This document shows, piece after piece, positions 1 through 64,000 of a stretch of DNA of 64,000 nucleotides (position 1 is the stretch's first letter; the number at the start of each line of letters is the position of its first letter). A program made the translations under genes and the position numbers. The stretch covers positions 124,001 through 188,000 of the forward strand of contig NZ_CANNGO010000008.1 in NCBI RefSeq assembly GCF_947504215.1. Direction: 5' to 3'. The notes beneath the pieces are model-generated. The model saw only the letters and a program-made list of their open reading frames with translations. It was not told the DNA's origin and made no database searches. This stretch comes from an uncultured Ruegeria sp. (lineage in GTDB: Bacteria > Pseudomonadota > Alphaproteobacteria > Rhodobacterales > Rhodobacteraceae).

Positions 1-462
1 ATGGCGGATGCTGTCCCAATTCCGCGCGACATAATCGTTCAGATATGCATCGGAACTGGCGCGCATGCGAAGACGTACCTGGCCAACATGCCGCCAGACC
101 GGTTCACCATCCTGATAGATCACCGCAGCTGATAGCAGCATGTGCCGCTTGCCCCGCATCATCTTAAGCTGCGCCAACGCCTCTTCTCGCGTATCGGGCT
201 TTGACAACAATCGGCCCTCAAAATCCAGAACCTGATCGCACCCAAGAACCATTGGCCCCGGGTTCTTGTCACTGATCCTGCGCGCCTTCATTTCTGCCAG
301 CGCGTCCGCAACATCGCGGGGCGGGGCATCCTCTGCCAACAGCGCGCGTTTCATGGTATCCTCATCTACGCGCGCGATCTGAACGGTATGAGGCACCCCT
401 GCGTTTTCCAGCAGCTGCGTTCGGATTGAAGACCCTGATGCCAGGATGATGGGGACAGACAT
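1..462 (-). CDS. maf: Maf-family nucleotide pyrophosphatase (5' part only)
   Basis: Not in the ORF track because it runs off the left edge. Reading the minus strand from the ATG at 462 gives 154 uninterrupted codons beginning MSVPIILASGSSIRTQLL, the Maf N-terminal signature (LASGSSxR..LL), followed by the catalytic-region motif GCDQVLDFEGR. Maf/YceF proteins are about 190-200 residues, so some 40 C-terminal residues lie outside the window. The family hydrolyses non-canonical or modified nucleoside triphosphates to monophosphates and acts as a house-cleaning enzyme; substrate choice cannot be read here. The gene is transcribed away from the AT-rich block at 463-865. In alphaproteobacteria maf sits with aroE, coaE and dnaQ near the origin, which fits the rest of the window. 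Confidence 0.88.
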   Translation of the reverse strand, partial: MSVPIILASGSSIRTQLLENAGVPHTVQIARVDEDTMKRALLAEDAPPRDVADALAEMKARRISDKNPGPMVLGCDQVLDFEGRLLSKPDTREEALAQLKMMRGKRHMLLSAAVIYQDGEPVWRHVGQVRLRMRASSDAYLNDYVARNWDSIRH

Positions 463-865
463 GTGGACAACCCCGTGCGCAAATCATTGAGAGTTCTGGG
501 GTGCTTTTTATGGTTTTCCGGTTGACACGCAACCCTGGGAGTCTCGCGTCAGACTTCCCCGAGTCGCCCTAAAAAAGTCCAGCAGGGACAAGAATAACTG
601 TGACAAAAGGAACAACTCAAGTTTCCGGAATTACCCAGAGAGTTATCCCCACTAGAGTGATGATATTTTCGTTATAAGTACTTGTTTTAATTGTGTTAAA
701 TTTTGTATTAACAGAATCACTTATGATGGAAAAGATTCTGTCCACCTGGGGAAAATATAGGTGTAAAAAAGTAATCCACTGATTCCGGCCTCCCTACAAA
801 ACCATCATCCTTTTTCTTTTCTTATATTTTTATTAGGTAGGTCCCGAACAAAGCCGAGAACCAAA
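463..865. other. Candidate replication origin (oriC), AT-rich non-coding block
   Basis: About 400 bp without a supportable gene between divergent maf and hemJ. It is strongly AT-rich (especially 655-735 and 808-838) in an otherwise GC-rich region. It carries DnaA-box-like words: TTATCCCCA at 643-651 (one mismatch to TTATCCACA), TGTGGACAA at 462-470 (one mismatch on the minus strand, overlapping the maf start), and weaker CTGTCCACC near 739-747 and TAATCCACT at 772-780. Three TTAA words lie at 687, 696 and 708, but their spacing does not match the TTAA-N7-TTAA CtrA site. Proximity to mnmE-mnmG-rsmG-parA-parB and two parS sites supports an origin location. The block also must hold the maf and hemJ promoters. 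Function is inferred from context. Confidence 0.5.
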
Positions 866-1315
866 ATGACCGATCTTCTTTTCACGCTGTACCCATGGGT
901 GAAGTCGCTTCATATCATGGCCGTCATCTCGTGGATGGCTGGTCTGTTCTATCTTCCCAGATTGTTCGTCTATCACGTCGAAAAAGCGCAGTCCGTCGAT
1001 GGGGCGCAAGAGATTTTCTTCGAAATGGAGCACAAGCTGCTGCGCGTGATTATGGGACCCGCAAGTATCGTGGCCTGGGTGTGCGGATTGATCATGGTCT
1101 TTACTCCCGGCATCGTCGGCTGGGACTATAGCTGGCCCTGGGTCAAGGGCGCAGCTGTGATCGGCATGACGTGGTTTCATCATTGGCTGATGGCACGGCG
1201 TAAAGACTTCTTAGAGGGGCGTAACACGCTCACAGGGCGTCAGTACCGCATGATGAACGAGGTTCCGACCGTCTTGATGGTAGTGATCGTTCTGGCCGTG
1301 ATATTGAAATTCTGA
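866..1315 (+). CDS. hemJ: Protoporphyrinogen IX oxidase HemJ
   Basis: 149-residue membrane protein of the HemJ family (UPF0093), close to the usual length. HemJ oxidises protoporphyrinogen IX to protoporphyrin IX, the penultimate step of haem and bacteriochlorophyll-precursor synthesis, in the inner membrane. Visible features are the N-terminal conserved block WVKSLHIMAVISWMAGLFYLPR with its invariant His near residue 16, several hydrophobic segments, and a C-terminal hydrophobic segment ending VIVLAVILKF. The ATG at 866 starts the conserved block directly. It is the first gene rightward from the AT-rich block and is followed after 125 bp by rho, a neighbour pair common in Rhodobacterales. 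Confidence 0.9.
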   Translation: MTDLLFTLYPWVKSLHIMAVISWMAGLFYLPRLFVYHVEKAQSVDGAQEIFFEMEHKLLRVIMGPASIVAWVCGLIMVFTPGIVGWDYSWPWVKGAAVIGMTWFHHWLMARRKDFLEGRNTLTGRQYRMMNEVPTVLMVVIVLAVILKF

Positions 1316-1440
1316 GGCCTGTTTGACTCCGACCGCTTTGGCGCTTATGAAAGGCGCAACACGCCCGTCCGGGCGGCGTATCTTCCAAGTTGAAATTCCA
1401 TTCTGGTGCCGCGATCCCTGCGGCCGAGGTCCGTATCATA

Positions 1441-2712
1441 ATGACTACTGAATCCCTGAATCTGGCTGATCTGAAAGCCAAAAGCCCCAAAGACCTTCTG
1501 GCCATGGCCGAAGAGCTGGAAATCGAAAACGCCTCGACCATGCGAAAAGGCGAGATGATGTTCCAGATCCTCCGCGAACGCGCGGATGAGGGCTGGGTCG
1601 TGGGCGGCGACGGTGTGCTTGAGGTTCTGCAGGATGGGTTCGGCTTTCTGCGGTCGCCCGAGGCGAACTATCTGCCCGGCCCGGATGATATCTATGTCTC
1701 TCCGGATATGATCCGCCTGCACTCGCTGCGCACCGGTGACACGGTCGAGGGTGATATCAAAGCACCTGATGAGAGTGAGCGCTATTTCGCGCTAACCAAA
1801 GTTACCAAGATCAACTTTGAAGAGCCCGAGAAAGCCAAGCACAAAGTCGCTTTTGACAACCTGACACCGCTGTATCCGGATGAGCGTCTGAAGATGGAGA
1901 TCGAAGATCCGACCATCAAGGACAAATCGGCCCGCGTGATTGACTTGGTCTCACCCATCGGGAAAGGCCAGCGGTCGCTGATCGTGGCACCTCCACGGAC
2001 CGGTAAAACGGTCATCCTGCAAAATATCGCTCATTCGATCGAACAGAACCATCCGGAGTGCTACCTGATCGTTCTGCTGATCGACGAACGCCCGGAAGAG
2101 GTGACCGACATGCAGCGTTCGGTGAAGGGTGAGGTTGTTTCTTCTACCTTCGACGAACCGGCGACGCGCCACGTGGCCGTGTCTGAGATGGTGATCGAAA
2201 AAGCCAAGCGTTTGGTCGAACATAAACGAGATGTTGTTATTCTTCTCGATTCGATCACAAGACTTGGTAGAGCTTTTAACACAGTAGTCCCATCTTCGGG
2301 TAAAGTTCTGACCGGTGGTGTGGATGCAAACGCCCTGCAACGACCCAAGCGTTTCTTTGGTGCGGCACGGAATATCGAAGAGGGTGGTTCGCTGACCATC
2401 ATCGCCACCGCTCTGATCGACACTGGTAGCCGGATGGACGAAGTGATCTTTGAAGAATTCAAAGGCACCGGTAACTCGGAAATCGTGCTGGATCGCAAGA
2501 TCGCAGACAAGCGCGTGTTCCCTGCGATCGACATCCTTAAATCCGGTACCCGGAAAGAGGACCTGCTGGTCGATAAGGGCGATCTGGCCAAGACCTTTGT
2601 CCTACGCCGTATCCTGAACCCGATGGGCACCACCGACGCGATTGAGTTCCTGTTGTCCAAGTTGAAACAGACCAAGACGAACGGTGAGTTCTTCGATTCG
2701 ATGAATACCTGA
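1441..2712 (+). CDS. rho: Transcription termination factor Rho
   Basis: Hexameric RNA-dependent ATPase/helicase that terminates untranslated transcripts. The ORF track opens at a TTG (1390), but the family start is the ATG at 1441 ([16 protein letters not shown]), giving 423 residues, the normal alphaproteobacterial length; GAGG at about 1427-1430 can serve as ribosome site. Domains in order are the N-terminal helix bundle, a cold-shock-like RNA-binding domain with the RNP1-like DGFGFLRS, and a RecA-type ATPase with Walker [11 protein letters not shown] and Walker [11 protein letters not shown]. The 125-bp gap upstream contains an inverted repeat CGCCC-GTCC-GGGCG at 1362-1375 with no T tract. 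Rho is often autoregulated through its leader, but nothing decisive is visible. Confidence 0.96.
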
Positions 2713-2742
2713 CATAGGTCTTAACCGACGCGAGGCCTTCGA

Positions 2743-4029
2743 ATGGATACGATCTTCGCCTTGGCCAGCGCGCAAGGCAAAGCCGGAGTGGCTGTCATTC
2801 GCTTGTCTGGCCCGCGCGCGCATCATGCTGCAGCCACCCTTACTGGCGGAGAGTTGTCTGCCAGAGGTATGAAACTGTGTACGCTTCGTGACCCGTCTGG
2901 GTCACGTTTAGATGATGGGCTGGTTCTGACCTTCCAGGCACCCGCAAGCTTTACCGGCGAAGATGTGGCCGAACTGCAGATCCACGGAAGTACGGCTTCA
3001 GTAAACGCGGTGCTGCGGTGTCTGTCCGAGGCGGATGGCCTGCGCTTGGCAGACCCCGGTGAGTTCACACGTCGGGCCTTGGAAAACGGGAAGATGGATC
3101 TGACGCAGGTCGAAGGACTTGCGGATCTGATTGACGCCGAAACTGAGGCGCAGCGGAAGCAGGCCCAGACCATTCTTGCCGGTAAGCTGGGCGGGCTGGC
3201 GGAACGATGGCGACGCGATTTGATACGTGCAGCCTCTCTGTTGGAAGCGGTCATCGACTTTGCTGATGAGGAGGTTCCAGCAGATGTGACACCCGAAGTA
3301 CATGATCTTGTATCGCGTGTCATGACCGATCTGAAACGCGAGGCGGCCGGTGTTAAGATAGCCGAACGGATCCGAACCGGGTTTGAAGTTGCCATTGTTG
3401 GTTTGCCGAATGCAGGAAAATCCACATTGTTGAATGCATTGGCCGGGCGTGAAGCGGCGATTACATCTGAATACGCGGGAACGACCCGGGATGTCATCGA
3501 AGTTCGAATGGATCTGGCGGGATTGCCGGTGACTTTGTTGGACACGGCAGGATTGCGGGACACCCAGGACTATGTAGAAAACCTGGGAATCGAGCTGGCC
3601 AGAAAGCGCGCCGAGGCGGCAGACCTTCGGGTGTTCTTGACGGAATCACCAAAGGAACTGGGTGTTCCAATGCAAGACGGTGACATCCAGGTTTTGCCCA
3701 AAGCAGACCTGCGAGCAGAGTCAGACGGTGGCATCTCTGGTAAGACGGGGCAGGGTATCGATACGCTGATATCCCAGATTTCGTATATACTTGGTCATAG
3801 ATATACTAGCCATGGTATCGCCACACGCGAACGTCATCGTGTTGCGATTGTTAAAGCTGTGGATGCTCTTGGATCAGCAATGGCGGTTCTGGAATCAGGC
3901 CCAGACTTGTATGATATCGCAGCGGAAGAGCTGCGAACTGCGATCCGGGCCCTTGAATCTCTGGTCGGAAGAATAGATGTCGAAACCCTGTTGGATGAAA
4001 TCTTCTCCAGCTTTTGTCTCGGTAAGTGA
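2743..4029 (+). CDS. mnmE: tRNA modification GTPase MnmE
   Basis: 428-residue GTPase that works with MnmG to install the (carboxymethyl)aminomethyl group on U34 of certain tRNAs. The N-terminal formyl-folate-binding domain begins [20 protein letters not shown]; the inserted Ras-like G domain shows G1 GLPNAGKST and G3 DTAGL; the C-terminal motif FCLGK corresponds to the family CIGK with its catalytic Cys. The G4 position that normally reads NKxD reads PKAD (VLPKADL), so the guanine-contacting Asn is replaced. The stop at 4029 lies 3 nt before the longest mnmG reading frame, so the two are probably one transcript. Confidence 0.95.
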
Positions 4030-4032
4030 GGA

Positions 4033-5904
4033 GTGTTTCACGTGAAACATTCGAATTTCGATGTGGTCGTGATTGGTGCAGGTCATGCGGGCACCGAAGC
4101 TGCGCATGCGGCCGCGAGAATGGGTGCGGCCACCGCTCTGGTAACGCTGTCGGCGGCAGATATCGGTGTTATGTCCTGTAACCCGGCGATTGGCGGACTG
4201 GGAAAAGGGCACCTGGTGCGAGAGATTGATGCACTGGATGGTGTCATGGGCCGAGTTGCGGATCGTGCGGGTATCCAATTTCGCTTATTGAATCGCCGGA
4301 AGGGACCTGCCGTTCAAGGACCGCGCACGCAAGCGGACCGGTCGTTGTACAAGGCAGCGATGCAAAAGGAAACGCAGGGCCAGGAACATCTTTCGGTGAT
4401 CACTGGCGAAGTCGTTGATTTTCTGATGGATAGTGATCGCGTTGTAGGAGTGAAGCTAGGCGACGACTCAGAGATTCCGGCACGTGCTGTCATCCTGACA
4501 TCCGGCACCTTTCTGCGCGGCGTTATCCATATCGGCGACATTTCTCGCCCGGGTGGCCGTATGGGGGACCGCCCCTCTGTCAAGCTGGCCGAGCGTCTGG
4601 ACAGCTATAAACTTCCCATGGGGCGGCTCAAAACTGGTACTCCACCGCGTCTGGACGGCCGAACAATTGACTGGTCCGATCTGGCTCGTCAGGACGGTGA
4701 CGACGAACCGACACTGTTCTCGTTCCTTTCCACATCGGTTATTGCGCCGCAAATCGCTTGCGGAATCACACACACGAACGAACGCACACACGAAATCATC
4801 GAAAAGAACCTGGCCAAATCTGCGATGTATGGCGGTCATATCGATGGCGTAGGGCCAAGATATTGTCCTTCGATCGAAGACAAGATCGTTCGGTTTGCCG
4901 ACAAGGACTCTCATCAAGTCTTCCTCGAACCCGAAGGTGTCAACGATCATACGATTTACCCAAACGGTATTTCGACCTCTTTGCCACAGGATGTTCAGCT
5001 AGATTATGTGCGCTCGATCAAAGGGCTTGAAAAAGCTGATATTCTGCAACCAGGATATGCCATTGAGTACGATTATGTAGACCCGCGCGTGCTGACCGCG
5101 TCCTTGTCGCTGCCAGAGATCCCGGGACTATATCTTGCGGGTCAAATCAACGGAACAACAGGATATGAGGAGGCGGCGGCCCAAGGTATGGTAGCTGGCC
5201 TGAATGCGGCGCTCGAAGTCCGTGTCCGCGAGCCTGCTCACTTCACCCGGGCGGACAGCTATATTGGCGTTATGATCGATGATCTGACGACACGTGGTGT
5301 TGCTGAACCTTACCGCATGTTCACCTCTCGGGCCGAGTTCCGCCTGTCGTTGCGCGCGGACAATGCCGATCAACGCCTAACACCACTTGGCCTGAATCTG
5401 GGGTGCGTAGGCGCGACCCGACGATCTCATTTTGAAAAGAAAATGCACCAACTTGATGCAGTAAAATCAAGACTGACCGACCGAACTTACACACCAAAAG
5501 AGGTGCGGTCCGCAGGTATTAATATCAATCAGGATGGGAATCGTCGCGACGGTATGGCGATCCTGGCATTCCCGGATGTTTCTTTTGATGGGTTGCTGCC
5601 TTTGATTCCTGATCTTCACGATGTTGAACCAGGAATCCGCCTGCAAGTCGAGCGTGATGCATTGTATGCGAATTATATTGCCCGACAACAAAGGGATGTC
5701 GACGCAATGAAACGCGACGAAGCTTATGTAATCCCGCGAGCATTTGACTATTTCGCGCTGGATGGATTGTCATCCGAGATGAAGCAAAAGCTTTCTCAGG
5801 CCAAGCCAGAGAACATCGCGCAGGCCAGTCGGGTGGAGGGGGTTACGCCAGCCGCCCTGACGCTGGTTCTTGCCAAGCTTCGCAAAGAAGCCAGGCGCGC
5901 ATGA
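4033..5904 (+). CDS. mnmG: tRNA U34 carboxymethylaminomethyl modification enzyme MnmG (GidA)
   Basis: FAD-dependent partner of MnmE. The Rossmann FAD motif [14 protein letters not shown] is at the N terminus; the catalytic Cys blocks MSCNPAIGG and RYCPSIEDK and the motif [13 protein letters not shown] are present; the ~620-residue length is normal. The longest frame starts at GTG 4033, but its SD (GAGGAG, 4028-4033) abuts that codon, whereas an in-frame GTG at 4042 sits 8 nt downstream of the same SD and is the better-placed start ([10 protein letters not shown]). Either way a perfect parS palindrome (4034-4049) forms the initiation region. The 3' end overlaps rsmG by four bases (ATGA). Confidence 0.95.
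4034..4049. promoter_or_regulatory. parS site 1 (ParB-binding palindrome)
   Basis: TGTTTCACGTGAAACA, a perfect 16-bp match to the canonical bacterial chromosomal parS. It lies at the very start of mnmG, where it is translated as MFHVKH in the longest frame, and occupies the spacer between the SD (4028-4033) and the in-frame GTG at 4042. It is 3.3 kb upstream of parB. ParB nucleates and spreads from such sites to organise origin segregation. Confidence 0.95.
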
Positions 5905-6521
5905 CACCTGAGCATTCTCTTTTTGAGGATTTGAATGTTTCACGTGAAACATTTTCCCGGCTTATAACATATGTCGATTTGATAAATCGCTGGAATCCGA
6001 AGATCAATTTGGTCTCTCGAAACAGCTTGTCTGATATCTGGGAGCGTCACATCCTTGATTCCGTTCAGGTTTACAGATGTGCTGATGAATTTCGAAGTTG
6101 GGTGGACCTTGGCAGTGGCGGCGGTTTCCCGGGTATGGTTTGCGCCATAATGGCAGCTGATGAATCGCCGCAAGCCCGTTTTTCGCTTGTAGAAAGCGAT
6201 CAAAGAAAATCCGCGTTCCTACGCAGTGTTGCGCGGGAATGTGGCCTTGATTGCAAAGTCATCTCCAAGCGAATCGAGGCCGTTGATGGGCTGGACGCAG
6301 ATATCATATCAGCCCGGGCTTTGGCAGATCTGCGCACGTTATTGTCTTTTTGTGACAGGCATTTAAGTAAAAATGGGACAGCTTTGTTGCCGAAAGGCGC
6401 AAACTGGAAAAAAGAGCTAGGTGAAGCGCGCGAGGAATGGAATTTCGACGCGGAGCCGATTACAAGTTTAACTGAACCCCAGGCCGTTATCCTTAAGATC
6501 AAAGGAGTATCACGTGGTTGA
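5901..6521 (+). CDS. rsmG: 16S rRNA (guanine-527-N7) methyltransferase RsmG (GidB)
   Basis: 206-residue SAM-dependent methyltransferase that modifies G527 of 16S rRNA. The SAM-binding motif I reads [13 protein letters not shown], followed by the [12 protein letters not shown] acidic-loop motif, both diagnostic of RsmG. The ATG at 5901 overlaps the mnmG stop by four bases, implying translational coupling. A perfect parS site (5936-5951) is embedded in codons for NVSRET near residues 12-17. The 3' end overlaps the parA GTG start by 8 bp, so mnmE-mnmG-rsmG-parA-parB look like a single operon. Confidence 0.95.
5936..5951. promoter_or_regulatory. parS site 2 (ParB-binding palindrome)
   Basis: Second perfect TGTTTCACGTGAAACA, 1,902 bp from the first, inside the rsmG coding sequence. 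It is read in a different frame from site 1 (NVSRET instead of MFHVKH), so coding constraint does not explain both copies. Two origin-proximal parS sites next to parAB are typical of a chromosomal centromere. Confidence 0.95.
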
Positions 6522-7317
6522 TCTGTCTCGTCCTTCAGGGCCTCGTATTATTGCGGTAGCCAATCAGAAGGGCGGGGTTGGAAAAACGACGACGGCGATC
6601 AATCTGGCAGCCGGTTTGGCTGAAGCTGGCTGCAGGGTTTTGGTGGTTGATCTTGATCCACAGGGAAACGCATCAACCGGCTTGGGTGTAGAGGATCGGG
6701 ATTGGACCACTTATGATCTGATCCTTGATGACGCGCCGCTTGAGGCGGTTGTACAGGAAACGGAAATCGGCGGCTTATATGTTGTTCCGGCGACTGTGGA
6801 TCTGAGCTCGGCTGATATTGAGCTCATTTCGAATGAAAAACGCAGCTATCTTTTGCATGATGCATTGCGCCAAACCGCAATCGATCCATTTGAGCTGGAT
6901 TTTGTCCTGATTGATTGCCCGCCATCGCTGAACCTGTTGACCGTGAACGCAATGGTCGCGGCCCATTCCATACTGGTTCCGCTGCAAAGTGAATTCTTTG
7001 CTTTGGAAGGGCTTTCGCAACTCATGCTCACGATTCGAGAGGTGCGGCAGACCGCAAATCCGGACCTGAGAATCGAAGGTGTTGTGTTGACCATGTATGA
7101 CAACCGCAACAACTTGTCCCGCCAGGTCGAAAAGGATGCACGTGACAATCTGGGAGAGATGGTCTTTAAGACCAAGATACCCAGAAATGTGCGGGTCAGC
7201 GAAGCGCCGTCTTATGCGCTGCCAGTTTTGCAATATGACTCGGGCTCGCTTGGAGCGATGGCTTATCGGCATCTGGCACGCGAGGTCATGCACAAGAACA
7301 ATAAAGCCGCCGCCTGA
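6514..7317 (+). CDS. parA: Chromosome partitioning ATPase ParA (Soj)
   Basis: 267-residue deviant Walker ATPase that binds DNA non-specifically and moves ParB-parS complexes apart. The deviant P-loop QKGGVGKTTTAINLA is near residues 18-32, followed by the A' motif VDLDPQGNASTG and the Walker-B-type VLIDCPPSL. The GTG at 6514 is preceded by AGGAG with about 8 nt spacing and overlaps rsmG by 8 bp. Length and the co-located parB and parS sites mark it as the chromosomal, not plasmid, copy. Confidence 0.95.
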   Translation: MVDLSRPSGPRIIAVANQKGGVGKTTTAINLAAGLAEAGCRVLVVDLDPQGNASTGLGVEDRDWTTYDLILDDAPLEAVVQETEIGGLYVVPATVDLSSADIELISNEKRSYLLHDALRQTAIDPFELDFVLIDCPPSLNLLTVNAMVAAHSILVPLQSEFFALEGLSQLMLTIREVRQTANPDLRIEGVVLTMYDNRNNLSRQVEKDARDNLGEMVFKTKIPRNVRVSEAPSYALPVLQYDSGSLGAMAYRHLAREVMHKNNKAAA

Positions 7318-7337
7318 GCGGTAGTGAGGAGGGCGAC

Positions 7338-8234
7338 GTGAGCGCCAAAAAGACAAAACCAAGGGGCTTGGGGCGCGGGTTGTCTGCCCTAATGGCCGAT
7401 GTCACGCAGGATTCCGAGGGGCGCTTGCCGACGACGTCGCGGCGCCCTGACCTGAATGTTCCGATTGAAAAGCTGCGCGCCAACCCAAACCAGCCACGCC
7501 GGACCTTTATGCCCGAGCAGCTAGATGAACTGGCTGCATCGGTGAAGGAAAAAGGCATCATTCAGCCTTTGATCGTCCGTTCAGTGGGTGGTGGCGCGTA
7601 CGAGATCGTAGCGGGCGAACGGCGCTGGCGCGCTGCGCAAATGGCACAACTGCATGAAATCCCTGTAATTGTTCGTGAATTTGACGACACCGAGGTTCTG
7701 GAAGTCGCGATTATCGAAAACATTCAGCGGGCAGATCTGAACGCGGTGGAAGAAGCGGCAGGCTACAAACAGCTTATGGACCGCTTTGGCCACACTCAAG
7801 AAAAGCTTGCCGAAGCGCTGGGAAAAAGCCGAAGCCATATCGCCAACCTTCTGCGCCTGCTTTCGCTGCCAATGGATGTGCAGTCGTTCGTGATCCAAGG
7901 GAAATTATCTGCCGGGCATGCAAGGGCTTTGATCACCGCAGAGAATCCGTCAGAGCTGGCCAAGATCATCGTTCGCGATGGTTTGTCGGTGCGTGCGACG
8001 GAAAGCCTGGTTAAAAAACAGCAGCAAGGCGAAGTAAAGGGCCCAACACCTCGGCCCAGAAACCTGGATTCGGGGAAAGATGCGGATACGCGCGCCTTGG
8101 AAAAGGATTTGTCAGCCATCCTGGCGATGAAAGTGACAATCAATCACAAGCCCGGTACGGAAACGGGGCAGGTGGTGCTGACCTATGAAAACCTGGACCA
8201 GCTTGACGATCTTTGCGCCAAGCTCAGCCGTTAG
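7338..8234 (+). CDS. parB: Chromosome partitioning protein ParB (CTPase)
   Basis: 298-residue ParB. The N terminus KPRGLGRGLSALM is the ParA-stimulating peptide; the ParB/sulfiredoxin-type CTP-binding domain contains GERRWRAAQ (box II) and ENIQRADLNAVEEA; a helix-turn-helix EKLAEALGKSRSHIANLLRLL recognises parS; the C-terminal dimerisation domain follows. The start is GTG 7338 behind GAGGAGGGCGAC, 20 bp after parA. Its 3' end overlaps the convergent DUF454 gene by 11 bp. Its targets are presumably the parS sites at 4034 and 5936. Confidence 0.95.
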   Translation: MSAKKTKPRGLGRGLSALMADVTQDSEGRLPTTSRRPDLNVPIEKLRANPNQPRRTFMPEQLDELAASVKEKGIIQPLIVRSVGGGAYEIVAGERRWRAAQMAQLHEIPVIVREFDDTEVLEVAIIENIQRADLNAVEEAAGYKQLMDRFGHTQEKLAEALGKSRSHIANLLRLLSLPMDVQSFVIQGKLSAGHARALITAENPSELAKIIVRDGLSVRATESLVKKQQQGEVKGPTPRPRNLDSGKDADTRALEKDLSAILAMKVTINHKPGTETGQVVLTYENLDQLDDLCAKLSR

Positions 8235-8577
8235 GGCGGGTCCAGATAAAGACCATAACGCCCGACAAGACGATGGCCTGAATGATCAGTACGTGATTTG
8301 GCGCCGACATCACGACGGATAATCCAAACACGGCGGCAACGGAAACAGTTGCCGCTTTTTTTGCACCGGGTCGAATTGCGCCCGAGTTTTGCCAATCCTG
8401 GATCATTGGGCCAAATACCCGGTGGCTGAGCAGCCAATTGTGCAGCCTGGACGAAGAGCGGGCGAAAAAGAACGCGGCCAGTAAAAGAAAAGGGACCGTT
8501 GGCAACAGTGGTAGCACGATTCCGATCACGGCCAGTGCGACACACAGCAATCCCAGCGCGGCCCAAAGATAATGCAT
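8224..8577 (-). CDS. DUF454 (YbaN-like) inner-membrane protein
   Basis: 117 residues of the DUF454/YbaN family, function unknown. Visible: an N-terminal hydrophobic stretch with the family pattern GIVLPLLPTVPFLLLAAFFFARSS, then SSRLHNWLLSHRVFGPMI..W, and one or two C-terminal hydrophobic segments (VSVAAVFGLSVVMSA, IIQAIVLSGVMVFIW), consistent with three or four membrane spans. It lies 3 bp downstream of hemW on the same strand and is likely cotranscribed with it; it overlaps parB tail to tail. Confidence 0.85.
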   Translation of the reverse strand: MHYLWAALGLLCVALAVIGIVLPLLPTVPFLLLAAFFFARSSSRLHNWLLSHRVFGPMIQDWQNSGAIRPGAKKAATVSVAAVFGLSVVMSAPNHVLIIQAIVLSGVMVFIWTRPNG

Positions 8578-8580
8578 GCG

Positions 8581-9735
8581 CTACCCTAATAGCTCTCGGA
8601 TGACAGCGTTCAGAAGAGCGCGCCCGTTCTTGGTTGCAATAAGCCTGCCGTCTTGATGCGTGATCATGCCCATTTCAGAAAGCTCATCAATTTTTGAAGC
8701 AGATAAAGAATCTCCTGATAGCTGCTCGAATCTATCTATATATAGACCTTCGGATAACCTCATACACATCATAAGGTATTCATTGGCCTGGTCCTGAGAA
8801 GAAAGTACGCTGCGTTCCTTTTCACCCGACCCTGAAGCAGCGGCAGTCAGCCACCCATTCGGAGACAGGTAGGTCTCGGTTGCAAATTTGCGATCATCTA
8901 ACGTGATCCGGCCGTGTGCACCCGGCCCAATGCCGACGTAATCGCCATAGCGCCAATAGATCAGATTGTGCTGCGACTCGGCCCCGGGGCGCGCATGATT
9001 GGAGACTTCGTAAGCCGGTAACCCATGGGCTTCGCAAATATCTTGTGTGGCTAGATACATGTCAGCTGCACTGTCGTCTTCTGGCAGGCCGCGCAGTTTG
9101 CCAACGGCGTAGCGGTCTCCAAAGGCTGTCCCATCCTCAATCGTCAGCTGATACAGCGACAGGTGATCCACCGCCATGGACAGAGCTTCTGTCAACTCAG
9201 AGCACCAGGCATCCAGTGTTTGGTGCTGTCGTGCGTAGATCAGGTCAAAGCTGACGCGATCAAAGCAGTTGCGGGCAATGTCAAAGGCCGATCGTGCTTC
9301 GGCCACTGTATGAATGCGCCCCAACCGACGCAGATCATCGTCGTTCAACGCCTGAACGCCCATCGAAATCCGATTGACACCGGCGTCGCGATAGGCGGCA
9401 AACCGGCTGGCTTCGACGGACCCGGGGTTGGCCTCGAGAGTGATTTCCATGTTATTGGAGGGGCGCCAGAGTGCGCGGGCTTCATCAATTACCGCAGCCA
9501 CGGTTTCCGGTGCCATCAACGACGGCGTACCTCCGCCAAAGAAGATTGTGTTCAATACCCGGTCCGGCGTTTCCGCTGCAGATCTCTTTAGCTCACTCAG
9601 ATAGGATGTAAGCCATTGTTTTTGATTAATATTACGTGATACATGGCTGTTGAAGTCGCAATAGGGGCACTTGGCCTCGCAAAAGGGCCAGTGCACGTAC
9701 AGGCCAAAGCCCCCGTTGCGCCAATCATCTGCCAA
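8581..9735 (-). CDS. hemW: Radical SAM haem chaperone HemW
   Basis: 384 residues. The radical SAM 4Fe-4S motif CEAKCPYCDF (CxxxCxxC) is near residue 19-26, with FFGGGTPSLM after it and the HemW/HemN motif YVGIGPGAH later. Formerly called oxygen-independent coproporphyrinogen III oxidase-like; HemW lacks the extra N-terminal region of true HemN and is now regarded as a haem-trafficking protein. The start at 9735 overlaps rdgB by 11 bp, forming an rph-rdgB-hemW-DUF454 operon on the minus strand. Confidence 0.92.
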   Translation of the reverse strand: MADDWRNGGFGLYVHWPFCEAKCPYCDFNSHVSRNINQKQWLTSYLSELKRSAAETPDRVLNTIFFGGGTPSLMAPETVAAVIDEARALWRPSNNMEITLEANPGSVEASRFAAYRDAGVNRISMGVQALNDDDLRRLGRIHTVAEARSAFDIARNCFDRVSFDLIYARQHQTLDAWCSELTEALSMAVDHLSLYQLTIEDGTAFGDRYAVGKLRGLPEDDSAADMYLATQDICEAHGLPAYEVSNHARPGAESQHNLIYWRYGDYVGIGPGAHGRITLDDRKFATETYLSPNGWLTAAASGSGEKERSVLSSQDQANEYLMMCMRLSEGLYIDRFEQLSGDSLSASKIDELSEMGMITHQDGRLIATKNGRALLNAVIRELLG

Positions 9736-10339
9736 AACAGCCTTTCACGAACATCTCCATTGCGCGACCGCGATGGCTGATCTTGTTCTTTTCCCAGCGA
9801 TCCATCTCGGCAAAGGTAATGTCGTGACCGTCGGGGACAAACATTGGGTCATAGCCAAACCCATCTTTACCGCGAATAGGCCAGACGAGGTGGCCGGGGG
9901 CGATGCCCTCGAACACTTCGTCATGGCCGTCGGGCCATGCTAAAACCAATGTGCTACGGAACTGTGCGGTACGCGGATGCGCTGCGTTCCTGGCTTCAAG
10001 TTCGTTGTGGGCACGGGTCATCGCCATCAGGAAATCCCGGCCATTGCCGGTTTCGGCCCAGTCAGCGGTGTAAACGCCCGGCGCGCCGTTCAGCGCATCG
10101 ATGGTGATCCCGGAATCGTCCGACAGGGCAGGCAGGCCGGTGGCCTTCGCAGCGGCATGTGCCTTGATCCGGGCATTGCCGACGAAAGTATCCTCGGTTT
10201 CCTCCGGCTCGGGCAAGTTCATATCACCAGCACCAACAACACTTACGCCAAAAGGCTCAAGCAGATGCGCCACTTCCTCAAGCTTGCCGTTGTTATGCGT
10301 GGCCACCAACAGCCTGTCCCCGTCGAACTTGCGGGTCAT
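9725..10339 (-). CDS. rdgB: XTP/dITP diphosphatase RdgB (HAM1)
   Basis: 204-residue non-canonical purine NTP pyrophosphatase that removes dITP, XTP and ITP from the pool. Family motifs: [14 protein letters not shown] (triphosphate-binding), [24 protein letters not shown] and [11 protein letters not shown]. The ATG at 10339 overlaps rph by four bases and the gene overlaps hemW at its 3' end, so it is translationally coupled on both sides. The rph-rdgB-hemW order is common in alphaproteobacteria. Confidence 0.95.
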
Positions 10340-11049
10340 GCGGCGGCGGCCTTTTGCGCGGCAACCAATTCGCCGACGCCTTTTTCAGCCAGATCCATCA
10401 GTTGATTCATCTGATCACGGCTAAAGACCGAGCCTTCGGCGCTCATCTGCACTTCGATCAGCTTTTTTGTGCCGGTCATGATGAAGTTACCATCAACACC
10501 CGCTTCACTGTCTTCGGGATAGTCCAAGTCGAGCACTGGCTGACCGGCATAGATACCGCAGGACACGGCAGCCACCGGATCGACCAGCGGGTCCGAAATC
10601 ACATCACCTGTTTTCATCAATTTGTTCACCGCCAGACGCAGCGCGACCCAGCCGCCGGTGATCGAGGCACAACGGGTGCCGCCGTCGGCCTGGATCACAT
10701 CGCAATCCACGGTGATCTGACGCTCACCCAGCGCAACCCGGTCCACGCCCGCGCGCAAGGACCGGCCGATCAGTCGTTGGATTTCCACAGTGCGACCACC
10801 TTGCTTGCCACTGGCTGCTTCGCGCCGCATTCGCGTGTTGGTTGCGCGGGGCAGCATGCCGTATTCGGCAGTGACCCAACCTAGCCCTGACCCCTTGATG
10901 AACGGTGGTACGCGATCCTCGATTGTGGCGGTGCACAGCACATGAGTGTCACCCATTTTGATCAGGCAGGAACCTTCGGCATGTTTGGTGAAACCGGTCT
11001 CAATTGAAACCGCGCGCATTTCGTTTAGATCACGTCCTGAGGGTCGCAT
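10336..11049 (-). CDS. rph: Ribonuclease PH
   Basis: 237-residue phosphorolytic 3'-5' exoribonuclease that trims tRNA 3' ends. It opens with the diagnostic [12 protein letters not shown], followed by [25 protein letters not shown], an Arg-rich phosphate-binding region ([21 protein letters not shown] contains it), and [18 protein letters not shown]. First gene of the minus-strand operon; divergent from hrcA with a 112-bp intergenic region holding both promoters. Confidence 0.95.
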
Positions 11050-11110
11050 TGGAAATCCTTTGTTTGCTGGGTTGGGGATAACGCCCCGTAGCGTTACGAT
11101 GCAACCCCGA

Positions 11111-11138
11111 TTGACCTTTCGTATGCCTGCTATTTAAT
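11111..11138 (+). promoter_or_regulatory. Putative sigma-70-type promoter for hrcA-grpE
   Basis: TTGACC at 11111-11116 and TTTAAT at 11133-11138 with a 16-bp spacer, about 25 bp upstream of the hrcA start. The words fit a housekeeping promoter better than the RpoH consensus (the TTG to CTATTT distance is too short). No CIRCE inverted repeat (TTAGCACTC-N9-GAGTGCTAA) was seen here. Confidence 0.4.
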
Positions 11139-11161
11139 GACAATCCAGCAAGGGATTGCCG

Positions 11162-12226
11162 ATGAGCGAAGCGAGCAAAATTCTGGACGAGATGAATGAC
11201 CGGTCCCGCGAGGTGTTCCGGCTGATCGTCGAAAGCTATCTGGACAGCGGCGAACCGGTCGGCAGCCGCACCTTGACGCGCACCCTGTCGGAAAAGGTCA
11301 GCGCCGCGACCGTGCGCAATGTCATGCAAGATCTGGAGTTTCTGGGGCTGCTCGACAGCCCTCATATCAGCGCCGGCCGAATACCAACCCAGCAGGGACT
11401 GCGGATGTTCGTGGATGGGTTGCTGGAAGTCGGAGATCTGGGCGCGGACGATCGTCAAAAGCTGGACGACACGCTTGGCGGCAATGCCGGTGATGTTGGC
11501 GGAATGCTGGATCGGGTTGGATCGGCCCTGTCACACGTGACACATGGGGCGTCCCTTGTTCTCACGCCCAAGCAAGAATCCGAGATTAAGCATATCGAGT
11601 TTGTTGCACTTGCTCATGATCGCGCTTTGGTGGTTTTGGTTTTTGCTGACGGGCACGTGGAAAACCGCCTGTTCACCCCGCCACCCGGCCAAACGCCAAG
11701 TTCCATGCGCGAGGCGGCGAATTTCCTGAACGCGCTGATCGAGGGTCGGACCCTCAGCGAAGTACGTCGTCAGATGCAAACCCAGATAACAGCCCGCCGC
11801 CAAGAGATCGATGTCCTGGCCCGCGAAATGGTTGATAGCGGAATGGCGGCCTGGGACGGAGATGGATCAGATTCCGCTCGCCTGATCGTCCGGGGGCGGG
11901 CGAATCTGCTGGGTGATCCGGGTGAAGCAGAGGAGTTGGACCGTATTCGTACGTTGTTTGACGACCTAGAACGCAAGCGTGACATTGCCGAATTCCTTGA
12001 ATTGACCGAAGAAGGTGAAGGTGTGCGCATTTTTATTGGGTCTGAGAACAAACTTTTCTCACTTTCGGGTTCCTCTTTGGTGGTGTCTCCATATATGAAC
12101 GCTGATCGTAAGATAATCGGTGCGGTCGGGGTCATCGGGCCCACACGTCTGAATTACGGACGGATCGTGCCGATCGTGGATTATACGGCGCAACTGGTTG
12201 GCAAGCTGATATCCGACCGGAGCTAG
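11162..12226 (+). CDS. hrcA: Heat-inducible transcription repressor HrcA
   Basis: About 354 residues. The N-terminal winged helix is typical of HrcA (SRTLTRTLSEKVSAATVRNVM, then GLLDSPHISAGRIPT), followed by a GAF-like dimerisation region with an inserted domain. HrcA binds CIRCE operators and represses chaperonin genes until heat stress. The track starts at TTG 11156; the ATG at 11162 (MSEASKILDEMNDRSR) is preferred because AGGG lies about 8 nt upstream. It is followed 10 bp later by grpE. No CIRCE element is visible in the window, so its targets are probably elsewhere (groESL). Confidence 0.93.
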   Translation: MSEASKILDEMNDRSREVFRLIVESYLDSGEPVGSRTLTRTLSEKVSAATVRNVMQDLEFLGLLDSPHISAGRIPTQQGLRMFVDGLLEVGDLGADDRQKLDDTLGGNAGDVGGMLDRVGSALSHVTHGASLVLTPKQESEIKHIEFVALAHDRALVVLVFADGHVENRLFTPPPGQTPSSMREAANFLNALIEGRTLSEVRRQMQTQITARRQEIDVLAREMVDSGMAAWDGDGSDSARLIVRGRANLLGDPGEAEELDRIRTLFDDLERKRDIAEFLELTEEGEGVRIFIGSENKLFSLSGSSLVVSPYMNADRKIIGAVGVIGPTRLNYGRIVPIVDYTAQLVGKLISDRS

Positions 12227-12236
12227 AGGTTAAGAA

Positions 12237-12800
12237 ATGGCAGAGCCCAAGAACGAAGATTTTCTGGACGACATCGCAACCGCCGAGGCGGAAGAGCTGG
12301 CGGATGAATTTGCAGAAATCAGCGATGACGCGCTGGAGCTTGATGAGCTGCGCGCCGAGCGCGATGAATATAAAGACAGATTCATGCGCGCGCTGGCGGA
12401 CGCTGAAAACGCCCGAAAGCGGGGCGACAAGGCGCGTCGGGATGCTGAGCAATATGGCGGATCGAAACTGGCGCGCGACATGTTGCCGGTTTACGACAAC
12501 ATGAAACGCGCCCTGGAAGCCGCGACCGACGAGCAGAAAGAAGTCGCTGGCGCCCTGCTGGAAGGCGTTGAACTGACCATGCGCGCCCTTAAGGACGTGT
12601 TCCAAAAACATGGGATCGAAGTGATCACACCCCAGGTCGGCGATCGGTTTGATCCAAATATGCACGAAGCGATGTTCGAAGCGCCTTTGCCCGGTACCCG
12701 TGCCGGAGACATTATTCAAGTGTCGGCCGAAGGCTTCATGTTGTACGACCGTCTGCTGCGCCCGGCGCAGGTTGGCGTGTCATCCATGCCTGCAAGCTGA
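12237..12800 (+). CDS. grpE: Nucleotide exchange factor GrpE
   Basis: 187-residue DnaK cochaperone that accelerates ADP release. It has an acidic N terminus, a long coiled-coil region (AEELADEFAEISDDALELDEL through AENARKRGDKARRDAEQY), and the C-terminal beta domain with HGIEVITPQVGDRFDPNMHEAMF and DRLLRPAQVGV, the family signature. Preceded by GAGG about 7 nt from the ATG and 10 bp after hrcA. dnaK and dnaJ are 32 kb away, so the chaperone machinery is split into two loci. Confidence 0.95.
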   Translation: MAEPKNEDFLDDIATAEAEELADEFAEISDDALELDELRAERDEYKDRFMRALADAENARKRGDKARRDAEQYGGSKLARDMLPVYDNMKRALEAATDEQKEVAGALLEGVELTMRALKDVFQKHGIEVITPQVGDRFDPNMHEAMFEAPLPGTRAGDIIQVSAEGFMLYDRLLRPAQVGVSSMPAS

Positions 12801-12851
12801 TTGGCTTCTTGAAGCCAAGCCTTCGGCGAGAGTATTTTTGAAAAGATGAAG
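12801..12851 (+). terminator. Intrinsic-terminator-like dispersed element, copy 1 (after grpE)
   Basis: Perfect hairpin TTGGCTT-CTTG-AAGCCAA (12801-12818), then CTTCGGCGAGAG, TATTTTT (12833-12839) and AGATGAAG (12844-12851). It separates the convergent genes grpE and mutS. A second copy with a different stem but the same TATTTT...AGATGAAG tail lies at 47937-47981 on the minus strand, so this seems to be a repeated terminator-like element. Confidence 0.6.
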
Positions 12852-12857
12852 GGGCGG

Positions 12858-15491
12858 TCAGGGTTTGGCCGCCTCTTTCAATTTGTAGATCAGGTCGAGC
12901 GCTTCGCGTGGGGACAGCTCATCCGGTAAAATGTCATCCAGCATATCCGTGACGGGTGACGATTTAGGTGTCGGGGGCGGTGGAGGCGCTGCGGCCGAAA
13001 ACAGGGGCAGGTCATCGATCAATGCCTTTTGCTTGCCGCCCTCTCGTTCGGTTTTTTCCAACTGGTCGAGAACAATGCGGGCGCGGTCGACCACGGAAGC
13101 AGGAAGGCCAGCCAATTGGGCCACCTGAACCCCATAGGACCGATCAGCGGCCCCTTTGTGGACTTCATGTAGGAAGATGACCTCGCCTTCCCACTCCTTA
13201 ACGGTAACGGTGGCGTTTTCGACGCCCTCCAGCTTTCCGGCTAGCGCTGTCAGTTCGTGGTAGTGGGTGGCAAATAGGGCACGGCATTGGTTTGCCGCGT
13301 GTAGATGTTCCAGCGTGGCCCAGGCGATTGACAGGCCGTCATAAGTGGCCGTTCCGCGACCGATTTCATCCAATATGACCAAAGCGTGCTTATCAGCCTG
13401 ATTTAGGATCGCGGCTGTCTCGACCATTTCAACCATGAAGGTTGAGCGTCCCCGTGCCAGGTCATCCGATGCGCCGACACGGCTGAATAACTGGCTGACA
13501 ACACCGATATGCGCCTGCTCTGCAGGAACGTAGCTGCCCATTTGGGCGAGCAGTGCGATCAGTGCATTTTGGCGCAGGAAGGTTGATTTACCGGCCATGT
13601 TCGGCCCGGTTAGAAGCCAGACGGCAGATCCTGCGTCCGTACTTAGATCACAGTCGTTGGCGACGAAGGCATCACCGCTTTGCTGGCGCAGCGCGTGTTC
13701 GACGACCGGATGGCGCCCACCCCGTACGTCAAATGCACGCGAAGCGTCGACATGCGGACGGCACCAGTTTTCACCCCGCGCCAGATCGGCCAGTGCAGCG
13801 GTCAGGTCCAGCTCAGCTAACCCGCGGGCGGCTTGGTTCAGATGTGCTGCTCTGGCTAAAATCTCGCCAGAAAGCCTTTGGTAGAGCCGTTTTTCGATTT
13901 CTAACGCCAGATTTCCTGCATTCAGGATACGCGTTTCGATCTCAGACAGTTCTACCGTTGTGAACCGCACTTGATTGGCGGTTGTTTGGCGGTGGATATA
14001 GGTTTCACTGAACGGTAGGTTCAGCATTTTTTGCGCATGCGTTGCCGTGGTTTCGATAAAATAGCCCAGCACATTGTTGTGCTTGATTTTCAGCGAAGTG
14101 ATGCCGGTGTCTGCTGCGTATTTCTGTTGGAAGCCAGCGATGACCGAACGGCCCTCGTCGCGCAATGTGCGGGCCTCGTCCAGTTCGGCGTCAAGGCCGG
14201 GGGCAATGAAACCGCCATCGCGGGTCAGCAAAGGGGGTTCGGCCACGAGCGCTTCGTCCAGCAGAGCCAGAAGATCATCGAATCCAACTAGCTTTTGCAC
14301 GGCGGTCGCGAGCAAGACCGGCAGATCGTGATCAGAGCAAAGCGCCGCAATGGCAGAAGCCTGCGTCAGGCCATTGCGAATGGCGGCCAGATCACGCGGG
14401 CCGCCGCGGTCCAGCGAAAGGCGGGACAGGGCGCGGTCTAAGTCAGGGGTTCTGCGCAAGGCTTCGCGCAGGTCCGACGAAATCAGGCTGTCTTCGGCGG
14501 CAAATGCAACCGCGTCCAGTCGCCCGTTGATGATATCCAGACTGCGCGATGGGCTGGATAAGCGCTGCTCCAGCAAGCGTGCGCCGCCCGGTGTGACAGT
14601 GCGATCCACCACAGACAGCAGCGACCCAGCGCGACCGCCTGATAGCGACCGGGTCAGTTCCAGATTGCGCCGTGTGGCGGCATCGATCTGGACAACGCGG
14701 TCCTCGGATTCTTTCAGTGGCGTTTGCAGCAGGGGCAGTTTGCCTTTCTGCGTAATCTCGAGATAGTCGATCAGCGCGCCCATTGCGGATACTTCGGCGC
14801 GACTGAAATTCCCGAATGCGTCCAGAGCGCCCACGTGAAACAGCCCGCAAATGCGTTTTTCTGCCGCCGTGCTGTCGAAGCTGGCGCGTCCCACTGGAGT
14901 CAGCGAAATGCCGAGATCGCGAACTGGTTCCTGCAAGGTTTGCTCGGACCCATCGGCCACAATCAACTCGGATGGCGCCAACCGTGCCAACTCAGGGCTT
15001 AGCCGAACCGAGGTCAATGACATCACGTGAAACGCTCCGGTTGAGATATCGGCCCAGGCCAGCGCGGCGTCCTCCCGAACTTCGGAATACGCGGCCAGAA
15101 AGTTATGCCGCCGCGCCTCTAGCAGAGCGTCTTCGGTCAGTGTGCCAGGGGTGACCAAACGCACAACATCCCGCTTTACGACCGATTTAGAGCCTCTTTT
15201 TTTTGCTTCAGCGGGGCTTTCCATCTGCTCACAAACAGCCACACGAAACCCTTTGCGGATCAGCGTCAGCAAATAGCCTTCGGCGGCATGAACCGGCACG
15301 CCGCACATCGGAATGTCGTCACCATTGTGCTTGCCGCGCTTGGTGAGGGCGATGTCGAGCGCCTCGGCGGCGTTGACCGCGTCTTCAAAAAACATCTCGT
15401 AGAAATCGCCCATACGGTAGAACAGCAGGGCGTCTGCATGGGCTTCTTTGATCGCGAGATATTGCGCCATCATCGGCGTGACTGTGGACAA
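12858..15491 (-). CDS. mutS: DNA mismatch repair ATPase MutS
   Basis: 877 residues, normal for MutS. The N-terminal mismatch-recognition motif GDFYEMF carries the Phe-x-Glu wedge (FYE); the ATPase core has Walker A LTGPNMAGKSTFLRQ and Walker B/signature ILDEIGRGTATYDGLS; the C-terminal helix-turn-helix follows with a proline-rich linker (AAAPPPPPTPKSS). MutS dimers find mispairs and recruit MutL. The start is a TTG at 15491 (MSTVTPMMAQYLAIKEAH), which matches the usual family N terminus; the next ATG would remove six residues. Convergent with grpE and divergent from maeB. Confidence 0.95.
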   Translation of the reverse strand: MSTVTPMMAQYLAIKEAHADALLFYRMGDFYEMFFEDAVNAAEALDIALTKRGKHNGDDIPMCGVPVHAAEGYLLTLIRKGFRVAVCEQMESPAEAKKRGSKSVVKRDVVRLVTPGTLTEDALLEARRHNFLAAYSEVREDAALAWADISTGAFHVMSLTSVRLSPELARLAPSELIVADGSEQTLQEPVRDLGISLTPVGRASFDSTAAEKRICGLFHVGALDAFGNFSRAEVSAMGALIDYLEITQKGKLPLLQTPLKESEDRVVQIDAATRRNLELTRSLSGGRAGSLLSVVDRTVTPGGARLLEQRLSSPSRSLDIINGRLDAVAFAAEDSLISSDLREALRRTPDLDRALSRLSLDRGGPRDLAAIRNGLTQASAIAALCSDHDLPVLLATAVQKLVGFDDLLALLDEALVAEPPLLTRDGGFIAPGLDAELDEARTLRDEGRSVIAGFQQKYAADTGITSLKIKHNNVLGYFIETTATHAQKMLNLPFSETYIHRQTTANQVRFTTVELSEIETRILNAGNLALEIEKRLYQRLSGEILARAAHLNQAARGLAELDLTAALADLARGENWCRPHVDASRAFDVRGGRHPVVEHALRQQSGDAFVANDCDLSTDAGSAVWLLTGPNMAGKSTFLRQNALIALLAQMGSYVPAEQAHIGVVSQLFSRVGASDDLARGRSTFMVEMVETAAILNQADKHALVILDEIGRGTATYDGLSIAWATLEHLHAANQCRALFATHYHELTALAGKLEGVENATVTVKEWEGEVIFLHEVHKGAADRSYGVQVAQLAGLPASVVDRARIVLDQLEKTEREGGKQKALIDDLPLFSAAAPPPPPTPKSSPVTDMLDDILPDELSPREALDLIYKLKEAAKP

Positions 15492-15633
15492 GGCTTATCC
15501 CTTCAGGCGTATTCCGGTCGCGACCTTACAAACCCACTATCCGCTGTGAAAGGTGAAAACGTATTGTCGTTGAGGCGCGCACCGGCCTGCGCTATGACGC
15601 ATCAGCCCCGAAGTCATGGAAACGACCTGTCAA

Positions 15634-17889
15634 ATGCCCAAAGCGAAGATAACCAAAGAAGAGGCGCTGGCCTTTCACCTGGACCCAACCCCCGGCAAGT
15701 GGGAGGTGCAGGCCACCGTTCCGATGACCACGCAGCGGGATCTGTCGCTGGCCTACAGCCCCGGTGTCGCTGTTCCATGTGAAGCAATCGCGGAAAACCC
15801 CGAAACGGCGTATGACTACACCAACAAAGGCAATCTGGTCGCCGTGATCTCAAACGGGACGGCGGTTCTGGGCCTTGGCAACCTAGGGGCGCTGGGCTCG
15901 AAACCGGTGATGGAAGGTAAATCGGTTCTGTTCAAGCGGTTCGCTGATGTGAACTCGATCGATATCGAGCTCGACACCGAAGACCCGGATGAGTTTTGCC
16001 GCGCCGTGCGGCTGATGGGACCCACGTTCGGCGGTATCAACCTCGAAGACATCAAGGCGCCTGAGTGCTTCATTATCGAACAGCGCCTGAAGGAAGAGAT
16101 GGATATTCCCGTCTTCCACGATGATCAGCACGGTACGGCGGTGATCTGTGCGGCCGGATTGCTGAATGCGCTGCAGATCTCGGGCAAGAAGATTGAAGAT
16201 GTGAAAATCGTTCTCAACGGTGCGGGCGCTGCTGGGATTGCGTGTATCGAACTTCTCAAGGCGATGGGCGCGCGGCATGAAAACTGCATCGTTTGTGACA
16301 CCAAGGGTGTGATCTATCAGGGCCGAACCGAGGGAATGAACCAGTGGAAATCGGCCCACGCTATCTCCACTGAATTGCGCACCCTGGAAGAGGCAATGAA
16401 GGACGCGGATGTGTTCCTAGGCGTGTCGGTCAAGGGGGCCGTAACGCAGGATATGGTTGTCTCGATGGCCGACAACCCGGTCATTTTTGCGATGGCCAAC
16501 CCTGATCCGGAAATTACGCCAGAGGAGGCGCACGAGGTCCGCGTTGATGCGATCGTCGCCACGGGCCGCAGTGATTACCCCAACCAGGTGAACAACGTGC
16601 TGGGCTTTCCGTACCTGTTCCGGGGTGCGTTGGATATCCATGCCCGGGCCATCAATGATGAAATGAAAATCGCCTGTGCCCATGCGCTTGCGCGGCTTGC
16701 GCGCGAGGATGTGCCGGATGAGGTGGCTATGGCCTATGGCAAATCGCTGACTTTTGGTCGCGACTATATCATTCCGACGCCGTTTGATCCGCGCTTGATC
16801 CACCGTATTCCACCCGCAGTGGCTAAGGCTGGTATGGATACCGGGGCCGCGCGGCGTCCGATTATCGATATGGATGCCTATGAGCTGAGCCTCAAATCCC
16901 GCATGGATCCAACCGCCAGCATCCTGCGCGGCCTGAACGCCCGTGCCCGCGCGGCACAAAGCCGGATGGTCTTTGCCGAGGGCGATGATCCCCGCGTGCT
17001 GCGTGCAGCGGTGATGTACCAGCGCTCGGGTTTCGGGAAAGCTTTGGTTGTGGGCCGTGCCGATGACGTCAAAGAAAAGCTTCAGGCAGCGGGGCTGGGC
17101 GATGCCGTGCGCGAACTTGAAGTTGTGAATGCGGCAAACACCACGCATCTCGAGACGTATAAGGAATTTCTATATAAACGGTTGCAGCGTAAGGGCTTTG
17201 ACCACAAAGATATCCATCGGCTGGCAGCCCGTGACCGGCACGTGTTTTCGTCCCTGATGTTGGCCCATGGGCATGCAGACGGGCTGGTGACCGGCGCCAC
17301 CCGCAAATCGGCACATGTTCTGGATCGAATCAATCATGTGTTTGACGCAGACGCGGTCCATGGCGCCGCAGGTGTAACGGCGTTGCTGCACAAGGGCCGG
17401 ATCGTTTTGATCGGCGACACGCTGGTGCACGAATGGCCGGATGAAAATGATCTGGCCAATATCGCCGAACGCGCCGCCGCCGTTGCACGCCATATGGGGA
17501 TCGAGCCGCGCGTCGCCTTTGTCAGCTTCTCGACTTTTGGCTACCCGGTCTCCGAACGGGCCGAGAAGATGCACGTTGCACCGACGGTCCTGGACGCCCG
17601 GGGTGTTGATTTTGAATATGAGGGTGAGATGACGGTGGATGTGGCGCTGAATGTCGATCAGCAAGAAGCCTATCCTTTCTCGCGCCTGACCGGTCCTGCA
17701 AACATCCTGATCGTGCCCGCGCGGCATTCGGCATCGATTTCAACGAAACTGATGCAGGAAATGGGCGGGGCCACGGTCATCGGGCCGATCCTGTCGGGGA
17801 TCGACAAGCAGATCCAGATTTGTTCGACCGGTTCGACGGCAAATGACATTCTGAACATGGCCATCCTGGCCTCCTGCGATATTGAGTAA
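15634..17889 (+). CDS. maeB: NADP-dependent malic enzyme with phosphotransacetylase-like domain
   Basis: About 751 residues. It decarboxylates malate to pyruvate with NAD(P)H production, feeding pyruvate and NADPH pools. Residues to about 430 form the malic enzyme (AYSPGVAVPCEAI, FHDDQHGTAVICAAG, VLNGAGAAGIACIELL, MANPDPEITPEEA); the rest is a phosphotransacetylase-like domain (VFAEGDDPRVLRAA) that is regulatory in this family. The track frame starts at ATG 15616; ATG 15634 (MPKAKITKEEALAFH) is chosen because it matches the usual family start. NADP rather than NAD preference is assumed from architecture. Confidence 0.92.
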   Translation: MPKAKITKEEALAFHLDPTPGKWEVQATVPMTTQRDLSLAYSPGVAVPCEAIAENPETAYDYTNKGNLVAVISNGTAVLGLGNLGALGSKPVMEGKSVLFKRFADVNSIDIELDTEDPDEFCRAVRLMGPTFGGINLEDIKAPECFIIEQRLKEEMDIPVFHDDQHGTAVICAAGLLNALQISGKKIEDVKIVLNGAGAAGIACIELLKAMGARHENCIVCDTKGVIYQGRTEGMNQWKSAHAISTELRTLEEAMKDADVFLGVSVKGAVTQDMVVSMADNPVIFAMANPDPEITPEEAHEVRVDAIVATGRSDYPNQVNNVLGFPYLFRGALDIHARAINDEMKIACAHALARLAREDVPDEVAMAYGKSLTFGRDYIIPTPFDPRLIHRIPPAVAKAGMDTGAARRPIIDMDAYELSLKSRMDPTASILRGLNARARAAQSRMVFAEGDDPRVLRAAVMYQRSGFGKALVVGRADDVKEKLQAAGLGDAVRELEVVNAANTTHLETYKEFLYKRLQRKGFDHKDIHRLAARDRHVFSSLMLAHGHADGLVTGATRKSAHVLDRINHVFDADAVHGAAGVTALLHKGRIVLIGDTLVHEWPDENDLANIAERAAAVARHMGIEPRVAFVSFSTFGYPVSERAEKMHVAPTVLDARGVDFEYEGEMTVDVALNVDQQEAYPFSRLTGPANILIVPARHSASISTKLMQEMGGATVIGPILSGIDKQIQICSTGSTANDILNMAILASCDIE

Positions 17890-17892
17890 GCC

Positions 17893-18765
17893 ATGACGAT
17901 CTGGAACCTCGGCTCGATCAATGCGGATATGGTTTATGCTTTGCCGCACTTACCTGCACCCGGAGAAACCCTGGCGGCCAGTGGGCTGGACCGGTTTTTG
18001 GGGGGCAAAGGCGCCAATATGTCGGTCGCCGCTGCACGGGCGGGGTCCCGGGTCAGCCATATCGGAGCCGTGGGTACGGATGGGCGCTGGGCAAAGGATC
18101 GCCTGACAGAATATGGCGTCGACACACGGTACATTGCCGAGGTTGAGGTTCCCACAGGCCACGCAATCATTGCCGTAGACGCACATGGTGAAAACCTGAT
18201 CATCCTTTTCCCGGGCGCCAATCACGCGCTGGACACAGCGCAGTTGGGGCAGGCGCTGGCCTCAGCCAATACCGGCGATCTGTTGGTTTTGCAGAACGAA
18301 ACCAATGCGCAGGTCGAAGCGGCGCGATTGGGGCGCGAGATGGGTTTGACAGTCTGTTACGCCGCAGCGCCGTTTCAGGCGCAGTCGGTTCAGGCCGTTC
18401 TGCCTTATCTGGATTTTCTAATCCTAAATGAGGTTGAGGCTGAGCAGCTGCATCAGGACACTGGCCTGGACGCAAAGGATCTGCCCGTTCGGCATGTGAT
18501 TGTGACCCTGGGCTCCAAGGGCGCACGGTATCTGCAACAGGGATGCGATCCGCTCGAATTTGCCGCACATAAAGTGCAAGCCGTGGATACGACTGGCGCG
18601 GGCGACACCTTCACGGGATACGTTCTGGCTGGCATGGACCGGGGTATGCCAATGGAACATGCAATTGCACAGGCGAACCGTGCTGCGGCCCTGATGGTCA
18701 CGCGGCACGGCACCGCTGATGTCATTCCGGATTTACGAGAGGTGCGCGACGCGCAGTTCGACTAG
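17893..18765 (+). CDS. rbsK: PfkB-family ribokinase
   Basis: 290 residues. Ribokinase-type pattern: N-terminal NLGSINADMVYALPHLPAPGET, substrate-binding FLGGKGANMSVAAARAG, and the anion-hole/catalytic motif DTTGAGDTFTGYVLAGM with the catalytic Asp. Phosphorylates ribose or a related sugar or nucleoside at the expense of ATP; exact substrate is not determined by sequence. It follows maeB by 3 bp and so may be cotranscribed, though no metabolic link is obvious. The stop overlaps the convergent msrA stop by four bases. Confidence 0.82.
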   Translation: MTIWNLGSINADMVYALPHLPAPGETLAASGLDRFLGGKGANMSVAAARAGSRVSHIGAVGTDGRWAKDRLTEYGVDTRYIAEVEVPTGHAIIAVDAHGENLIILFPGANHALDTAQLGQALASANTGDLLVLQNETNAQVEAARLGREMGLTVCYAAAPFQAQSVQAVLPYLDFLILNEVEAEQLHQDTGLDAKDLPVRHVIVTLGSKGARYLQQGCDPLEFAAHKVQAVDTTGAGDTFTGYVLAGMDRGMPMEHAIAQANRAAALMVTRHGTADVIPDLREVRDAQFD

Positions 18766-19433
18766 GACCCGGCGAAAGGCGCAGCGTTTCCCCAAAGCTG
18801 TTTGACCCGTGCATCCCGTCCGCAAGCCTGGCGATAGGCTTTATAGGCTTTTTTCTGACGTTTTGGACCAAACCGGGTAAACACCAGTTTTTCACCTTTG
18901 TAGTAATCCTGATGGTAAGCCTCGGCCGGGTAAAAGGTCGATTGCTGCAGGATCGGGGTCACGACGGTCTGGTTCAAAGCCGCTTGCGCATTGGCTTTTG
19001 CTGCCTCTGCCTGGGCTTTTTCGCCTGTGTTAGAGACGAAAACAGCAGTGCGGTAGCTGTCGCCCCGATCGCAGAATTGGCCGCCTGCATCGGTGGGATC
19101 GACCGACCGGAAGAACATGTTCAGCAGCGTTTCACGTGACACACGGGCCGGATCGAACGAGATCTGGACGGCTTCATAGTGGCCCGTGCCCCCTTTGGTC
19201 ACTTGGTCGTAGGTTGGGCTGGCGGTTGTGCCGCCCGTATAACCGGATACCGCCCCGATTACGCCGGGGACGGATTCGAAATCGGATTCAACACACCAAA
19301 AGCACCCGCCCGCCACGGTCAGCGTTTCTGTTCCCGCAGCTGGCGCTGGTTGGGCACGCAACAGGGCAACAAAGACAATCAGTGCAAACAACAGGGTGGG
19401 TTTGATGCAGTCGTGATACACAGTCCGTGTCAT
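18762..19433 (-). CDS. msrA: Exported peptide-methionine (S)-S-oxide reductase MsrA
   Basis: 223 residues. A hydrophobic N-terminal signal (LLFALIVFVALLRAQPAPAAG) precedes the MsrA core with catalytic GGCFWCVESDFESVPGV and the GYTGGTTASPTYDQV block; C-terminal residues include KRQKKAYKAYRQACG. It reduces methionine-S-sulfoxide in proteins; the signal suggests a periplasmic location rather than the usual cytoplasmic one. No msrB is present nearby. A degenerate parS-like word (CGTTTCACGTGACACA, two mismatches) falls within it at 19128-19143. Confidence 0.92.
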   Translation of the reverse strand: MTRTVYHDCIKPTLLFALIVFVALLRAQPAPAAGTETLTVAGGCFWCVESDFESVPGVIGAVSGYTGGTTASPTYDQVTKGGTGHYEAVQISFDPARVSRETLLNMFFRSVDPTDAGGQFCDRGDSYRTAVFVSNTGEKAQAEAAKANAQAALNQTVVTPILQQSTFYPAEAYHQDYYKGEKLVFTRFGPKRQKKAYKAYRQACGRDARVKQLWGNAAPFAGS

Positions 19434-19504
19434 GGCAAGTCTCCTTCCTGGATCAGCGTGGCCCGACTCCGATCGACTTGCAATTGGCTGAAATGGTTTG
19501 TCAC

Positions 19505-19534
19505 GCGCTGGTGAGACGAGTTTATCGCCAGCGC
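19505..19534 (-). other. Inverted repeat between SCP2 gene and msrA
   Basis: GCGCTGG (19505-19511) and CCAGCGC (19528-19534) form a perfect 7-bp stem around a 16-nt loop just after the SCP2-domain stop codon. No T tract follows on the minus strand, so it may be a weak terminator or an mRNA-stabilising end. Confidence 0.35.
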
Positions 19535-19548
19535 AGCGGTGATGGATT

Positions 19549-19830
19549 TTAACCCAGCAACTGTCCCAGTTTCATCGCAACACCCATGTTGCCCGAAACC
19601 TTAAGTTTGCCCAGCGCCACGCCGGTCATCGGGTTCAGCTTGCCTGTCAACAGCTTGGTGAGGTTGTCTTTGGAGAGGCGAATGGTGCAGTCTGCATCCC
19701 GATCCTGTGTCGAGGCCTGATTATCCGCCAAAACGATCACGCCATCCTCACCACAATCGAATTTCAACGACCCGTCAAAGGTCTTGCCATCCAGCCCCTT
19801 TTGAATGCCGTTGGCGATGTCCTGAAGCAT
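19549..19830 (-). CDS. SCP2 sterol-binding domain protein
   Basis: 93-residue stand-alone SCP2-like domain (MLQDIANGIQKGLDGKTFDGSLKF ... KLNPMTGVALGKLKVSGNMGVAMKLGQLL contains the family pattern: acidic DxxxD strand, KLxPMxAFxxGKLKxxGDMxxAxKL). Such domains bind hydrophobic lipids; bacterial roles are unclear. The track frame is 27 residues longer, but the ATG at 19830 has AAAGGAC about 7 nt upstream and matches family length, so it is preferred. Stand-alone SCP2 proteins are common in alphaproteobacteria. Confidence 0.85.
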   Translation of the reverse strand: MLQDIANGIQKGLDGKTFDGSLKFDCGEDGVIVLADNQASTQDRDADCTIRLSKDNLTKLLTGKLNPMTGVALGKLKVSGNMGVAMKLGQLLG

Positions 19831-19922
19831 GATCTTTGTCCTTTCGCTGTTGACGCATGCGTAAAGACAAAATCTCGGCTGCGGCAAGAGTGACCCAACG
19901 GGAACTTGCATGTCACCTAACT

Positions 19923-19960
19923 GAAAAAGAAAACCCCGGCAGCGTATCCGCGTGCCGAGG
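19923..19960 (-). terminator. Rho-independent terminator of argG
   Basis: On the minus strand, 25 bp after the argG stop, CCTCGGCACGCG-GATA-CGCTGCCGGGG folds into a GC-rich hairpin (minor mismatches) followed directly by TTTTCTTTTT. Stem plus U tract in the argG direction is a classic intrinsic terminator. Confidence 0.85.
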
Positions 19961-19984
19961 CAGTGTTTTGGTCTAAAGCGTTGA

Positions 19985-21211
<1,227 letters not shown>

Positions 21212-21348
21212 CTGACTTCCCCTTATTCGTAAGACGATTGGCCCCTAACGGGTTTTGTTTCCGGGGGCAAGTTGTGTGGATTGACGCAGGGCAGGAATTG
21301 GGGTGAAACGGACGGATAGAGAACAAAGAATACCTGAGGGCGGGTTAA

Positions 21349-22122
21349 ATGCTGGGCTGGAAGATTTTCGCGCATTCGGTGCGCATCGTATTTCGTAATC
21401 TGCGTGAGGCGCTTCAAATCGGTCTTGTGCCCAGTGTAGCAGCAGCTGTCTTTAGCGCAGTTGTTTCGAGCTTTACTGACCAAGGCACCGCCACAGAGAC
21501 TGGGTCATTGTTGTCCACGTCGCCAGAAGACGCATTTCTTCTGTTTGGAACAGCAGTAATGAGTTTCATTGTCACGCTTTGGATTTTCGTCGCTTGGCAT
21601 CGATTTGTGCTGCTTGAAGAGTATCCGACCGGCTGGATTCCTGGGTTCAAGGCCGATCGTTTTTTCGACTATGTTGGATACACTTTTCTGTTGATCGTGA
21701 TTTGCGTGATTTCTGCGGTAGGGTTTTCGATGCCTGTTGTGCTGATCGTCAGCTTACTTTCCACGACAATCCCTGTTCTGGGCAGTCTCGCGCAGTTTCT
21801 GCCGCTGATCATAGTTATTCTTGTCTATGTCACGTTCCTAAGGCTTGGTACGGTTTTACCCGCGGCGGCGATTGGTGCGCCATTCGGATTAAAGGCTGCA
21901 AAAAATGCCACGTCTGGAACCAATGGCACATTGATTGTCACCGCAACTACCATGCTGATCGTCCAGGGTGTTTTTGGGGTGATCCTCTTTCAGTCGTCTC
22001 AGCTTTTACCGATTGTCGGCATTGCGAGCCAAACGATTATCGGCCTGATCATATCGCTGGTGAATGTCAGTGTCCTGACCACGGTGTATGGAATCTATGT
22101 CGAAAAACGCGAGCTGACCTGA
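21349..22122 (+). CDS. Polytopic membrane protein of unknown function
   Basis: 257 residues; I do not recognise a named family. Hydrophobicity suggests five to seven membrane spans, for example FLLFGTAVMSFIVTLWIFVA, YTFLLIVICVISAVGFSM, FLPLIIVILVYVTFL, LIVTATTMLIVQGVFGVILF and a C-terminal pair. The N terminus MLGWKIFAHSVRIVFRNLREAL and the internal WHRFVLLEEYP resemble a type of glycerophosphoryl-like/YciC-like membrane protein seen in Rhodobacteraceae, but this is only an impression. ATG 21349 is preceded by GAGGGCGGG. It sits alone between divergent argG and the downstream threonine dehydratase. Confidence 0.7.
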   Translation: MLGWKIFAHSVRIVFRNLREALQIGLVPSVAAAVFSAVVSSFTDQGTATETGSLLSTSPEDAFLLFGTAVMSFIVTLWIFVAWHRFVLLEEYPTGWIPGFKADRFFDYVGYTFLLIVICVISAVGFSMPVVLIVSLLSTTIPVLGSLAQFLPLIIVILVYVTFLRLGTVLPAAAIGAPFGLKAAKNATSGTNGTLIVTATTMLIVQGVFGVILFQSSQLLPIVGIASQTIIGLIISLVNVSVLTTVYGIYVEKRELT

Positions 22123-22180
22123 TCCTCGTACACATATGTATTCCTTGCCCTTTCGGCGGGGATACGACAGTGAGACCGAT

Positions 22181-23407
22181 ATGACCGATTTCATGACCCG
22201 CGCCCGTGCCGCTGAACAGGCGATGCGTTCTGTTTTTCCTGCAACTCCAATGCAGCGGAATGCACATTTGTCCGAGCGCTACGGGGCCGATATCTGGCTG
22301 AAGCGTGAAGATCTGAGCCCGGTTCGGTCTTACAAGATTCGCGGTGCCTTCAACGCTATGCGCAAGCAGACAGGGCAGGATCTGTTCGTTTGCGCCAGTG
22401 CGGGTAACCACGCCCAGGGCGTCGCGTTCATGTGCAAGCATATGAACGTCCGGGGTGTGATCTTCATGCCCGTTACGACACCACAACAGAAAATCCAAAA
22501 AACCCGCATCTTTGGCGGCGACAGTATCGAGATCCACCTGACTGGCGACTATTTCGATGATACGCTTGCCGCCGCTCAGACATGGTGCGCCGAACAGGGT
22601 GGGCACTTTCTGTCTCCGTTTGATGATGCAGATGTGATTGAAGGGCAGGCCTCGTTGGCTGTCGAACTTGAGGCGCAACTGGGCGCGGCTCCTGATCATA
22701 TCGTGTTGCCGGTCGGAGGAGGGGGTATGTCCGCGGGCGTTGCGACATGGTTTGGTGATCGCAGTCATTGCCTGTTCGTGGAACCTGCTGGTGGCGCGTG
22801 TTTGCGCGCGGCCTTGGCCGCCGGGCATCCCGTAGCACTGGATCATGTCGACACTTTTGTTGATGGTGCTGCGGTGGGTCGGATCGGCGAAAAGCCCTTT
22901 GAGTTGCTGCGCGATCGCCATTTGTCGGATGTGTTGACCCTGTCCGAGGACCGTATCTGTACCACCATGATCGAAATGCTGAACGTCGAAGGCGTTGTAC
23001 TGGAACCCGCAGGCGCGCTGGCGATTGAGGCGGTGGGCGATGTTCAAAGCTTTGTGCGCGGTAAAACCGTGGTTTGCGTTACCTCGGGCGGCAATTTTGA
23101 TTTTGAGCGGTTGCCGGAAGTGAAAGAACGGGCTCAGCGCTATTCGGGCGTTAAGAAATACTTCATCCTGCGCCTGCCACAGCGCCCCGGCGCCTTGAAA
23201 GAGTTTCTGGGCATTCTGGGCCCCGAGGATGACATCGCCCGGTTCGAATACATGAAGAAGTCAGCGCGCAATTTCGGGTCGGTCCTGATTGGGATCGAAA
23301 CCCGCAAGCCCGAAAACTTCATGCGCCTGTTTGCTCATCTAGATGATGCGGGCTTTACCTATACTGACATCACCGAGGATGAGACACTGGCGCAGTTCGT
23401 GATCTGA
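22181..23407 (+). CDS. ilvA: Threonine ammonia-lyase (threonine dehydratase), ACT-like C terminus
   Basis: About 408 residues. PLP enzyme converting threonine to 2-oxobutyrate, the first step to isoleucine. The PLP-lysine motif reads SPVRSYKIRGAFN, the phosphate-binding loop GGGGMSAGV, and a single C-terminal ACT-like domain begins KYFILRLPQRPGALKEFL, as in the shorter IlvA type. The track begins at ATG 22136; ATG 22181 (MTDFMTRARAAEQAMR) is chosen because it matches family starts, though its SD is weak. Stops 2 bp from the convergent Hpt gene. Confidence 0.92.
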   Translation: MTDFMTRARAAEQAMRSVFPATPMQRNAHLSERYGADIWLKREDLSPVRSYKIRGAFNAMRKQTGQDLFVCASAGNHAQGVAFMCKHMNVRGVIFMPVTTPQQKIQKTRIFGGDSIEIHLTGDYFDDTLAAAQTWCAEQGGHFLSPFDDADVIEGQASLAVELEAQLGAAPDHIVLPVGGGGMSAGVATWFGDRSHCLFVEPAGGACLRAALAAGHPVALDHVDTFVDGAAVGRIGEKPFELLRDRHLSDVLTLSEDRICTTMIEMLNVEGVVLEPAGALAIEAVGDVQSFVRGKTVVCVTSGGNFDFERLPEVKERAQRYSGVKKYFILRLPQRPGALKEFLGILGPEDDIARFEYMKKSARNFGSVLIGIETRKPENFMRLFAHLDDAGFTYTDITEDETLAQFVI

Positions 23408-23409
23408 GA

Positions 23410-23745
23410 TCAGGTCAGGTTTGCGGCAAGATTAGCCTGGAACACTGACTTTGACGCATCATACGCGGCCAGAATTGCGGACAAATCGACGTCCATGCTT
23501 TTGCCTGCGGCAGCGCTGCGTTCTCCATCCTGACACAGTTTCGAGAACTGATCGAACCCAAGGCTCAGCGCGCTGCCTTTAAGGAAATGCAGGTTTTGCT
23601 CAAGCTCGCGCCGCTCAGTATCCGTGTGCAGGCGTGTGATCACTTCCTGAACTTCGTCCAGAAATATCTCGACGACCTCACCGAACTCATCCGCGCCAAC
23701 TTCGTCCCGCAATTGTTTGACTCTGGGCCAGTGGATCATGGCCAT
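23410..23745 (-). CDS. Histidine phosphotransfer (Hpt) domain protein
   Basis: 111 residues forming one Hpt four-helix domain. The phosphoacceptor motif HFLKGSALSLGF places His near residue 53, with the usual HxxKG(S/A) context. Such proteins relay phosphate between hybrid kinases and response regulators. It is divergent from the REC-PP2C regulator gene at 23871, with about 125 bp between starts, so the two are plausible partners. No histidine kinase is nearby. Confidence 0.85.
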   Translation of the reverse strand: MAMIHWPRVKQLRDEVGADEFGEVVEIFLDEVQEVITRLHTDTERRELEQNLHFLKGSALSLGFDQFSKLCQDGERSAAAGKSMDVDLSAILAAYDASKSVFQANLAANLT

Positions 23746-23870
23746 TCTCCTGAATCGGATTGCGCATATCCGTTGGTACTGTGCGCCCGGTAAATAGCTG
23801 GTTAAGCGTAGTGAATTTCTTTAGCTGCGGGCTTTCACCGGATGTTAAACTCCACAGGACTAGGCTCGTC

Positions 23871-25178
23871 ATGTTCGCGAAAATGACACAGCGTAGGGGT
23901 TGTTGGGTGCAAGGGGTGAGGCTCGAGCAGGCCAATTCAGATTTGGACTTCGGCGCAATCCGAAAGGTGCTGGTCGTCGATGACAGTCGCCTTCAGCGTC
24001 GTATTTTGGTCGCATCCCTCAAGAAATGGGGATTTGAGGTGATCGAAGCGGACAGCGGCGACGTCGCGCTTTCCATGTGTTCCGATGATCCGCCCGACCT
24101 GGTCCTGAGTGACTGGGTGATGCCGGGGATGAGTGGGCTGGAATTCTGCCGGTCGTTTCGGGCCTTGGATACAAAGCAATACAGCTATTTCATCCTCCTG
24201 ACATCAAAGAGCGAAAAGCAAGAGGTCGCACGCGGGCTGGATGCTGGCGCGGATGACTTTCTGATAAAACCGCTTGAGGCGGACGAGCTGCGCGCGCGCA
24301 TTGCGGCAGGCGCCCGCATTCTGGATATGCAGCGCGAGCTTTCTGAAAAGAACCGGATCATCGAATCCGCGCTTGAAGACCTCAAGCTGGCCCATGATGC
24401 GATCGACAAAGATCTGATGCAGGCCCGAAAGATCCAGGAATCACTGGTGCCCGAGTTGACAAGACAGTTCGGAAAATCGCAGGTCAGTTTGTTGCTGAAG
24501 CCTTGCGGGCATATTGGCGGTGATTTGGTGGGCATGTTCTCTCCGGGTGAAAACCGGTTGGGGTTCTACAGCATCGATGTGTCTGGTCACGGCATCACAT
24601 CAGCAATGATGACGGCGCGCTTGGGCGGGTACCTGTCGAGCAGTCATTTTGATCAGAACGTGGCGATGGAACGGCGGTTCAGCAAATTCTACGCACTTTT
24701 GCCGCCCGAAGATGTCGCTGACACACTCAACTCGCGACTAATGGCTGATGAGGGGATCGAAGAGTATTTCACGATGGTCTATGCCATCGTCGATTTGCGC
24801 AACGGGCATTTGAAAATGGTCCAAGCCGGGCACCCGCATCCTTTGGTGATGCGTCAGGATGGCAACGCTGAGTTTTTGGGCGATGGCGGGTTGCCCGTCG
24901 GGCTGTTGCCGGATGTCTCTTTTCAGCAGGTACAAACACAGCTGCGTCCCGGCGACAAGCTCTTGCTATACTCGGATGGATTCACGGAATGCCACCTTGA
25001 GGGCGGCGGGATGTTGGACGAAGACGGGCTGCGCGAAATGGCATTGGAATGCGCAGCGGGCCCGGGTGGGCCTGAGTTTCTCGATGATATGTTCTGGCGA
25101 TTAACGCAGGTGATGTCCCCTGATGATGGCATGGGCGATGATGTGTCTGCCGTGTTGTTTGAATATAACGGGCCCTAA
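23871..25178 (+). CDS. Response regulator with PP2C-type (RsbU/SpoIIE) phosphatase output
   Basis: A receiver domain (VLVVDDSRLQRR, phosphoacceptor in LVLSDWVMPGMSG, Thr in FILLTSKS, Lys in FLIKPLEADEL), a coiled-coil linker (MQRELSEKNRIIESALEDLKLA...), and a SpoIIE-type PP2C domain (KPCGHIGGDLVGMF, SIDVSGHGITSAMM, LLLYSDGFTECH, DDVSAVLF). Such proteins dephosphorylate anti-anti-sigma factors in partner-switching circuits. The track frame starts at TTG 23760; that part is probably non-coding. ATG 23871 has AGGA 11 nt upstream; GTG 23907 with AGGGG 7 nt upstream is an equally credible start. The divergent Hpt gene is the likely phosphodonor; the STAS and kinase partners are not in this window. 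Confidence 0.88.
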   Translation: MFAKMTQRRGCWVQGVRLEQANSDLDFGAIRKVLVVDDSRLQRRILVASLKKWGFEVIEADSGDVALSMCSDDPPDLVLSDWVMPGMSGLEFCRSFRALDTKQYSYFILLTSKSEKQEVARGLDAGADDFLIKPLEADELRARIAAGARILDMQRELSEKNRIIESALEDLKLAHDAIDKDLMQARKIQESLVPELTRQFGKSQVSLLLKPCGHIGGDLVGMFSPGENRLGFYSIDVSGHGITSAMMTARLGGYLSSSHFDQNVAMERRFSKFYALLPPEDVADTLNSRLMADEGIEEYFTMVYAIVDLRNGHLKMVQAGHPHPLVMRQDGNAEFLGDGGLPVGLLPDVSFQQVQTQLRPGDKLLLYSDGFTECHLEGGGMLDEDGLREMALECAAGPGGPEFLDDMFWRLTQVMSPDDGMGDDVSAVLFEYNGP

Positions 25179-25618
25179 AGCCCTGTAAGGTGAAGACCGG
25201 CGAAATGCCGGTCACCGTCATTGCCCAACAGCTCGACCGCGTCGGCGCTATGCATCCAAAGCGCCTCGTGAAACGCCTCGGTCGGTGGGCCCATGCTGCG
25301 AACCGGGCGCGCGCGATAGATCAGGCAGATCTTCTCGGCCCACAGGTCGTATTCCGGCATATAGGTAAAGCGGCGAAATGCGCCGACACGGCGGGGTGCT
25401 GCAACCGACCACCCGGTTTCCTCAAAAACTTCGCGATGTAGGGCCGCAACAGGCGATTCGCCCGGATCAATACCTCCGCCGGGCAGTTGTAGATCGGGGC
25501 CTGGTTCGGTCTGGCACGTCAGCAAAAGATGACGTCCGCGCGGCAGCAAAGCGTAAACTCCGACCCTTCGTTTGTATGTCCGCCCCGGCTCTGGGGTTTC
25601 ACCGAACCGCCTGATCAT
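25175..25618 (-). CDS. Nudix hydrolase
   Basis: 147 residues. A complete Nudix box, GGGIDPGESPVAALHREVFEETGW (GX5EX7REVxEEXGU), sits mid-protein after RRVGVYALLPRGRHLLLTCQ. It hydrolyses a nucleoside diphosphate linked to some other moiety; substrate unknown. The track frame starts at 25696, but ATG 25618 (MIRRFGETPEPGR) has AAGGGG 8 nt upstream and is preferred. The last four bases overlap the convergent PP2C regulator. Divergent from hslO. Confidence 0.85.
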   Translation of the reverse strand: MIRRFGETPEPGRTYKRRVGVYALLPRGRHLLLTCQTEPGPDLQLPGGGIDPGESPVAALHREVFEETGWSVAAPRRVGAFRRFTYMPEYDLWAEKICLIYRARPVRSMGPPTEAFHEALWMHSADAVELLGNDGDRHFAGLHLTGL

Positions 25619-25694
25619 GTATGGCCCCTTAAAACCAAATCTGTTCGACCTATATGGTTGCGGTATGCCAACCCGTGGCGTGTAAGGAAACCCC

Positions 25695-26681
25695 ATGTCT
25701 CTTGGAACGAAAATCGCGTGGGACGATACCGTCCTGCCCTTTCAACTTGATGTACCGGATATGCGTGGCCGCGTGGCCCGGCTGGATGGTGTGCTCGACG
25801 GCATTCTGAAGCAGCATGATTATCCGGAAAAAGTCGAAGCGTTGGTGGCCGAGATGGCCCTGCTGACTGCATTGATTGGCCAGACCGTATCATTGCGCTG
25901 GAAGCTGTCGTTGCAGGTGCAGTCCAAGGGCGCCGTGCGCATGATCGCAACCGATTACTACGCGCCGCAGGCCGAGGGCGAGCCCGCCCGCATTCGCGCC
26001 TATGCCAGTTTCGACCCCGACCGCTTGACGGACGGCGCGCCGTTCGATCAAGTCGGCGAAGGGTATTTCGCCATCATGATTGATCAAGGCGAAGGCACGC
26101 AGCCGTATCAGGGGATCACACCTTTGGCCGGTGGGTCGCTGAGCGCCTGTGCCGAAGCGTATTTTGCGCAATCCGAACAATTGCCGACACGATTCTCACT
26201 GAGTTTCGGCAAATCCACCGAGCCCGATGTCGGAGAGCATTGGCGCGCCGGCGGGATCATGCTGCAGCACATGCCAAAGGCCTCGCCTTTTGTGGCGTCA
26301 AATGAGGGTGAGGGCGAAATCCTGTCTGCCGAAGATCTGGTTGATGGCGAAGAAGGCGAAAACTGGGGCCGGGTCAACATCTTGCTGGACACGGTGGAGG
26401 ATTTGGAGCTGATCGGGCCGTCGATTGCGCCGACCGATCTGCTTGTGCGCTTGTTTCACGAAGAACAGCCGCGGGTCTACGACGCCCAATCGGTGCAGTT
26501 TGGCTGTACCTGTTCAGAAGATCGGGTGCGCCAAAGCCTGTCGATTTACTCGGCCAAGGACATCGAAAAGATGACCACGCCCGAAGGCGAAGTCACCGCC
26601 GATTGCCAGTTCTGCGGGTCACATTACGTGCTGGATCCTGCGACTGTTGGGTTTGATGCCGAAGACGCCGAAGGTGCATGA
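25695..26681 (+). CDS. hslO: Redox-regulated chaperone Hsp33
   Basis: 328 residues. Hsp33 holdase activated by disulfide formation under oxidative and heat stress. The zinc-binding cysteine set is intact near the C terminus: CTC in QFGCTCSEDRV and CQFC about 30 residues later (CxC-N-CxxC). The N-terminal core (LDGVLDGILKQHDYP, ALIGQTVSLRWKLSLQVQSKG) is typical. Its 3' end overlaps the next Nudix gene, which with cca forms a run of overlapping genes. Confidence 0.94.
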   Translation: MSLGTKIAWDDTVLPFQLDVPDMRGRVARLDGVLDGILKQHDYPEKVEALVAEMALLTALIGQTVSLRWKLSLQVQSKGAVRMIATDYYAPQAEGEPARIRAYASFDPDRLTDGAPFDQVGEGYFAIMIDQGEGTQPYQGITPLAGGSLSACAEAYFAQSEQLPTRFSLSFGKSTEPDVGEHWRAGGIMLQHMPKASPFVASNEGEGEILSAEDLVDGEEGENWGRVNILLDTVEDLELIGPSIAPTDLLVRLFHEEQPRVYDAQSVQFGCTCSEDRVRQSLSIYSAKDIEKMTTPEGEVTADCQFCGSHYVLDPATVGFDAEDAEGA

Positions 26682-27270
26682 CCCGTCTGAACAGATCCGG
26701 GCGGCCCTGCGCCGCCCCGGTCACGGCTCCAGCGATTTTGACCTGAACCTGGAAACCGTTCTTCCGCTCGGACGCAAACTGCGTCCGGCAGGTGTGCTGG
26801 TACCAATTTCCGTCGTCGATGACGTGCCACGACTGATCCTGACCAAACGGTCTTCGGCCCTGAAACATCATCCCGGTCAGATCGCCTTTCCCGGCGGCAA
26901 GCAGGATGAGGGCGATGTTGATGTCACCGCAGCAGCATTGCGTGAAGCACAGGAAGAAATTGGCCTGCCGAGCGATCTGCCCGAGGTACTGGGATTCCTG
27001 CCGACGCATGAGACAGTGACGTCGTTTTCCGTAACACCAGTGGTGGCCATTCTGCGCCACTCATTCCAGGCGATACCTGAGCCCGGCGAGGTGGACGAGG
27101 TGTTTTCGGTTCCACTCAAGCATATCCTGGACCCGTCCAATTATGTGGTAGAGTCGCGCAGATGGCGTGGCCAGCGGCGAAAGTACTTCACAGTGCCATT
27201 CGGCCCCTATTACATCTGGGGCGCAACGGCCCGCATATTGCGGGGATTGGCGGCGCGGGTGAGTGAATGA
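26656..27270 (+). CDS. Nudix hydrolase of the CoA pyrophosphatase type
   Basis: About 204 residues. It contains both the CoA-pyrophosphatase signature (LTKRSSALKHHPGQIAFPGG, the UPF0035/NudL motif) and the Nudix box GGKQDEGDVDVTAAALREAQEEIG. Family members cleave CoA and acyl-CoA to phosphopantetheine and 3',5'-ADP. The track starts at TTG 26647; ATG 26656 is preferred but no good SD is visible, and a GTG at 26674 is also possible; all overlap the end of hslO. Its 3' end overlaps cca by four bases. Confidence 0.88.
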   Translation: MPKTPKVHDPSEQIRAALRRPGHGSSDFDLNLETVLPLGRKLRPAGVLVPISVVDDVPRLILTKRSSALKHHPGQIAFPGGKQDEGDVDVTAAALREAQEEIGLPSDLPEVLGFLPTHETVTSFSVTPVVAILRHSFQAIPEPGEVDEVFSVPLKHILDPSNYVVESRRWRGQRRKYFTVPFGPYYIWGATARILRGLAARVSE

Positions 27271-28421
27271 AGCAGATTGATGAGCCCTGGGTCTCGGAGC
27301 AGTCCACTCAAAAGGTATGTGCCGCCCTGACTGCGGCGGGCAGCCAGGCCTTGTTTGTCGGTGGCTGCGTGCGCAATGCGCTGCTGGGTGTGCCGGTCCG
27401 AGACATCGATATTGCCACAGATGCGCTGCCGGATCAGGTGGTTGCGTTGGCAAAAGACGCAGGGCTTAAGGCGATTCCAACCGGAATTGAACACGGCACG
27501 GTCACGATTGTCAGCCACGGTATCCCGCATGAAATCACCACTTTCCGCCGCGATGTGGAAACCGATGGCCGCCGAGCCGTCGTAGCCTTTTCTGACAAGG
27601 TCGAAGAAGATGCGGCGCGTCGCGATTTCACCATGAACGCGATCTATGCGCAGCCCGATGGGGCAATTCTGGACCCGTTAAACGGCTTACCGGATCTCGA
27701 AAAACGCCATGTGCGGTTCATCGGCACCGCTGCGCATCGTATTCGCGAAGACTATCTGCGGTCGCTGCGTTACTTCCGCTTTCACGCCTGGTATGGCGAT
27801 CCGGATGCCGGGTTTGATCCTGATGCGATGGCCGCAATTTCCAAAAACCTGGACGGGTTGGCGTTGCTGTCACGCGAACGCGTTGGGGCAGAGCTGTTGA
27901 AACTTTTGGCCGCACCTGATCCTGCGCCATCTGTTGCCGCAATGCGCAGCACCGGGGTTTTGGCGCAACTGCTTCCGGGTGCGGATGATCGGGCCTTGGG
28001 CCCATTGATCCATCTTGAACAGGCGTCCTCGACCGAACCCGATCCTGTGCGCCGGCTGGCCGCGATGGTGACGTCTGAGGACGCAACAACGCTTCGACTT
28101 AGCCGGTCGCAATTGCAACGCCTTACCCGCATGCGGGATGAGGCGCAGGCGACAACAAGCGTTGCTGAACTGGGATACCGCTACGGCGACGAGGGCGGGT
28201 TGCACGAAACCTTGCTGCGTTGCGCGTTCTTTGAGCAACCCTGGACCGAAGACCTGAGGCAGGCCTTGCATTCAGGCGCGTCAGCCCGTTTTCCGATCAA
28301 GGCCAAAGACTTGATTCCTGAGTTTTCCGGTCCGGCGCTGGGCAAGAAACTGGCCGAGCTGGAAGGGCGTTGGATTGCATCGGGCTTTACCCTGACCCGC
28401 AAAGATTTGCTGGGCGGTTAG
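27267..28421 (+). CDS. cca: CCA tRNA nucleotidyltransferase / poly(A) polymerase family
   Basis: 384 residues, class II nucleotidyltransferase. Motifs: FVGGCVRNALLGVPVRDIDIATDA (GGxVR and catalytic DxD), RRDFTMNAI, and EDYLRSLRYFRF. It adds or repairs the CCA end of tRNAs; some alphaproteobacterial members may act as poly(A) polymerase, which sequence alone does not separate. The ATG overlaps the Nudix stop (ATGA), giving the coupled order hslO-Nudix-cca. No clear terminator follows before the structured leader region. Confidence 0.92.
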   Translation: MKQIDEPWVSEQSTQKVCAALTAAGSQALFVGGCVRNALLGVPVRDIDIATDALPDQVVALAKDAGLKAIPTGIEHGTVTIVSHGIPHEITTFRRDVETDGRRAVVAFSDKVEEDAARRDFTMNAIYAQPDGAILDPLNGLPDLEKRHVRFIGTAAHRIREDYLRSLRYFRFHAWYGDPDAGFDPDAMAAISKNLDGLALLSRERVGAELLKLLAAPDPAPSVAAMRSTGVLAQLLPGADDRALGPLIHLEQASSTEPDPVRRLAAMVTSEDATTLRLSRSQLQRLTRMRDEAQATTSVAELGYRYGDEGGLHETLLRCAFFEQPWTEDLRQALHSGASARFPIKAKDLIPEFSGPALGKKLAELEGRWIASGFTLTRKDLLGG

Positions 28422-28618
28422 CACGAAGTCTCAAAAGGGGATGACAAATCAAATCGAGTATGGTTACTTGCGCCTGTCACTTGATTTGGAGGGAGGCATG
28501 CGAATGTATTACGGGATCTGGTTCGGCTAAAGCCGGAACGCTCGACCCGTAGGGGTGGTGTTCTGGCGCCATCTTTCTTCGCACGTCCTATTTATCTTGC
28601 TCAATTGGAGCATCCTCC
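28422..28618 (+). promoter_or_regulatory. Structured leader ahead of ABC exporter genes
   Basis: 197-bp gap with several nested signals: CAAATCAA (28445-28452) and TTGATTTG (28481-28488) form a perfect 8-bp dyad that ends against a strong SD; a tiny ORF follows (28498-28530); a hairpin GTTCGGCT-AA-AGCCGGAAC (28521-28539, one bulge) contains that ORF's stop codon; ACCC-GTAG-GGGT (28545-28556); and GCTC-AATTG-GAGC (28599-28611), which encloses the SD (GGAG, 28607-28610) of the first ABC gene. The architecture resembles a translational attenuator. Function is inference. Confidence 0.45.
28498..28530 (+). CDS. Putative 10-residue leader peptide MRMYYGIWFG
   Basis: Below the ORF track cutoff. ATG 28498 is preceded by GGAGGGAG (28488-28495), one of the strongest SD sequences in the window, and reads MRMYYGIWFG before TAA at 28528-28530. 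Four of ten residues are aromatic. The stop codon lies in the loop of a hairpin (28521-28539), so a stalled ribosome would melt that hairpin. An in-frame ATG at 28441 would make a 29-residue peptide, but its SD touches the start codon. No homologue is known to me. Confidence 0.45.
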   Translation: MRMYYGIWFG

Positions 28619-30457
28619 ATGTTTCGCTATTTCGAAAACCTTGTAGACCCTTTTGTCGCCTATACGGAATCTGACACACCACCAACGCGGCTGTGGCCGT
28701 TCATGCTGGATTACTCACAGCCCTTCATGAAGGTCTTTTTCTGGGCCGGGCTTATTTCCATCATCGTGGCAGGCGTTGAGATCGGACTGATCTATTACAT
28801 GGGCCGCGTTGTCGATCTGCTGGGCGGCACGCCGACCGAAGTCTGGCAAAACCACGGAACCGAACTGCTGTGGATGGCCGCATTTATTCTATTGTTGCGA
28901 CCCATCCTTCATCTGGTCGACGTCCTGTTGTTGAACAACACGATCCTGCCGAACTTTGGCACGCTGATCCGCTGGCGCGCGCATAAACACGTGCTGCGTC
29001 AATCGGTTGGTTGGTTCGAAAACGACTTTGCAGGCCGTATCGCCAACCGGATTATGCAGACGCCACCAGCTGCGGGCGAAGTGGTGTTTCAGGTCTTTGA
29101 CGCGATTTCATTCTCGCTTGCTTACCTGATCGGCGCGGCGATTCTGCTGTACGCGGCAGATGCGCGCCTGCTTATTCCGCTGCTGATTTGGTTCGCGTTT
29201 TATGCTGCGCTGGTGCGGTGGACCGTAAAACGTGTTGGACCGGCCTCGCAGGCGGCCTCTGATGCACGCTCGACCGTGACGGGTCGTGTAGTGGACAGCT
29301 ATACCAACATTCATTCGGTTAAGATGTTCGCCCATAACGCGCAAGAATTGGACTATGCGCGCGAAGCGATCGAGGAAACGCGCCGCACATTTCAGGTCGA
29401 AATGCGGATCTTCACTGTCATGGATGCTGTTCTGGTCACCCTGAACGGCCTGCTGATAGTTGGTGTTGTGGGTTGGGCGATTTATCTGTGGATGCAGGGC
29501 AGCGCGACCGTAGGTGTGGTCGCCGCTGCAACTGCGCTGACGCTGAGGCTGAACGCCATGACCGGCTGGATCATGTGGGCGCTGACCAGCTTCTTCCGTC
29601 AGCTCGGTATTGTGGCTGAAGGGATGCAGACGATTGCGCAACCTGTCGATTTGCTGGACGCCCCGGCTGCCAAGCCTCTGCGCCTGACAAACGGCCAGAT
29701 CGAAATCCGCGATTTGTCGCATCATTACGGGCGCGAAACCGGTGGTCTGGATCATATCAACATGATCGTTCAGCCGGGCGAAAAGATTGGCCTGATCGGT
29801 CGGTCTGGTGCTGGTAAATCGACCCTCGTGAAACTGCTCTTACGGTTTTACGACGTTGAACGCGGCGCTATCCTGATTGACGATCAGAACATCGCACAGG
29901 TCACTCAGGACAGTCTGCGCAGTCATATCGGTATGGTTCAGCAGGACAGCGCATTGTTGCATCGCTCGGTTCGGGACAACATTCTATATGGCCGTCCTGA
30001 TGCCACTGAATTGCAGATGATCACAGCGGCGAAACAGGCCGAGGCGCATGAGTTCATCCTTGACCTGCAGGATCCTGAAGGGCGCACCGGCTACGACGCG
30101 CATGTGGGGGAACGCGGCGTAAAGCTCAGCGGTGGTCAAAGGCAGCGGGTGACGCTGGCGCGGGTGATCTTGAAAGACGCCCCGATATTGTTGTTGGACG
30201 AGGCAACATCCGCCCTAGATTCCGAGGTTGAAGCGTCAATTCAGGAAACCCTCTACGGCATGATGCAAGGTAAAACCGTGATCGCCATTGCCCACCGGCT
30301 CAGCACTATCGCACAGATGGACCGCATTCTGGTGATGGATGGGGGCCGCATCGTGGAAGAGGGTGCGCATTCCGAGCTGTTGTCGCAGGGCGGCCTTTAC
30401 GCGCAGTTCTGGGCGCGGCAGTCTGGCGGCTTCATGAATCCGGAGGCCGCTGAATGA
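28619..30457 (+). CDS. ABC exporter subunit 1 (fused membrane and ATPase domains)
   Basis: 612 residues, a half-transporter of the exporter type. Six hydrophobic segments span roughly residues 45-320 (VFFWAGLISIIVAGVEIGLIYY, LAYLIGAAILLY, LVTLNGLLIVGVVGWAIYLW and others). The C-terminal ATPase shows Walker A GRSGAGKST, signature LSGGQRQR, Walker B ILLLDEATSALD and the His switch IAHRLSTI, so both ATP and catalytic elements look intact. No N-terminal C39 peptidase domain is present. The start overlaps an SD inside a small hairpin. It overlaps the second subunit by four bases; the two probably form a heterodimer. Substrate unknown. Confidence 0.9.
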   Translation: MFRYFENLVDPFVAYTESDTPPTRLWPFMLDYSQPFMKVFFWAGLISIIVAGVEIGLIYYMGRVVDLLGGTPTEVWQNHGTELLWMAAFILLLRPILHLVDVLLLNNTILPNFGTLIRWRAHKHVLRQSVGWFENDFAGRIANRIMQTPPAAGEVVFQVFDAISFSLAYLIGAAILLYAADARLLIPLLIWFAFYAALVRWTVKRVGPASQAASDARSTVTGRVVDSYTNIHSVKMFAHNAQELDYAREAIEETRRTFQVEMRIFTVMDAVLVTLNGLLIVGVVGWAIYLWMQGSATVGVVAAATALTLRLNAMTGWIMWALTSFFRQLGIVAEGMQTIAQPVDLLDAPAAKPLRLTNGQIEIRDLSHHYGRETGGLDHINMIVQPGEKIGLIGRSGAGKSTLVKLLLRFYDVERGAILIDDQNIAQVTQDSLRSHIGMVQQDSALLHRSVRDNILYGRPDATELQMITAAKQAEAHEFILDLQDPEGRTGYDAHVGERGVKLSGGQRQRVTLARVILKDAPILLLDEATSALDSEVEASIQETLYGMMQGKTVIAIAHRLSTIAQMDRILVMDGGRIVEEGAHSELLSQGGLYAQFWARQSGGFMNPEAAE

Positions 30458-32286
30458 GGGTTGCCGACCTCATAAACCCATTCAACAACATCGAAACGCC
30501 CCCACCGCAGACTTTGGGGGCGTTCATTCGCTGGAGCTTATCCGGCGCGTGGCCGATGCTGTTTATTGCGGCGTTCTTCTCGGCAACCGCTGGGGCGATG
30601 GAGGCGGGAACCGCCTGGATCCTCGGTTGGGTGATCGATGTGGCGACTTCCAGCGGGCCTGAGGACTTTCTGACCGCAGGAAACATGTGGATGATCTTCG
30701 GCGCAGTGGCGTTTTTCATGGTGCTGCGACCCATCCTGTTTGGGCTGTCGTCGCTGTCGAACAACTACATCGTCATGCCTAACATCCCGCCATTGGTTCT
30801 GGCCAAGTTGAACCGTTGGACGCTGGGCCAGTCCGTGACCTATTTCGATGACGATTTCGCGGGCCGGATTGCTCAGAAGCAGATGCAGACCTCGAACGCC
30901 ATGGCCTCGGTCGTGTCGGAAACGATTAGCGCAATTGTCTTCGCTTTGGCGTCACTTTTGGGCTCTTTGCTTTTGTTAGGGTCTATTCACCCGTTGGTGA
31001 TGTTGCCGTTTGCGGCCTGGCTTGTGGTGTATTTCTTGCTGGTGCGGTGGTATCTGCCGCGCATCCGCAAACGATCGGCAGAACGGGCCGGGGCGCGTGC
31101 GATGGTGTCAGGACAGGTGGTCGATGCGATCACCAATATCAAAACCGTCAAACTGTTTGCCCATGCGAATTTCGAAGATCAGGCTGCGCGGCACTCGATG
31201 GTCGAGCTGCGCGAAAGATCGCTGGATTTCGGCAAACTATCGGTAAGCTTCCGATTTATTCTGATGACGCTTGCCGGGATTCTCCCAGTCCTGTTGCTGG
31301 GCGCAACGCTTTGGCTGTGGCAAGCCGGCAGTGCAACTGCTGGCGATATCGTTGCGGCCGGTGCCGTTTCGATCCGCATCGCGCAAATGACAGGCTGGGT
31401 CAGTTTCACGCTGATGGGTCTGTACGCCAATGTCGGAGAAATCGAGAACGGCATGAAGACGCTGGCCAAGCGCGACCGAGTCGAAGACGCATCACAGGCC
31501 GGCGAGCTAAGCGTTACCGAAGGCAGCATCAGTTTTGACGCTGTCAGCTTTGCCTATGGCCGGGATGTTGGCGGTGTCACAGACCTGAATATGACCGTAA
31601 AGCCGGGTGAGAAACTGGGTATCGTCGGTGCTTCCGGTGCCGGGAAATCAACCTTGGTTTCGCTTTTGTTGCGGCTCTATGAGGGGGAAAAAGGTACAAT
31701 TAGCATCGATGGGCAGGATGTGTCACATGTGACGCAGGACAGCCTGCGCCGCCAGATCGGCATGGTCACGCAAGAAACAGCGATGTTCAATCGCTCGGCC
31801 CGCGAGAATATCCTCTATGGTCGCCCTGACGCCCGAGAGGCTGAGATGGTCGAGGCGGCCAAAAAGGCCGAAGCGCATGAGTTCATCCTCAGCCTTCAGG
31901 ATGCGCATGGTCGCACCGGATATGATGCGCATCTGGGAGAACGTGGAGTGAAACTCAGCGGCGGTCAGCGTCAGCGGATCGCATTGGCCCGCGCCATTCT
32001 GAAGGACGCGCCGATCCTGGTGTTGGACGAGGCGACATCAGCGCTGGATTCCGAGGTCGAGGCATCGATTCAGACCGCACTACACCGGGTGATGCAGGGC
32101 AAGACGGTTCTGGCCATTGCGCACCGTTTGTCGACGCTCAGCGAGATGGACCGCATTGTCGTGTTGGACCATGGACAGATCGTGGAAACCGGCACCCATG
32201 ATGCGTTGTTGGAAAAAGGCGGGCTATACGCTCGGTTCTGGCATCGTCAATCGGGCGGGTTCATTCAGGCGGAAGCTGCCGAATAA
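30454..32286 (+). CDS. ABC exporter subunit 2 (fused membrane and ATPase domains)
   Basis: 610 residues, clearly paralogous to the preceding gene: shared patterns include VTYFDDDFAGRIAQKQMQT against VGWFENDFAGRIANRIMQT and near-identical ATPase blocks (GASGAGKST, GYDAHLGERGVKLSGGQRQR, ILVLDEATSALDSEVEASI, IAHRLSTL). Both catalytic sites look canonical, unlike heterodimers with one degenerate site. ATG 30454 overlaps the upstream stop (ATGA), so the two are translationally coupled. Likely exports lipids, drugs or a small peptide; sequence does not tell which. Confidence 0.9.
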   Translation: MRVADLINPFNNIETPPPQTLGAFIRWSLSGAWPMLFIAAFFSATAGAMEAGTAWILGWVIDVATSSGPEDFLTAGNMWMIFGAVAFFMVLRPILFGLSSLSNNYIVMPNIPPLVLAKLNRWTLGQSVTYFDDDFAGRIAQKQMQTSNAMASVVSETISAIVFALASLLGSLLLLGSIHPLVMLPFAAWLVVYFLLVRWYLPRIRKRSAERAGARAMVSGQVVDAITNIKTVKLFAHANFEDQAARHSMVELRERSLDFGKLSVSFRFILMTLAGILPVLLLGATLWLWQAGSATAGDIVAAGAVSIRIAQMTGWVSFTLMGLYANVGEIENGMKTLAKRDRVEDASQAGELSVTEGSISFDAVSFAYGRDVGGVTDLNMTVKPGEKLGIVGASGAGKSTLVSLLLRLYEGEKGTISIDGQDVSHVTQDSLRRQIGMVTQETAMFNRSARENILYGRPDAREAEMVEAAKKAEAHEFILSLQDAHGRTGYDAHLGERGVKLSGGQRQRIALARAILKDAPILVLDEATSALDSEVEASIQTALHRVMQGKTVLAIAHRLSTLSEMDRIVVLDHGQIVETGTHDALLEKGGLYARFWHRQSGGFIQAEAAE

Positions 32287-32325
32287 GGGTTTTGTTGCGG
32301 GTAATCCCCCGGTATCAGGCCAGCT

Positions 32326-33555
32326 ATGACGCAACAATTCACCATAAACCGCCTTGGGCACCAGGGCGATGGCATCGCGGATGGCCCAGTCTATGCGCCG
32401 CGCACCCTGCCAGGTGAGGTGGTCAGCGGCACGCTTCTGGATCAATTCCTGACTGATATTCGGGTGGATACGCCTTCCGACCAGCGGGTGAAGGCGCCGT
32501 GCCGTCACTATAAGGCGTGTGGCGGATGCCAGCTGCAGCATGCGTCTGATGCGTTTGTTGCAGATTGGAAAGTCGACATCGTCCGCAACGCGCTTGCGGC
32601 ACAAGGGTTAGAGGCGACTATGCGCCCGATCCACACGTCGCCGGAACGATCTCGTCGCCGCGCGACGATCACTGTGCGTCGGACGAAGAAGGGCACGCTG
32701 GCCGGTTTTCATGGACGCGCTTCGGATACCATCACAGAAATTCCCGATTGCCATCTGTTGGACCCGGCCCTGATTGCCGCGATTCCAGTGGCCGAGGCGC
32801 TGGCCGTGTTGGGCGGCAGCCGAAAGGGGGCTCTTGCCGTTACCCTGACCCTGTCCGAGGGCGGTTTGGATGTGGCCGTCAAAGGTGGCAAGCCACTGGA
32901 TGGACCTCTGGAACTGGCGCTGGCGCAGGCCACGGAGAAACATGCGCTCGCGCGGCTCAGTTGGGATGGCGAGGTGATTGCCATGCGCCACGCCCCTGTT
33001 CAACGGTTTGGAGATGTCACGGTCGTGCCCCCGTCGGGCGCGTTTCTGCAAGCAACCAAAGACGGCGAACAGGCTCTAACATTGGCGGTTTTGAAGGCTG
33101 TTCAGGGCGCTAAGCGAGTTGTTGATCTGTTTTCCGGCAGCGGTACGTTCTCTCTCCCATTGGCAAAAATGGCGGAAGTCCACGCAGTTGAGGGTGAAGC
33201 TGCCATGACCCAAGCCTTGGATAAGGGATGGCGCCGGGCGCAAGGCCTCAAGCGTATAACGACAGAGGCGCGGGATCTGTTTCGCCGTCCGTTGATGCAG
33301 GATGAGTTGAACTCCTTTGATGCTGTTGTTCTGGACCCGCCGCGCGCAGGGGCCGAAGCGCAAGTGGCCGAATTGGTTCAGGCGCAACGCCCGGTGATTG
33401 CCTATGTCTCGTGCAACCCGGTGACCTTTGCGCGCGACGCCAAATCCCTTGTCGATGCAGGATATACTCTTAAATGGGTACAGGTTGTTGACCAATTTCG
33501 ATGGTCGTCACATACGGAACTTGCCGCGCGGTTTGTGCTGAACCCCGGATCTTGA
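32326..33555 (+). CDS. TrmA/RlmD-family 4Fe-4S RNA uridine methyltransferase
   Basis: 409 residues. A short N-terminal TRAM-like region (INRLGHQGDGIADGPVYAPRTLPGE) is followed by the iron-sulfur cysteines of RlmD/RumA (PCRHYKACGGCQLQH plus IPDCHLL), the SAM motif VVDLFSGSGTFSLPLA, the DPPRAGA motif, the nucleophile in YVSCNPVTFARD and the catalytic Glu in SHTELAA. It makes 5-methyluridine in rRNA or tRNA; which site is not resolvable, since alphaproteobacteria carry a single broad family member. ATG 32326 lies 40 bp after the ABC pair. Confidence 0.9.
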   Translation: MTQQFTINRLGHQGDGIADGPVYAPRTLPGEVVSGTLLDQFLTDIRVDTPSDQRVKAPCRHYKACGGCQLQHASDAFVADWKVDIVRNALAAQGLEATMRPIHTSPERSRRRATITVRRTKKGTLAGFHGRASDTITEIPDCHLLDPALIAAIPVAEALAVLGGSRKGALAVTLTLSEGGLDVAVKGGKPLDGPLELALAQATEKHALARLSWDGEVIAMRHAPVQRFGDVTVVPPSGAFLQATKDGEQALTLAVLKAVQGAKRVVDLFSGSGTFSLPLAKMAEVHAVEGEAAMTQALDKGWRRAQGLKRITTEARDLFRRPLMQDELNSFDAVVLDPPRAGAEAQVAELVQAQRPVIAYVSCNPVTFARDAKSLVDAGYTLKWVQVVDQFRWSSHTELAARFVLNPGS

Positions 33556-33576
33556 GCAGACAGGAGAGAGCGAGAC

Positions 33577-34362
33577 ATGGGGTTCAATCAGCGCTTGCTG
33601 GCCATCATCGAAGCGCCAGCCTTCGGGCGGTTCATTACCGGTGTCATTATCTTCAATGCTGTGTTGCTGGGGATGGAAACGTCGCCCACGCTGATGGCAC
33701 AAGCGGGCCCATTGATCGTATTTCTGGACAGCGTTTGCCTGGGCATCTTTGTTGTCGAGATCGGGATCAAGCTGATCGCCACCGGCCGCAGGTTTTTTTC
33801 CAGCGGCTGGAACATCTTTGACTTTCTGATCGTCGGGATTGCGCTGATCCCGGGGGGCGGGGGGCTGTCCGTATTGCGGGCCCTGCGCATCCTGCGGGTG
33901 CTGCGTGTCATTTCCGTCGCGCCACGTCTGCGCCGCGTGGTCGAAGGTTTTATCTCGGCCGTTCCGGGTATGGCCAGTGTGTTCCTGCTGATGGCAATTC
34001 TCTTCTACATCGGTGCGGTGATCTCGACCAAACTGTTCTCGCAATCTTTCCCCGACTGGTTCGGTGACCTTGGGCTGTCGGCCTATACCTTGTTCCAGAT
34101 CATGACGCTGGAAAGCTGGTCGATGGGCATCGTCCGCCCGGTGATGGAGGTGTATCCTTATGCCTGGTTGTTTTTTGTCCCATTCATCATGGTCACGACA
34201 TTTGCGGTGGTGAACCTGCTGGTCGGCCTGATCGTAAATTCGATGCAGGATGCCCATCATGCCGAAGATGAGGTGAAAACAGATGCCTACCGGGACGAGG
34301 TAATTGCGCGACTTGAAATCATCGAACGCCATTTAATTGAGCAGTCGAACATCAAAAAGTGA
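33577..34362 (+). CDS. Voltage-gated sodium channel (BacNav/NaChBac type)
   Basis: 261 residues, one six-segment subunit that assembles as a tetramer in the inner membrane. The S4 voltage sensor has Arg at every third position (R101, R104, R107, R110 in VLRALRILRVLRVIS). The pore loop carries the selectivity filter TLESWSM at residues 177-183, the exact sodium-selective BacNav filter. S6 (VTTFAVVNLLVGLIVNSM) leads into an acidic neck and a C-terminal coiled coil (YRDEVIARLEIIERHLIEQ). NavSp from Silicibacter pomeroyi is a described close type. In marine bacteria such channels are tied to sodium homeostasis, motility or pH response. SD AGGAGAG precedes ATG 33577. Confidence 0.93.
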   Translation: MGFNQRLLAIIEAPAFGRFITGVIIFNAVLLGMETSPTLMAQAGPLIVFLDSVCLGIFVVEIGIKLIATGRRFFSSGWNIFDFLIVGIALIPGGGGLSVLRALRILRVLRVISVAPRLRRVVEGFISAVPGMASVFLLMAILFYIGAVISTKLFSQSFPDWFGDLGLSAYTLFQIMTLESWSMGIVRPVMEVYPYAWLFFVPFIMVTTFAVVNLLVGLIVNSMQDAHHAEDEVKTDAYRDEVIARLEIIERHLIEQSNIKK

Positions 34363-34421
34363 TTTCAGTTTTTATTTTTTTTGGCATAATAACCGAAAAA
34401 AAGAAGCAGGCAGTGAAAAAT

Positions 34422-34940
34422 ATGGATCGTCGAGTATTTGGATTGGGTGCTATGGCAACGCTGAGCCTTTCGGCTTGTGCCTCAGCTGGCCCGAGAATTT
34501 TGACTTACAATGGGCCCGAGGTTACCTCGCTTGTTGTAAACAAGGGATCACGCAAACTCTATCTTCTTCATCATGAGCAGGTCCTTCGGGAATATGATGT
34601 TGATTTGGGGTTTGCTCCGAACGGCACGAAGATAAAACGCGGTGATGGTCGTACCCCGGAGGGCACGTATCTGATCGATCGCCGAAATCCCCGAAGCCGA
34701 TATCACCTGTCGCTGGGAATCTCTTATCCGGACTCGCAGGACATCGCTTTGGCGAAAGCTGCAGGTGTTGATCCGGGTGGCGATATTTTCATTCACGGAC
34801 AGCCCAATCTGCGGTCTGAGTTCAAGCGCGCGAAAAAGACGCCGGATTGGACAGCGGGCTGCATCGCGGTGAAGAACGACGAAATTGAAGAGATCTATGC
34901 GATGGTCAATCGCGGCACGCTGATCACCCTGCGCGCATAG
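34422..34940 (+). CDS. L,D-transpeptidase (YkuD) family lipoprotein
   Basis: About 172 residues. A lipoprotein-type signal (MDRRVFGLGAMATLSLSACA, lipobox LSAC, Cys 19) is followed by a YkuD domain with the catalytic pattern IFIHGQ ... WTAGCIAVKN (HG-x-(S/T)xGCxxx). L,D-transpeptidases make 3-3 peptidoglycan cross-links or attach proteins to the wall. The track frame starts at 34359, but the first 21 residues are AT-rich upstream sequence. ATG 34422 and GTG 34413 are both possible starts; ATG is chosen. A CATAAT-like -10 word lies at about 34384-34389. Confidence 0.88.
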   Translation: MDRRVFGLGAMATLSLSACASAGPRILTYNGPEVTSLVVNKGSRKLYLLHHEQVLREYDVDLGFAPNGTKIKRGDGRTPEGTYLIDRRNPRSRYHLSLGISYPDSQDIALAKAAGVDPGGDIFIHGQPNLRSEFKRAKKTPDWTAGCIAVKNDEIEEIYAMVNRGTLITLRA

Positions 34941-34944
34941 GGTT

Positions 34945-36381
34945 TTACGACTGCGGCCGCCATGGGCCGACTCCAAATTGCAAATAGTCGCGATGGTATG
35001 CTTCGGCTGAGAGCGCCTCGAGTTGTTCGTCGTAAATCTGTTCCAGCTTATAGGGCATGTCTTCCGGGCAGACCTCTGGTTCGGGTGGGTTTGTATGACC
35101 CATTGAACGGGCGAGCGCGGGCAGGGCCGTTCCCAACTCCTCTTCTCGCAGGATCAGATCTGGCATGGCGAACCCCGACATCCCCTCGATCACCAAAGAC
35201 TGACTGCACCAGGCTCCGTCCACGCGGATCGGCGTCTGACTATCCAGGTTGTGGCGCAGAAAGGTCAGAAAGGCAGCAAATGCCTCATAGTGCTGGTCGA
35301 GGGAATAGTTGTTGTCTCGCACTTGTCCCGGGATCGGCAATTTGAACCGATTGCGCAGCGTGTGTCGGATCACTTGATAGCTGCCCGGTCCCTTGTTCAG
35401 AATACGGGTACAAAAGGCGGTGTGCGCCCGAGCCAACGGGTGACGCAGAACGGTGAATTTGCGGTGCCCCGTTTGGGATTGCATCCATGCGCGGGTTTGC
35501 TTGCGATTGCGATCAGTGATCAGATCGTCAGGGTGGGTTTCGTCCAGTTTCGCCAGCCAATCCCTGATCACCGGCTCAACACCGCTGCGGATGGGCAGAT
35601 ACATAAGTGGGGTTTTGGTCGCAGCCACATAAAGTACCGCTGCCGGACCGCGCCGGGGTTCAAAATTCGGGGTGCGGTACAGGTTGAACCAATCCACTCC
35701 AATCAGCGATTGTTCCATATCGTCCGGATTGGTCACCTTTGACAAAGGCGGGGCCGGGTTTTGCGGCTTTAGCGTATCGTCCAATTGATCCAGACGCCCT
35801 TCAACACCCAACCACCCAGCCAACCCATTCAGGACATTCAGCTGGTTCAGATCGTCGTAACCGATGTAAAACGCGGTCTGGCCGGATTTCTGCAGGTGGT
35901 TTAGCAGAAACTCCTGATGGCGCTGCAGGTTATCGAGATAGCCTGCAAATTCTTCGGGATCAAATTCAACCTGCGCGTCCAGACGGCGTTTGATGTTCTT
36001 CAGTTGCCACTGTTTGGTCTCGCGCGCAATTTTCAGCGAAAGATAGCTGTCCAGCGGATTGCGGGTCAGTATGATCTTGCCGCATTTAGGATCGTTTAGC
36101 GCAGGCTCAAGAACCCGAGGATCGTGATCCTGGAAATAGCGGAAGCCGTTCAGGCATCCCGGGGCTGACCGAATGGCGTTGATCAGTTGTGTTGGGTCAG
36201 TGTCGCGTTCAGCCAGCGAAACACCCAGCAGGTCTTCGGATTTTAGTCGGCCGATGAAATGTGGGTTGAACGCCTCACCATGGCAGATAATGCCGTCAAT
36301 CGCATTCAGATTGGCTTCCAACAGGTTCGAGCCAGTGCGCATTGCGGCCAGAACGATGAAGTAGTCGAACTTGGCTGACAT
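34945..36381 (-). CDS. Two-part sulfotransferase
   Basis: 478 residues. The N-terminal half has a PAPS 5'-phosphosulfate loop (AAMRTGSNLLEANL) and a 3'-phosphate motif (LTRNPLDSYLSLKIA), like NodH/Stf0-type enzymes. The C-terminal half repeats the theme with FTVLRHPLARAHTAFCTRIL, the 3'-phosphate motif of Golgi-type carbohydrate sulfotransferases, after a degenerate loop (VAATKTPLMYLPI). It probably moves sulfate from PAPS to a glycan. It is the last gene of a minus-strand run with three glycosyltransferases (6 bp after the GT14-like gene). The second half may be a non-catalytic duplicate. Confidence 0.78.
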   Translation of the reverse strand: MSAKFDYFIVLAAMRTGSNLLEANLNAIDGIICHGEAFNPHFIGRLKSEDLLGVSLAERDTDPTQLINAIRSAPGCLNGFRYFQDHDPRVLEPALNDPKCGKIILTRNPLDSYLSLKIARETKQWQLKNIKRRLDAQVEFDPEEFAGYLDNLQRHQEFLLNHLQKSGQTAFYIGYDDLNQLNVLNGLAGWLGVEGRLDQLDDTLKPQNPAPPLSKVTNPDDMEQSLIGVDWFNLYRTPNFEPRRGPAAVLYVAATKTPLMYLPIRSGVEPVIRDWLAKLDETHPDDLITDRNRKQTRAWMQSQTGHRKFTVLRHPLARAHTAFCTRILNKGPGSYQVIRHTLRNRFKLPIPGQVRDNNYSLDQHYEAFAAFLTFLRHNLDSQTPIRVDGAWCSQSLVIEGMSGFAMPDLILREEELGTALPALARSMGHTNPPEPEVCPEDMPYKLEQIYDEQLEALSAEAYHRDYLQFGVGPWRPQS

Positions 36382-36387
36382 CGGCGA

Positions 36388-38088
36388 TCACTGCACCAGA
36401 TAGGGTTTGCGGTAGGGTTTGGTCTGGGTTCCGAACACATCATCGGCGGGGAAATCACCCATCAGGTACGGGTGCATTCCCTGGTTCTTCAGGTTCTGAA
36501 GGAACTGACCGAACCCGGACAGGTCGACCATCGTCGGAGCTTCGGTCAGGTGGCTTGCCTGCTGTGTTCCGATTTCATCGATAATGCTTTGCAATGGCTC
36601 CATCGGGGATTCGATGAACTCTGCCAGGGTCCAGCTGCGCATCCGGGCTTTGGTCCAGACCGAGGTCAGAATCTCGAGTTGTTTGGATTCGATCTGCTGC
36701 AGACGGGCGGCTTCGGTTCTGATATCTGCGAAATTCATGTTTGATCTGAACAGGTCAATTGCCCAGGCCCCGGTGATCACCGAAATCTGGGCGTTTTTGT
36801 CCCGCGCCAACAACCAGTTGATGTCTTGAGTGTCGGCTGGTCCGAATTGAAAACACTGGCGTTCACCGCGCGTGTTCCAGATCAGGTTCGACAGAAACGC
36901 AGTCGGGTTGTAATCGCGCAGGGTCGCGCTATCGGTGAGCGCACCGTTGATGATGGTTTCACCTTGCGCAAACTCGGCCCGGTCGGGGCCGAACAAATGT
37001 CCGTGGACCTTGGCGCCGGTAGTGTCTGACAACCAGGCTTCGAATCCTTCGAACACTTCGGAAAAGCCCTGAAATACGCAATACGGGGATGAGGTCAGGC
37101 CGTTTTCGCTGCCATGCCTGGGAAAGCGGCTTTGCATGTACAAACCATCGCGGCCATGGGTTCGTCGTTCAACGGCCTTGGCGAACACCCGGTCGATCTT
37201 GCCGGGATTGGGCTCGGCTGGTTTCATTGCTCCGGCCTGATCAGTCAGAAAGGACTGATACAACCGATCCGCGCGCCACCAGATTTTCCGGGCGACAAAG
37301 CAATCCGACCGGCGCAGCAGCTGCAGATGATCATCATAGAAAATATGCGGCCGCCCTTGATAGTCGAATTTGGACAGAGTCAGCGATCGGCTTTCGATAT
37401 GGGTTGAATACAGACGCGCCAGAGTTTGAAAGTAGCTTTCATCCGGGATCCAGACGTGCCGAAAATATGCGTCATAGATTTTGCGCTTCGGGTCCTGCAG
37501 GACCGCCGACAGTGTTTGTCGGGTCAGGCACCACCACTGGCTACCCATATGCGGCATCAATCCTTCGGGTATCCGTCGGCCGATGCCCAACGCGCGTTGC
37601 AATTTGACATATGTGTCAAACAGTTTGCGATGCTTGCGCCACGAAAACGGGAAGCGCAGCGTGAAACGTTCGTGATCCAAGCCACCGATGGTCCAGCTGA
37701 CGTCAGCGGTTGTTGCGCTTTCGATAAAGTCGATGCGGGGCCGGTCGGCAAGATAATCGATCAGTTCCTGAACTGGGCGCAAGGGCAGGCAGGCACCCGA
37801 GGACAAGAACACGTGACGGACATCAGGATAGGACTCCAGCAGCAGCTCGGACGCGCATTGCGAGGCGGCGACGATGCCCCAGCCACCCCAGTCGCAGATA
37901 TGGCGGTCCGAGAATACAATCAGCGGATTGTCTCCGCAAGACGAGACAAATTTGGAATAAGCAACATCCGCCACTTTGCGATCGACATGGATCACGACCG
38001 GGCACCCGGCTGCAGTCCAGTGTCGCGCCACCTGTTCTGCGCGATCCAATGCTGTATGTACCAGCATGACGATGCCAAGACTGCTCAT
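36388..38088 (-). CDS. Core-2/I-branching (GT14-like) glycosyltransferase with extra C-terminal domain
   Basis: 566 residues from ATG 38088 (MSSLGIVMLVHTALDRAEQ), which overlaps the upstream stop as ATGA; the track frame adds 25 residues of the neighbour. The N-terminal ~300 residues match the beta-1,6-N-acetylglucosaminyltransferase family (VVIHVDRKV, HVFLSSGACLPLRP, GSQWWCLTRQTL, WIPDESYFQTL, LTLSKFDYQGRPHIFY). The remaining ~260 residues form a conserved Rhodobacteraceae-type extension of unknown function (NGLTSSPYCVFQGFSE, LSNLIWNTRGERQCFQFGP). Probably adds a branch sugar to a surface polysaccharide. Confidence 0.82.
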   Translation of the reverse strand: MSSLGIVMLVHTALDRAEQVARHWTAAGCPVVIHVDRKVADVAYSKFVSSCGDNPLIVFSDRHICDWGGWGIVAASQCASELLLESYPDVRHVFLSSGACLPLRPVQELIDYLADRPRIDFIESATTADVSWTIGGLDHERFTLRFPFSWRKHRKLFDTYVKLQRALGIGRRIPEGLMPHMGSQWWCLTRQTLSAVLQDPKRKIYDAYFRHVWIPDESYFQTLARLYSTHIESRSLTLSKFDYQGRPHIFYDDHLQLLRRSDCFVARKIWWRADRLYQSFLTDQAGAMKPAEPNPGKIDRVFAKAVERRTHGRDGLYMQSRFPRHGSENGLTSSPYCVFQGFSEVFEGFEAWLSDTTGAKVHGHLFGPDRAEFAQGETIINGALTDSATLRDYNPTAFLSNLIWNTRGERQCFQFGPADTQDINWLLARDKNAQISVITGAWAIDLFRSNMNFADIRTEAARLQQIESKQLEILTSVWTKARMRSWTLAEFIESPMEPLQSIIDEIGTQQASHLTEAPTMVDLSGFGQFLQNLKNQGMHPYLMGDFPADDVFGTQTKPYRKPYLVQ

Positions 38089-39158
38089 GCCCAGTTTCCT
38101 TTTGACATGAGACCCAGAATCTCTAGCTGCCGCCAGTTGAGGAACTTCTCTGAACAGGTGCACCAGAAAACGGGCTTACCCTCAAGCTGCTGCGCATAGG
38201 CTTTGTATTCGCCGGACCCACGGTAGTGTTCTCCGCGCTGCAGCTCCTCATGCGCCTTGTCGCCCAATGTGTTGATCAATTTCGCATGCAGCAGCGCGCC
38301 GCTGGTTTTCTCTCCGCCCCACTCATCGTAGACTTGGTTCAGGCCGCGCGGTAAAAGCGAATGAGTTGAGCTTACATAGACATAGCGCCTATCCCATTTG
38401 ACCAGTGGGATTTTGTTCAATGCAGGCGCTTTGGCCGGAGTCTCTTGAAAAAACACACGTGCCCTCGGCCCACCCTGAATCCAAAGATTTTTGTAAACTG
38501 GATTCTTTGTGATCGTGTAGTTTCCTGCATCAAACCAGCGCGCGATATCAAATGGGTTTTGTCCTTCGGTGTAAGGTTCCGCGTCCACTGGCCCCTGCGG
38601 ATACATGTCGATCAACATGGTGCCAAAGCTGCGCACGGCGCAGCCGTCCAGCCAGTCGGTCAGGGCGCGGATCGGTCGTGTATCGCAAAACGGATAGATA
38701 AAGAACTCATCCGGATCGACGGTCAGAACCCAGTGCCCATGCGCATATTTCCGAAGCAGATAGTTTGACCAGTCCAAACCATAAGACGCTTTCTTGTAGC
38801 TGGTCTTTGTGCGCCAGACCGAGACATCCGGCTGCGCTTGCAGAAACTCAAAGCTGCCGTCATCACTATCATTGTCGACAAACAGAAAGTGATTGATGCC
38901 CAGTTTGCGATAGTAATCCAGAAGATAGGGCAGGCGGATCTTTTCGTTGCGGATGACACTCATCAGCAGAATATCGTCCGAACGGATCGCTGCGGTGTTG
39001 GTGCTGGCCGGCTTCAACTCGCGTCGTTTTTTGACACATCGCAAAATACGGCGCTTGCGCCGCAATCTCATTCGATATGATCCCCATAGGCTCACGCGAC
39101 TGCCCAACCTTTTGTATAACGCGAGCGTTCCCCGGGTCTGCCAAGACGTGTTTGGCAC
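38085..39158 (-). CDS. GT92/GT2-like glycosyltransferase, paralogue A
   Basis: 357 residues. A GT-A fold of the Glyco_tranf_2_4 / GT92-like type: LMSVIRNEKIRLPYLLDYYRKLG, FLFVDNDSDDGSFEFL, and the metal-binding VLTVDPDEFFIY. The start is GTG 39158; the conserved basic segment WGSYRMRLRRKRRILR, shared with the next paralogue, argues against the internal Met. Strongly similar along its whole length to the gene at 39258-40301, so the pair is a tandem duplication. Donor and acceptor unknown. Confidence 0.8.
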   Translation of the reverse strand: MPNTSWQTRGTLALYKRLGSRVSLWGSYRMRLRRKRRILRCVKKRRELKPASTNTAAIRSDDILLMSVIRNEKIRLPYLLDYYRKLGINHFLFVDNDSDDGSFEFLQAQPDVSVWRTKTSYKKASYGLDWSNYLLRKYAHGHWVLTVDPDEFFIYPFCDTRPIRALTDWLDGCAVRSFGTMLIDMYPQGPVDAEPYTEGQNPFDIARWFDAGNYTITKNPVYKNLWIQGGPRARVFFQETPAKAPALNKIPLVKWDRRYVYVSSTHSLLPRGLNQVYDEWGGEKTSGALLHAKLINTLGDKAHEELQRGEHYRGSGEYKAYAQQLEGKPVFWCTCSEKFLNWRQLEILGLMSKGNWA

Positions 39159-39257
39159 CAGGGTCTTGCCGGTTTATGCCATTTTTGCATCTTGCAAAGC
39201 AATGGATTTAAAAGCCGTTAGTGACGGGCATGGTTTTTATGCCCTTGTTTTCTGTGA

Positions 39258-40301
39258 TCATTCCCAACCTCCGGCGTTCATCAGGCCCATTTGCTGCAAC
39301 TGTGCCCAGCCTGTGTATTCAGTGGAGTTTGGGGTCCACATGTCCGGGGAGTTAATTATCTCATCATAGTATGGCCCGAACTGGTCCGGATCGTGAAAGT
39401 GCTGTCGTCGCCGTTTCTCGATTTTAGACTTTTCGACAATTTCCGGCAGAAACTTTGTATGTAGCAAAACGCCGGACGGTGTTTCTCCTCTGGGCCCGTC
39501 ATAGGCGGCATTCAGGTTTCGGGGCAAAACCGAATGACAGGAGTTCACGAAAGCATAGCGGCACGACCACCGCACCAACGGGATTTTATTCAAGGTCGGA
39601 GAGCACTGTCGCACCTGCGTAAAGAACATGCGTTCGCGCACACCGCCTTGCACCCAAAGATTGCCCGCTGGACTTTGCCGCTGTGTGCGATACGGCCCGG
39701 CATCGAACCACTTCAGAACTTTGGCCGGGTCGGTTTCGGGATCATAAGCTTGGGACCCCAGTGGACCTTTGGGGTACAGATCCAGCATCAACGCGCCAAA
39801 CGCCGCGCGCCCCTGCTGATCCAGCCAGGCGGTCAGATCGTGCAGAGAGCGGTGGTCGTGATTTGCGTAGATCAACAGCTCATCGGCATCGACCATCAGG
39901 TTCCAGTGTCGGCTACCGTACCGCATCTGCAGCCCGGTCAGCCAGTCCAGCCCATACCGGGACGCACGATAGCTGGCATGCGTCCGCCACAGTGAGACAT
40001 CCGTCTGATCCAGAAGATACTCGGTTGATTGATCGTTGCTGCCATTGTCCACGATCAGAAAATGGTCGACTCCTAACCGGCGATAGTGGCGTAAAAACCA
40101 GGGCAAGCGGGTGATTTCGTTGCGCAGCGTCGTAAAAACCAGTATGTCTCCACGCTCGATTGTGTTGGTTCGATCCATCAGGCAGGACAGCTGCTTTTGG
40201 CTGCGCCACGATCTCCAGAGCAGACGACGACGTTTCCAGCGCAGGCGGTACTTCTGCCCCCATCCGATTTGGGGGAGCATCTGTGCCGCGTTGCTGGTCA
40301 C
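39258..40301 (-). CDS. GT92/GT2-like glycosyltransferase, paralogue B
   Basis: 347 residues from GTG 40301 (MTSNAAQMLPQIGWGQKYR), chosen because GAGGA sits just upstream and it begins 8 bp after the galE stop; the track start at 40349 would lie inside galE. Same motifs as paralogue A: FTTLRNEITRLPWFLRHYRRLG, FLIVDNGSNDQSTEYLL, NLMVDADELLIY, then shared LNKIPLVRW and HSVLPRNLNAAYD. A 99-bp gap separates it from paralogue A. Sits between galE and the other glycosyltransferases, implying a role in one polysaccharide pathway. Confidence 0.8.
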   Translation of the reverse strand: MTSNAAQMLPQIGWGQKYRLRWKRRRLLWRSWRSQKQLSCLMDRTNTIERGDILVFTTLRNEITRLPWFLRHYRRLGVDHFLIVDNGSNDQSTEYLLDQTDVSLWRTHASYRASRYGLDWLTGLQMRYGSRHWNLMVDADELLIYANHDHRSLHDLTAWLDQQGRAAFGALMLDLYPKGPLGSQAYDPETDPAKVLKWFDAGPYRTQRQSPAGNLWVQGGVRERMFFTQVRQCSPTLNKIPLVRWSCRYAFVNSCHSVLPRNLNAAYDGPRGETPSGVLLHTKFLPEIVEKSKIEKRRRQHFHDPDQFGPYYDEIINSPDMWTPNSTEYTGWAQLQQMGLMNAGGWE

Positions 40302-40308
40302 AGGATCC

Positions 40309-41292
40309 TCATTTCTCGTAGTGGCCGTTCTGGTGCCAGCGCCAAGCATCTGAGATCATAATCTCTAAGGTAGAGCGTTTGGGATTCCAGCCCAGTTCGG
40401 TCTCGGCGCGCAGCGAGCCTGAAACCAGCTTGGTGCAATCACCTGCCCGCCGGGCACCGACGGTATAAGGGACCGGGCGATTGGTCACGGACTTGGATTG
40501 TTCGATGACCTCGAAAACCGAAAACCCGGAACCGGTGCCCAGATTGAACACCCGGCTGTCCTTGCCTTGTTCCAGCCAATCCAGCCCAAGAACATGGGCA
40601 TCCACCAGATCACAGACATGCACATAATCGCGAATGCAGGTGCCGTCCGGCGTTTCGTAGTCCGTGCCGAAAACGGTCAACCCATCCCGTTTTCCGTCAA
40701 TTGCATCCAGCATCAATGGAACAAGATGAGTTTCGGGTCGATGGAATTCGCCGACCTCGCCATCCGGGTCCGCGCCTGCGACGTTGAAATAGCGGAAGAT
40801 CACATGGCGCAGACCATGGGCGGCCTCGAAATCGCGCAGGATATCTTCGATCGCCCGTTTTGAGGCCCCATAGGCGTTCAGCGGGTGTTGCGATGTGGTC
40901 TCATCCAGCACAACATTGTCATGCTCGCCATAGGTGGCGCAGGTGGACGAGAATACAAAGTCCAGACATCCCGCAGCAACCGCGGCCTCGATCAATGTCA
41001 GGGAACCGGTAACGTTATTCGACCAGTACTTTCCGGGCTCTGCCATAGCCTCGCCCACCTGGCTAAGGGCTGCAAAATGCATCACCGCCACCGGCTGATG
41101 TTTGGTAAAAACCTCGTCCAGTCGCGCCCGGTCCATCAGGTCGCCCTGTTCGAACGGGCCGAATTTCACCGCATCCTGCCAGCCGGTGATGAGATTGTCA
41201 TAGGTCACCGGGGTATAGCCTGCCTGCGACAACGCCTTGCAGGCATGTGATCCGATGTAGCCAGCGCCACCGGTTACGAGAACAGTCTTCAT
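40309..41292 (-). CDS. galE: UDP-glucose 4-epimerase
   Basis: 327-residue short-chain dehydrogenase-type epimerase. NAD-binding VLVTGGAGYIGSHACKAL at the N terminus and catalytic Tyr-Lys in NAYGASKRAIED, with the GalE-specific GxDYETPDGTCIRDYVHVCDL. Interconverts UDP-glucose and UDP-galactose and so supplies galactose to the adjacent glycosyltransferases. ATG 41292. The 8-nt gap to paralogue B suggests an operon galE-GT-GT-GT14-sulfotransferase. Confidence 0.94.
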   Translation of the reverse strand: MKTVLVTGGAGYIGSHACKALSQAGYTPVTYDNLITGWQDAVKFGPFEQGDLMDRARLDEVFTKHQPVAVMHFAALSQVGEAMAEPGKYWSNNVTGSLTLIEAAVAAGCLDFVFSSTCATYGEHDNVVLDETTSQHPLNAYGASKRAIEDILRDFEAAHGLRHVIFRYFNVAGADPDGEVGEFHRPETHLVPLMLDAIDGKRDGLTVFGTDYETPDGTCIRDYVHVCDLVDAHVLGLDWLEQGKDSRVFNLGTGSGFSVFEVIEQSKSVTNRPVPYTVGARRAGDCTKLVSGSLRAETELGWNPKRSTLEIMISDAWRWHQNGHYEK

Positions 41293-41362
41293 ATGTCGCC
41301 CATAGAGTCAGAGTTGAAGGTTGCTATGCCATCGCAATAGCGAACGTCAGGGGGAAAAGCGG

Positions 41363-42163
41363 TCAATCCAGACCCATATCTGCCATCATAGCCTCAATTT
41401 TAGGCACATCTTGGGGGTTGTTGAGCTCCCAGAACTGACGGCCCTTGGCCTCAACCTCGACGCACAGAACCTTGCGGCCGTTCTCCATGAACCGCAATTG
41501 TTCCAGCCCTTCCAGCTGCTCCAGTGGCCCCACCGGCCAATCCGGATAAGACTCCAGTGCGTCCGGGCGGTACGCGTATACGCCGACATGATGAAAGACA
41601 GGGGTTGGATCGTTGCCCGCATAGGTTTGCGCCGTGAACGGAACAACTTCTTTCGAGAAGTACATTGCGCTATGATCACTGGCAAAAACAGCCGTCGTGC
41701 CACCAACACGGTCATGTTTGCGGTCGTTCAAAAGACCTCTCAGCGCATCTCCGTCGCAGCGCAACACAGGTGTTGCCACACCCGCATCCGGCGCGGCGCG
41801 CAGACCCGAGATAAGGTCTTCGACAAACCAATGCGGCGTCAGCGGAGCGTCGCCCTGCAGGTTGACCACGATGTCATACTTGGCGCCCAACACGCTATGA
41901 GCTTCGGCACATCGTTCGGTGCCATTGCCACAGGCCTCGGATGTCATCACAACCTCGGCCCCGAACGCTTCGGAAACCTCGCGGATGCGATGATCATCTG
42001 TGGCAACGACCACCCGATCGACGCCGGACACGGATTTTGCCGCGCGCCACGACCGTTCGATCAGCGTCATCGCAGTGCCGTTTGCACCTGTCAAAGGCAC
42101 CAGAGGTTTGCCGGGATAGCGGGACGAGGCATAGCGGGCGGGAATGGCAAGCAGTACGGACAT
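41363..42163 (-). CDS. kdsB: CMP-3-deoxy-manno-octulosonate cytidylyltransferase
   Basis: 266 residues. Signature IPARYASSRYPGKPLVPL at the N terminus, NLQGDAPLTP and YAYRPDALESYPDWPVGPLEQLEGLEQLRFMENG in KdsB-like order (the last block is longer than quoted motifs need). Activates Kdo to CMP-Kdo for lipopolysaccharide core or for the Kdo linker of ABC-exported capsules. It is slightly longer than E. coli KdsB (248), and the usual family text NVQGDEP reads NLQGDAP, so it may be a capsule-specific or divergent form. ATG overlaps the cysQ stop by one base (TGATG). Confidence 0.85.
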   Translation of the reverse strand: MSVLLAIPARYASSRYPGKPLVPLTGANGTAMTLIERSWRAAKSVSGVDRVVVATDDHRIREVSEAFGAEVVMTSEACGNGTERCAEAHSVLGAKYDIVVNLQGDAPLTPHWFVEDLISGLRAAPDAGVATPVLRCDGDALRGLLNDRKHDRVGGTTAVFASDHSAMYFSKEVVPFTAQTYAGNDPTPVFHHVGVYAYRPDALESYPDWPVGPLEQLEGLEQLRFMENGRKVLCVEVEAKGRQFWELNNPQDVPKIEAMMADMGLD

Positions 42164-42960
42164 CAGGCTTCCTTCAGGTCTACACCTGGGGCGTAGGCGA
42201 TGAAAAACGGGTTTGCATACCCGTCTTTGCCATAAGTAAGGGCAGAATGATCATCAAAACGCACCACCTTGCCGCCCGCACCGGCCAGCACAGCATGACC
42301 AGCGGCAGTGTCCCATTCCATTGTACGCCCAACGCGGGGATAGATGTCAGCCTCACCAGTCGCGATCAGACAGAACTTGAGCGAAGAGCCCGCGCTCTTG
42401 CTGTCCTGAACCTGATATTTGTTGATGTAGTCATCGGTCGCTTGATCGCGATGAGATTTGGACGCCACAACCAAAAGCGCCGAATTGTCAGGATCCGACA
42501 CGGATATCGGCGTAACCGTACCCGGTTGATCCTTGTCCAATGCGCCGGTTTCCTCGACAGATTGGCCATCGGCCTGAGTATAGAACATGCGGTCGCGGGC
42601 AGGGGCGTAAACAACGCCTCGGGTTGGCACGCCGTTTTCAACCAAAGCGATGTTCACCGTGAAATCGCCACGTCGGTTGATGAACTCTTTGGTACCGTCC
42701 AGAGGATCCACGATCAGGAACGTATCGCCCTTTTCAGAATGCGAGGCGGCCTGTTCTTCGGTCACCAGCAGAATGTCAGGAAACGCGACACGCAAACCGG
42801 CGGAAATCAGGGCATCAGCAGCTTCGTCTGCCTCGGTCACTGGGCTGGAATCGGATTTGACTTTGACGTCAAAATCATCCGACTGGTAGATTTCCATGAT
42901 CTTGTCGCCCGCTTCCAGGGCCAAACGTCGGATGACGGGAATGAGGGCGTCATAGGTCAC
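42163..42960 (-). CDS. cysQ: 3'(2'),5'-bisphosphate nucleotidase CysQ
   Basis: 265-residue inositol-monophosphatase-fold phosphatase. Metal-binding motifs VTEADEAAD, VDPLDGTKEFINRRGDFTVNIALV and the C-terminal EWDTAAGHAVLAGAGG. It converts PAP (adenosine 3',5'-bisphosphate) to AMP, relieving product inhibition of sulfotransferases and PAPS reductase. Its position directly upstream of kdsB and near a sulfotransferase gene suggests service to glycan sulfation as well as sulfate assimilation. Confidence 0.93.
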   Translation of the reverse strand: MTYDALIPVIRRLALEAGDKIMEIYQSDDFDVKVKSDSSPVTEADEAADALISAGLRVAFPDILLVTEEQAASHSEKGDTFLIVDPLDGTKEFINRRGDFTVNIALVENGVPTRGVVYAPARDRMFYTQADGQSVEETGALDKDQPGTVTPISVSDPDNSALLVVASKSHRDQATDDYINKYQVQDSKSAGSSLKFCLIATGEADIYPRVGRTMEWDTAAGHAVLAGAGGKVVRFDDHSALTYGKDGYANPFFIAYAPGVDLKEA

Positions 42961-43081
42961 AAAAATGCTCCGTTCCTGTGGTTTGTTGATCCAAACTCAT
43001 GACGGACTTATGATGCGCCGGTTACCGAACGGCAAGATATTCATGCCAGATTAGGGACAACAAGCAGGGAAGACGCGTCGC

Positions 43082-43903
43082 GTGTTTTATTTCAAGCGGA
43101 ACCAAACGCTGCTGGGCGGCGCATTCACAACGATGGAACTGGTGTTCCATGCGGTGGTGCGCAGTGTACGTTCCCAGCATGCGAACGCGGTCATGGCGAT
43201 CCTGATCAACATCATGCAGGTGGTGGTGATGGCGCTGATCTTCTATTTGATCATGTCATTCATGGGCACGCGGGTTGCCAAGATCCGGGGGGAGTTCATT
43301 CTTTACATCCTGTCGGGTGTTTTCCTGTTCATGATGCATGTCCAATCAGTCGGTTCCATCTCCGGGGTTAAAGGGGTCAATAACCCGATGATGCTGCATT
43401 CCCCAATGAACGTCATGGTCATGATTCTGGCGGCTGCGTTTGGAACGCTTTACAAGCAAATGATGTCTATCCTGGTGATCCTGTTTGTCTACAGTGTCAC
43501 CGTCAAACCGCTCGAGATTCAGGATCCTGGCGGCGCGTTTGCAATGTTGATCCTGTCGTGGTTCACAGGATGTGCAGTTGGTCTGGTGTTCATGGCGCTC
43601 AAGCCGTGGCTTCCAACCTTCTCGTCTATGGCCAGCAATGTTTACCGACGTCTGAACATGGTGTTCTCCGGAAAGATGTTCGTCGCCAATGCGCTTGGCG
43701 GCGGAATTCTTATGATGTTTGCCTGGAACCCGCTGTTCCACATCATCGATCAGTGCCGCGGGTTTGTGTTTCGCAACTACTTTCCACGCAACACCAGCTG
43801 GGAATACGCCCTTTGGGTTGGAATCGCGCTGCTGATGATTGGCCTGCTAGGCGAGTTCTTCACCCGCAAGCACGTCTCGCAAAGCTGGAACGCCCGCCGC
43901 TAA
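43082..43903 (+). CDS. ABC-2-type polysaccharide export permease (KpsM-like)
   Basis: 273 residues, GTG start at 43082. About six hydrophobic segments (AILINIMQVVVMALIFYLIM, GEFILYILSGVFLFMM, MSILVILFVYSVTV, AFAMLILSWFTGCAVGLVFM, ALGGGILMMFAWNPLFHI, YALWVGIALLMIGLLGEF) in the ABC-2 permease arrangement, ending in the RKHVSQSWNARR tail typical of capsule/O-antigen permeases. It would move a lipid- or Kdo-linked polysaccharide across the inner membrane, but no KpsT-like ATPase follows here. It is divergent from cysQ-kdsB and its stop overlaps convergent alkB by four bases. Confidence 0.82.
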   Translation: MFYFKRNQTLLGGAFTTMELVFHAVVRSVRSQHANAVMAILINIMQVVVMALIFYLIMSFMGTRVAKIRGEFILYILSGVFLFMMHVQSVGSISGVKGVNNPMMLHSPMNVMVMILAAAFGTLYKQMMSILVILFVYSVTVKPLEIQDPGGAFAMLILSWFTGCAVGLVFMALKPWLPTFSSMASNVYRRLNMVFSGKMFVANALGGGILMMFAWNPLFHIIDQCRGFVFRNYFPRNTSWEYALWVGIALLMIGLLGEFFTRKHVSQSWNARR

Positions 43904-44502
43904 TGCGCCACCCTGAGCGTCAGGTTGATCCTGCCACCCTTGGGCAGCAGCTTTGATGATCCGTGCCGGATTCGATCCACGCCGTGATATGCCAACCTCG
44001 CGGGCCCGCCCATGATTACGACGTCCCCTGAATTCAGCCAGATCGATTCGGTCTTACCTCCACGCGTGGTGTTGCCGATGCGGAACAGCGCATCGTCGCC
44101 CAGAGAAATCGACAATACCGGCCAGGAAAAGTCCGCCTCATCCTTGTCCTGATGCAGCCCCATTCGGGCACCTTCACTATAGTAGTTGATCAGGCAGCAG
44201 TCCGGGTCACGTTCAGCGCTGGCCAGTTCGTGCCAGATGTTCAGAACCGACTCGGGAATTCCCGGCCACGCGCCACCTTTGGGGTGGTGCGTTTGATATC
44301 GATACCCGGATCTGTCCGTGACCCAACCAACCGCGCCCGCCGAGGTCATGCGCACGGACATTTCCTTGCCTGACGGGGTCATCGGTCGGAACAAGGGTGC
44401 GGCTTTCAGAATCGGTCGCAGGTCTTCGATCAGCTGAGCTTGTGCCGCCGTATCCAGATAGCCTTTTCTGATATCAAAACCGCGCAAAAGCAGCCGTGCC
44501 AT
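43900..44502 (-). CDS. alkB: AlkB-type Fe(II)/2-oxoglutarate-dependent DNA repair dioxygenase
   Basis: 200 residues from ATG 44502 (MARLLLRGFDIRKGYLD). The ORF track instead shows an 872-residue frame that reads through the antisense of dnaK; only the last 200 residues are this gene. Motifs: LINYYSEGARMGLHQDKDE (iron ligands HxD), LAYHGVDRI (distal His) and RINLTLRVAH (Arg residues for 2-oxoglutarate and substrate). Removes 1-methyladenine and 3-methylcytosine lesions by oxidative demethylation. No ada gene is adjacent. Confidence 0.92.
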   Translation of the reverse strand: MARLLLRGFDIRKGYLDTAAQAQLIEDLRPILKAAPLFRPMTPSGKEMSVRMTSAGAVGWVTDRSGYRYQTHHPKGGAWPGIPESVLNIWHELASAERDPDCCLINYYSEGARMGLHQDKDEADFSWPVLSISLGDDALFRIGNTTRGGKTESIWLNSGDVVIMGGPARLAYHGVDRIRHGSSKLLPKGGRINLTLRVAH

Positions 44503-44576
44503 CCCAGATTTCCCATTCCTTACCGAAACCTTGCGGAAAAAGGCCGCAGATTTGCGAAAACCTGCATTTCTGAACG

Positions 44577-44606
44577 CTTGCAGGCCCCTGTTCCCGCCCT
44601 TATATA
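44577..44606 (+). promoter_or_regulatory. RpoH (sigma-32) type promoter of dnaK-dnaJ
   Basis: CTTG at 44577-44580 and CTTATAT at 44599-44605, with 18 nt between the TTG and the -10 word. This agrees with the Rhodobacter RpoH consensus TTG-N17/18-CYTATNT and with the sigma-32 form CTTGAAA-N13-CCCCAT. It lies 110 bp upstream of the dnaK start, in the 213-bp gap (44503-44715) that otherwise holds nothing I recognise. Confidence 0.65.
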
Positions 44607-44715
44607 CGCCGGGACGCGCGATGGTGTAGTGCTGTCGCGCAAACCAGATCGGGACCGGATGCCATAACGGGTCCGGACCTCGAGACATCGCCTTGAAGAG
44701 AAAGGGATTGAACAT

Positions 44716-46623
44716 ATGGGAAAAGTAATCGGTATTGACCTCGGCACCACCAACTCGTGTGTGGCCATCATGGACGGCTCTCAGCCAAAGGTCATTGAAA
44801 ACGCAGAAGGGGCGCGGACCACGCCCTCGATCGTCGCCTTCACCGAAGATGAGCGACTGGTCGGTCAGCCTGCAAAACGTCAGGCGGTCACCAACCCCGA
44901 CAATACGATTTTTGGCGTCAAGCGCCTGATCGGTCGTCGTGTGGATGATGCAGAAGTCGAAAAAGACAAGAAAATGGTGCCATATGCCATCGTCAATGGT
45001 GGCAACGGCGACGCGTGGGTCGAAGCCCGCGGTGAAAAGTACTCCCCAAGCCAAATCTCGGCCTTCACTCTGGGTAAGATGAAGGAAACCGCTGAGAGCT
45101 ATCTGGGTGAGGAAGTCACACAAGCCGTCATCACCGTTCCGGCCTATTTCAATGACGCCCAGCGTCAGGCCACCAAAGACGCAGGCAAGATCGCCGGTCT
45201 GGAAGTCTTGCGGATCATCAACGAACCGACAGCTGCCGCCCTGGCCTATGGCCTGGACAAGGAAGAAACCCAAACCATCGCGGTCTATGACCTTGGTGGT
45301 GGTACCTTCGACGTGACCATTCTGGAAATCGATGACGGTCTGTTCGAGGTCAAATCGACCAACGGCGACACCTTCCTGGGTGGTGAAGACTTTGACATGC
45401 GCATCGTCAACTACCTGGCGGACGAGTTCAAAAAAGAACACGGTGTCGACCTGTCTGCCGACAAGATGGCCCTGCAGCGTCTGAAAGAAGCTGCCGAAAA
45501 AGCCAAGATCGAACTGTCCTCGACCTCGCAGACCGAAATCAACCAGCCGTTCATCTCGATGGGTGCCAACGGCCAGCCGCTGCACATGGTCATGAAACTG
45601 ACCCGTGCCAAGCTGGAATCTCTGGTTAGCGATCTGATCAAGAAATCGATGAAGCCTTGCCAGGCTGCGTTGAAGGACGCGGGCCTGTCGGCGGGCGACA
45701 TTGATGAGGTTGTTTTGGTCGGTGGTATGACCCGGATGCCGAAAGTCATCGAAGAGGTCACCAAATTCTTCGGCAAAGAGCCCCACAAGGGCGTGAACCC
45801 AGACGAAGTTGTTGCCATGGGCGCCGCCATTCAGGCCGGTGTTCTGCAAGGCGACGTCAAAGACGTGGTTCTGCTGGACGTGACCCCGCTGTCGCTGGGG
45901 ATTGAGACGCTGGGTGGCGTGTTCACCCGCCTGATCGACCGCAACACCACGATCCCGACCAAGAAGTCTCAGGTCTTCTCGACCGCCGAGGACAACCAGA
46001 ACGCCGTGACCATCCGCTGTTTCCAGGGGGAACGCGAAATGGCTGCAGACAACAAGATCCTGGGTCAGTTCAACCTTGAAGACATCCCGCCAGCCCCGCG
46101 TGGTATGCCCCAGATCGAGGTGACGTTTGACATCGACGCCAACGGTATCGTCTCGGTTTCGGCCAAAGACAAAGGCACCGGCAAAGAGCAGAAGATCACC
46201 ATCCAGGCATCGGGTGGTTTGTCGGACGAAGATATCGACAAGATGGTCAAGGACGCCGAAGACAATGCCGAGGCGGACAAAGAACGCCGCGAGCTGATCG
46301 AGGCGAAGAACCAGGCGGAAAGCCTCATCCATTCGACAGAAAAGTCGATGGAAGAGCATGCCGATAAAGTCGACCCAACCACCATCGAAGCCATCGAGCT
46401 GGCGATTGCCGCGCTGAAGGACGAGCTGGAAACCGAGAATGCCGACAAGATCAAGTCGGGCATTCAGAACGTTACCGAAGCTGCCATGAAGCTGGGTGAA
46501 GCCATCTATAAGGCACAAGCCGAAGAGGGTGATGAAGAACCTGCAGCGGCGGATGAAGCCCCGGGCGCAGACGACATTGTCGACGCCGAATTCGAAGATC
46601 TGGACGACGACAAGCGTAACTAA
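44716..46623 (+). CDS. dnaK: Hsp70 chaperone DnaK
   Basis: 635 residues. N-terminal ATPase begins [19 protein letters not shown], with [35 protein letters not shown] and [13 protein letters not shown]; the substrate domain has [14 protein letters not shown] and GIPPAPRG-like ending; the tail ends in acidic [13 protein letters not shown]. Works with DnaJ (next gene) and GrpE (32 kb away). SD AAAGGG is about 8 nt before ATG 44716. An RpoH promoter precedes it. The long antisense frames across it are common in dnaK genes and are not treated as genes. Confidence 0.98.
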
Positions 46624-46640
46624 CGGGCAACCGTGCCATT

Positions 46641-46671
46641 TCGGGCCGGTCCGGTTACCGGGCCGGCCCGA
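46641..46671 (+). other. GC-rich hairpin between dnaK and dnaJ
   Basis: TCGGGCCGG (46641-46649) and CCGGCCCGA (46663-46671) pair perfectly over 9 bp, and the loop can form an inner CCGG stem. No U tract follows. A stem like this between dnaK and dnaJ could act as a partial terminator or a processing/stability element that lowers DnaJ relative to DnaK. Confidence 0.5.
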
Positions 46672-46697
46672 TTACGTTGAGACATAAGGAAACACTG

Positions 46698-47849
46698 ATG
46701 TCAAAACGCGACTACTATGATGTGCTCGGCGTGTCCAAGGGCGCATCGGCGGACGAGATCAAGAAAGGCTTTCGTACGAAAGCCAAAGAGCTGCATCCCG
46801 ACCGCAACAAAGACAACCCGGATGCTGAGGCGCAGTTCAAAGAAGCGAACGAGGCCTATGACATTCTGAAAGACGCCGAGCGCAAGGCGGCTTATGACCG
46901 CTTTGGCCACGCGGCTTTTGAAAACGGCATGGGCGGCGGGGGCCGTCCCGGAGGCGGCTTTGGCGGGCAGGGCGATTTCTCCAGCGCTTTCTCAGACGTG
47001 TTCGACGACCTGTTTGGCGATTTCATGGGCGGTCAACGTGGCGGTGGTGGCGGACGCCGTGCCGCGCGCGGGTCTGACCTGCGCTATAACCTGCGCGTCA
47101 CGTTGGAAGAGGCCTATACCGGCTTGCAAAAGACCATCAATGTGCCTGCTGCCGTGGCCTGTTCGGCCTGTGAGGGCTCGGGTGCCGAAGGCGGCGTAGA
47201 GCCGACAACCTGCCCAACCTGTTCAGGCATGGGGAAGGTCCGTGCCCAGCAGGGCTTTTTCACCGTCGAACGAACTTGCCCAACTTGTTCGGGACTGGGT
47301 CAGATAATTAAAAACCCCTGTAAATCCTGTCAGGGCGCCGGCCGCGTCGAAAAAGAACGCGCCCTGTCGGTCAACATCCCAGCTGGCGTCGAAACCGGAA
47401 CTCGTATCCGACTTGCGGGTGAGGGTGAGGCCGGAATGCGCGGTGGCCCTCCGGGCGATCTCTACATCTTCGTCGAAGTGTCCGAGCACAAACTGTTCGA
47501 GCGTGACAGTGTGAACCTGTACTGCCGCGTGCCGGTCAGCATGGCCAAGGCTGCTCTGGGTGGGTCTATCGAAGTGCCCACCATCGATGGCGGCCGTGGC
47601 CGTGTTCAAATCCCGGCGGGCAGCCAGTCAGGTCGCCAGATGCGCCTGCGGAGCAAGGGCATGCCCGCCCTGCGCGGCGGCGGTGTCGGCGACATGTTGA
47701 TCGAGCTTGCTGTCGAAACTCCGGTCAACCTGACCAGCCGCCAAAAAGAACTGCTGCGCGAGTTTGATGATCTGGGCGAAGACAACCATCCGGAATCCAA
47801 CAGCTTCTTCTCGTCTGTGAAGTCTTTTTGGGATGGCATGAAAGGCTAA
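46698..47849 (+). CDS. dnaJ: Chaperone DnaJ (Hsp40)
   Basis: 383 residues. J domain with HPD in [11 protein letters not shown], a Gly/Phe region ([16 protein letters not shown]), four zinc-finger repeats ([32 protein letters not shown]) and the C-terminal substrate-binding part. ATG 46698 ([15 protein letters not shown]) has AAGGA 7 nt upstream and is chosen over the track start at 46677. Follows dnaK by 74 bp including the hairpin. Confidence 0.97.
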
Positions 47850-47862
47850 AGCGTTTCTGAGC

Positions 47863-47882
47863 GCGGGGGTTTTTGCCCCCGC
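47863..47882 (+). terminator. Hairpin after dnaJ
   Basis: GCGGGGG-TTTTTG-CCCCCGC, a perfect 7-bp GC stem 13 bp after the dnaJ stop codon. No U tract follows, so it is only terminator-like, but its position fits the end of the dnaK-dnaJ transcript. Confidence 0.5.
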
Positions 47883-48093
47883 AGCATACACACGGCTTTC
47901 CCCGAACATGCGTTCAACGGCAGCACATCTTTCCCGCTTCATCTGGCTGAAAATATCCCGGAGCGCGAGGCAGAGCCTCGCATCCCCTGACCTGCCAGAG
48001 GCTGTTTTGGCTATAAACTAAAGACCAAACTGGCCAAACAACGGGCAAATTGCCCCTTGATTCCCTGCGTCACCCCTGAGATTGTCTGACCTA
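47883..48093. other. Intergenic stretch between dnaJ and the thi riboswitch
   Basis: No coding frame is supported. It holds a dispersed terminator-like element on the minus strand (47937-47981). The promoter of the thi operon must lie in or near its right half, but no confident -35/-10 pair is seen. Confidence 0.5.
47937..47981 (-). repeat. Dispersed terminator-like element, copy 2
   Basis: Read on the minus strand: GCGAGGC-TCT-GCCTCGC hairpin (47965-47981), then GCTCCGGGA, TATTTT, and AGATGAAG at the end (47937-47944). The TATTTT...AGATGAAG tail and hairpin order match copy 1 at 12801-12851, while the stem sequence differs. Sits between dnaJ and thiD, pointing against both. Confidence 0.55.
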
Positions 48094-48183
48094 ACCGTTG
48101 GGGTGCCCAGATCAATGGGCTGAGAGGCGCGAAATCGCTAACCCATCGAACCTGATCCGGGCAATTCCGGCGGAGGGAACGGT
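48094..48183 (+). promoter_or_regulatory. TPP riboswitch (THI element)
   Basis: All conserved parts are in order: GGGGTGCCC, GGGCTGAGAGG, AACCC, GAACCTGATCCGGG, and GGCGGAGGGAA. A P1 stem closes it (ACCGTT 48094-48099 with AACGGT 48178-48183). It binds thiamin pyrophosphate and precedes the whole thi operon by 57 nt. Confidence 0.96.
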
Positions 48184-48210
48184 CTCAAGTCGATAGACGT
48201 TTTCCAAACC

Positions 48211-48238
48211 CGTTGCCCCCGAAACAGATGGAGCAACG
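48211..48238 (+). promoter_or_regulatory. SD-sequestering hairpin of the TPP riboswitch
   Basis: CGTTGCCCC (48211-48219) pairs with GGAGCAACG (48230-48238), 8 of 9 positions. The second arm contains GGAG (48230-48233), the SD of thiD (GTG 48241). When TPP is bound this hairpin would hide the SD, giving translational control. No U tract follows, which argues against transcription termination. Confidence 0.7.
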
Positions 48239-48240
48239 AC

Positions 48241-49044
48241 GTGGCACCTATTGCCTTGACCATTGCAGGATCCGACAGCGGCGGCGGTGCCGGAATTCAG
48301 GCTGATCTGAAAGCCATGTCCGCGCTGGGCGTCTATGGCGCCAGCGTCGTTACCGCCGTCACCGCCCAAAATACGCAGGCAGTCACTGCTGTACATGGCA
48401 TTCCACTGGACGTCATTTCTGCCCAAATCGATGCTGTTCTTGGTGATCTTGACGTCAAGGCGATCAAGATCGGTATGTTGGCGAACCCTGAGATCATTCA
48501 TACCGTCGCACAAGGCATTTCCGGCTTTGCAGGTCCGGTGGTCCTGGACCCGGTTATGGTTGCAAAATCCGGTGACGCCCTGCTGGCTGGTGAAGCAATC
48601 CAGACCTTGCGCGATGTTCTGATGTCTCGCGCCACTGTCCTGACACCGAACCTGCCCGAGGCCGCTTGCCTGCTGGGCATGCCGGTTGCTGGCTCAACAG
48701 CCGAGATGATCGAGCAGGGGCGGGCCTTATGTGCTCTGGGCGCAAACTCAGCGTTGATGAAAGGCGGCCATGGCAAAGGCGATGTCTGCCACGACCTGTT
48801 GATCAATGCCGCCGGCGTCGCGGCCGAGTTCCAGGCGCCCCGTCAGGACACGAACAACACCCATGGTACCGGATGCACATTGTCATCCTCGATCGCAGCG
48901 GGTTTGGCCAAAGGATTGGCGCTGACGGAAGCGGTTGCGCAGGCGCATGAATATCTGCAAGGGGCAATCTCGCAGGCCGACACATTGAATGTCGGCGCGG
49001 GCCACGGCCCGGTGCATCATTTTCATCGGATTTGGCCCACGTGA
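48241..49044 (+). CDS. thiD: Hydroxymethylpyrimidine / HMP-phosphate kinase ThiD
   Basis: 267 residues, GTG start. Phosphorylates HMP and HMP-P to HMP-PP for thiamin synthesis. N-terminal TIAGSDSGGGAGIQADLKAM and C-terminal GTGCTLSSSIAAGLAKG (anion hole and catalytic Cys/Asp area) are the family signatures; ribokinase-like fold. First gene of the thi operon, directly behind the TPP riboswitch. No thiC is in the window, so the pyrimidine must come from a gene elsewhere or from salvage (thiY-tenA-thiZ-thiX below). Confidence 0.95.
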   Translation: MAPIALTIAGSDSGGGAGIQADLKAMSALGVYGASVVTAVTAQNTQAVTAVHGIPLDVISAQIDAVLGDLDVKAIKIGMLANPEIIHTVAQGISGFAGPVVLDPVMVAKSGDALLAGEAIQTLRDVLMSRATVLTPNLPEAACLLGMPVAGSTAEMIEQGRALCALGANSALMKGGHGKGDVCHDLLINAAGVAAEFQAPRQDTNNTHGTGCTLSSSIAAGLAKGLALTEAVAQAHEYLQGAISQADTLNVGAGHGPVHHFHRIWPT

Positions 49045-50018
49045 CGCTTTGGTCTGTCATAGGGTCCGGCGTCGCCGGTCTGGCCGTCGCCAGCGAGCTG
49101 GTCGCGCGCGGTGCTCGGGTGCAGGTGTTCGATCCGGGCGGTGCACCTGGCCCGCATGGATGTTCCTGGTGGGCCGGGGGGATGCTGGCCCCTTGGTGTG
49201 AATTTGAAAATGCCGAAGAACCGGTTTTGCGTCTGGGGCAATCGGCCATCGATTGGTGGGCGGACAGAACACCAGTTCAAAGGCGCGGAACGATTGTTGT
49301 GGCGAATACGCGCGACCTGCCGGATCTGCGCCGCTTTGCCCGTCGCACCACAGGGTTTGTCGACATTGATCGGGGTATAATCACTGAATTAGAGCCTGAT
49401 ATGGGGTCATTCGGAAAAGGATTGTTTTTCGAACACGAGGCGCATCTCGACCCGCGGCAAGCGCTGCAGGATCTCAGTCGTCAGCTGAAGGAAAAAGGCG
49501 TTGAGTTTCACCAGAAACTGGCCCCCGCGCAGCTGGAAAACGCAATCGATTGCCGGGGCTTGCACGCGCGTGAGGTGCTCCATGATCTGCGCGGCGTAAA
49601 GGGTGAAATGTTGGTCGTACGCTGCCCCGACGTGACACTGACCCGCCCCGTGCGCCTTCTGCACCCGCGCATGCCACTTTACATCGTCCCCCGCGGTGAC
49701 GGGATCTATATGCTGGGCGCAACGATGATCGAATCTGAGGACAGCAGCCGCATCACGGCGCGCTCGATGCTGGAATTGCTCAGCGCCGCTTATTCGGTCA
49801 ACCCCGCTTTTGGCGAAGCTGAGGTGCTGGAAATCGGCGTCGATCTGCGCCCCGCCTTTCCTGACAACCTACCTCGCATCCGGCGCCTTGGGCGGACAAT
49901 CTATGCCAACGGGCTGTATCGCCACGGCTACTTGTTAGCGCCCGCCCTGGCGCAGGGCGTGGCCGATCTGGCGCTTGAGAACAAACATTCGGAGATGGTT
50001 GATGAAGATCGTGCTTAA
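49041..50018 (+). CDS. thiO: Glycine oxidase ThiO
   Basis: About 325 residues. FAD-dependent oxidase that turns glycine into the iminoglycine used by ThiG. N-terminal FAD-binding SVIGSGVAGLAVASELVARG, then GCSWWAGGMLAPWCE, and C-terminal YANGLYRHGYLLAPALAQG, all typical. GTG 49041 overlaps the thiD stop (GTGA) and matches the family N terminus MTLWSVIG, so it is preferred to TTG 49032. Aerobic ThiO use instead of ThiH fits a marine aerobe. Confidence 0.92.
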   Translation: MTLWSVIGSGVAGLAVASELVARGARVQVFDPGGAPGPHGCSWWAGGMLAPWCEFENAEEPVLRLGQSAIDWWADRTPVQRRGTIVVANTRDLPDLRRFARRTTGFVDIDRGIITELEPDMGSFGKGLFFEHEAHLDPRQALQDLSRQLKEKGVEFHQKLAPAQLENAIDCRGLHAREVLHDLRGVKGEMLVVRCPDVTLTRPVRLLHPRMPLYIVPRGDGIYMLGATMIESEDSSRITARSMLELLSAAYSVNPAFGEAEVLEIGVDLRPAFPDNLPRIRRLGRTIYANGLYRHGYLLAPALAQGVADLALENKHSEMVDEDRA

Positions 50019-50196
50019 CGGCGAAACGCGCGATGTGCGTGCCGAAACCCTGTTTGATCTGCTGGTGGAATGCGGATTCTCGGGCCGTGTCGCCACCGCC
50101 GTGAACGAAGAATTCGTCCCCTCAAGCCTTCGCATCGGCCGCGAACTGAAAGATGGCGACCGGATCGAAGTCCTGTCGCCGATGCAGGGAGGCTGA
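50002..50196 (+). CDS. thiS: Sulfur carrier protein ThiS
   Basis: 64-residue ubiquitin-like carrier ending in the diagnostic Gly-Gly (SPMQGG). The C terminus is adenylated by ThiF and then loaded with sulfur for the thiazole ring. Start ATG 50002 ([12 protein letters not shown]) with GGAG 7 nt upstream; the track frame begins 27 bases earlier inside thiO. Overlaps the thiO 3' end by 17 bp. Confidence 0.94.
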
Positions 50197-50198
50197 AC

Positions 50199-50969
50199 AT
50201 GAAAGCGTTCTATGGCACCACGCTGCCCAACCCGCTGATGCTGGGCACCGCCCAATATCCCAGCCCGACCATCCTAGAGCAAGCGTTTCGCGCAAGTGGT
50301 GCAGGCGTGGCAACCGTATCTTTGCGCCGGGAAGGGGCAGGCGGCACCGGGCAGACCTTCTGGGCCATGATCCGCGATCTGGGCGTGCAGATCCTGCCCA
50401 ACACGGCCGGGTGTCACACTATCAAAGAGGCCGTGACCACCGCCCAGATGGCACGCGAAGTGTTTGATACGACATGGATCAAGCTGGAATTGATCGGCCA
50501 TACGGACAGTCTGCAACCGGATGTGTTTCAGTTGGTTGAAGCCGCCCGTATTTTGACCGAGGACGGGTTTCAGGTGTTTCCCTATACCACCGAGGATCTG
50601 ATCGTCGGAGAACGGCTGCTTGAGGCCGGGTGCGAAGTTTTAATGCCCTGGGGCGCACCTATTGGGTCTGGTCGCGGTTTGAACAACAAATACGCCTTGC
50701 GCGCGATGCGGGCCGAGTTTCCCGACGTGCCGTTGGTCATAGATGCGGGTATCGGCCTGCCCAGCCACGCCGCCCATGCGATGGAGCTGGGATATGATGC
50801 GGTGTTGCTGAACACTGCTGTGGCCCGAGCGGGCGATCCGATTGAAATGGCGCAGGCCATGGCACTGGCCGTGCAGGCAGGACAGCTGGCCCGTCAGGCC
50901 GACCCGATCGAGCCGCGCGACATGGCCGAAGCCTCAACGCCCGTTGTTGGAAAGGCCTTTTTGTCATGA
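50199..50969 (+). CDS. thiG: Thiazole synthase ThiG
   Basis: 256-residue TIM-barrel enzyme that builds thiazole phosphate from deoxyxylulose 5-phosphate, iminoglycine and ThiS-thiocarboxylate. Schiff-base Lys in [33 protein letters not shown] and [19 protein letters not shown] are characteristic. ATG 50199 follows thiS by 2 nt with SD GGAGG; the track start at 50070 is out of register with the family and overlaps thiS. Overlaps thiE by four bases. Confidence 0.95.
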
Positions 50970-51562
50970 GTTTGGATCGATTTTACCCGATTTTTGACCA
51001 CTCGGATTGGTTGCGCCGGATGCTGCCATTGGGCGTCAAGCTGGTGCAATTGCGCGTAAAGGATCAGCCCGTTGCCGAGGTTCGTAAGCAGATCGTGATC
51101 TCGCAGCAGCTGTGCCGTGAGTATGGCGCCACGTTGGTCGTGAATGACTATTGGCAAGTCGCCATCGACGCGGGATGCGACTGGATTCATCTGGGGCAAG
51201 AGGATCTGGATGACGCCGATCTAAAAGCAATCAGAAATGCGGGTCTAAAACTGGGCGTTTCCACTCATGACGATACCGAACTTGAGCGAGTTCTGGCCAT
51301 GGCCCCGGATTATGTGGCGCTGGGTCCGGTCTATCCGACAATCCTGAAAAAGATGAAATGGCACCAGCAAGGACTGCCCCGGGTGACGGAATGGAAACAG
51401 CGCCTGGGCGACATTCCTTTGGTCGGTATTGGCGGTATGAGCGTGGAGCGCGCGCCCGGCGTGTTGGCTGCTGGCGCTGACATTATATCGGCCGTGACCG
51501 ACATCACACTAAATGCAGACCCCGAGGCGCGTGTACGCGATTGGATTGAGGTTACGCGATGA
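50966..51562 (+). CDS. thiE: Thiamine phosphate synthase ThiE
   Basis: 198 residues, TIM barrel. Couples HMP-PP with thiazole phosphate to thiamin phosphate. Motifs: [74 protein letters not shown]-like end. ATG overlaps the thiG stop (ATGA). Slightly shorter than E. coli ThiE but complete. Confidence 0.93.
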
Positions 51563-52521
51563 GCCGTTATGCCCGTCAGACAATCCTGCCGGAAGTTGGC
51601 GCAAAGGGTCAGGCCCGCCTGTCGGCTGCGCGTGTGTTGGTTGTGGGCGCGGGCGGGCTGGCGGCACCTGTTTTGCCTTTGTTGGCAGGGGCCGGGGTTG
51701 GGAATCTGACTATCTTGGATGACGACACAATCTCTCTTTCAAACTTGCACCGTCAGACATTGTTCGCCGAACAGGATTGTGATCGTCCCAAAGTTGAGGC
51801 GGCAGCAGAACGATGCCGCGCACTGAACGCGCGTATTGACGTTAGTGCTATGAATCAAGCTCTAACAAGGGCTAATGCCGCCGAATTCATATCCGGCGTC
51901 GATCTGGTTTTGGATTGCGCGGACAGTTATGCGGCCAGTTACACTCTGTCAGATACCTGCCTGGAGATGAGCAAGCCGCTAATCAGCGCGTCGGTGCTTG
52001 GCTTGACTGGATATGTCGGTGGATTCTGCGGCGGTGCCCCGTCCTTGCGCGCTGTGTTCCCCGATGCCCCCGACAGCGGCGCAAGCTGCACCACGGCCGG
52101 CGTGCTGGGCTCCGTCGTTGGAGTGATGGGCGCGATTCAGGCGCAGATGGCTTTGAACCTGATCTTGGGACTCGATCCTTCACCCCTGGCGCAGATGGTG
52201 CAGTTTGACGCCCGTACGTGCCGCAGTACCGGGTTCCGGTTCGATGGTGCGCCAGAGCCGGATACCTATTTTTCATTCATCAGCGCGTCTCAATTGGGAC
52301 CGAGCGATCTGATTGTTGAGCTACGCGATGCGCGGGAAGCGCCGGATCCGATCCATCCGGATGCGCAGCGTATGAACCCTGAGAACCTGAAAATAGAGTC
52401 TAACAAAGACCAAAGACTGGCTTTGTGTTGTGCCACCGGCCTGCGCGCATGGCGTGTGGCCGAACGAATTCAACCGAATTGGCCGGGCGAGATTGTCCTC
52501 GTCGCGGCCTCGACCTCGTGA
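51559..52521 (+). CDS. thiF: ThiF-type ThiS adenylyltransferase with rhodanese-like C terminus
   Basis: 320 residues. E1-like adenylating core: RYARQTILPEVGAKGQARL, VLVVGAGGLAAPVLPLLAGAGVG, DDDTISLSNLHRQTLF, LVLDCADSY, and the catalytic-Cys region GASCTTAGVLG. The usual zinc tetrad is lost: the first CxxC is absent (GAPSLRAVFP) and near the end only single Cys remain. From about residue 240 a short rhodanese-like segment follows, with an active-site loop CCATGLRAWRVAERI (Cys290/291), which could carry the persulfide for ThiS. ATG overlaps thiE (ATGA). Confidence 0.88.
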   Translation: MSRYARQTILPEVGAKGQARLSAARVLVVGAGGLAAPVLPLLAGAGVGNLTILDDDTISLSNLHRQTLFAEQDCDRPKVEAAAERCRALNARIDVSAMNQALTRANAAEFISGVDLVLDCADSYAASYTLSDTCLEMSKPLISASVLGLTGYVGGFCGGAPSLRAVFPDAPDSGASCTTAGVLGSVVGVMGAIQAQMALNLILGLDPSPLAQMVQFDARTCRSTGFRFDGAPEPDTYFSFISASQLGPSDLIVELRDAREAPDPIHPDAQRMNPENLKIESNKDQRLALCCATGLRAWRVAERIQPNWPGEIVLVAASTS

Positions 52522-52540
52522 ACAGAAGGAAATGCGAGAT

Positions 52541-53476
52541 ATGAAGAAGCTGATCGCTGCAATTGCCCTGCTTGCCGCTGCGCCGGCCTGGGCCGAAGAC
52601 AAAATGACCGTTCTTCTGGACTGGTTCATCAACCCCGATCATGGCCCGATCATCGTGGCGCAGGAGAACGGCTATTTCGCCGAACAGGGCCTTGAGGTCG
52701 AGATCGTTCCACCCGCCGACCCCTCGGCGCCACCACGTCTGGTGGCCGCTGGTCAGGCTGATCTGGCCGTGTCCTATCAGCCGCAGCTGCACCTGCAAAT
52801 CCACGAGGGCCTGCCGCTCAAACGTGTCGGCACACTGGTTGCCACCCCGCTGAACTGTCTGCTGGTTCTGGAAGACGGCCCGATCAAATCGCCCGCCGAT
52901 CTTAAGGGTAAGAAAATCGGATTTTCAGTTGCAGGCGTGGAAGAGGCGGTCCTCAGCACAGTTCTGGGCAAGTATGGCGTCAAACTGGACGAGGTTGAGC
53001 TGATTAACGTGAACTTCTCGCTGTCGCCGTCGCTGATGACCGGTCAGGTGGACGCGGTGATCGGTGCCTACCGCAATTTCGAATTGAACCAGATGGATAT
53101 CGAAGGCGTTCCCGGCACCTGCTTCTATATTGAGGAAGAAGGCGTGCCAGCCTATGATGAGCTGATCTATGTCGCCAATCCCGAAACCATGGATATCGAC
53201 AAGGTCACCCGTTTCCTGGCCGCGACCGAAAAGGCAACGCAGTACATCGTCAACAATCCGGACAAAAGCTGGGAAATCTTCTCAGGCACCTCGCCCGAAT
53301 TGCAGGACGAGCTGAACGCCCGCGCGTGGGTCGACACGCTGCCTCGCTTTGCTTTGCGCCCGGCGGGTCTTGAGGCCGGCCGCTATGCAAGGTTCGAAGC
53401 GTTCCTGAAAGACAGCGGCATGATCGACAGCATCAACCCTGTCAGCGACATTGCCATCGACGTGACCGCAAAATGA
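52541..53476 (+). CDS. thiY: HMP-precursor-binding ABC transporter periplasmic protein (ThiY-type)
   Basis: 311 residues. Signal peptide MKKLIAAIALLAAAPAWAED, then the NMT1/THI5-like solute-binding fold (LLDWFINPDHGPIIVAQENGYFAEQG, then PPADPSAPPRLVAAGQADLAVSYQPQL). In ThiXYZ systems it binds N-formyl-4-amino-5-aminomethyl-2-methylpyrimidine, a thiamin breakdown product, feeding TenA salvage. Start ATG 52541 (M38 of the track frame) fits a signal peptide and SD AAGGA. Overlaps tenA by four bases. Confidence 0.9.
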   Translation: MKKLIAAIALLAAAPAWAEDKMTVLLDWFINPDHGPIIVAQENGYFAEQGLEVEIVPPADPSAPPRLVAAGQADLAVSYQPQLHLQIHEGLPLKRVGTLVATPLNCLLVLEDGPIKSPADLKGKKIGFSVAGVEEAVLSTVLGKYGVKLDEVELINVNFSLSPSLMTGQVDAVIGAYRNFELNQMDIEGVPGTCFYIEEEGVPAYDELIYVANPETMDIDKVTRFLAATEKATQYIVNNPDKSWEIFSGTSPELQDELNARAWVDTLPRFALRPAGLEAGRYARFEAFLKDSGMIDSINPVSDIAIDVTAK

Positions 53477-54147
53477 GCGAGTATGGCAAAGCCTTCGCGC
53501 TGATGCGCGATGCTGCGCAGGGGCCGTGGCGGGATTACACCCGCCACACCTTTGTCGAAGGGCTCAAGGACGGCACCCTCCCGCGAGAGGCGTTCCTACA
53601 TTATCTGCGGCAGGATTATGTGTTCCTCACCCATTTCTCGCGCGCTTGGGCGCTGGCGGTGGTCAAGGCGCAGACCCATGAAGAAATGCAGGTCGCCTCG
53701 GCCACGGTGAACGGGTTGATGCATGAAGAGATGATGTTGCATGTGGGCGTCTGCGCCGATGCGGGAATCTCGCGCGAAGAGCTGTTTGCAACGCCCGAGC
53801 GGCCAGAAAACCTAGCCTATACCCGCTTTGTTCTGGAATCCGGGTATTCCGGCGACTACCTGACCCTGCTTGCGGCGCTGGTACCTTGTGTCATCGGCTA
53901 TGCCGAGATCGGATCGCGATTGGCACAGGAGGCGACGTCGGAGACCTATCGCCCGTGGATCGACACCTATGCGGGCGATCAGTATCAAAGCTATTGCCAT
54001 GATATCGGCGCCTTGCTGGATGCGGCGTTGATCAGGCGGTTGGGTGAAAACTATGACCAGCTTCCCGTATGGTCCGACCTCTGCAAGACCTTTGAAACGG
54101 CAACTATGCTCGAGGTCAATTTCTGGCAGATGGGCCTGACCCCATGA
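53473..54147 (+). CDS. tenA: Aminopyrimidine aminohydrolase / thiaminase II TenA
   Basis: 224 residues, all-helical TenA fold. Catalytic Cys in ALVPCVIGYAEIGSRL, HYLRQDYVFLTHFSRAWA and HEEMMLHVGVCADAG present. Hydrolyses amino-HMP (from degraded thiamin) to HMP for ThiD. Sits between the substrate-binding protein and the ATPase of the uptake system. ATG overlaps thiY (ATGA). Confidence 0.92.
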   Translation: MSEYGKAFALMRDAAQGPWRDYTRHTFVEGLKDGTLPREAFLHYLRQDYVFLTHFSRAWALAVVKAQTHEEMQVASATVNGLMHEEMMLHVGVCADAGISREELFATPERPENLAYTRFVLESGYSGDYLTLLAALVPCVIGYAEIGSRLAQEATSETYRPWIDTYAGDQYQSYCHDIGALLDAALIRRLGENYDQLPVWSDLCKTFETATMLEVNFWQMGLTP

Positions 54148-54872
54148 TCCCAGCGCCCGACCTTACGATTAGTGGACATGCCAGTATCGATGGCGCGGCT
54201 TTGTTCGCGCCGCTGACCCTGACCCTTGCGGCGGGGCAATGGACGTGTCTGCTGGGCGGGTCGGGCGTTGGCAAAACAACGGTTCTTCGTTTGATTGCCG
54301 GGCTTGAGACCGGGGCGAAATTCACCGGGCAGATTACTGCCAGCGATGGCCAGCCCGTCGCAGCGCGGGTCGCCTATATGGCGCAGGACGATCTGCTGCT
54401 GCCATGGGCCACCGTGGCGCAGAATGTCTCGTTGGGTGCGCGGTTGCGCCGGGAAAAGCCCGATCTGGCCCGTCGCGACCGTCTGATCGAACGGATGCGG
54501 TTACAGAACCACATGACCAAAAAACCCTCCGAGCTTTCGGGCGGTCAACGTCAACGTGTCGCGCTTGCGCGTACGCTGATGGAAGACCGGCCCATTGTGT
54601 TGCTGGATGAGCCGTTTTCGGCCCTCGACGCCCGCACTCGGGCCGATATGCAGGAATTGGCTGCCGAGGCGCTACACGGCCGTACGGTTCTACTGGTGAC
54701 CCATGATCCGGGTGAGGCCGCGCGACTGGGCCAATCGATTGTTGTCATGACACCGTCAGGTCTGACGCCCTGCCAACCGCCCCACGCTCCGGCCCCGCGC
54801 AAGGTTGACGATGTTGAGACGCTGGAAACCCAAGGTTCACTGCTGCGGCTTCTGCGGGAGGAGGTGGCATGA
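54144..54872 (+). CDS. thiZ: ABC transporter ATP-binding protein for thiamin-precursor uptake (ThiZ-type)
   Basis: 242 residues. Walker A LLGGSGVGKTTVLRL, Q-loop MAQDDLLLPW, signature LSGGQRQRVALAR, Walker B IVLLDEPFSALDAR and His switch LLVTHDP. Powers the ThiX permease with ThiY as receptor. ATG overlaps the tenA stop by four bases. Confidence 0.88.
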   Translation: MIPAPDLTISGHASIDGAALFAPLTLTLAAGQWTCLLGGSGVGKTTVLRLIAGLETGAKFTGQITASDGQPVAARVAYMAQDDLLLPWATVAQNVSLGARLRREKPDLARRDRLIERMRLQNHMTKKPSELSGGQRQRVALARTLMEDRPIVLLDEPFSALDARTRADMQELAAEALHGRTVLLVTHDPGEAARLGQSIVVMTPSGLTPCQPPHAPAPRKVDDVETLETQGSLLRLLREEVA

Positions 54873-55603
54873 AATACTTGTCGGCCCTCGCTGCGACCCT
54901 GTTTGCGTTGGCGATCTGGCAAGGCATTGTCACCCTGACCGGCCTGCCGAAATTCATCTTGCCTGGCCCGGCACTGGTAGCCGAGACGTGGTGGCAGAAC
55001 CGCTGGGTGATCGCCGAGCATACCTGGATCACAGCCGTCGAGGTGGTGATTGGCATGGCGTTTGGCACGGTTCTGGGGGTGATCACTGCGCTGCAACTGG
55101 CCAATTCCCGTGCCGCGCGGGTGCTGGTGCAGCCGATGCTGGTGTTCACGCAGGCGCTGCCCGTCTTTGCATTGGCCCCGCTGCTGACGCTTTGGCTGGG
55201 TTATGGCCTGTGGTCCAAGGTGGCGATGGCGGTGCTGATCATCTATTTCCCGATAACTTCATCCTTTTTCGACGGGCTGATGCGCACGCCGTCGGGCTAT
55301 CTTGATCTGGCGCGCACCATGCAGGCCAATCGCCGCACGGTTTTATGGCACATCCGCGTTCCCGCTGCCTTGCCCTCGCTGGCCTCGGGGATGCGGCTGT
55401 CGGCGGTTTATGCCCCGATCGGGGCGGTGATCGGCGAATGGGTCGGCTCGTCGCAAGGATTGGGTTATCTGATGCTATTGGCAAATGGCCGCGCCAAGAC
55501 CGATCTAATGTTTGCAGCGATGCTGACCTTGGGCGTGTTCTCGATCCTTCTGCACATGATCGTCCGTCGCGCCACGGCGCGCATGGCCGGTGAGATGCGT
55601 TAA
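54869..55603 (+). CDS. thiX: ABC transporter permease for thiamin-precursor uptake (ThiX-type)
   Basis: 244 residues with five or six hydrophobic segments and the EAA-type loop DLARTMQANRRTVLWHIRVPAALPSLASGMRLS. N-terminal signal-like segment (YLSALAATLFALAIWQGIVTL). Last gene of the coupled thi operon (thiZ overlap of four bases). Inferred substrate from operon context. Confidence 0.87.
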   Translation: MKYLSALAATLFALAIWQGIVTLTGLPKFILPGPALVAETWWQNRWVIAEHTWITAVEVVIGMAFGTVLGVITALQLANSRAARVLVQPMLVFTQALPVFALAPLLTLWLGYGLWSKVAMAVLIIYFPITSSFFDGLMRTPSGYLDLARTMQANRRTVLWHIRVPAALPSLASGMRLSAVYAPIGAVIGEWVGSSQGLGYLMLLANGRAKTDLMFAAMLTLGVFSILLHMIVRRATARMAGEMR

Positions 55604-55638
55604 CCATTCGGAAACCGATTCTGCGCCAGTGTGGCGGC

Positions 55639-56394
55639 ATGACACAAGACGCCTTTGCCGAAGCCTCGATGCTGTTTGACACGGACGAAGCACCCGCGCA
55701 GCCGCTGCCGTCTGGTCGGTTACCTTCCTACATCAAAGATCATCGGCGGCGGTTGCGCGAAAGGTTCATGTCCGGCGGGTCGGCCGCGATGCCGGATTAT
55801 GAGTTGTTGGAGCTGGTCCTGTTCCGGTCCATCCCCCGGCAAGATGTGAAGCCATTGGCGCGCACATTGATCGATACGTTCGGCGATTTCAACCGTGTGC
55901 TGACTGCACCTCAGGAACGACTGCGTGATATCAAAGGCGTAGGCGACACGGTAATCACCGATCTGAAGATCCTCGAAGCCTGCGCCCATCGCATGGCCCG
56001 CGCACGAGTGATGCAGCGGCACGTAATCTCAGGATGGGATGCGCTGGTGGACTACTGTCACACCACCATGGCCCATCGCGAGACTGAGCAGTTTCGCGTG
56101 TTCTATCTGGATCGTAAGAATGTGCTGATCGCGGATGAGGAACAGGCCAAAGGCACCGTTGACCATGTTCCGGTTTATCCGCGTGAGGTCGCCAAACGCG
56201 CCTTAGAGCTGAACGCCTCGGCGCTGATCGTGGTCCACAACCACCCGTCAGGCGATCCGACCCCGTCACAATCGGATATAGATATGACCAATCGCATTCA
56301 GGATGCCTGTACAGCACTCGGGTTGACCCTGCATGACCATCTGATCATCGGCAAATCAACCGAACTTAGTTTTCGGTCAGAAGGCTACCTTTAG
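55639..56394 (+). CDS. radC: RadC-family JAMM protein
   Basis: 251 residues. A helix-hairpin-helix-like N-terminal part (RLRDIKGVGDTVITDLKI) and the JAB/MPN+ metal motif ALIVVHNHPSGDPTPSQSDIDMT. Despite its name, a DNA repair role is not established; the family is widespread and of uncertain function. Start ATG 55639 has no good SD, 35 bp after thiX. Convergent with the OmpA-type gene. Confidence 0.92.
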   Translation: MTQDAFAEASMLFDTDEAPAQPLPSGRLPSYIKDHRRRLRERFMSGGSAAMPDYELLELVLFRSIPRQDVKPLARTLIDTFGDFNRVLTAPQERLRDIKGVGDTVITDLKILEACAHRMARARVMQRHVISGWDALVDYCHTTMAHRETEQFRVFYLDRKNVLIADEEQAKGTVDHVPVYPREVAKRALELNASALIVVHNHPSGDPTPSQSDIDMTNRIQDACTALGLTLHDHLIIGKSTELSFRSEGYL

Positions 56395-56397
56395 CCG

Positions 56398-57954
56398 CTA
56401 CTGCACCCAAACTTCGACCCGGCGATTGACTTTGCGGCCCCAATCGGTGTCGTCACAAGCCATCGGCATCGCCTCACCGAACCCATCGACTGAAACCTCA
56501 ACGCTGTCCGGAATGGCGGTTTCTACCGCTGCCAAAACGGCATTGCGCACGGTTTGGGCCCGACGCAATGCAATGCGGGCGTTGGCTGCGGCGGCACCGT
56601 CACCGTCGCTGAACCCGACAAAGACCAGTTTGCGGGCATCAAACCTGCCGGCCTCAAGCGCTTGTGCCAGATTCAGGATGTTGGATCGTGATTGGGCGTC
56701 GGGTCGGGACGATCCGGTCTCGAACCGGAAAGACAAAGACAGCCGAGACAAGGGACGCAATGTCGCGATCATGCGCTGCAACTCCTCCAATCCGACCTCG
56801 GCGCTGCCGGTGACGATTGCATTGGCCAGACGGTCACCCTGAAGCCCGATCTGCATCGTTTCAGGGGTCTGGTCGACAAAACCTGCTTGTCGGATCGCCA
56901 TCTGAGCATCCGGACTTTGGCTATAAGACAGGAATTGACGTGCCACCCGCGGCAGACGGCGTTCGGGCAAATACAAAAACATGGGCGATGTCAGCGGGTA
57001 GTCTTCGGTCTTGATCGACTGACGCGTTGCGGCCAGCGCATGCCCACAGCCCCCGGTTAACGGCAACGCGCGGGCCGCTTCGGCTGAGGCTTGACTGGCA
57101 ATCCCGATGGCAAAGGGATCATCTGCGACCGCACGCACCAGATCGCTGCCCCGTGAATGCCGGATGGCAGACGCCGACAGCTCGACCCCGGCTGGGATCA
57201 AAAGTTGATCTTCAACGGCCTGCGCCAGTCCCGATCCCGCATCGGGCATGTACAGAGCAATTGGAGCGTCCGGACCGCCAAGATCTGACCAATTGGAAAT
57301 CTCGCCAGACAAAACGCGGGCCAGATCGCCGGGCGAGATCTGACGCACCACATTGTCTTGCGCCACCACTGGCACCATGGCGTCCAGCGCCACAACCCGA
57401 GACCGGCGGGTCTGTGCCAGATCGCCAAGCCCTGCAGATTGGGCCGCCTCGCGTTCAGTTTCTCGGATCTCACGCAAGGCCATGACGATGTCGGTATTGT
57501 TTTCGATCAGATCGGCAAATCCCCGATCGGTGTTGCCCAGGTGAAAGAACAGGCGCGCCAGCGGGGCTTGCCGTCCGTTTTGGTATAGCTCGTACTGAAA
57601 CGTGCTTTGATCTACGCGCGCAGGCGTTGCTGTCAAACCCTCTTGTTGGGCGAAGCCGATAATCAGCGCGGGTAGGACGGTTTCAGCCATCACGGATGAG
57701 CCCGAAAACCGAACCTCAGCCACGAAATCGGTCAAGTTGGGGCAGGCCGGCCCGTCGCAGGTGACGCCTGACCCATCAACGGTCAACTCGCCGAATTGTG
57801 TATCGACCCGGTAGAATTCCCCATCGAACCCCAACAGATTGCCGGTCACCTCGACCTTGCCGTCATGCGAGGTGAGCGTGATGTCCTGCGCCATGACGCC
57901 TGATGCCAGCGTCATCGATAACAGTGCAGCCGCTGCTGCACGAAGAAATGTCAT
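56398..57954 (-). CDS. PstS-like substrate-binding domain fused to OmpA domain
   Basis: 518 residues. Signal peptide ALLSMTLASGVMAQ, then about 90 residues of unknown function, a phosphate/PstS-type periplasmic binding domain (VRFSGSSVMAETVLPALI, ADLIENNTDIVMALREI, ARVLSGEISNWSDLG), and a C-terminal OmpA peptidoglycan-binding domain (RLSLSFRFETGSSRPDAQSRSNI, NARIALRRAQTVRNAVL, GFGEAMPMACDDTDWGRKVNRRVEVWV). It may tether a ligand-sensing domain to the wall. It lies 24 bp downstream of the exported unknown protein on the same strand. Confidence 0.85.
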   Translation of the reverse strand: MTFLRAAAAALLSMTLASGVMAQDITLTSHDGKVEVTGNLLGFDGEFYRVDTQFGELTVDGSGVTCDGPACPNLTDFVAEVRFSGSSVMAETVLPALIIGFAQQEGLTATPARVDQSTFQYELYQNGRQAPLARLFFHLGNTDRGFADLIENNTDIVMALREIRETEREAAQSAGLGDLAQTRRSRVVALDAMVPVVAQDNVVRQISPGDLARVLSGEISNWSDLGGPDAPIALYMPDAGSGLAQAVEDQLLIPAGVELSASAIRHSRGSDLVRAVADDPFAIGIASQASAEAARALPLTGGCGHALAATRQSIKTEDYPLTSPMFLYLPERRLPRVARQFLSYSQSPDAQMAIRQAGFVDQTPETMQIGLQGDRLANAIVTGSAEVGLEELQRMIATLRPLSRLSLSFRFETGSSRPDAQSRSNILNLAQALEAGRFDARKLVFVGFSDGDGAAAANARIALRRAQTVRNAVLAAVETAIPDSVEVSVDGFGEAMPMACDDTDWGRKVNRRVEVWVQ

Positions 57955-57978
57955 AAGATGGTCGAGCCTGCTTGCGGA

Positions 57979-58908
57979 TTACTTTGCCGCAACTTTCAGG
58001 TCTTGGAGCAGATTATTCAACACCATAAACTCACCAGCTTGCGAACAATCCGGCAAATTCAGTATCAAATCCCGTGACCGCAGGCGGCGGTCTGCGCGCA
58101 GTTCCAGTGACTGCGCGCTCAGAGTCTGTCCGCAGTTCGCCTCGGTCACTTCAGCTTCGACGGTCAGATCAATCGTACCGGATTGATCCGCCTGACCTGT
58201 CGGGAAGGAATAGACCTCGATATTTTGCGCCTCAACAAGCCCGGAATGGCCAAGGCTAACGACGTTACCCGCCCCGTAGGCCGACGTGTCCGCCCAGATA
58301 TGGCCTTCGCCGCCGTAACTGGCACCAAATTCCAACGCGTGAATCTGCAGCGCGGTATCGCCCCGCCATTGCAGTACGACACGTTCATGCTCGGCAATGT
58401 CCGGGACATGGGTTGTCGCAACAGTCCCGGTCTCATCTTCGAAGGAAATCAGGAAAATCGCATATTCTGACAATGCCGGAATGGTCAGGTTCAGTGCACC
58501 GTTTTTGTCGGTCATCTGAGTGACGGTCAGCCCGCTGTGATGGATTTCGACCCGTTTTTCCAGGTGGCAGGGGGCCTTTACGCGCAGTCGTGCTTTGGCG
58601 CCGGGCACTGCAACGGCCCGTGCACCCATGGCGCAGTTTTTTTGAGTTCGGGTAGGGGCTGGTAAAGTGCGTGTGGTCGTGGACACAACACTTGTATGTT
58701 CTGCGATTGCATCGGACGGTGAAGAAGATGTCAGGACGATGCTTTCAAGGCCCGCAAGGACTGAGGCTTGATCGGCAGTCGAAGCGACAGGCACATTGTC
58801 CTGCGCCCCGCTTGGCTGCGCGGACGTTCCATTTTGCATCAGGTAGCCAATGCCTAAGGCACAAGCGACTGTGCCGCACATGGTCACATAGTTCCGTACA
58901 ACGAACAA
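57979..58908 (-). CDS. Exported or membrane-anchored protein of unknown function
   Basis: 309 residues. An N-terminal hydrophobic anchor (VTMCGTVACALGIGYLM) is followed by a Ser/Thr/Pro-rich linker and a possible beta-rich region with paired cysteines (KNCAMGARAV ... APCHLEKRV; EANCGQTLSAQ ... LPDCSQAGEF). I do not recognise a functional family; similar proteins beside secA in Rhodobacteraceae have been labelled translocase, which I cannot support from sequence. Probably cotranscribed with the PstS-OmpA gene. Confidence 0.7.
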   Translation of the reverse strand: MFVVRNYVTMCGTVACALGIGYLMQNGTSAQPSGAQDNVPVASTADQASVLAGLESIVLTSSSPSDAIAEHTSVVSTTTRTLPAPTRTQKNCAMGARAVAVPGAKARLRVKAPCHLEKRVEIHHSGLTVTQMTDKNGALNLTIPALSEYAIFLISFEDETGTVATTHVPDIAEHERVVLQWRGDTALQIHALEFGASYGGEGHIWADTSAYGAGNVVSLGHSGLVEAQNIEVYSFPTGQADQSGTIDLTVEAEVTEANCGQTLSAQSLELRADRRLRSRDLILNLPDCSQAGEFMVLNNLLQDLKVAAK

Positions 58909-59009
58909 TTCACTCTCCCCCCGTGTCAGGAGCGAGTCGCAATGTCGTTAATAATCACGGCCAATTTGTGGCCGCGAGGCGGACTCATTGTGGTTGACTG
59001 CGGGTGACG

Positions 59010-61727
59010 TCAGGTCAGCCTGCCATGACAATGCTTGAATTTCTTCCCTGACCCACACGGGCACTTGTCGTTGCGCGACGGGTTCCCCCAGGTTGACGGG
59101 TCGTCCTCGACAAACCCAGGAAGCGGGTCGCCTGAAGCTTCGGCTTCGGCCACTGCTTCGGCCTGGTTTGCGGCCTGATCCACGGCCTTTTGGTTCTGGG
59201 CTTGCTGGGCCGCCATCTGGGCAAGCATTTCCTTTTGCTCTTCTTCGGTCAAAGGACGTACGCGTGACAGCTGCTGCGTTACGGTTTCGCGCAGACTGTC
59301 CAGCATACCTTCGAACAGCTGGAAGCTTTCCGTTTTGTACTCGTTCAGCGGATCGCGCTGGGCGTAACCGCGGAAACCAACAACCGAGCGCAGATGCTCC
59401 AGCGTCAACAGATGCTCGCGCCACTTGCCATCAATGGTCTGCAGCAACACCTGTTTTTCGATATTGCGCATGTTTTCCGGCCCGAATGCGACAGCTTTTT
59501 GCGCCATCATTTCGTCGGCGGATTTGATTAAACGCTCGCGCACCTGTTCATCATCGACGCCTTCTTCTGCGGCCCAGTCCTGAACCGGGGCGTCGATGCT
59601 CAGCTTGTCCTTGATGGCCTCGTACAAGCCATCGGTATCCCATTGATCTGCATAGGATTTGGGCGGCATGTATTCGTCAATCAGATCATCAATCACCTGT
59701 TCGCGCATATCCGATACGATCTCGGACAAATCGTTGGTCGACATGATCTCGCGACGCTGGCTGAAGATTACCTTACGCTGATCGTTCATCACGTCGTCGA
59801 ACTTCAGTACGTTCTTGCGCATGTCAAAGTTGCGACCTTCGACCTTGGACTGCGCACGTTCCAGAGACTTGTTCACCCAGGGGTGCACAATCGCCTCACC
59901 TTCTTTCATGCCCAGTGTGGTCAGAACTTTGTCGAGACGTTCCGAGCCGAAAATACGCATCAGATCATCTTCAAGGCTAAGGTAGAAAACAGTGCGGCCC
60001 GGGTCACCCTGACGACCGGAACGGCCGCGCAGCTGATTGTCGATGCGGCGGCTCTCATGGCGTTCGGAGGCCATCACATACAGGCCACCCGCTTCAAGCA
60101 CCTTCTGCTTTTCTTCGGCATGGCGTGCTTCTTCGGCTGCGCGCAGCTCGGTTGGGTCGGCTTCGGGGTTTTCCGCCAACGCCTGAAGCACTTTCATTTC
60201 GACATTGCCTCCCAGCTGAATGTCAGTGCCGCGACCGGCCATGTTGGTAGCGATGGTCACCGCGCTATAACGGCCCGCATCGGCGACGATCTGGGCCTCT
60301 TGTTCGTGCTGGCGGGCGTTCAGAACGTTGTGCTCAATACCTTCCTTGGTCAGCAGCTGGCTCAGCAACTCGGATTTCTCAATCGATGTTGTGCCCAAAA
60401 GAACAGGCTGGCCCTTTTCGGTGGCCTTCTTGGTTTCTTGGATCATCGCGTCGTACTTCTCGCCACCGGTACGATAAACCTGATCGTCTTCATCCAGGCG
60501 CGCGATGGGTTTGTTGGTCGGAACCTCTACCACGCCCAAACCGTAAATCTCGGAAAATTCCTCCGCTTCGGTCAGCGCGGTACCCGTCATTCCACCCAGC
60601 TTGTCATAAAGGCGGAAATAGTTCTGGAATGTCACGCTGGCCAGAGTCACGTTTTCGGGCTGAATTTGCACGTTTTCCTTGGCTTCGATGGCCTGATGCA
60701 AACCTTCGGACAAACGACGGCCCGGCATCATCCGGCCGGTGAATTCGTCGATCAGAACTACGTTGCCGTCCCGGACGATGTAATCCTTATCGCGCTGGAA
60801 CAGCTTGTGCGCCCGCAGACCCTGATTGACATGGTGCACCACAGTGGTGCTTTCGGGATCGTAAAGAGAATGCCCTTCGGGGATCAGCTCCGCCTCTAGC
60901 AACTGGCTTTCCAGAAACTCGTTGCCTTCATCTGTGAAGGTCACGTTCCGGGACTTTTCGTCCAGTGTGAAGTGATCATCGCTCAGCGACGGGATCAGCG
61001 CATCAATGGCGGTGTATAGATCCGAGCGGTCCTCGGACGGGCCCGAGATGATCAGAGGGGTTCGCGCTTCATCGATCAGGATCGAATCCACCTCATCCAC
61101 GATCGCGAAATTATGGTGCTTCTGGTACACCTGATCCAAATCTGCCTTCATGTTATCGCGCAGATAGTCAAAACCCAGCTCGTTATTGGTGGCATAAGTG
61201 ATGTCGCAGGAATAGGCTGCCAGCTTCTCGGCATCGGGCTGGCCTGACCATATCACGCCAGTTGTCATGCCAACGGCGGCAAACACCTTGCCCATCCATT
61301 CTGAATCGCGCTTGGCCAGATATTCGTTCACCGTGACGACGTGTACGCCCTTGCCGGTCAGTGCGTTCAGATACGCAGGCAGGGTCGCAACCAGCGTCTT
61401 GCCCTCACCGGTTTTCATTTCCGAGATATTGCCCTGATGCAGAAACGCACCGCCCATCAGCTGCACGTCAAAAGCACGCAGGCCCAGCGCGCGCTTGGCG
61501 CCCTCGCGGACATTGGCAAAGGCCTCAGGCAGCAGGTCGTCCAGGCTTTCGCCGTCCAGTGCACGCTTGCGCAGTTCGGCGGTCTTCTCGATCAGACCCT
61601 CATCCGACAGCTTTTCGAACTCTGGCTCCAGCGCGTTGATCTGTTCGACCAGCGGGCGGGTCGCCTTGATCTTGCGGTCGTTCGGTGTTCCGAACACCTT
61701 TTTGGCGAGCGTTCCGAGTCCCAGCAT
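59010..61727 (-). CDS. secA: Preprotein translocase ATPase SecA
   Basis: 905 residues from ATG 61727 ([21 protein letters not shown]), preceded by GGAG; the track frame adds 22 upstream codons. Motor ATPase of the Sec pathway. Walker [59 protein letters not shown], and a C-terminal zinc motif [14 protein letters not shown] for SecB/phospholipid contact. The long plus-strand frame 59643-60899 is antisense shadow. Next to two exported-protein genes transcribed the same way. Confidence 0.97.
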
Positions 61728-61818
61728 GTTCACTCCAGCGGATCTTTTCTTGTCTTGGTTGCGACAGGCTTGCCCACCTTGCGCGCAACCCATAGATAGC
61801 TGGGATGAAAGATGGTCC

Positions 61819-61865
61819 TGTCAAAGGCTTCAAGGCGATGTAAGCGGCAGGTTCTGAAGTGTCAA
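61819..61865 (-). promoter_or_regulatory. Candidate secA promoter region
   Basis: Two perfect TTGACA words on the minus strand (61865-61860 and 61824-61819). The upstream one has TACATC 17 bp downstream as a possible -10; the second has only a weak -10. They lie 90-140 bp upstream of secA in the 176-bp gap shared with the divergent PPIase gene. Confidence 0.35.
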
Positions 61866-61903
61866 CGCCACGCCCCGTCGCGGCCAGAATATAGGATGAT
61901 TCC

Positions 61904-62752
61904 ATGCCCAAAGGCCTCACTTTTCTTCCATCGCTGGCCTTGGCGGCTGTGATGGCGCTGCCGCTGTCTGCAGAAACCAAGCCTGACGCCAGCACCGTCG
62001 TTGCCCGGGTCAACGGGGATGAGATCACATTGGGTCACGTCATTGCCACCGCGTCGACATTGCCGCCGCAATACCAGCAGGCTGAAGACGATGTGCTGTT
62101 TGACTTCATTCTCGAACAGCTCATTCAGCAGCAACTGCTTGGTCAGGAGCAAGATGGCTTGTCCAAGCTCCATGCTCTGACGCTGGAAAACGAAACCCGT
62201 TCCTTGCACGCAGTGCAAACGGTTGATGCCTTGACGGATGCGGTCGCGACAGATGAGGCGGTTCAGGCGGCATATGATGCGCAATTTGCCGAATTTGATG
62301 GCGAAGACGAATACGACGCCAGCCACATTCTGGTCGAAACCGAAGACGAAGCCAAAGCCATCAAGGCGCAATTGGATGATGGTGCAGATTTTGCCGAGTT
62401 GGCGCGCGAGAAGTCGACTGGTCCGTCTGGACCAAGTGGTGGTGCATTGGGTTGGTTTGGCAAGGGCCAGATGGTACCAGAATTCGAGGCGGCCGTGCTT
62501 GAGCTTGAAAAGGGTCAGGTCTCGGACCCGGTTCAAACGCAGTTTGGCTGGCATCTTGTTGTCTTGAATGACACGCGCAAAACCCAAGCCCCTGAACTGG
62601 ACGCCGTGCGGGAGGAATTGGTTCAAACCATCCAGCAAGAGGCGATTCAGGCGCGCATCGACGAATTGACGCAACAAGCGCAGATCGAACGCCCTGCACT
62701 TGAAGGGGTCGGGCCGGAAGTCCTGCGCCAACTGGACCTGATTCAGGAGTAA
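61904..62752 (+). CDS. Parvulin-type peptidyl-prolyl isomerase (exported)
   Basis: 282 residues. Signal peptide LTFLPSLALAAVMALPLSAE, an N-terminal SurA-like region, then a PpiC/rotamase domain (YDASHILVETEDEAKAIKAQL, FAELAREKSTGPSGPSGGALGWFGKGQMVPEFE, FGWHLVVLNDTR). Assists folding of secreted proteins in the periplasm, sensible beside secA. Divergent from secA; followed 5 bp later by argJ. Confidence 0.92.
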   Translation: MPKGLTFLPSLALAAVMALPLSAETKPDASTVVARVNGDEITLGHVIATASTLPPQYQQAEDDVLFDFILEQLIQQQLLGQEQDGLSKLHALTLENETRSLHAVQTVDALTDAVATDEAVQAAYDAQFAEFDGEDEYDASHILVETEDEAKAIKAQLDDGADFAELAREKSTGPSGPSGGALGWFGKGQMVPEFEAAVLELEKGQVSDPVQTQFGWHLVVLNDTRKTQAPELDAVREELVQTIQQEAIQARIDELTQQAQIERPALEGVGPEVLRQLDLIQE

Positions 62753-62757
62753 CCCCC

Positions 62758-63984
62758 TTGGCCACGATCACTAAGGTGTCGCCGCTGGCGCCAGCGGCCT
62801 TCCCGGATTTGCCCGCCATTGACGGGGTACGTTTTGCCACGGTTGAGGCGGGCGTGCGTTATCAGGGGCGCACGGATGTCATGCTGGCGGTTCTGGACCC
62901 CGGCACTTCGGTGGCCGGGGTGTTTACTCGGTCGGCCACCCGCGCCGCGCCTGTGCTGGATTGTCAGGAAAAGATCGGCGGGCCCAATGACGGGCCCGCA
63001 GCGATATTGGTCAATTCCGGCAACGCCAACGCTTTTACTGGTCACTACGGCCAGACCTCGGTCTCCGAAGTGACTCAGGCCGTGTCCACCGCGACCGGCG
63101 TCGCCGTCGAACGGGTTTTCACTTCGTCTACGGGCGTGATTGGCGAACCGTTGCCACATGAGCGGATCGTATCGCAGCTAGAGACGTTGAAGTCCGGGCT
63201 CAGCAGGCATGCAGTGGAAGACGCCGCGCGGGCCATCATGACAACTGACACCTTCCCGAAAGGGGCTAGCGCTCAGGTCGAGATTGACGGCAAAACAGTC
63301 TCTATTGCGGGGATTGCCAAAGGGTCCGGCATGATCGCGCCTGATATGGCGACGATGTTGGTCTACATCTTCACCGACGCTCAAGTCGAACAATCGGCGT
63401 TGCAGCAGTTGCTGGGCGCCCAGACGGGCCGGACATTCAACTGCATTACTGTGGACAGCGACACCTCGACCTCTGACACCCTGTTACTATGTGCAACAGG
63501 CGCGTCCGGAGTGGATGCAACTGGCAACGGGTCATTCGCCAATGCACTGGAATCCGTCATGCTGGATCTCGCACAGCAAGTGGTGCGTGACGGCGAAGGT
63601 GCTACGAAATTCGTGGAAATTCGTGTGACTGGGGCGGCCTCGGATGCCGACGCCAAAGTACACGGGCTGGCCATCGCCAACTCTCCGTTGGTGAAAACCG
63701 CCATTGCGGGCGAGGATCCGAACTGGGGCCGCGTCGTCATGGCCATCGGCAAATCGGGTGCTGCGGCAGATCGTGACCTGCTTAGCATTTCCTTTGGCGA
63801 TATTCTGGTGGCCGAAAAAGGCTGGGTCAGCCCGGACTACCGCGAAGAGGACGCCGCCACCTACATGAAAGATCAGGATCTGGTGATTGCCGTTGATCTG
63901 GGTTTGGGCGACGGGAAATCGACCGTTTGGACCTGCGACCTGACCCACGGCTATATCGAGATCAACGCGGATTATCGCTCGTGA
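62758..63984 (+). CDS. argJ: Bifunctional ornithine acetyltransferase / N-acetylglutamate synthase ArgJ
   Basis: 408 residues, TTG start with AGGAG 9 nt upstream. Recycles the acetyl group between N-acetylornithine and glutamate in arginine synthesis. The autoproteolytic site is in GSGMIAPDMATMLVYIF (cleavage before the Thr of ATML), with NSGNANAFTG and EDPNWGRVVMAIGKSG. Probably cotranscribed with the PPIase gene. Its stop overlaps a GTG opening the next frame. Confidence 0.95.
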   Translation: MATITKVSPLAPAAFPDLPAIDGVRFATVEAGVRYQGRTDVMLAVLDPGTSVAGVFTRSATRAAPVLDCQEKIGGPNDGPAAILVNSGNANAFTGHYGQTSVSEVTQAVSTATGVAVERVFTSSTGVIGEPLPHERIVSQLETLKSGLSRHAVEDAARAIMTTDTFPKGASAQVEIDGKTVSIAGIAKGSGMIAPDMATMLVYIFTDAQVEQSALQQLLGAQTGRTFNCITVDSDTSTSDTLLLCATGASGVDATGNGSFANALESVMLDLAQQVVRDGEGATKFVEIRVTGAASDADAKVHGLAIANSPLVKTAIAGEDPNWGRVVMAIGKSGAAADRDLLSISFGDILVAEKGWVSPDYREEDAATYMKDQDLVIAVDLGLGDGKSTVWTCDLTHGYIEINADYRS

Positions 63985-64000
63985 AAACCATATTAGTGTC
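63981..64000 (+). CDS. Start of next gene, possibly MutT-like Nudix (truncated by window)
   Basis: GTG 63981 overlaps the argJ stop as GTGA and opens a frame reading MKTILV before the window ends. In Rhodobacteraceae argJ is often followed by a small MutT/Nudix gene with a similar N terminus. Only six codons are visible, so the product is a guess from context. Confidence 0.4.

Follow-up and report, generated by a model that had tools for sequence, protein, structure and literature searches.

Known ribosome-mediated attenuators and the exporter leader

The bmrB-bmrCD (PMC4191407) and vmlR (PMC9226507) operons of Bacillus subtilis are controlled by ribosome-mediated attenuation logic. In bmrB-bmrCD the attenuator stands ahead of a heterodimeric ABC exporter and is built from an anti-antiterminator, an antiterminator and a terminator (PMC4191407). 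In vmlR a very short upstream ORF lies inside the anti-antiterminator hairpin, an antibiotic-stalled ribosome frees the antiterminator, the Shine-Dalgarno sequence (SD) of the main gene lies under a hairpin, and the identity of the leader codons is largely unimportant (PMC9226507). The trp/his-type attenuators of proteobacteria have regions 1-4, and helices 1:2, 2:3 and 3:4, the choice among which depends on where the ribosome stands, and within the Rhodobacterales the uORFC-8-2 leader (cysS) is a ribosome-mediated attenuator with a small ORF (PMC8632094).

The locus described here resembles each of these systems in the features just listed, its terminator being a presumed one and the freeing of an antiterminator by a stalled ribosome being proposed from folding. 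It lies in a 64,000-nucleotide stretch of Ruegeria DNA, which is called the window; coordinates are window positions, and the leader elements and exporter genes are on the forward (+) strand. The evidence below suggests that 28504-28579 is probably a ribosome-operated transcription attenuator for an ABC exporter pair. The described systems also differ from it. In bmrB-bmrCD, which belongs to other bacteria, the leader has 53 codons and its ORF contains the terminator (PMC4191407). vmlR has a 3-codon ORF (MIN), encodes an ABC-F ribosome-protection protein and is found in Firmicutes, with an intrinsic terminator and a NusG-dependent pause that have been demonstrated (PMC9226507); the likeness described here is one of logic. 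Unlike the trp/his-type attenuators, the present leader has no run of one regulatory codon, its region 1 directly follows the start codon, and its target is an exporter. uORFC-8-2, from the same order, is a separate motif with tandem Cys codons at 14-15, a U-run and cysS as its target (PMC8632094).

A sequence-only reading of this DNA had known of no described counterpart. As to the kind of system this does not hold, because bmrB-bmrCD and vmlR share its logic (PMC4191407, PMC9226507), but for this leader family the statement stands, as no description of it was found. In open-access text there was no paper containing the leader peptide core MYYGIW and none on this leader, and Rfam covariance models gave no match within 26000-31000, with only sub-threshold chance matches elsewhere. 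What appears to be undescribed so far is this leader family, its position upstream of an alphaproteobacterial exporter, and the swapping of leader peptides around a constant RNA switch, while the kind of control is known.

The leader ORF, its promoter and its distribution

The small ORF with a strong SD that had been picked out from the letters is present in the sequence. Its SD, GGAGGGAGG (28488-28496), contains a GGAGG that is found in 131 of 150 distinct upstream regions. The ORF had been given as ten residues, MRMYYGIWFG; the reading frame was upheld and the start was not, since the outer in-frame ATG (28498) is replaced by CTG, GTG, CAG or ACG in relatives. The conserved, and thus working, start is the inner ATG at 28504, and comparison with relatives defines an ORF of eight codons, MYYGIWFG-stop (28504-28530). 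The peptide pattern matched once in the window (0 matches expected), and the leader is presumably translated.

Upstream of the ORF, a promoter -35 element, ATGACA (28441-28446), was recognized from relatives: 141 of 150 distinct upstream regions have NTGACN at the same position, usually as GTGACA or ATGACA. A position tally over relatives, many of which have TAnnnn, places the likely -10 element TTACTT at 28464-28469, 17 nt after the -35 element, and the transcript is expected to start near 28476. A simple sigma-70 scan called no promoter at 28441-28469; the arrangement (G/A)TGACA, 17 nt, TAnnnn is also retained across the wider family. An 8-bp dyad (28445-28452/28481-28488), earlier noted as ending against the leader SD, does exist, but a functional role for it was not borne out: 5 of 138 loci retain it, and its left arm overlaps the -35 element, upstream of the predicted transcription start. 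Within the genus, the block AAGTCTCAAAAGGGGATGACAA (28425-28446), which runs up to and includes the -35 element, hardly varies at all. This exceeds what a promoter needs and makes the block a possible regulator site.

Sequence comparison showed that the leader is widely conserved. The sequence-only reading had made itself dependent on conservation in relatives. Apart from the window's own genome, 36 genomes of the genus were searched, and every one of them has the region, in one case as a short match only. A scan of the genomes of 84,980 species for an SD followed by MYYGIW returned 96 stretches, mostly from Ruegeria, Leisingera, Phaeobacter, Roseovarius, Tritonibacter, Sedimentitalea and other Rhodobacteraceae. 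In about 95 distinct Rhodobacteraceae loci, MYYGIW is followed by two to four further residues (8-10 in total) and then by the same exporter. Among the loci read, the leader stands 109-135 nt upstream of the same ABC exporter, or of a related exporter starting MYK or MFK, the sole exception being one Flavobacteriales stretch that looks like a chance match. In Roseovarius-type genomes (L051, L069, L086, L087, L095) a diverged exporter, beginning MYKFFENLINPF... and MFKFFENLVDPF..., lies behind the same leader and is perhaps a paralogous pair.

A family-wide set was seeded with the exporter N-terminus MFR[YF]FEN, a motif found in 132 of 396 genera, and upstream regions were fetched from the exporter starts (n = 124). 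An 8-12-codon ORF with an SD was found 100-138 nt upstream of 69 of these 124 starts. A short ORF with an SD thus heads the leader in the genus and in these family-wide loci, as it does in trp/bmrB/vmlR-type attenuators, an assignment made on sequence. The set contains near variants (MYHGIW, MYRGIW, MYFGLW, MYYGLW), type II leaders unrelated to MYYGIW (M-x-R-D-R-(I/T)-x-x-S-(F/P)-A), and other unrelated peptides (MDIGISTRLA, MNNGMHRPLV, MIYRICIPTA, MEPRIDKQKA). Many type II leaders contain an R-x-R motif of the macrolide type, which was rejected as a general feature because it is not constant (HDR, CDR, RDW and TDR also occur). In several genera (L144, L146, L147, L155, L156, L159, L169, L171 and L172) the exporter lies close behind its upstream neighbour, with no promoter or leader, reflecting either loss or later gain of the switch. 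No recognizable leader was present at distant exporter homologs outside the family (38-40% identity), and an RNA-model search for extra copies of the switch in the same genome gave none that was convincing, the best match lying inside a coding region.

Alternative helices and ribosome position

Folding of the leader revealed three mutually exclusive helices, which the sequence-only reading had missed: the pairing of region 1 with 28546-28551 and the hairpins at 28533-28566 and 28553-28574. Region 1 comprises leader codons 3-5 (TACGGGATC, 28510-28518) and was identified by folding, by the comparison of matched with permuted pairings, and by covariation in diverged relatives. Region 2 and its loop occupy 28533-28552; region 2 pairs with region 1 through GA (28544-28545) and CCCGTA (28546-28551), or with region 3 instead. 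The 1:2 helix, the anti-antiterminator, folds at -18.2 kcal/mol (28507-28551), and within it lies an inner hairpin, TCGGC-TAAA-GCCGG (28523-28536), of which similar forms (CAGC-NNNN-GCTG) occur in relatives. Its arms (28523-28527/28532-28536) pair around the TAA, so the earlier observation that the leader ends inside a hairpin was confirmed. The 2:3 antiterminator hairpin (28533-28566, -20.3 kcal/mol) forms with a ribosome over region 1. Region 3 (GGGTGG or GGGCGG) can pair with region 2 and also with region 4, the latter in the 3:4 hairpin GGGTGGTGT-TCTG-GCGCCATCT (28553-28574, -10.9 kcal/mol), a presumed terminator or pause hairpin.

In each leader group the initial codons have their complement 10-20 nt past the stop codon. 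The matching stretches are TACGGG/CCCGTA in the window, CGGGATC/GATCCCG in L160, AACGGGAT/ATCCCGTT in L168, AAGCAGAG/CTCTGCTT in L154, TACAGGATC/GATCCTGTA in L193 and AAGGATCG/CGATCCTT in L211. Across 74 distinct leaders, the duplex with the leader's own partner averaged -14.8 kcal/mol, compared with -13.3 kcal/mol for permuted partners (z = -5.3, reached in 0 of 20,000 permutations, kinship uncorrected), and a control segment further downstream gave no such own-partner preference. The covariation analysis that had been proposed for this region proved informative in 13 diverged loci, where compensatory changes hold 1:2 paired although the peptide differs: the 9-bp helix is 87% paired, five of its nine pairs are changed on both sides, and the covariation score was reached by 0 of 500 shuffles (kinship uncorrected), with slid controls pairing at 17-48%. 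A model trained on diverged leaders alone found its best match in the window at 28504-28577, a weak hit (15 bits, E = 0.04). Taken together, folding and covariation place these exclusive helices with those of trp/bmrB/vmlR-type attenuators.

The pairing has left its mark on the codons. Glycine 4 is encoded by GGG in 95 of 98 type I leaders, compared with 20% of Gly codons in a genome sample, a bias that reveals RNA constraint on the ORF. Codon 3, whichever residue it encodes, almost always has C as its last base. In an unbiased mutual-information scan of the whole MAFFT alignment, clade differences dominated and one 1:2 column pair was informative. RNAalifold, run on this alignment, was of no help, since it had to contend with alternative helices and variable spacing.

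To follow the helices with a translating ribosome, each leader was folded with the ribosome-covered part removed, and the probability of the 3:4 helix, P(3:4), was compared among Ruegeria-like loci, other type I loci and diverged loci. With no ribosome, P(3:4) averaged 0.65-0.77. It was lowest (0.01-0.35) with the P site on codons 2-5, and reached 0.85-0.96 with the ribosome at or near the stop codon. This switching pattern was seen in 56% of type I loci and 41% of diverged loci, compared with 3-5% after downstream shuffling (kinship uncorrected), and fell to 39% and 18%, respectively, in chimeras in which the first 24 nt were swapped between loci. In the window, free RNA to 28576 folds into 1:2 plus 3:4 at -31.1 kcal/mol. 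Covering 16-28 nt shifts the fold to 2:3, at -25 to -28 kcal/mol, and once at least 34 nt are covered, 3:4 returns. In the ensemble of the full-length free RNA, the window's own leader reaches a P(3:4) of only 0.35. Computed in three states and set against shuffled and chimeric controls, the position of the ribosome thus selects the helix, as in trp/bmrB/vmlR-type attenuators. Leader-peptide attenuation, as a class, is supported by the conserved leader together with these alternative helices.

These folds suggest how the switch would operate. Upon normal translation of the eight-codon leader the ribosome would leave, codons 3-5 would pair with region 2, region 3 would be free for region 4, and transcription would stop or stall at 3:4. 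A ribosome held in the first five or six codons would cover region 1, so that region 2 takes region 3; 3:4 would then be blocked and RNA polymerase could proceed into the exporter genes.

Output of the switch and the signal it senses

The 3:4 hairpin would most simply act on transcription. It is followed by a short U-rich tail, TTTCTT (28574-28579), which is of mixed C/U composition in most other genera: the 8 nt past 3:4 average 3.2 T, 2.4 C and 1.0 G, without a proper U-run in most genera. A simple terminator scan of the window called no terminator at 3:4, and the terminator comparison covered one contig. This pyrimidine-rich, G-poor sequence is what would be expected if 3:4 stalled the polymerase, or if Rho acted on the C/U-rich stretch, in place of intrinsic termination. 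We regard such an output as very unlikely, given that Rho loading sites are usually longer than this stretch and that Ruegeria itself has TTTCTT after the stem. Separately, 28575-28597 and its counterparts are pyrimidine-rich, and in many genera a (G/C)CAY... motif (TTCGCA, TTGCAT, CTGCAT) recurs about 8-12 nt past the 3:4 stem, possibly as a pause or end point.

The sequence-only reading had drawn translational attenuation, with the exporter SD in a second hairpin and the leader SD GGAGG paired to CCTCC. A weak hairpin does cover the exporter SD (TGCTC-AATTG-GAGCA, 28598-28612, arms 28598-28602/28608-28612, -5.2 kcal/mol), and 131 of 147 distinct downstream ends have a stem there too, usually with the same GCTC/GAGC core and with some covariation (TGCTC/GAGCA, CGCTC/GAGCG). 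The CCTCC partner fared less well, being present just before the exporter ATG sporadically, in only 23 of 153 cases. The scheme was not sustained as drawn: its dyad and CCTCC pairings are not conserved, whereas 1:2, 2:3 and 3:4 are. A leader ribosome could still govern access to the SD held at 28598-28612, for which the conserved, partly covarying hairpin speaks, as does the combination of both levels of control in vmlR (PMC9226507). However, the hairpin is weak, lies more than 20 nt beyond 3:4, and has no alternative partner that shifts with ribosome position; the alternative pairing that hides or frees the main-gene SD in erm/cat-type systems was not found, the SD hairpin being separate from the switch. 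Control through the SD is therefore unlikely as the main mechanism. As the alternative fold does not touch the exporter SD, the output is more likely transcriptional, and the SD hairpin may add a second layer, as in vmlR.

As to the signal, folding delimits a sensing window that ends at codon 5 or 6 of the leader. The toeprint of a ribosome on the start codon reaches ~16 nt downstream (PMC9226507), so that even an initiating ribosome would cover region 1. What the switch most likely detects is a ribosome that has come to a halt within the first codons, for example under a translation-inhibiting drug, and its response would be increased transcription of the exporter genes. Any agent that halts ribosomes at initiation or shortly afterwards could be the inducer; ribosome-targeting antibiotics are the foremost candidates, and the exporter may in turn expel them. 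In vmlR, too, drugs that stall ribosomes during initiation are effective, and most leader variants tested work (PMC9226507).

Of the two signals proposed from the letters, a ribosome-targeting compound was a good guess and aromatic amino acids are doubtful, because many relatives with leaders of other kinds, among them MDIGISTRLA, MNNGMHRPLV and MVRDRIHISFG, keep the switch. Low charged tRNA-Tyr or tRNA-Trp could in principle stall the ribosome at its Tyr or Trp codons and turn the exporter on, and Tyr2 (97 of 99) and Trp6 (99 of 99), both within the codon 2-6 sensing window, are near-invariant in type I leaders. This is nonetheless a distinctly improbable explanation: repeated regulated codons kept in relatives were not found, only Tyr2 and Trp6 being kept in one clade; 20 of the 99 type I leaders carry H, R, C or F as their third residue; the 1:2 pairing accounts for the codon bias; and the genes encode exporters and not biosynthetic enzymes. 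Aromatic-codon sensing was therefore rejected as the general signal, since diverged leaders lack those codons.

The Tyr2 codon may be TAT or TAC, so that the constraint is on the residue, and in the type I clade a peptide-specific component is possible, rather than a report of any arrest. Pressed further, MY-x-G-(I/L)-W would be an arrest peptide whose stalling requires the binding of one specific ligand or drug, with the RNA switch as its read-out. We consider this rather doubtful, as unrelated peptides accompany the same switch in related genera and a nascent peptide of six residues barely enters the ribosome exit tunnel. The tolerance of vmlR for most leader variants tested (PMC9226507) also argues against it.

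Arrest in the first codons is thus the preferred signal: with many different peptides in use, early arrest is their common denominator, and the diverged leader MVRDRIHISFG also retains the RNA switch. A tentative extension, which we consider possible without relying on it, is a family-wide Rhodobacteraceae switch that senses nothing but a ribosome detained before codon 6 or 7, in which the peptide is free to diverge while its codons pair with region 2, and the hairpin stops polymerase without a classical U-tract, making it a generic sensor of early translation arrest for an ABC exporter in alphaproteobacteria. If the attenuator operates as proposed, ribosome-targeting compounds would induce this exporter pair throughout a large group of marine bacteria, and the leader could serve directly as a reporter of such compounds in seawater communities. 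The bmrB/vmlR logic would have evolved separately in Gram-negative bacteria, and the leader would be an unusually clear example of RNA pairing, rather than peptide, shaping a leader sequence.

The controlled genes encode two half-transporter subunits with a transmembrane and a nucleotide-binding domain each, of 612 aa (28619-30457; Pfam PF00664 and PF00005) and 610 aa (30454-32286; Pfam), overlapping by 4 nt. NCBIfam gave no specific family for the pair, MsbA-like matches falling far below the cut-offs. The best solved structural relatives are eukaryotic ABCB transporters, and no BmrCD chain was among the 60 best structure matches, indicating that the exporters are not close relatives. Family and control together suggest that the pair exports drugs, and the control hints at where a substrate might be sought. 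The pair is flanked by two RNA-related genes, for a CCA-adding/poly(A) polymerase-like protein (27267-28421) and an RlmD-like 23S rRNA methyltransferase (32326-33555), and further downstream 33577-34362 encodes a single-domain voltage-gated ion channel-like protein (Pfam Ion_trans, E 3e-42).
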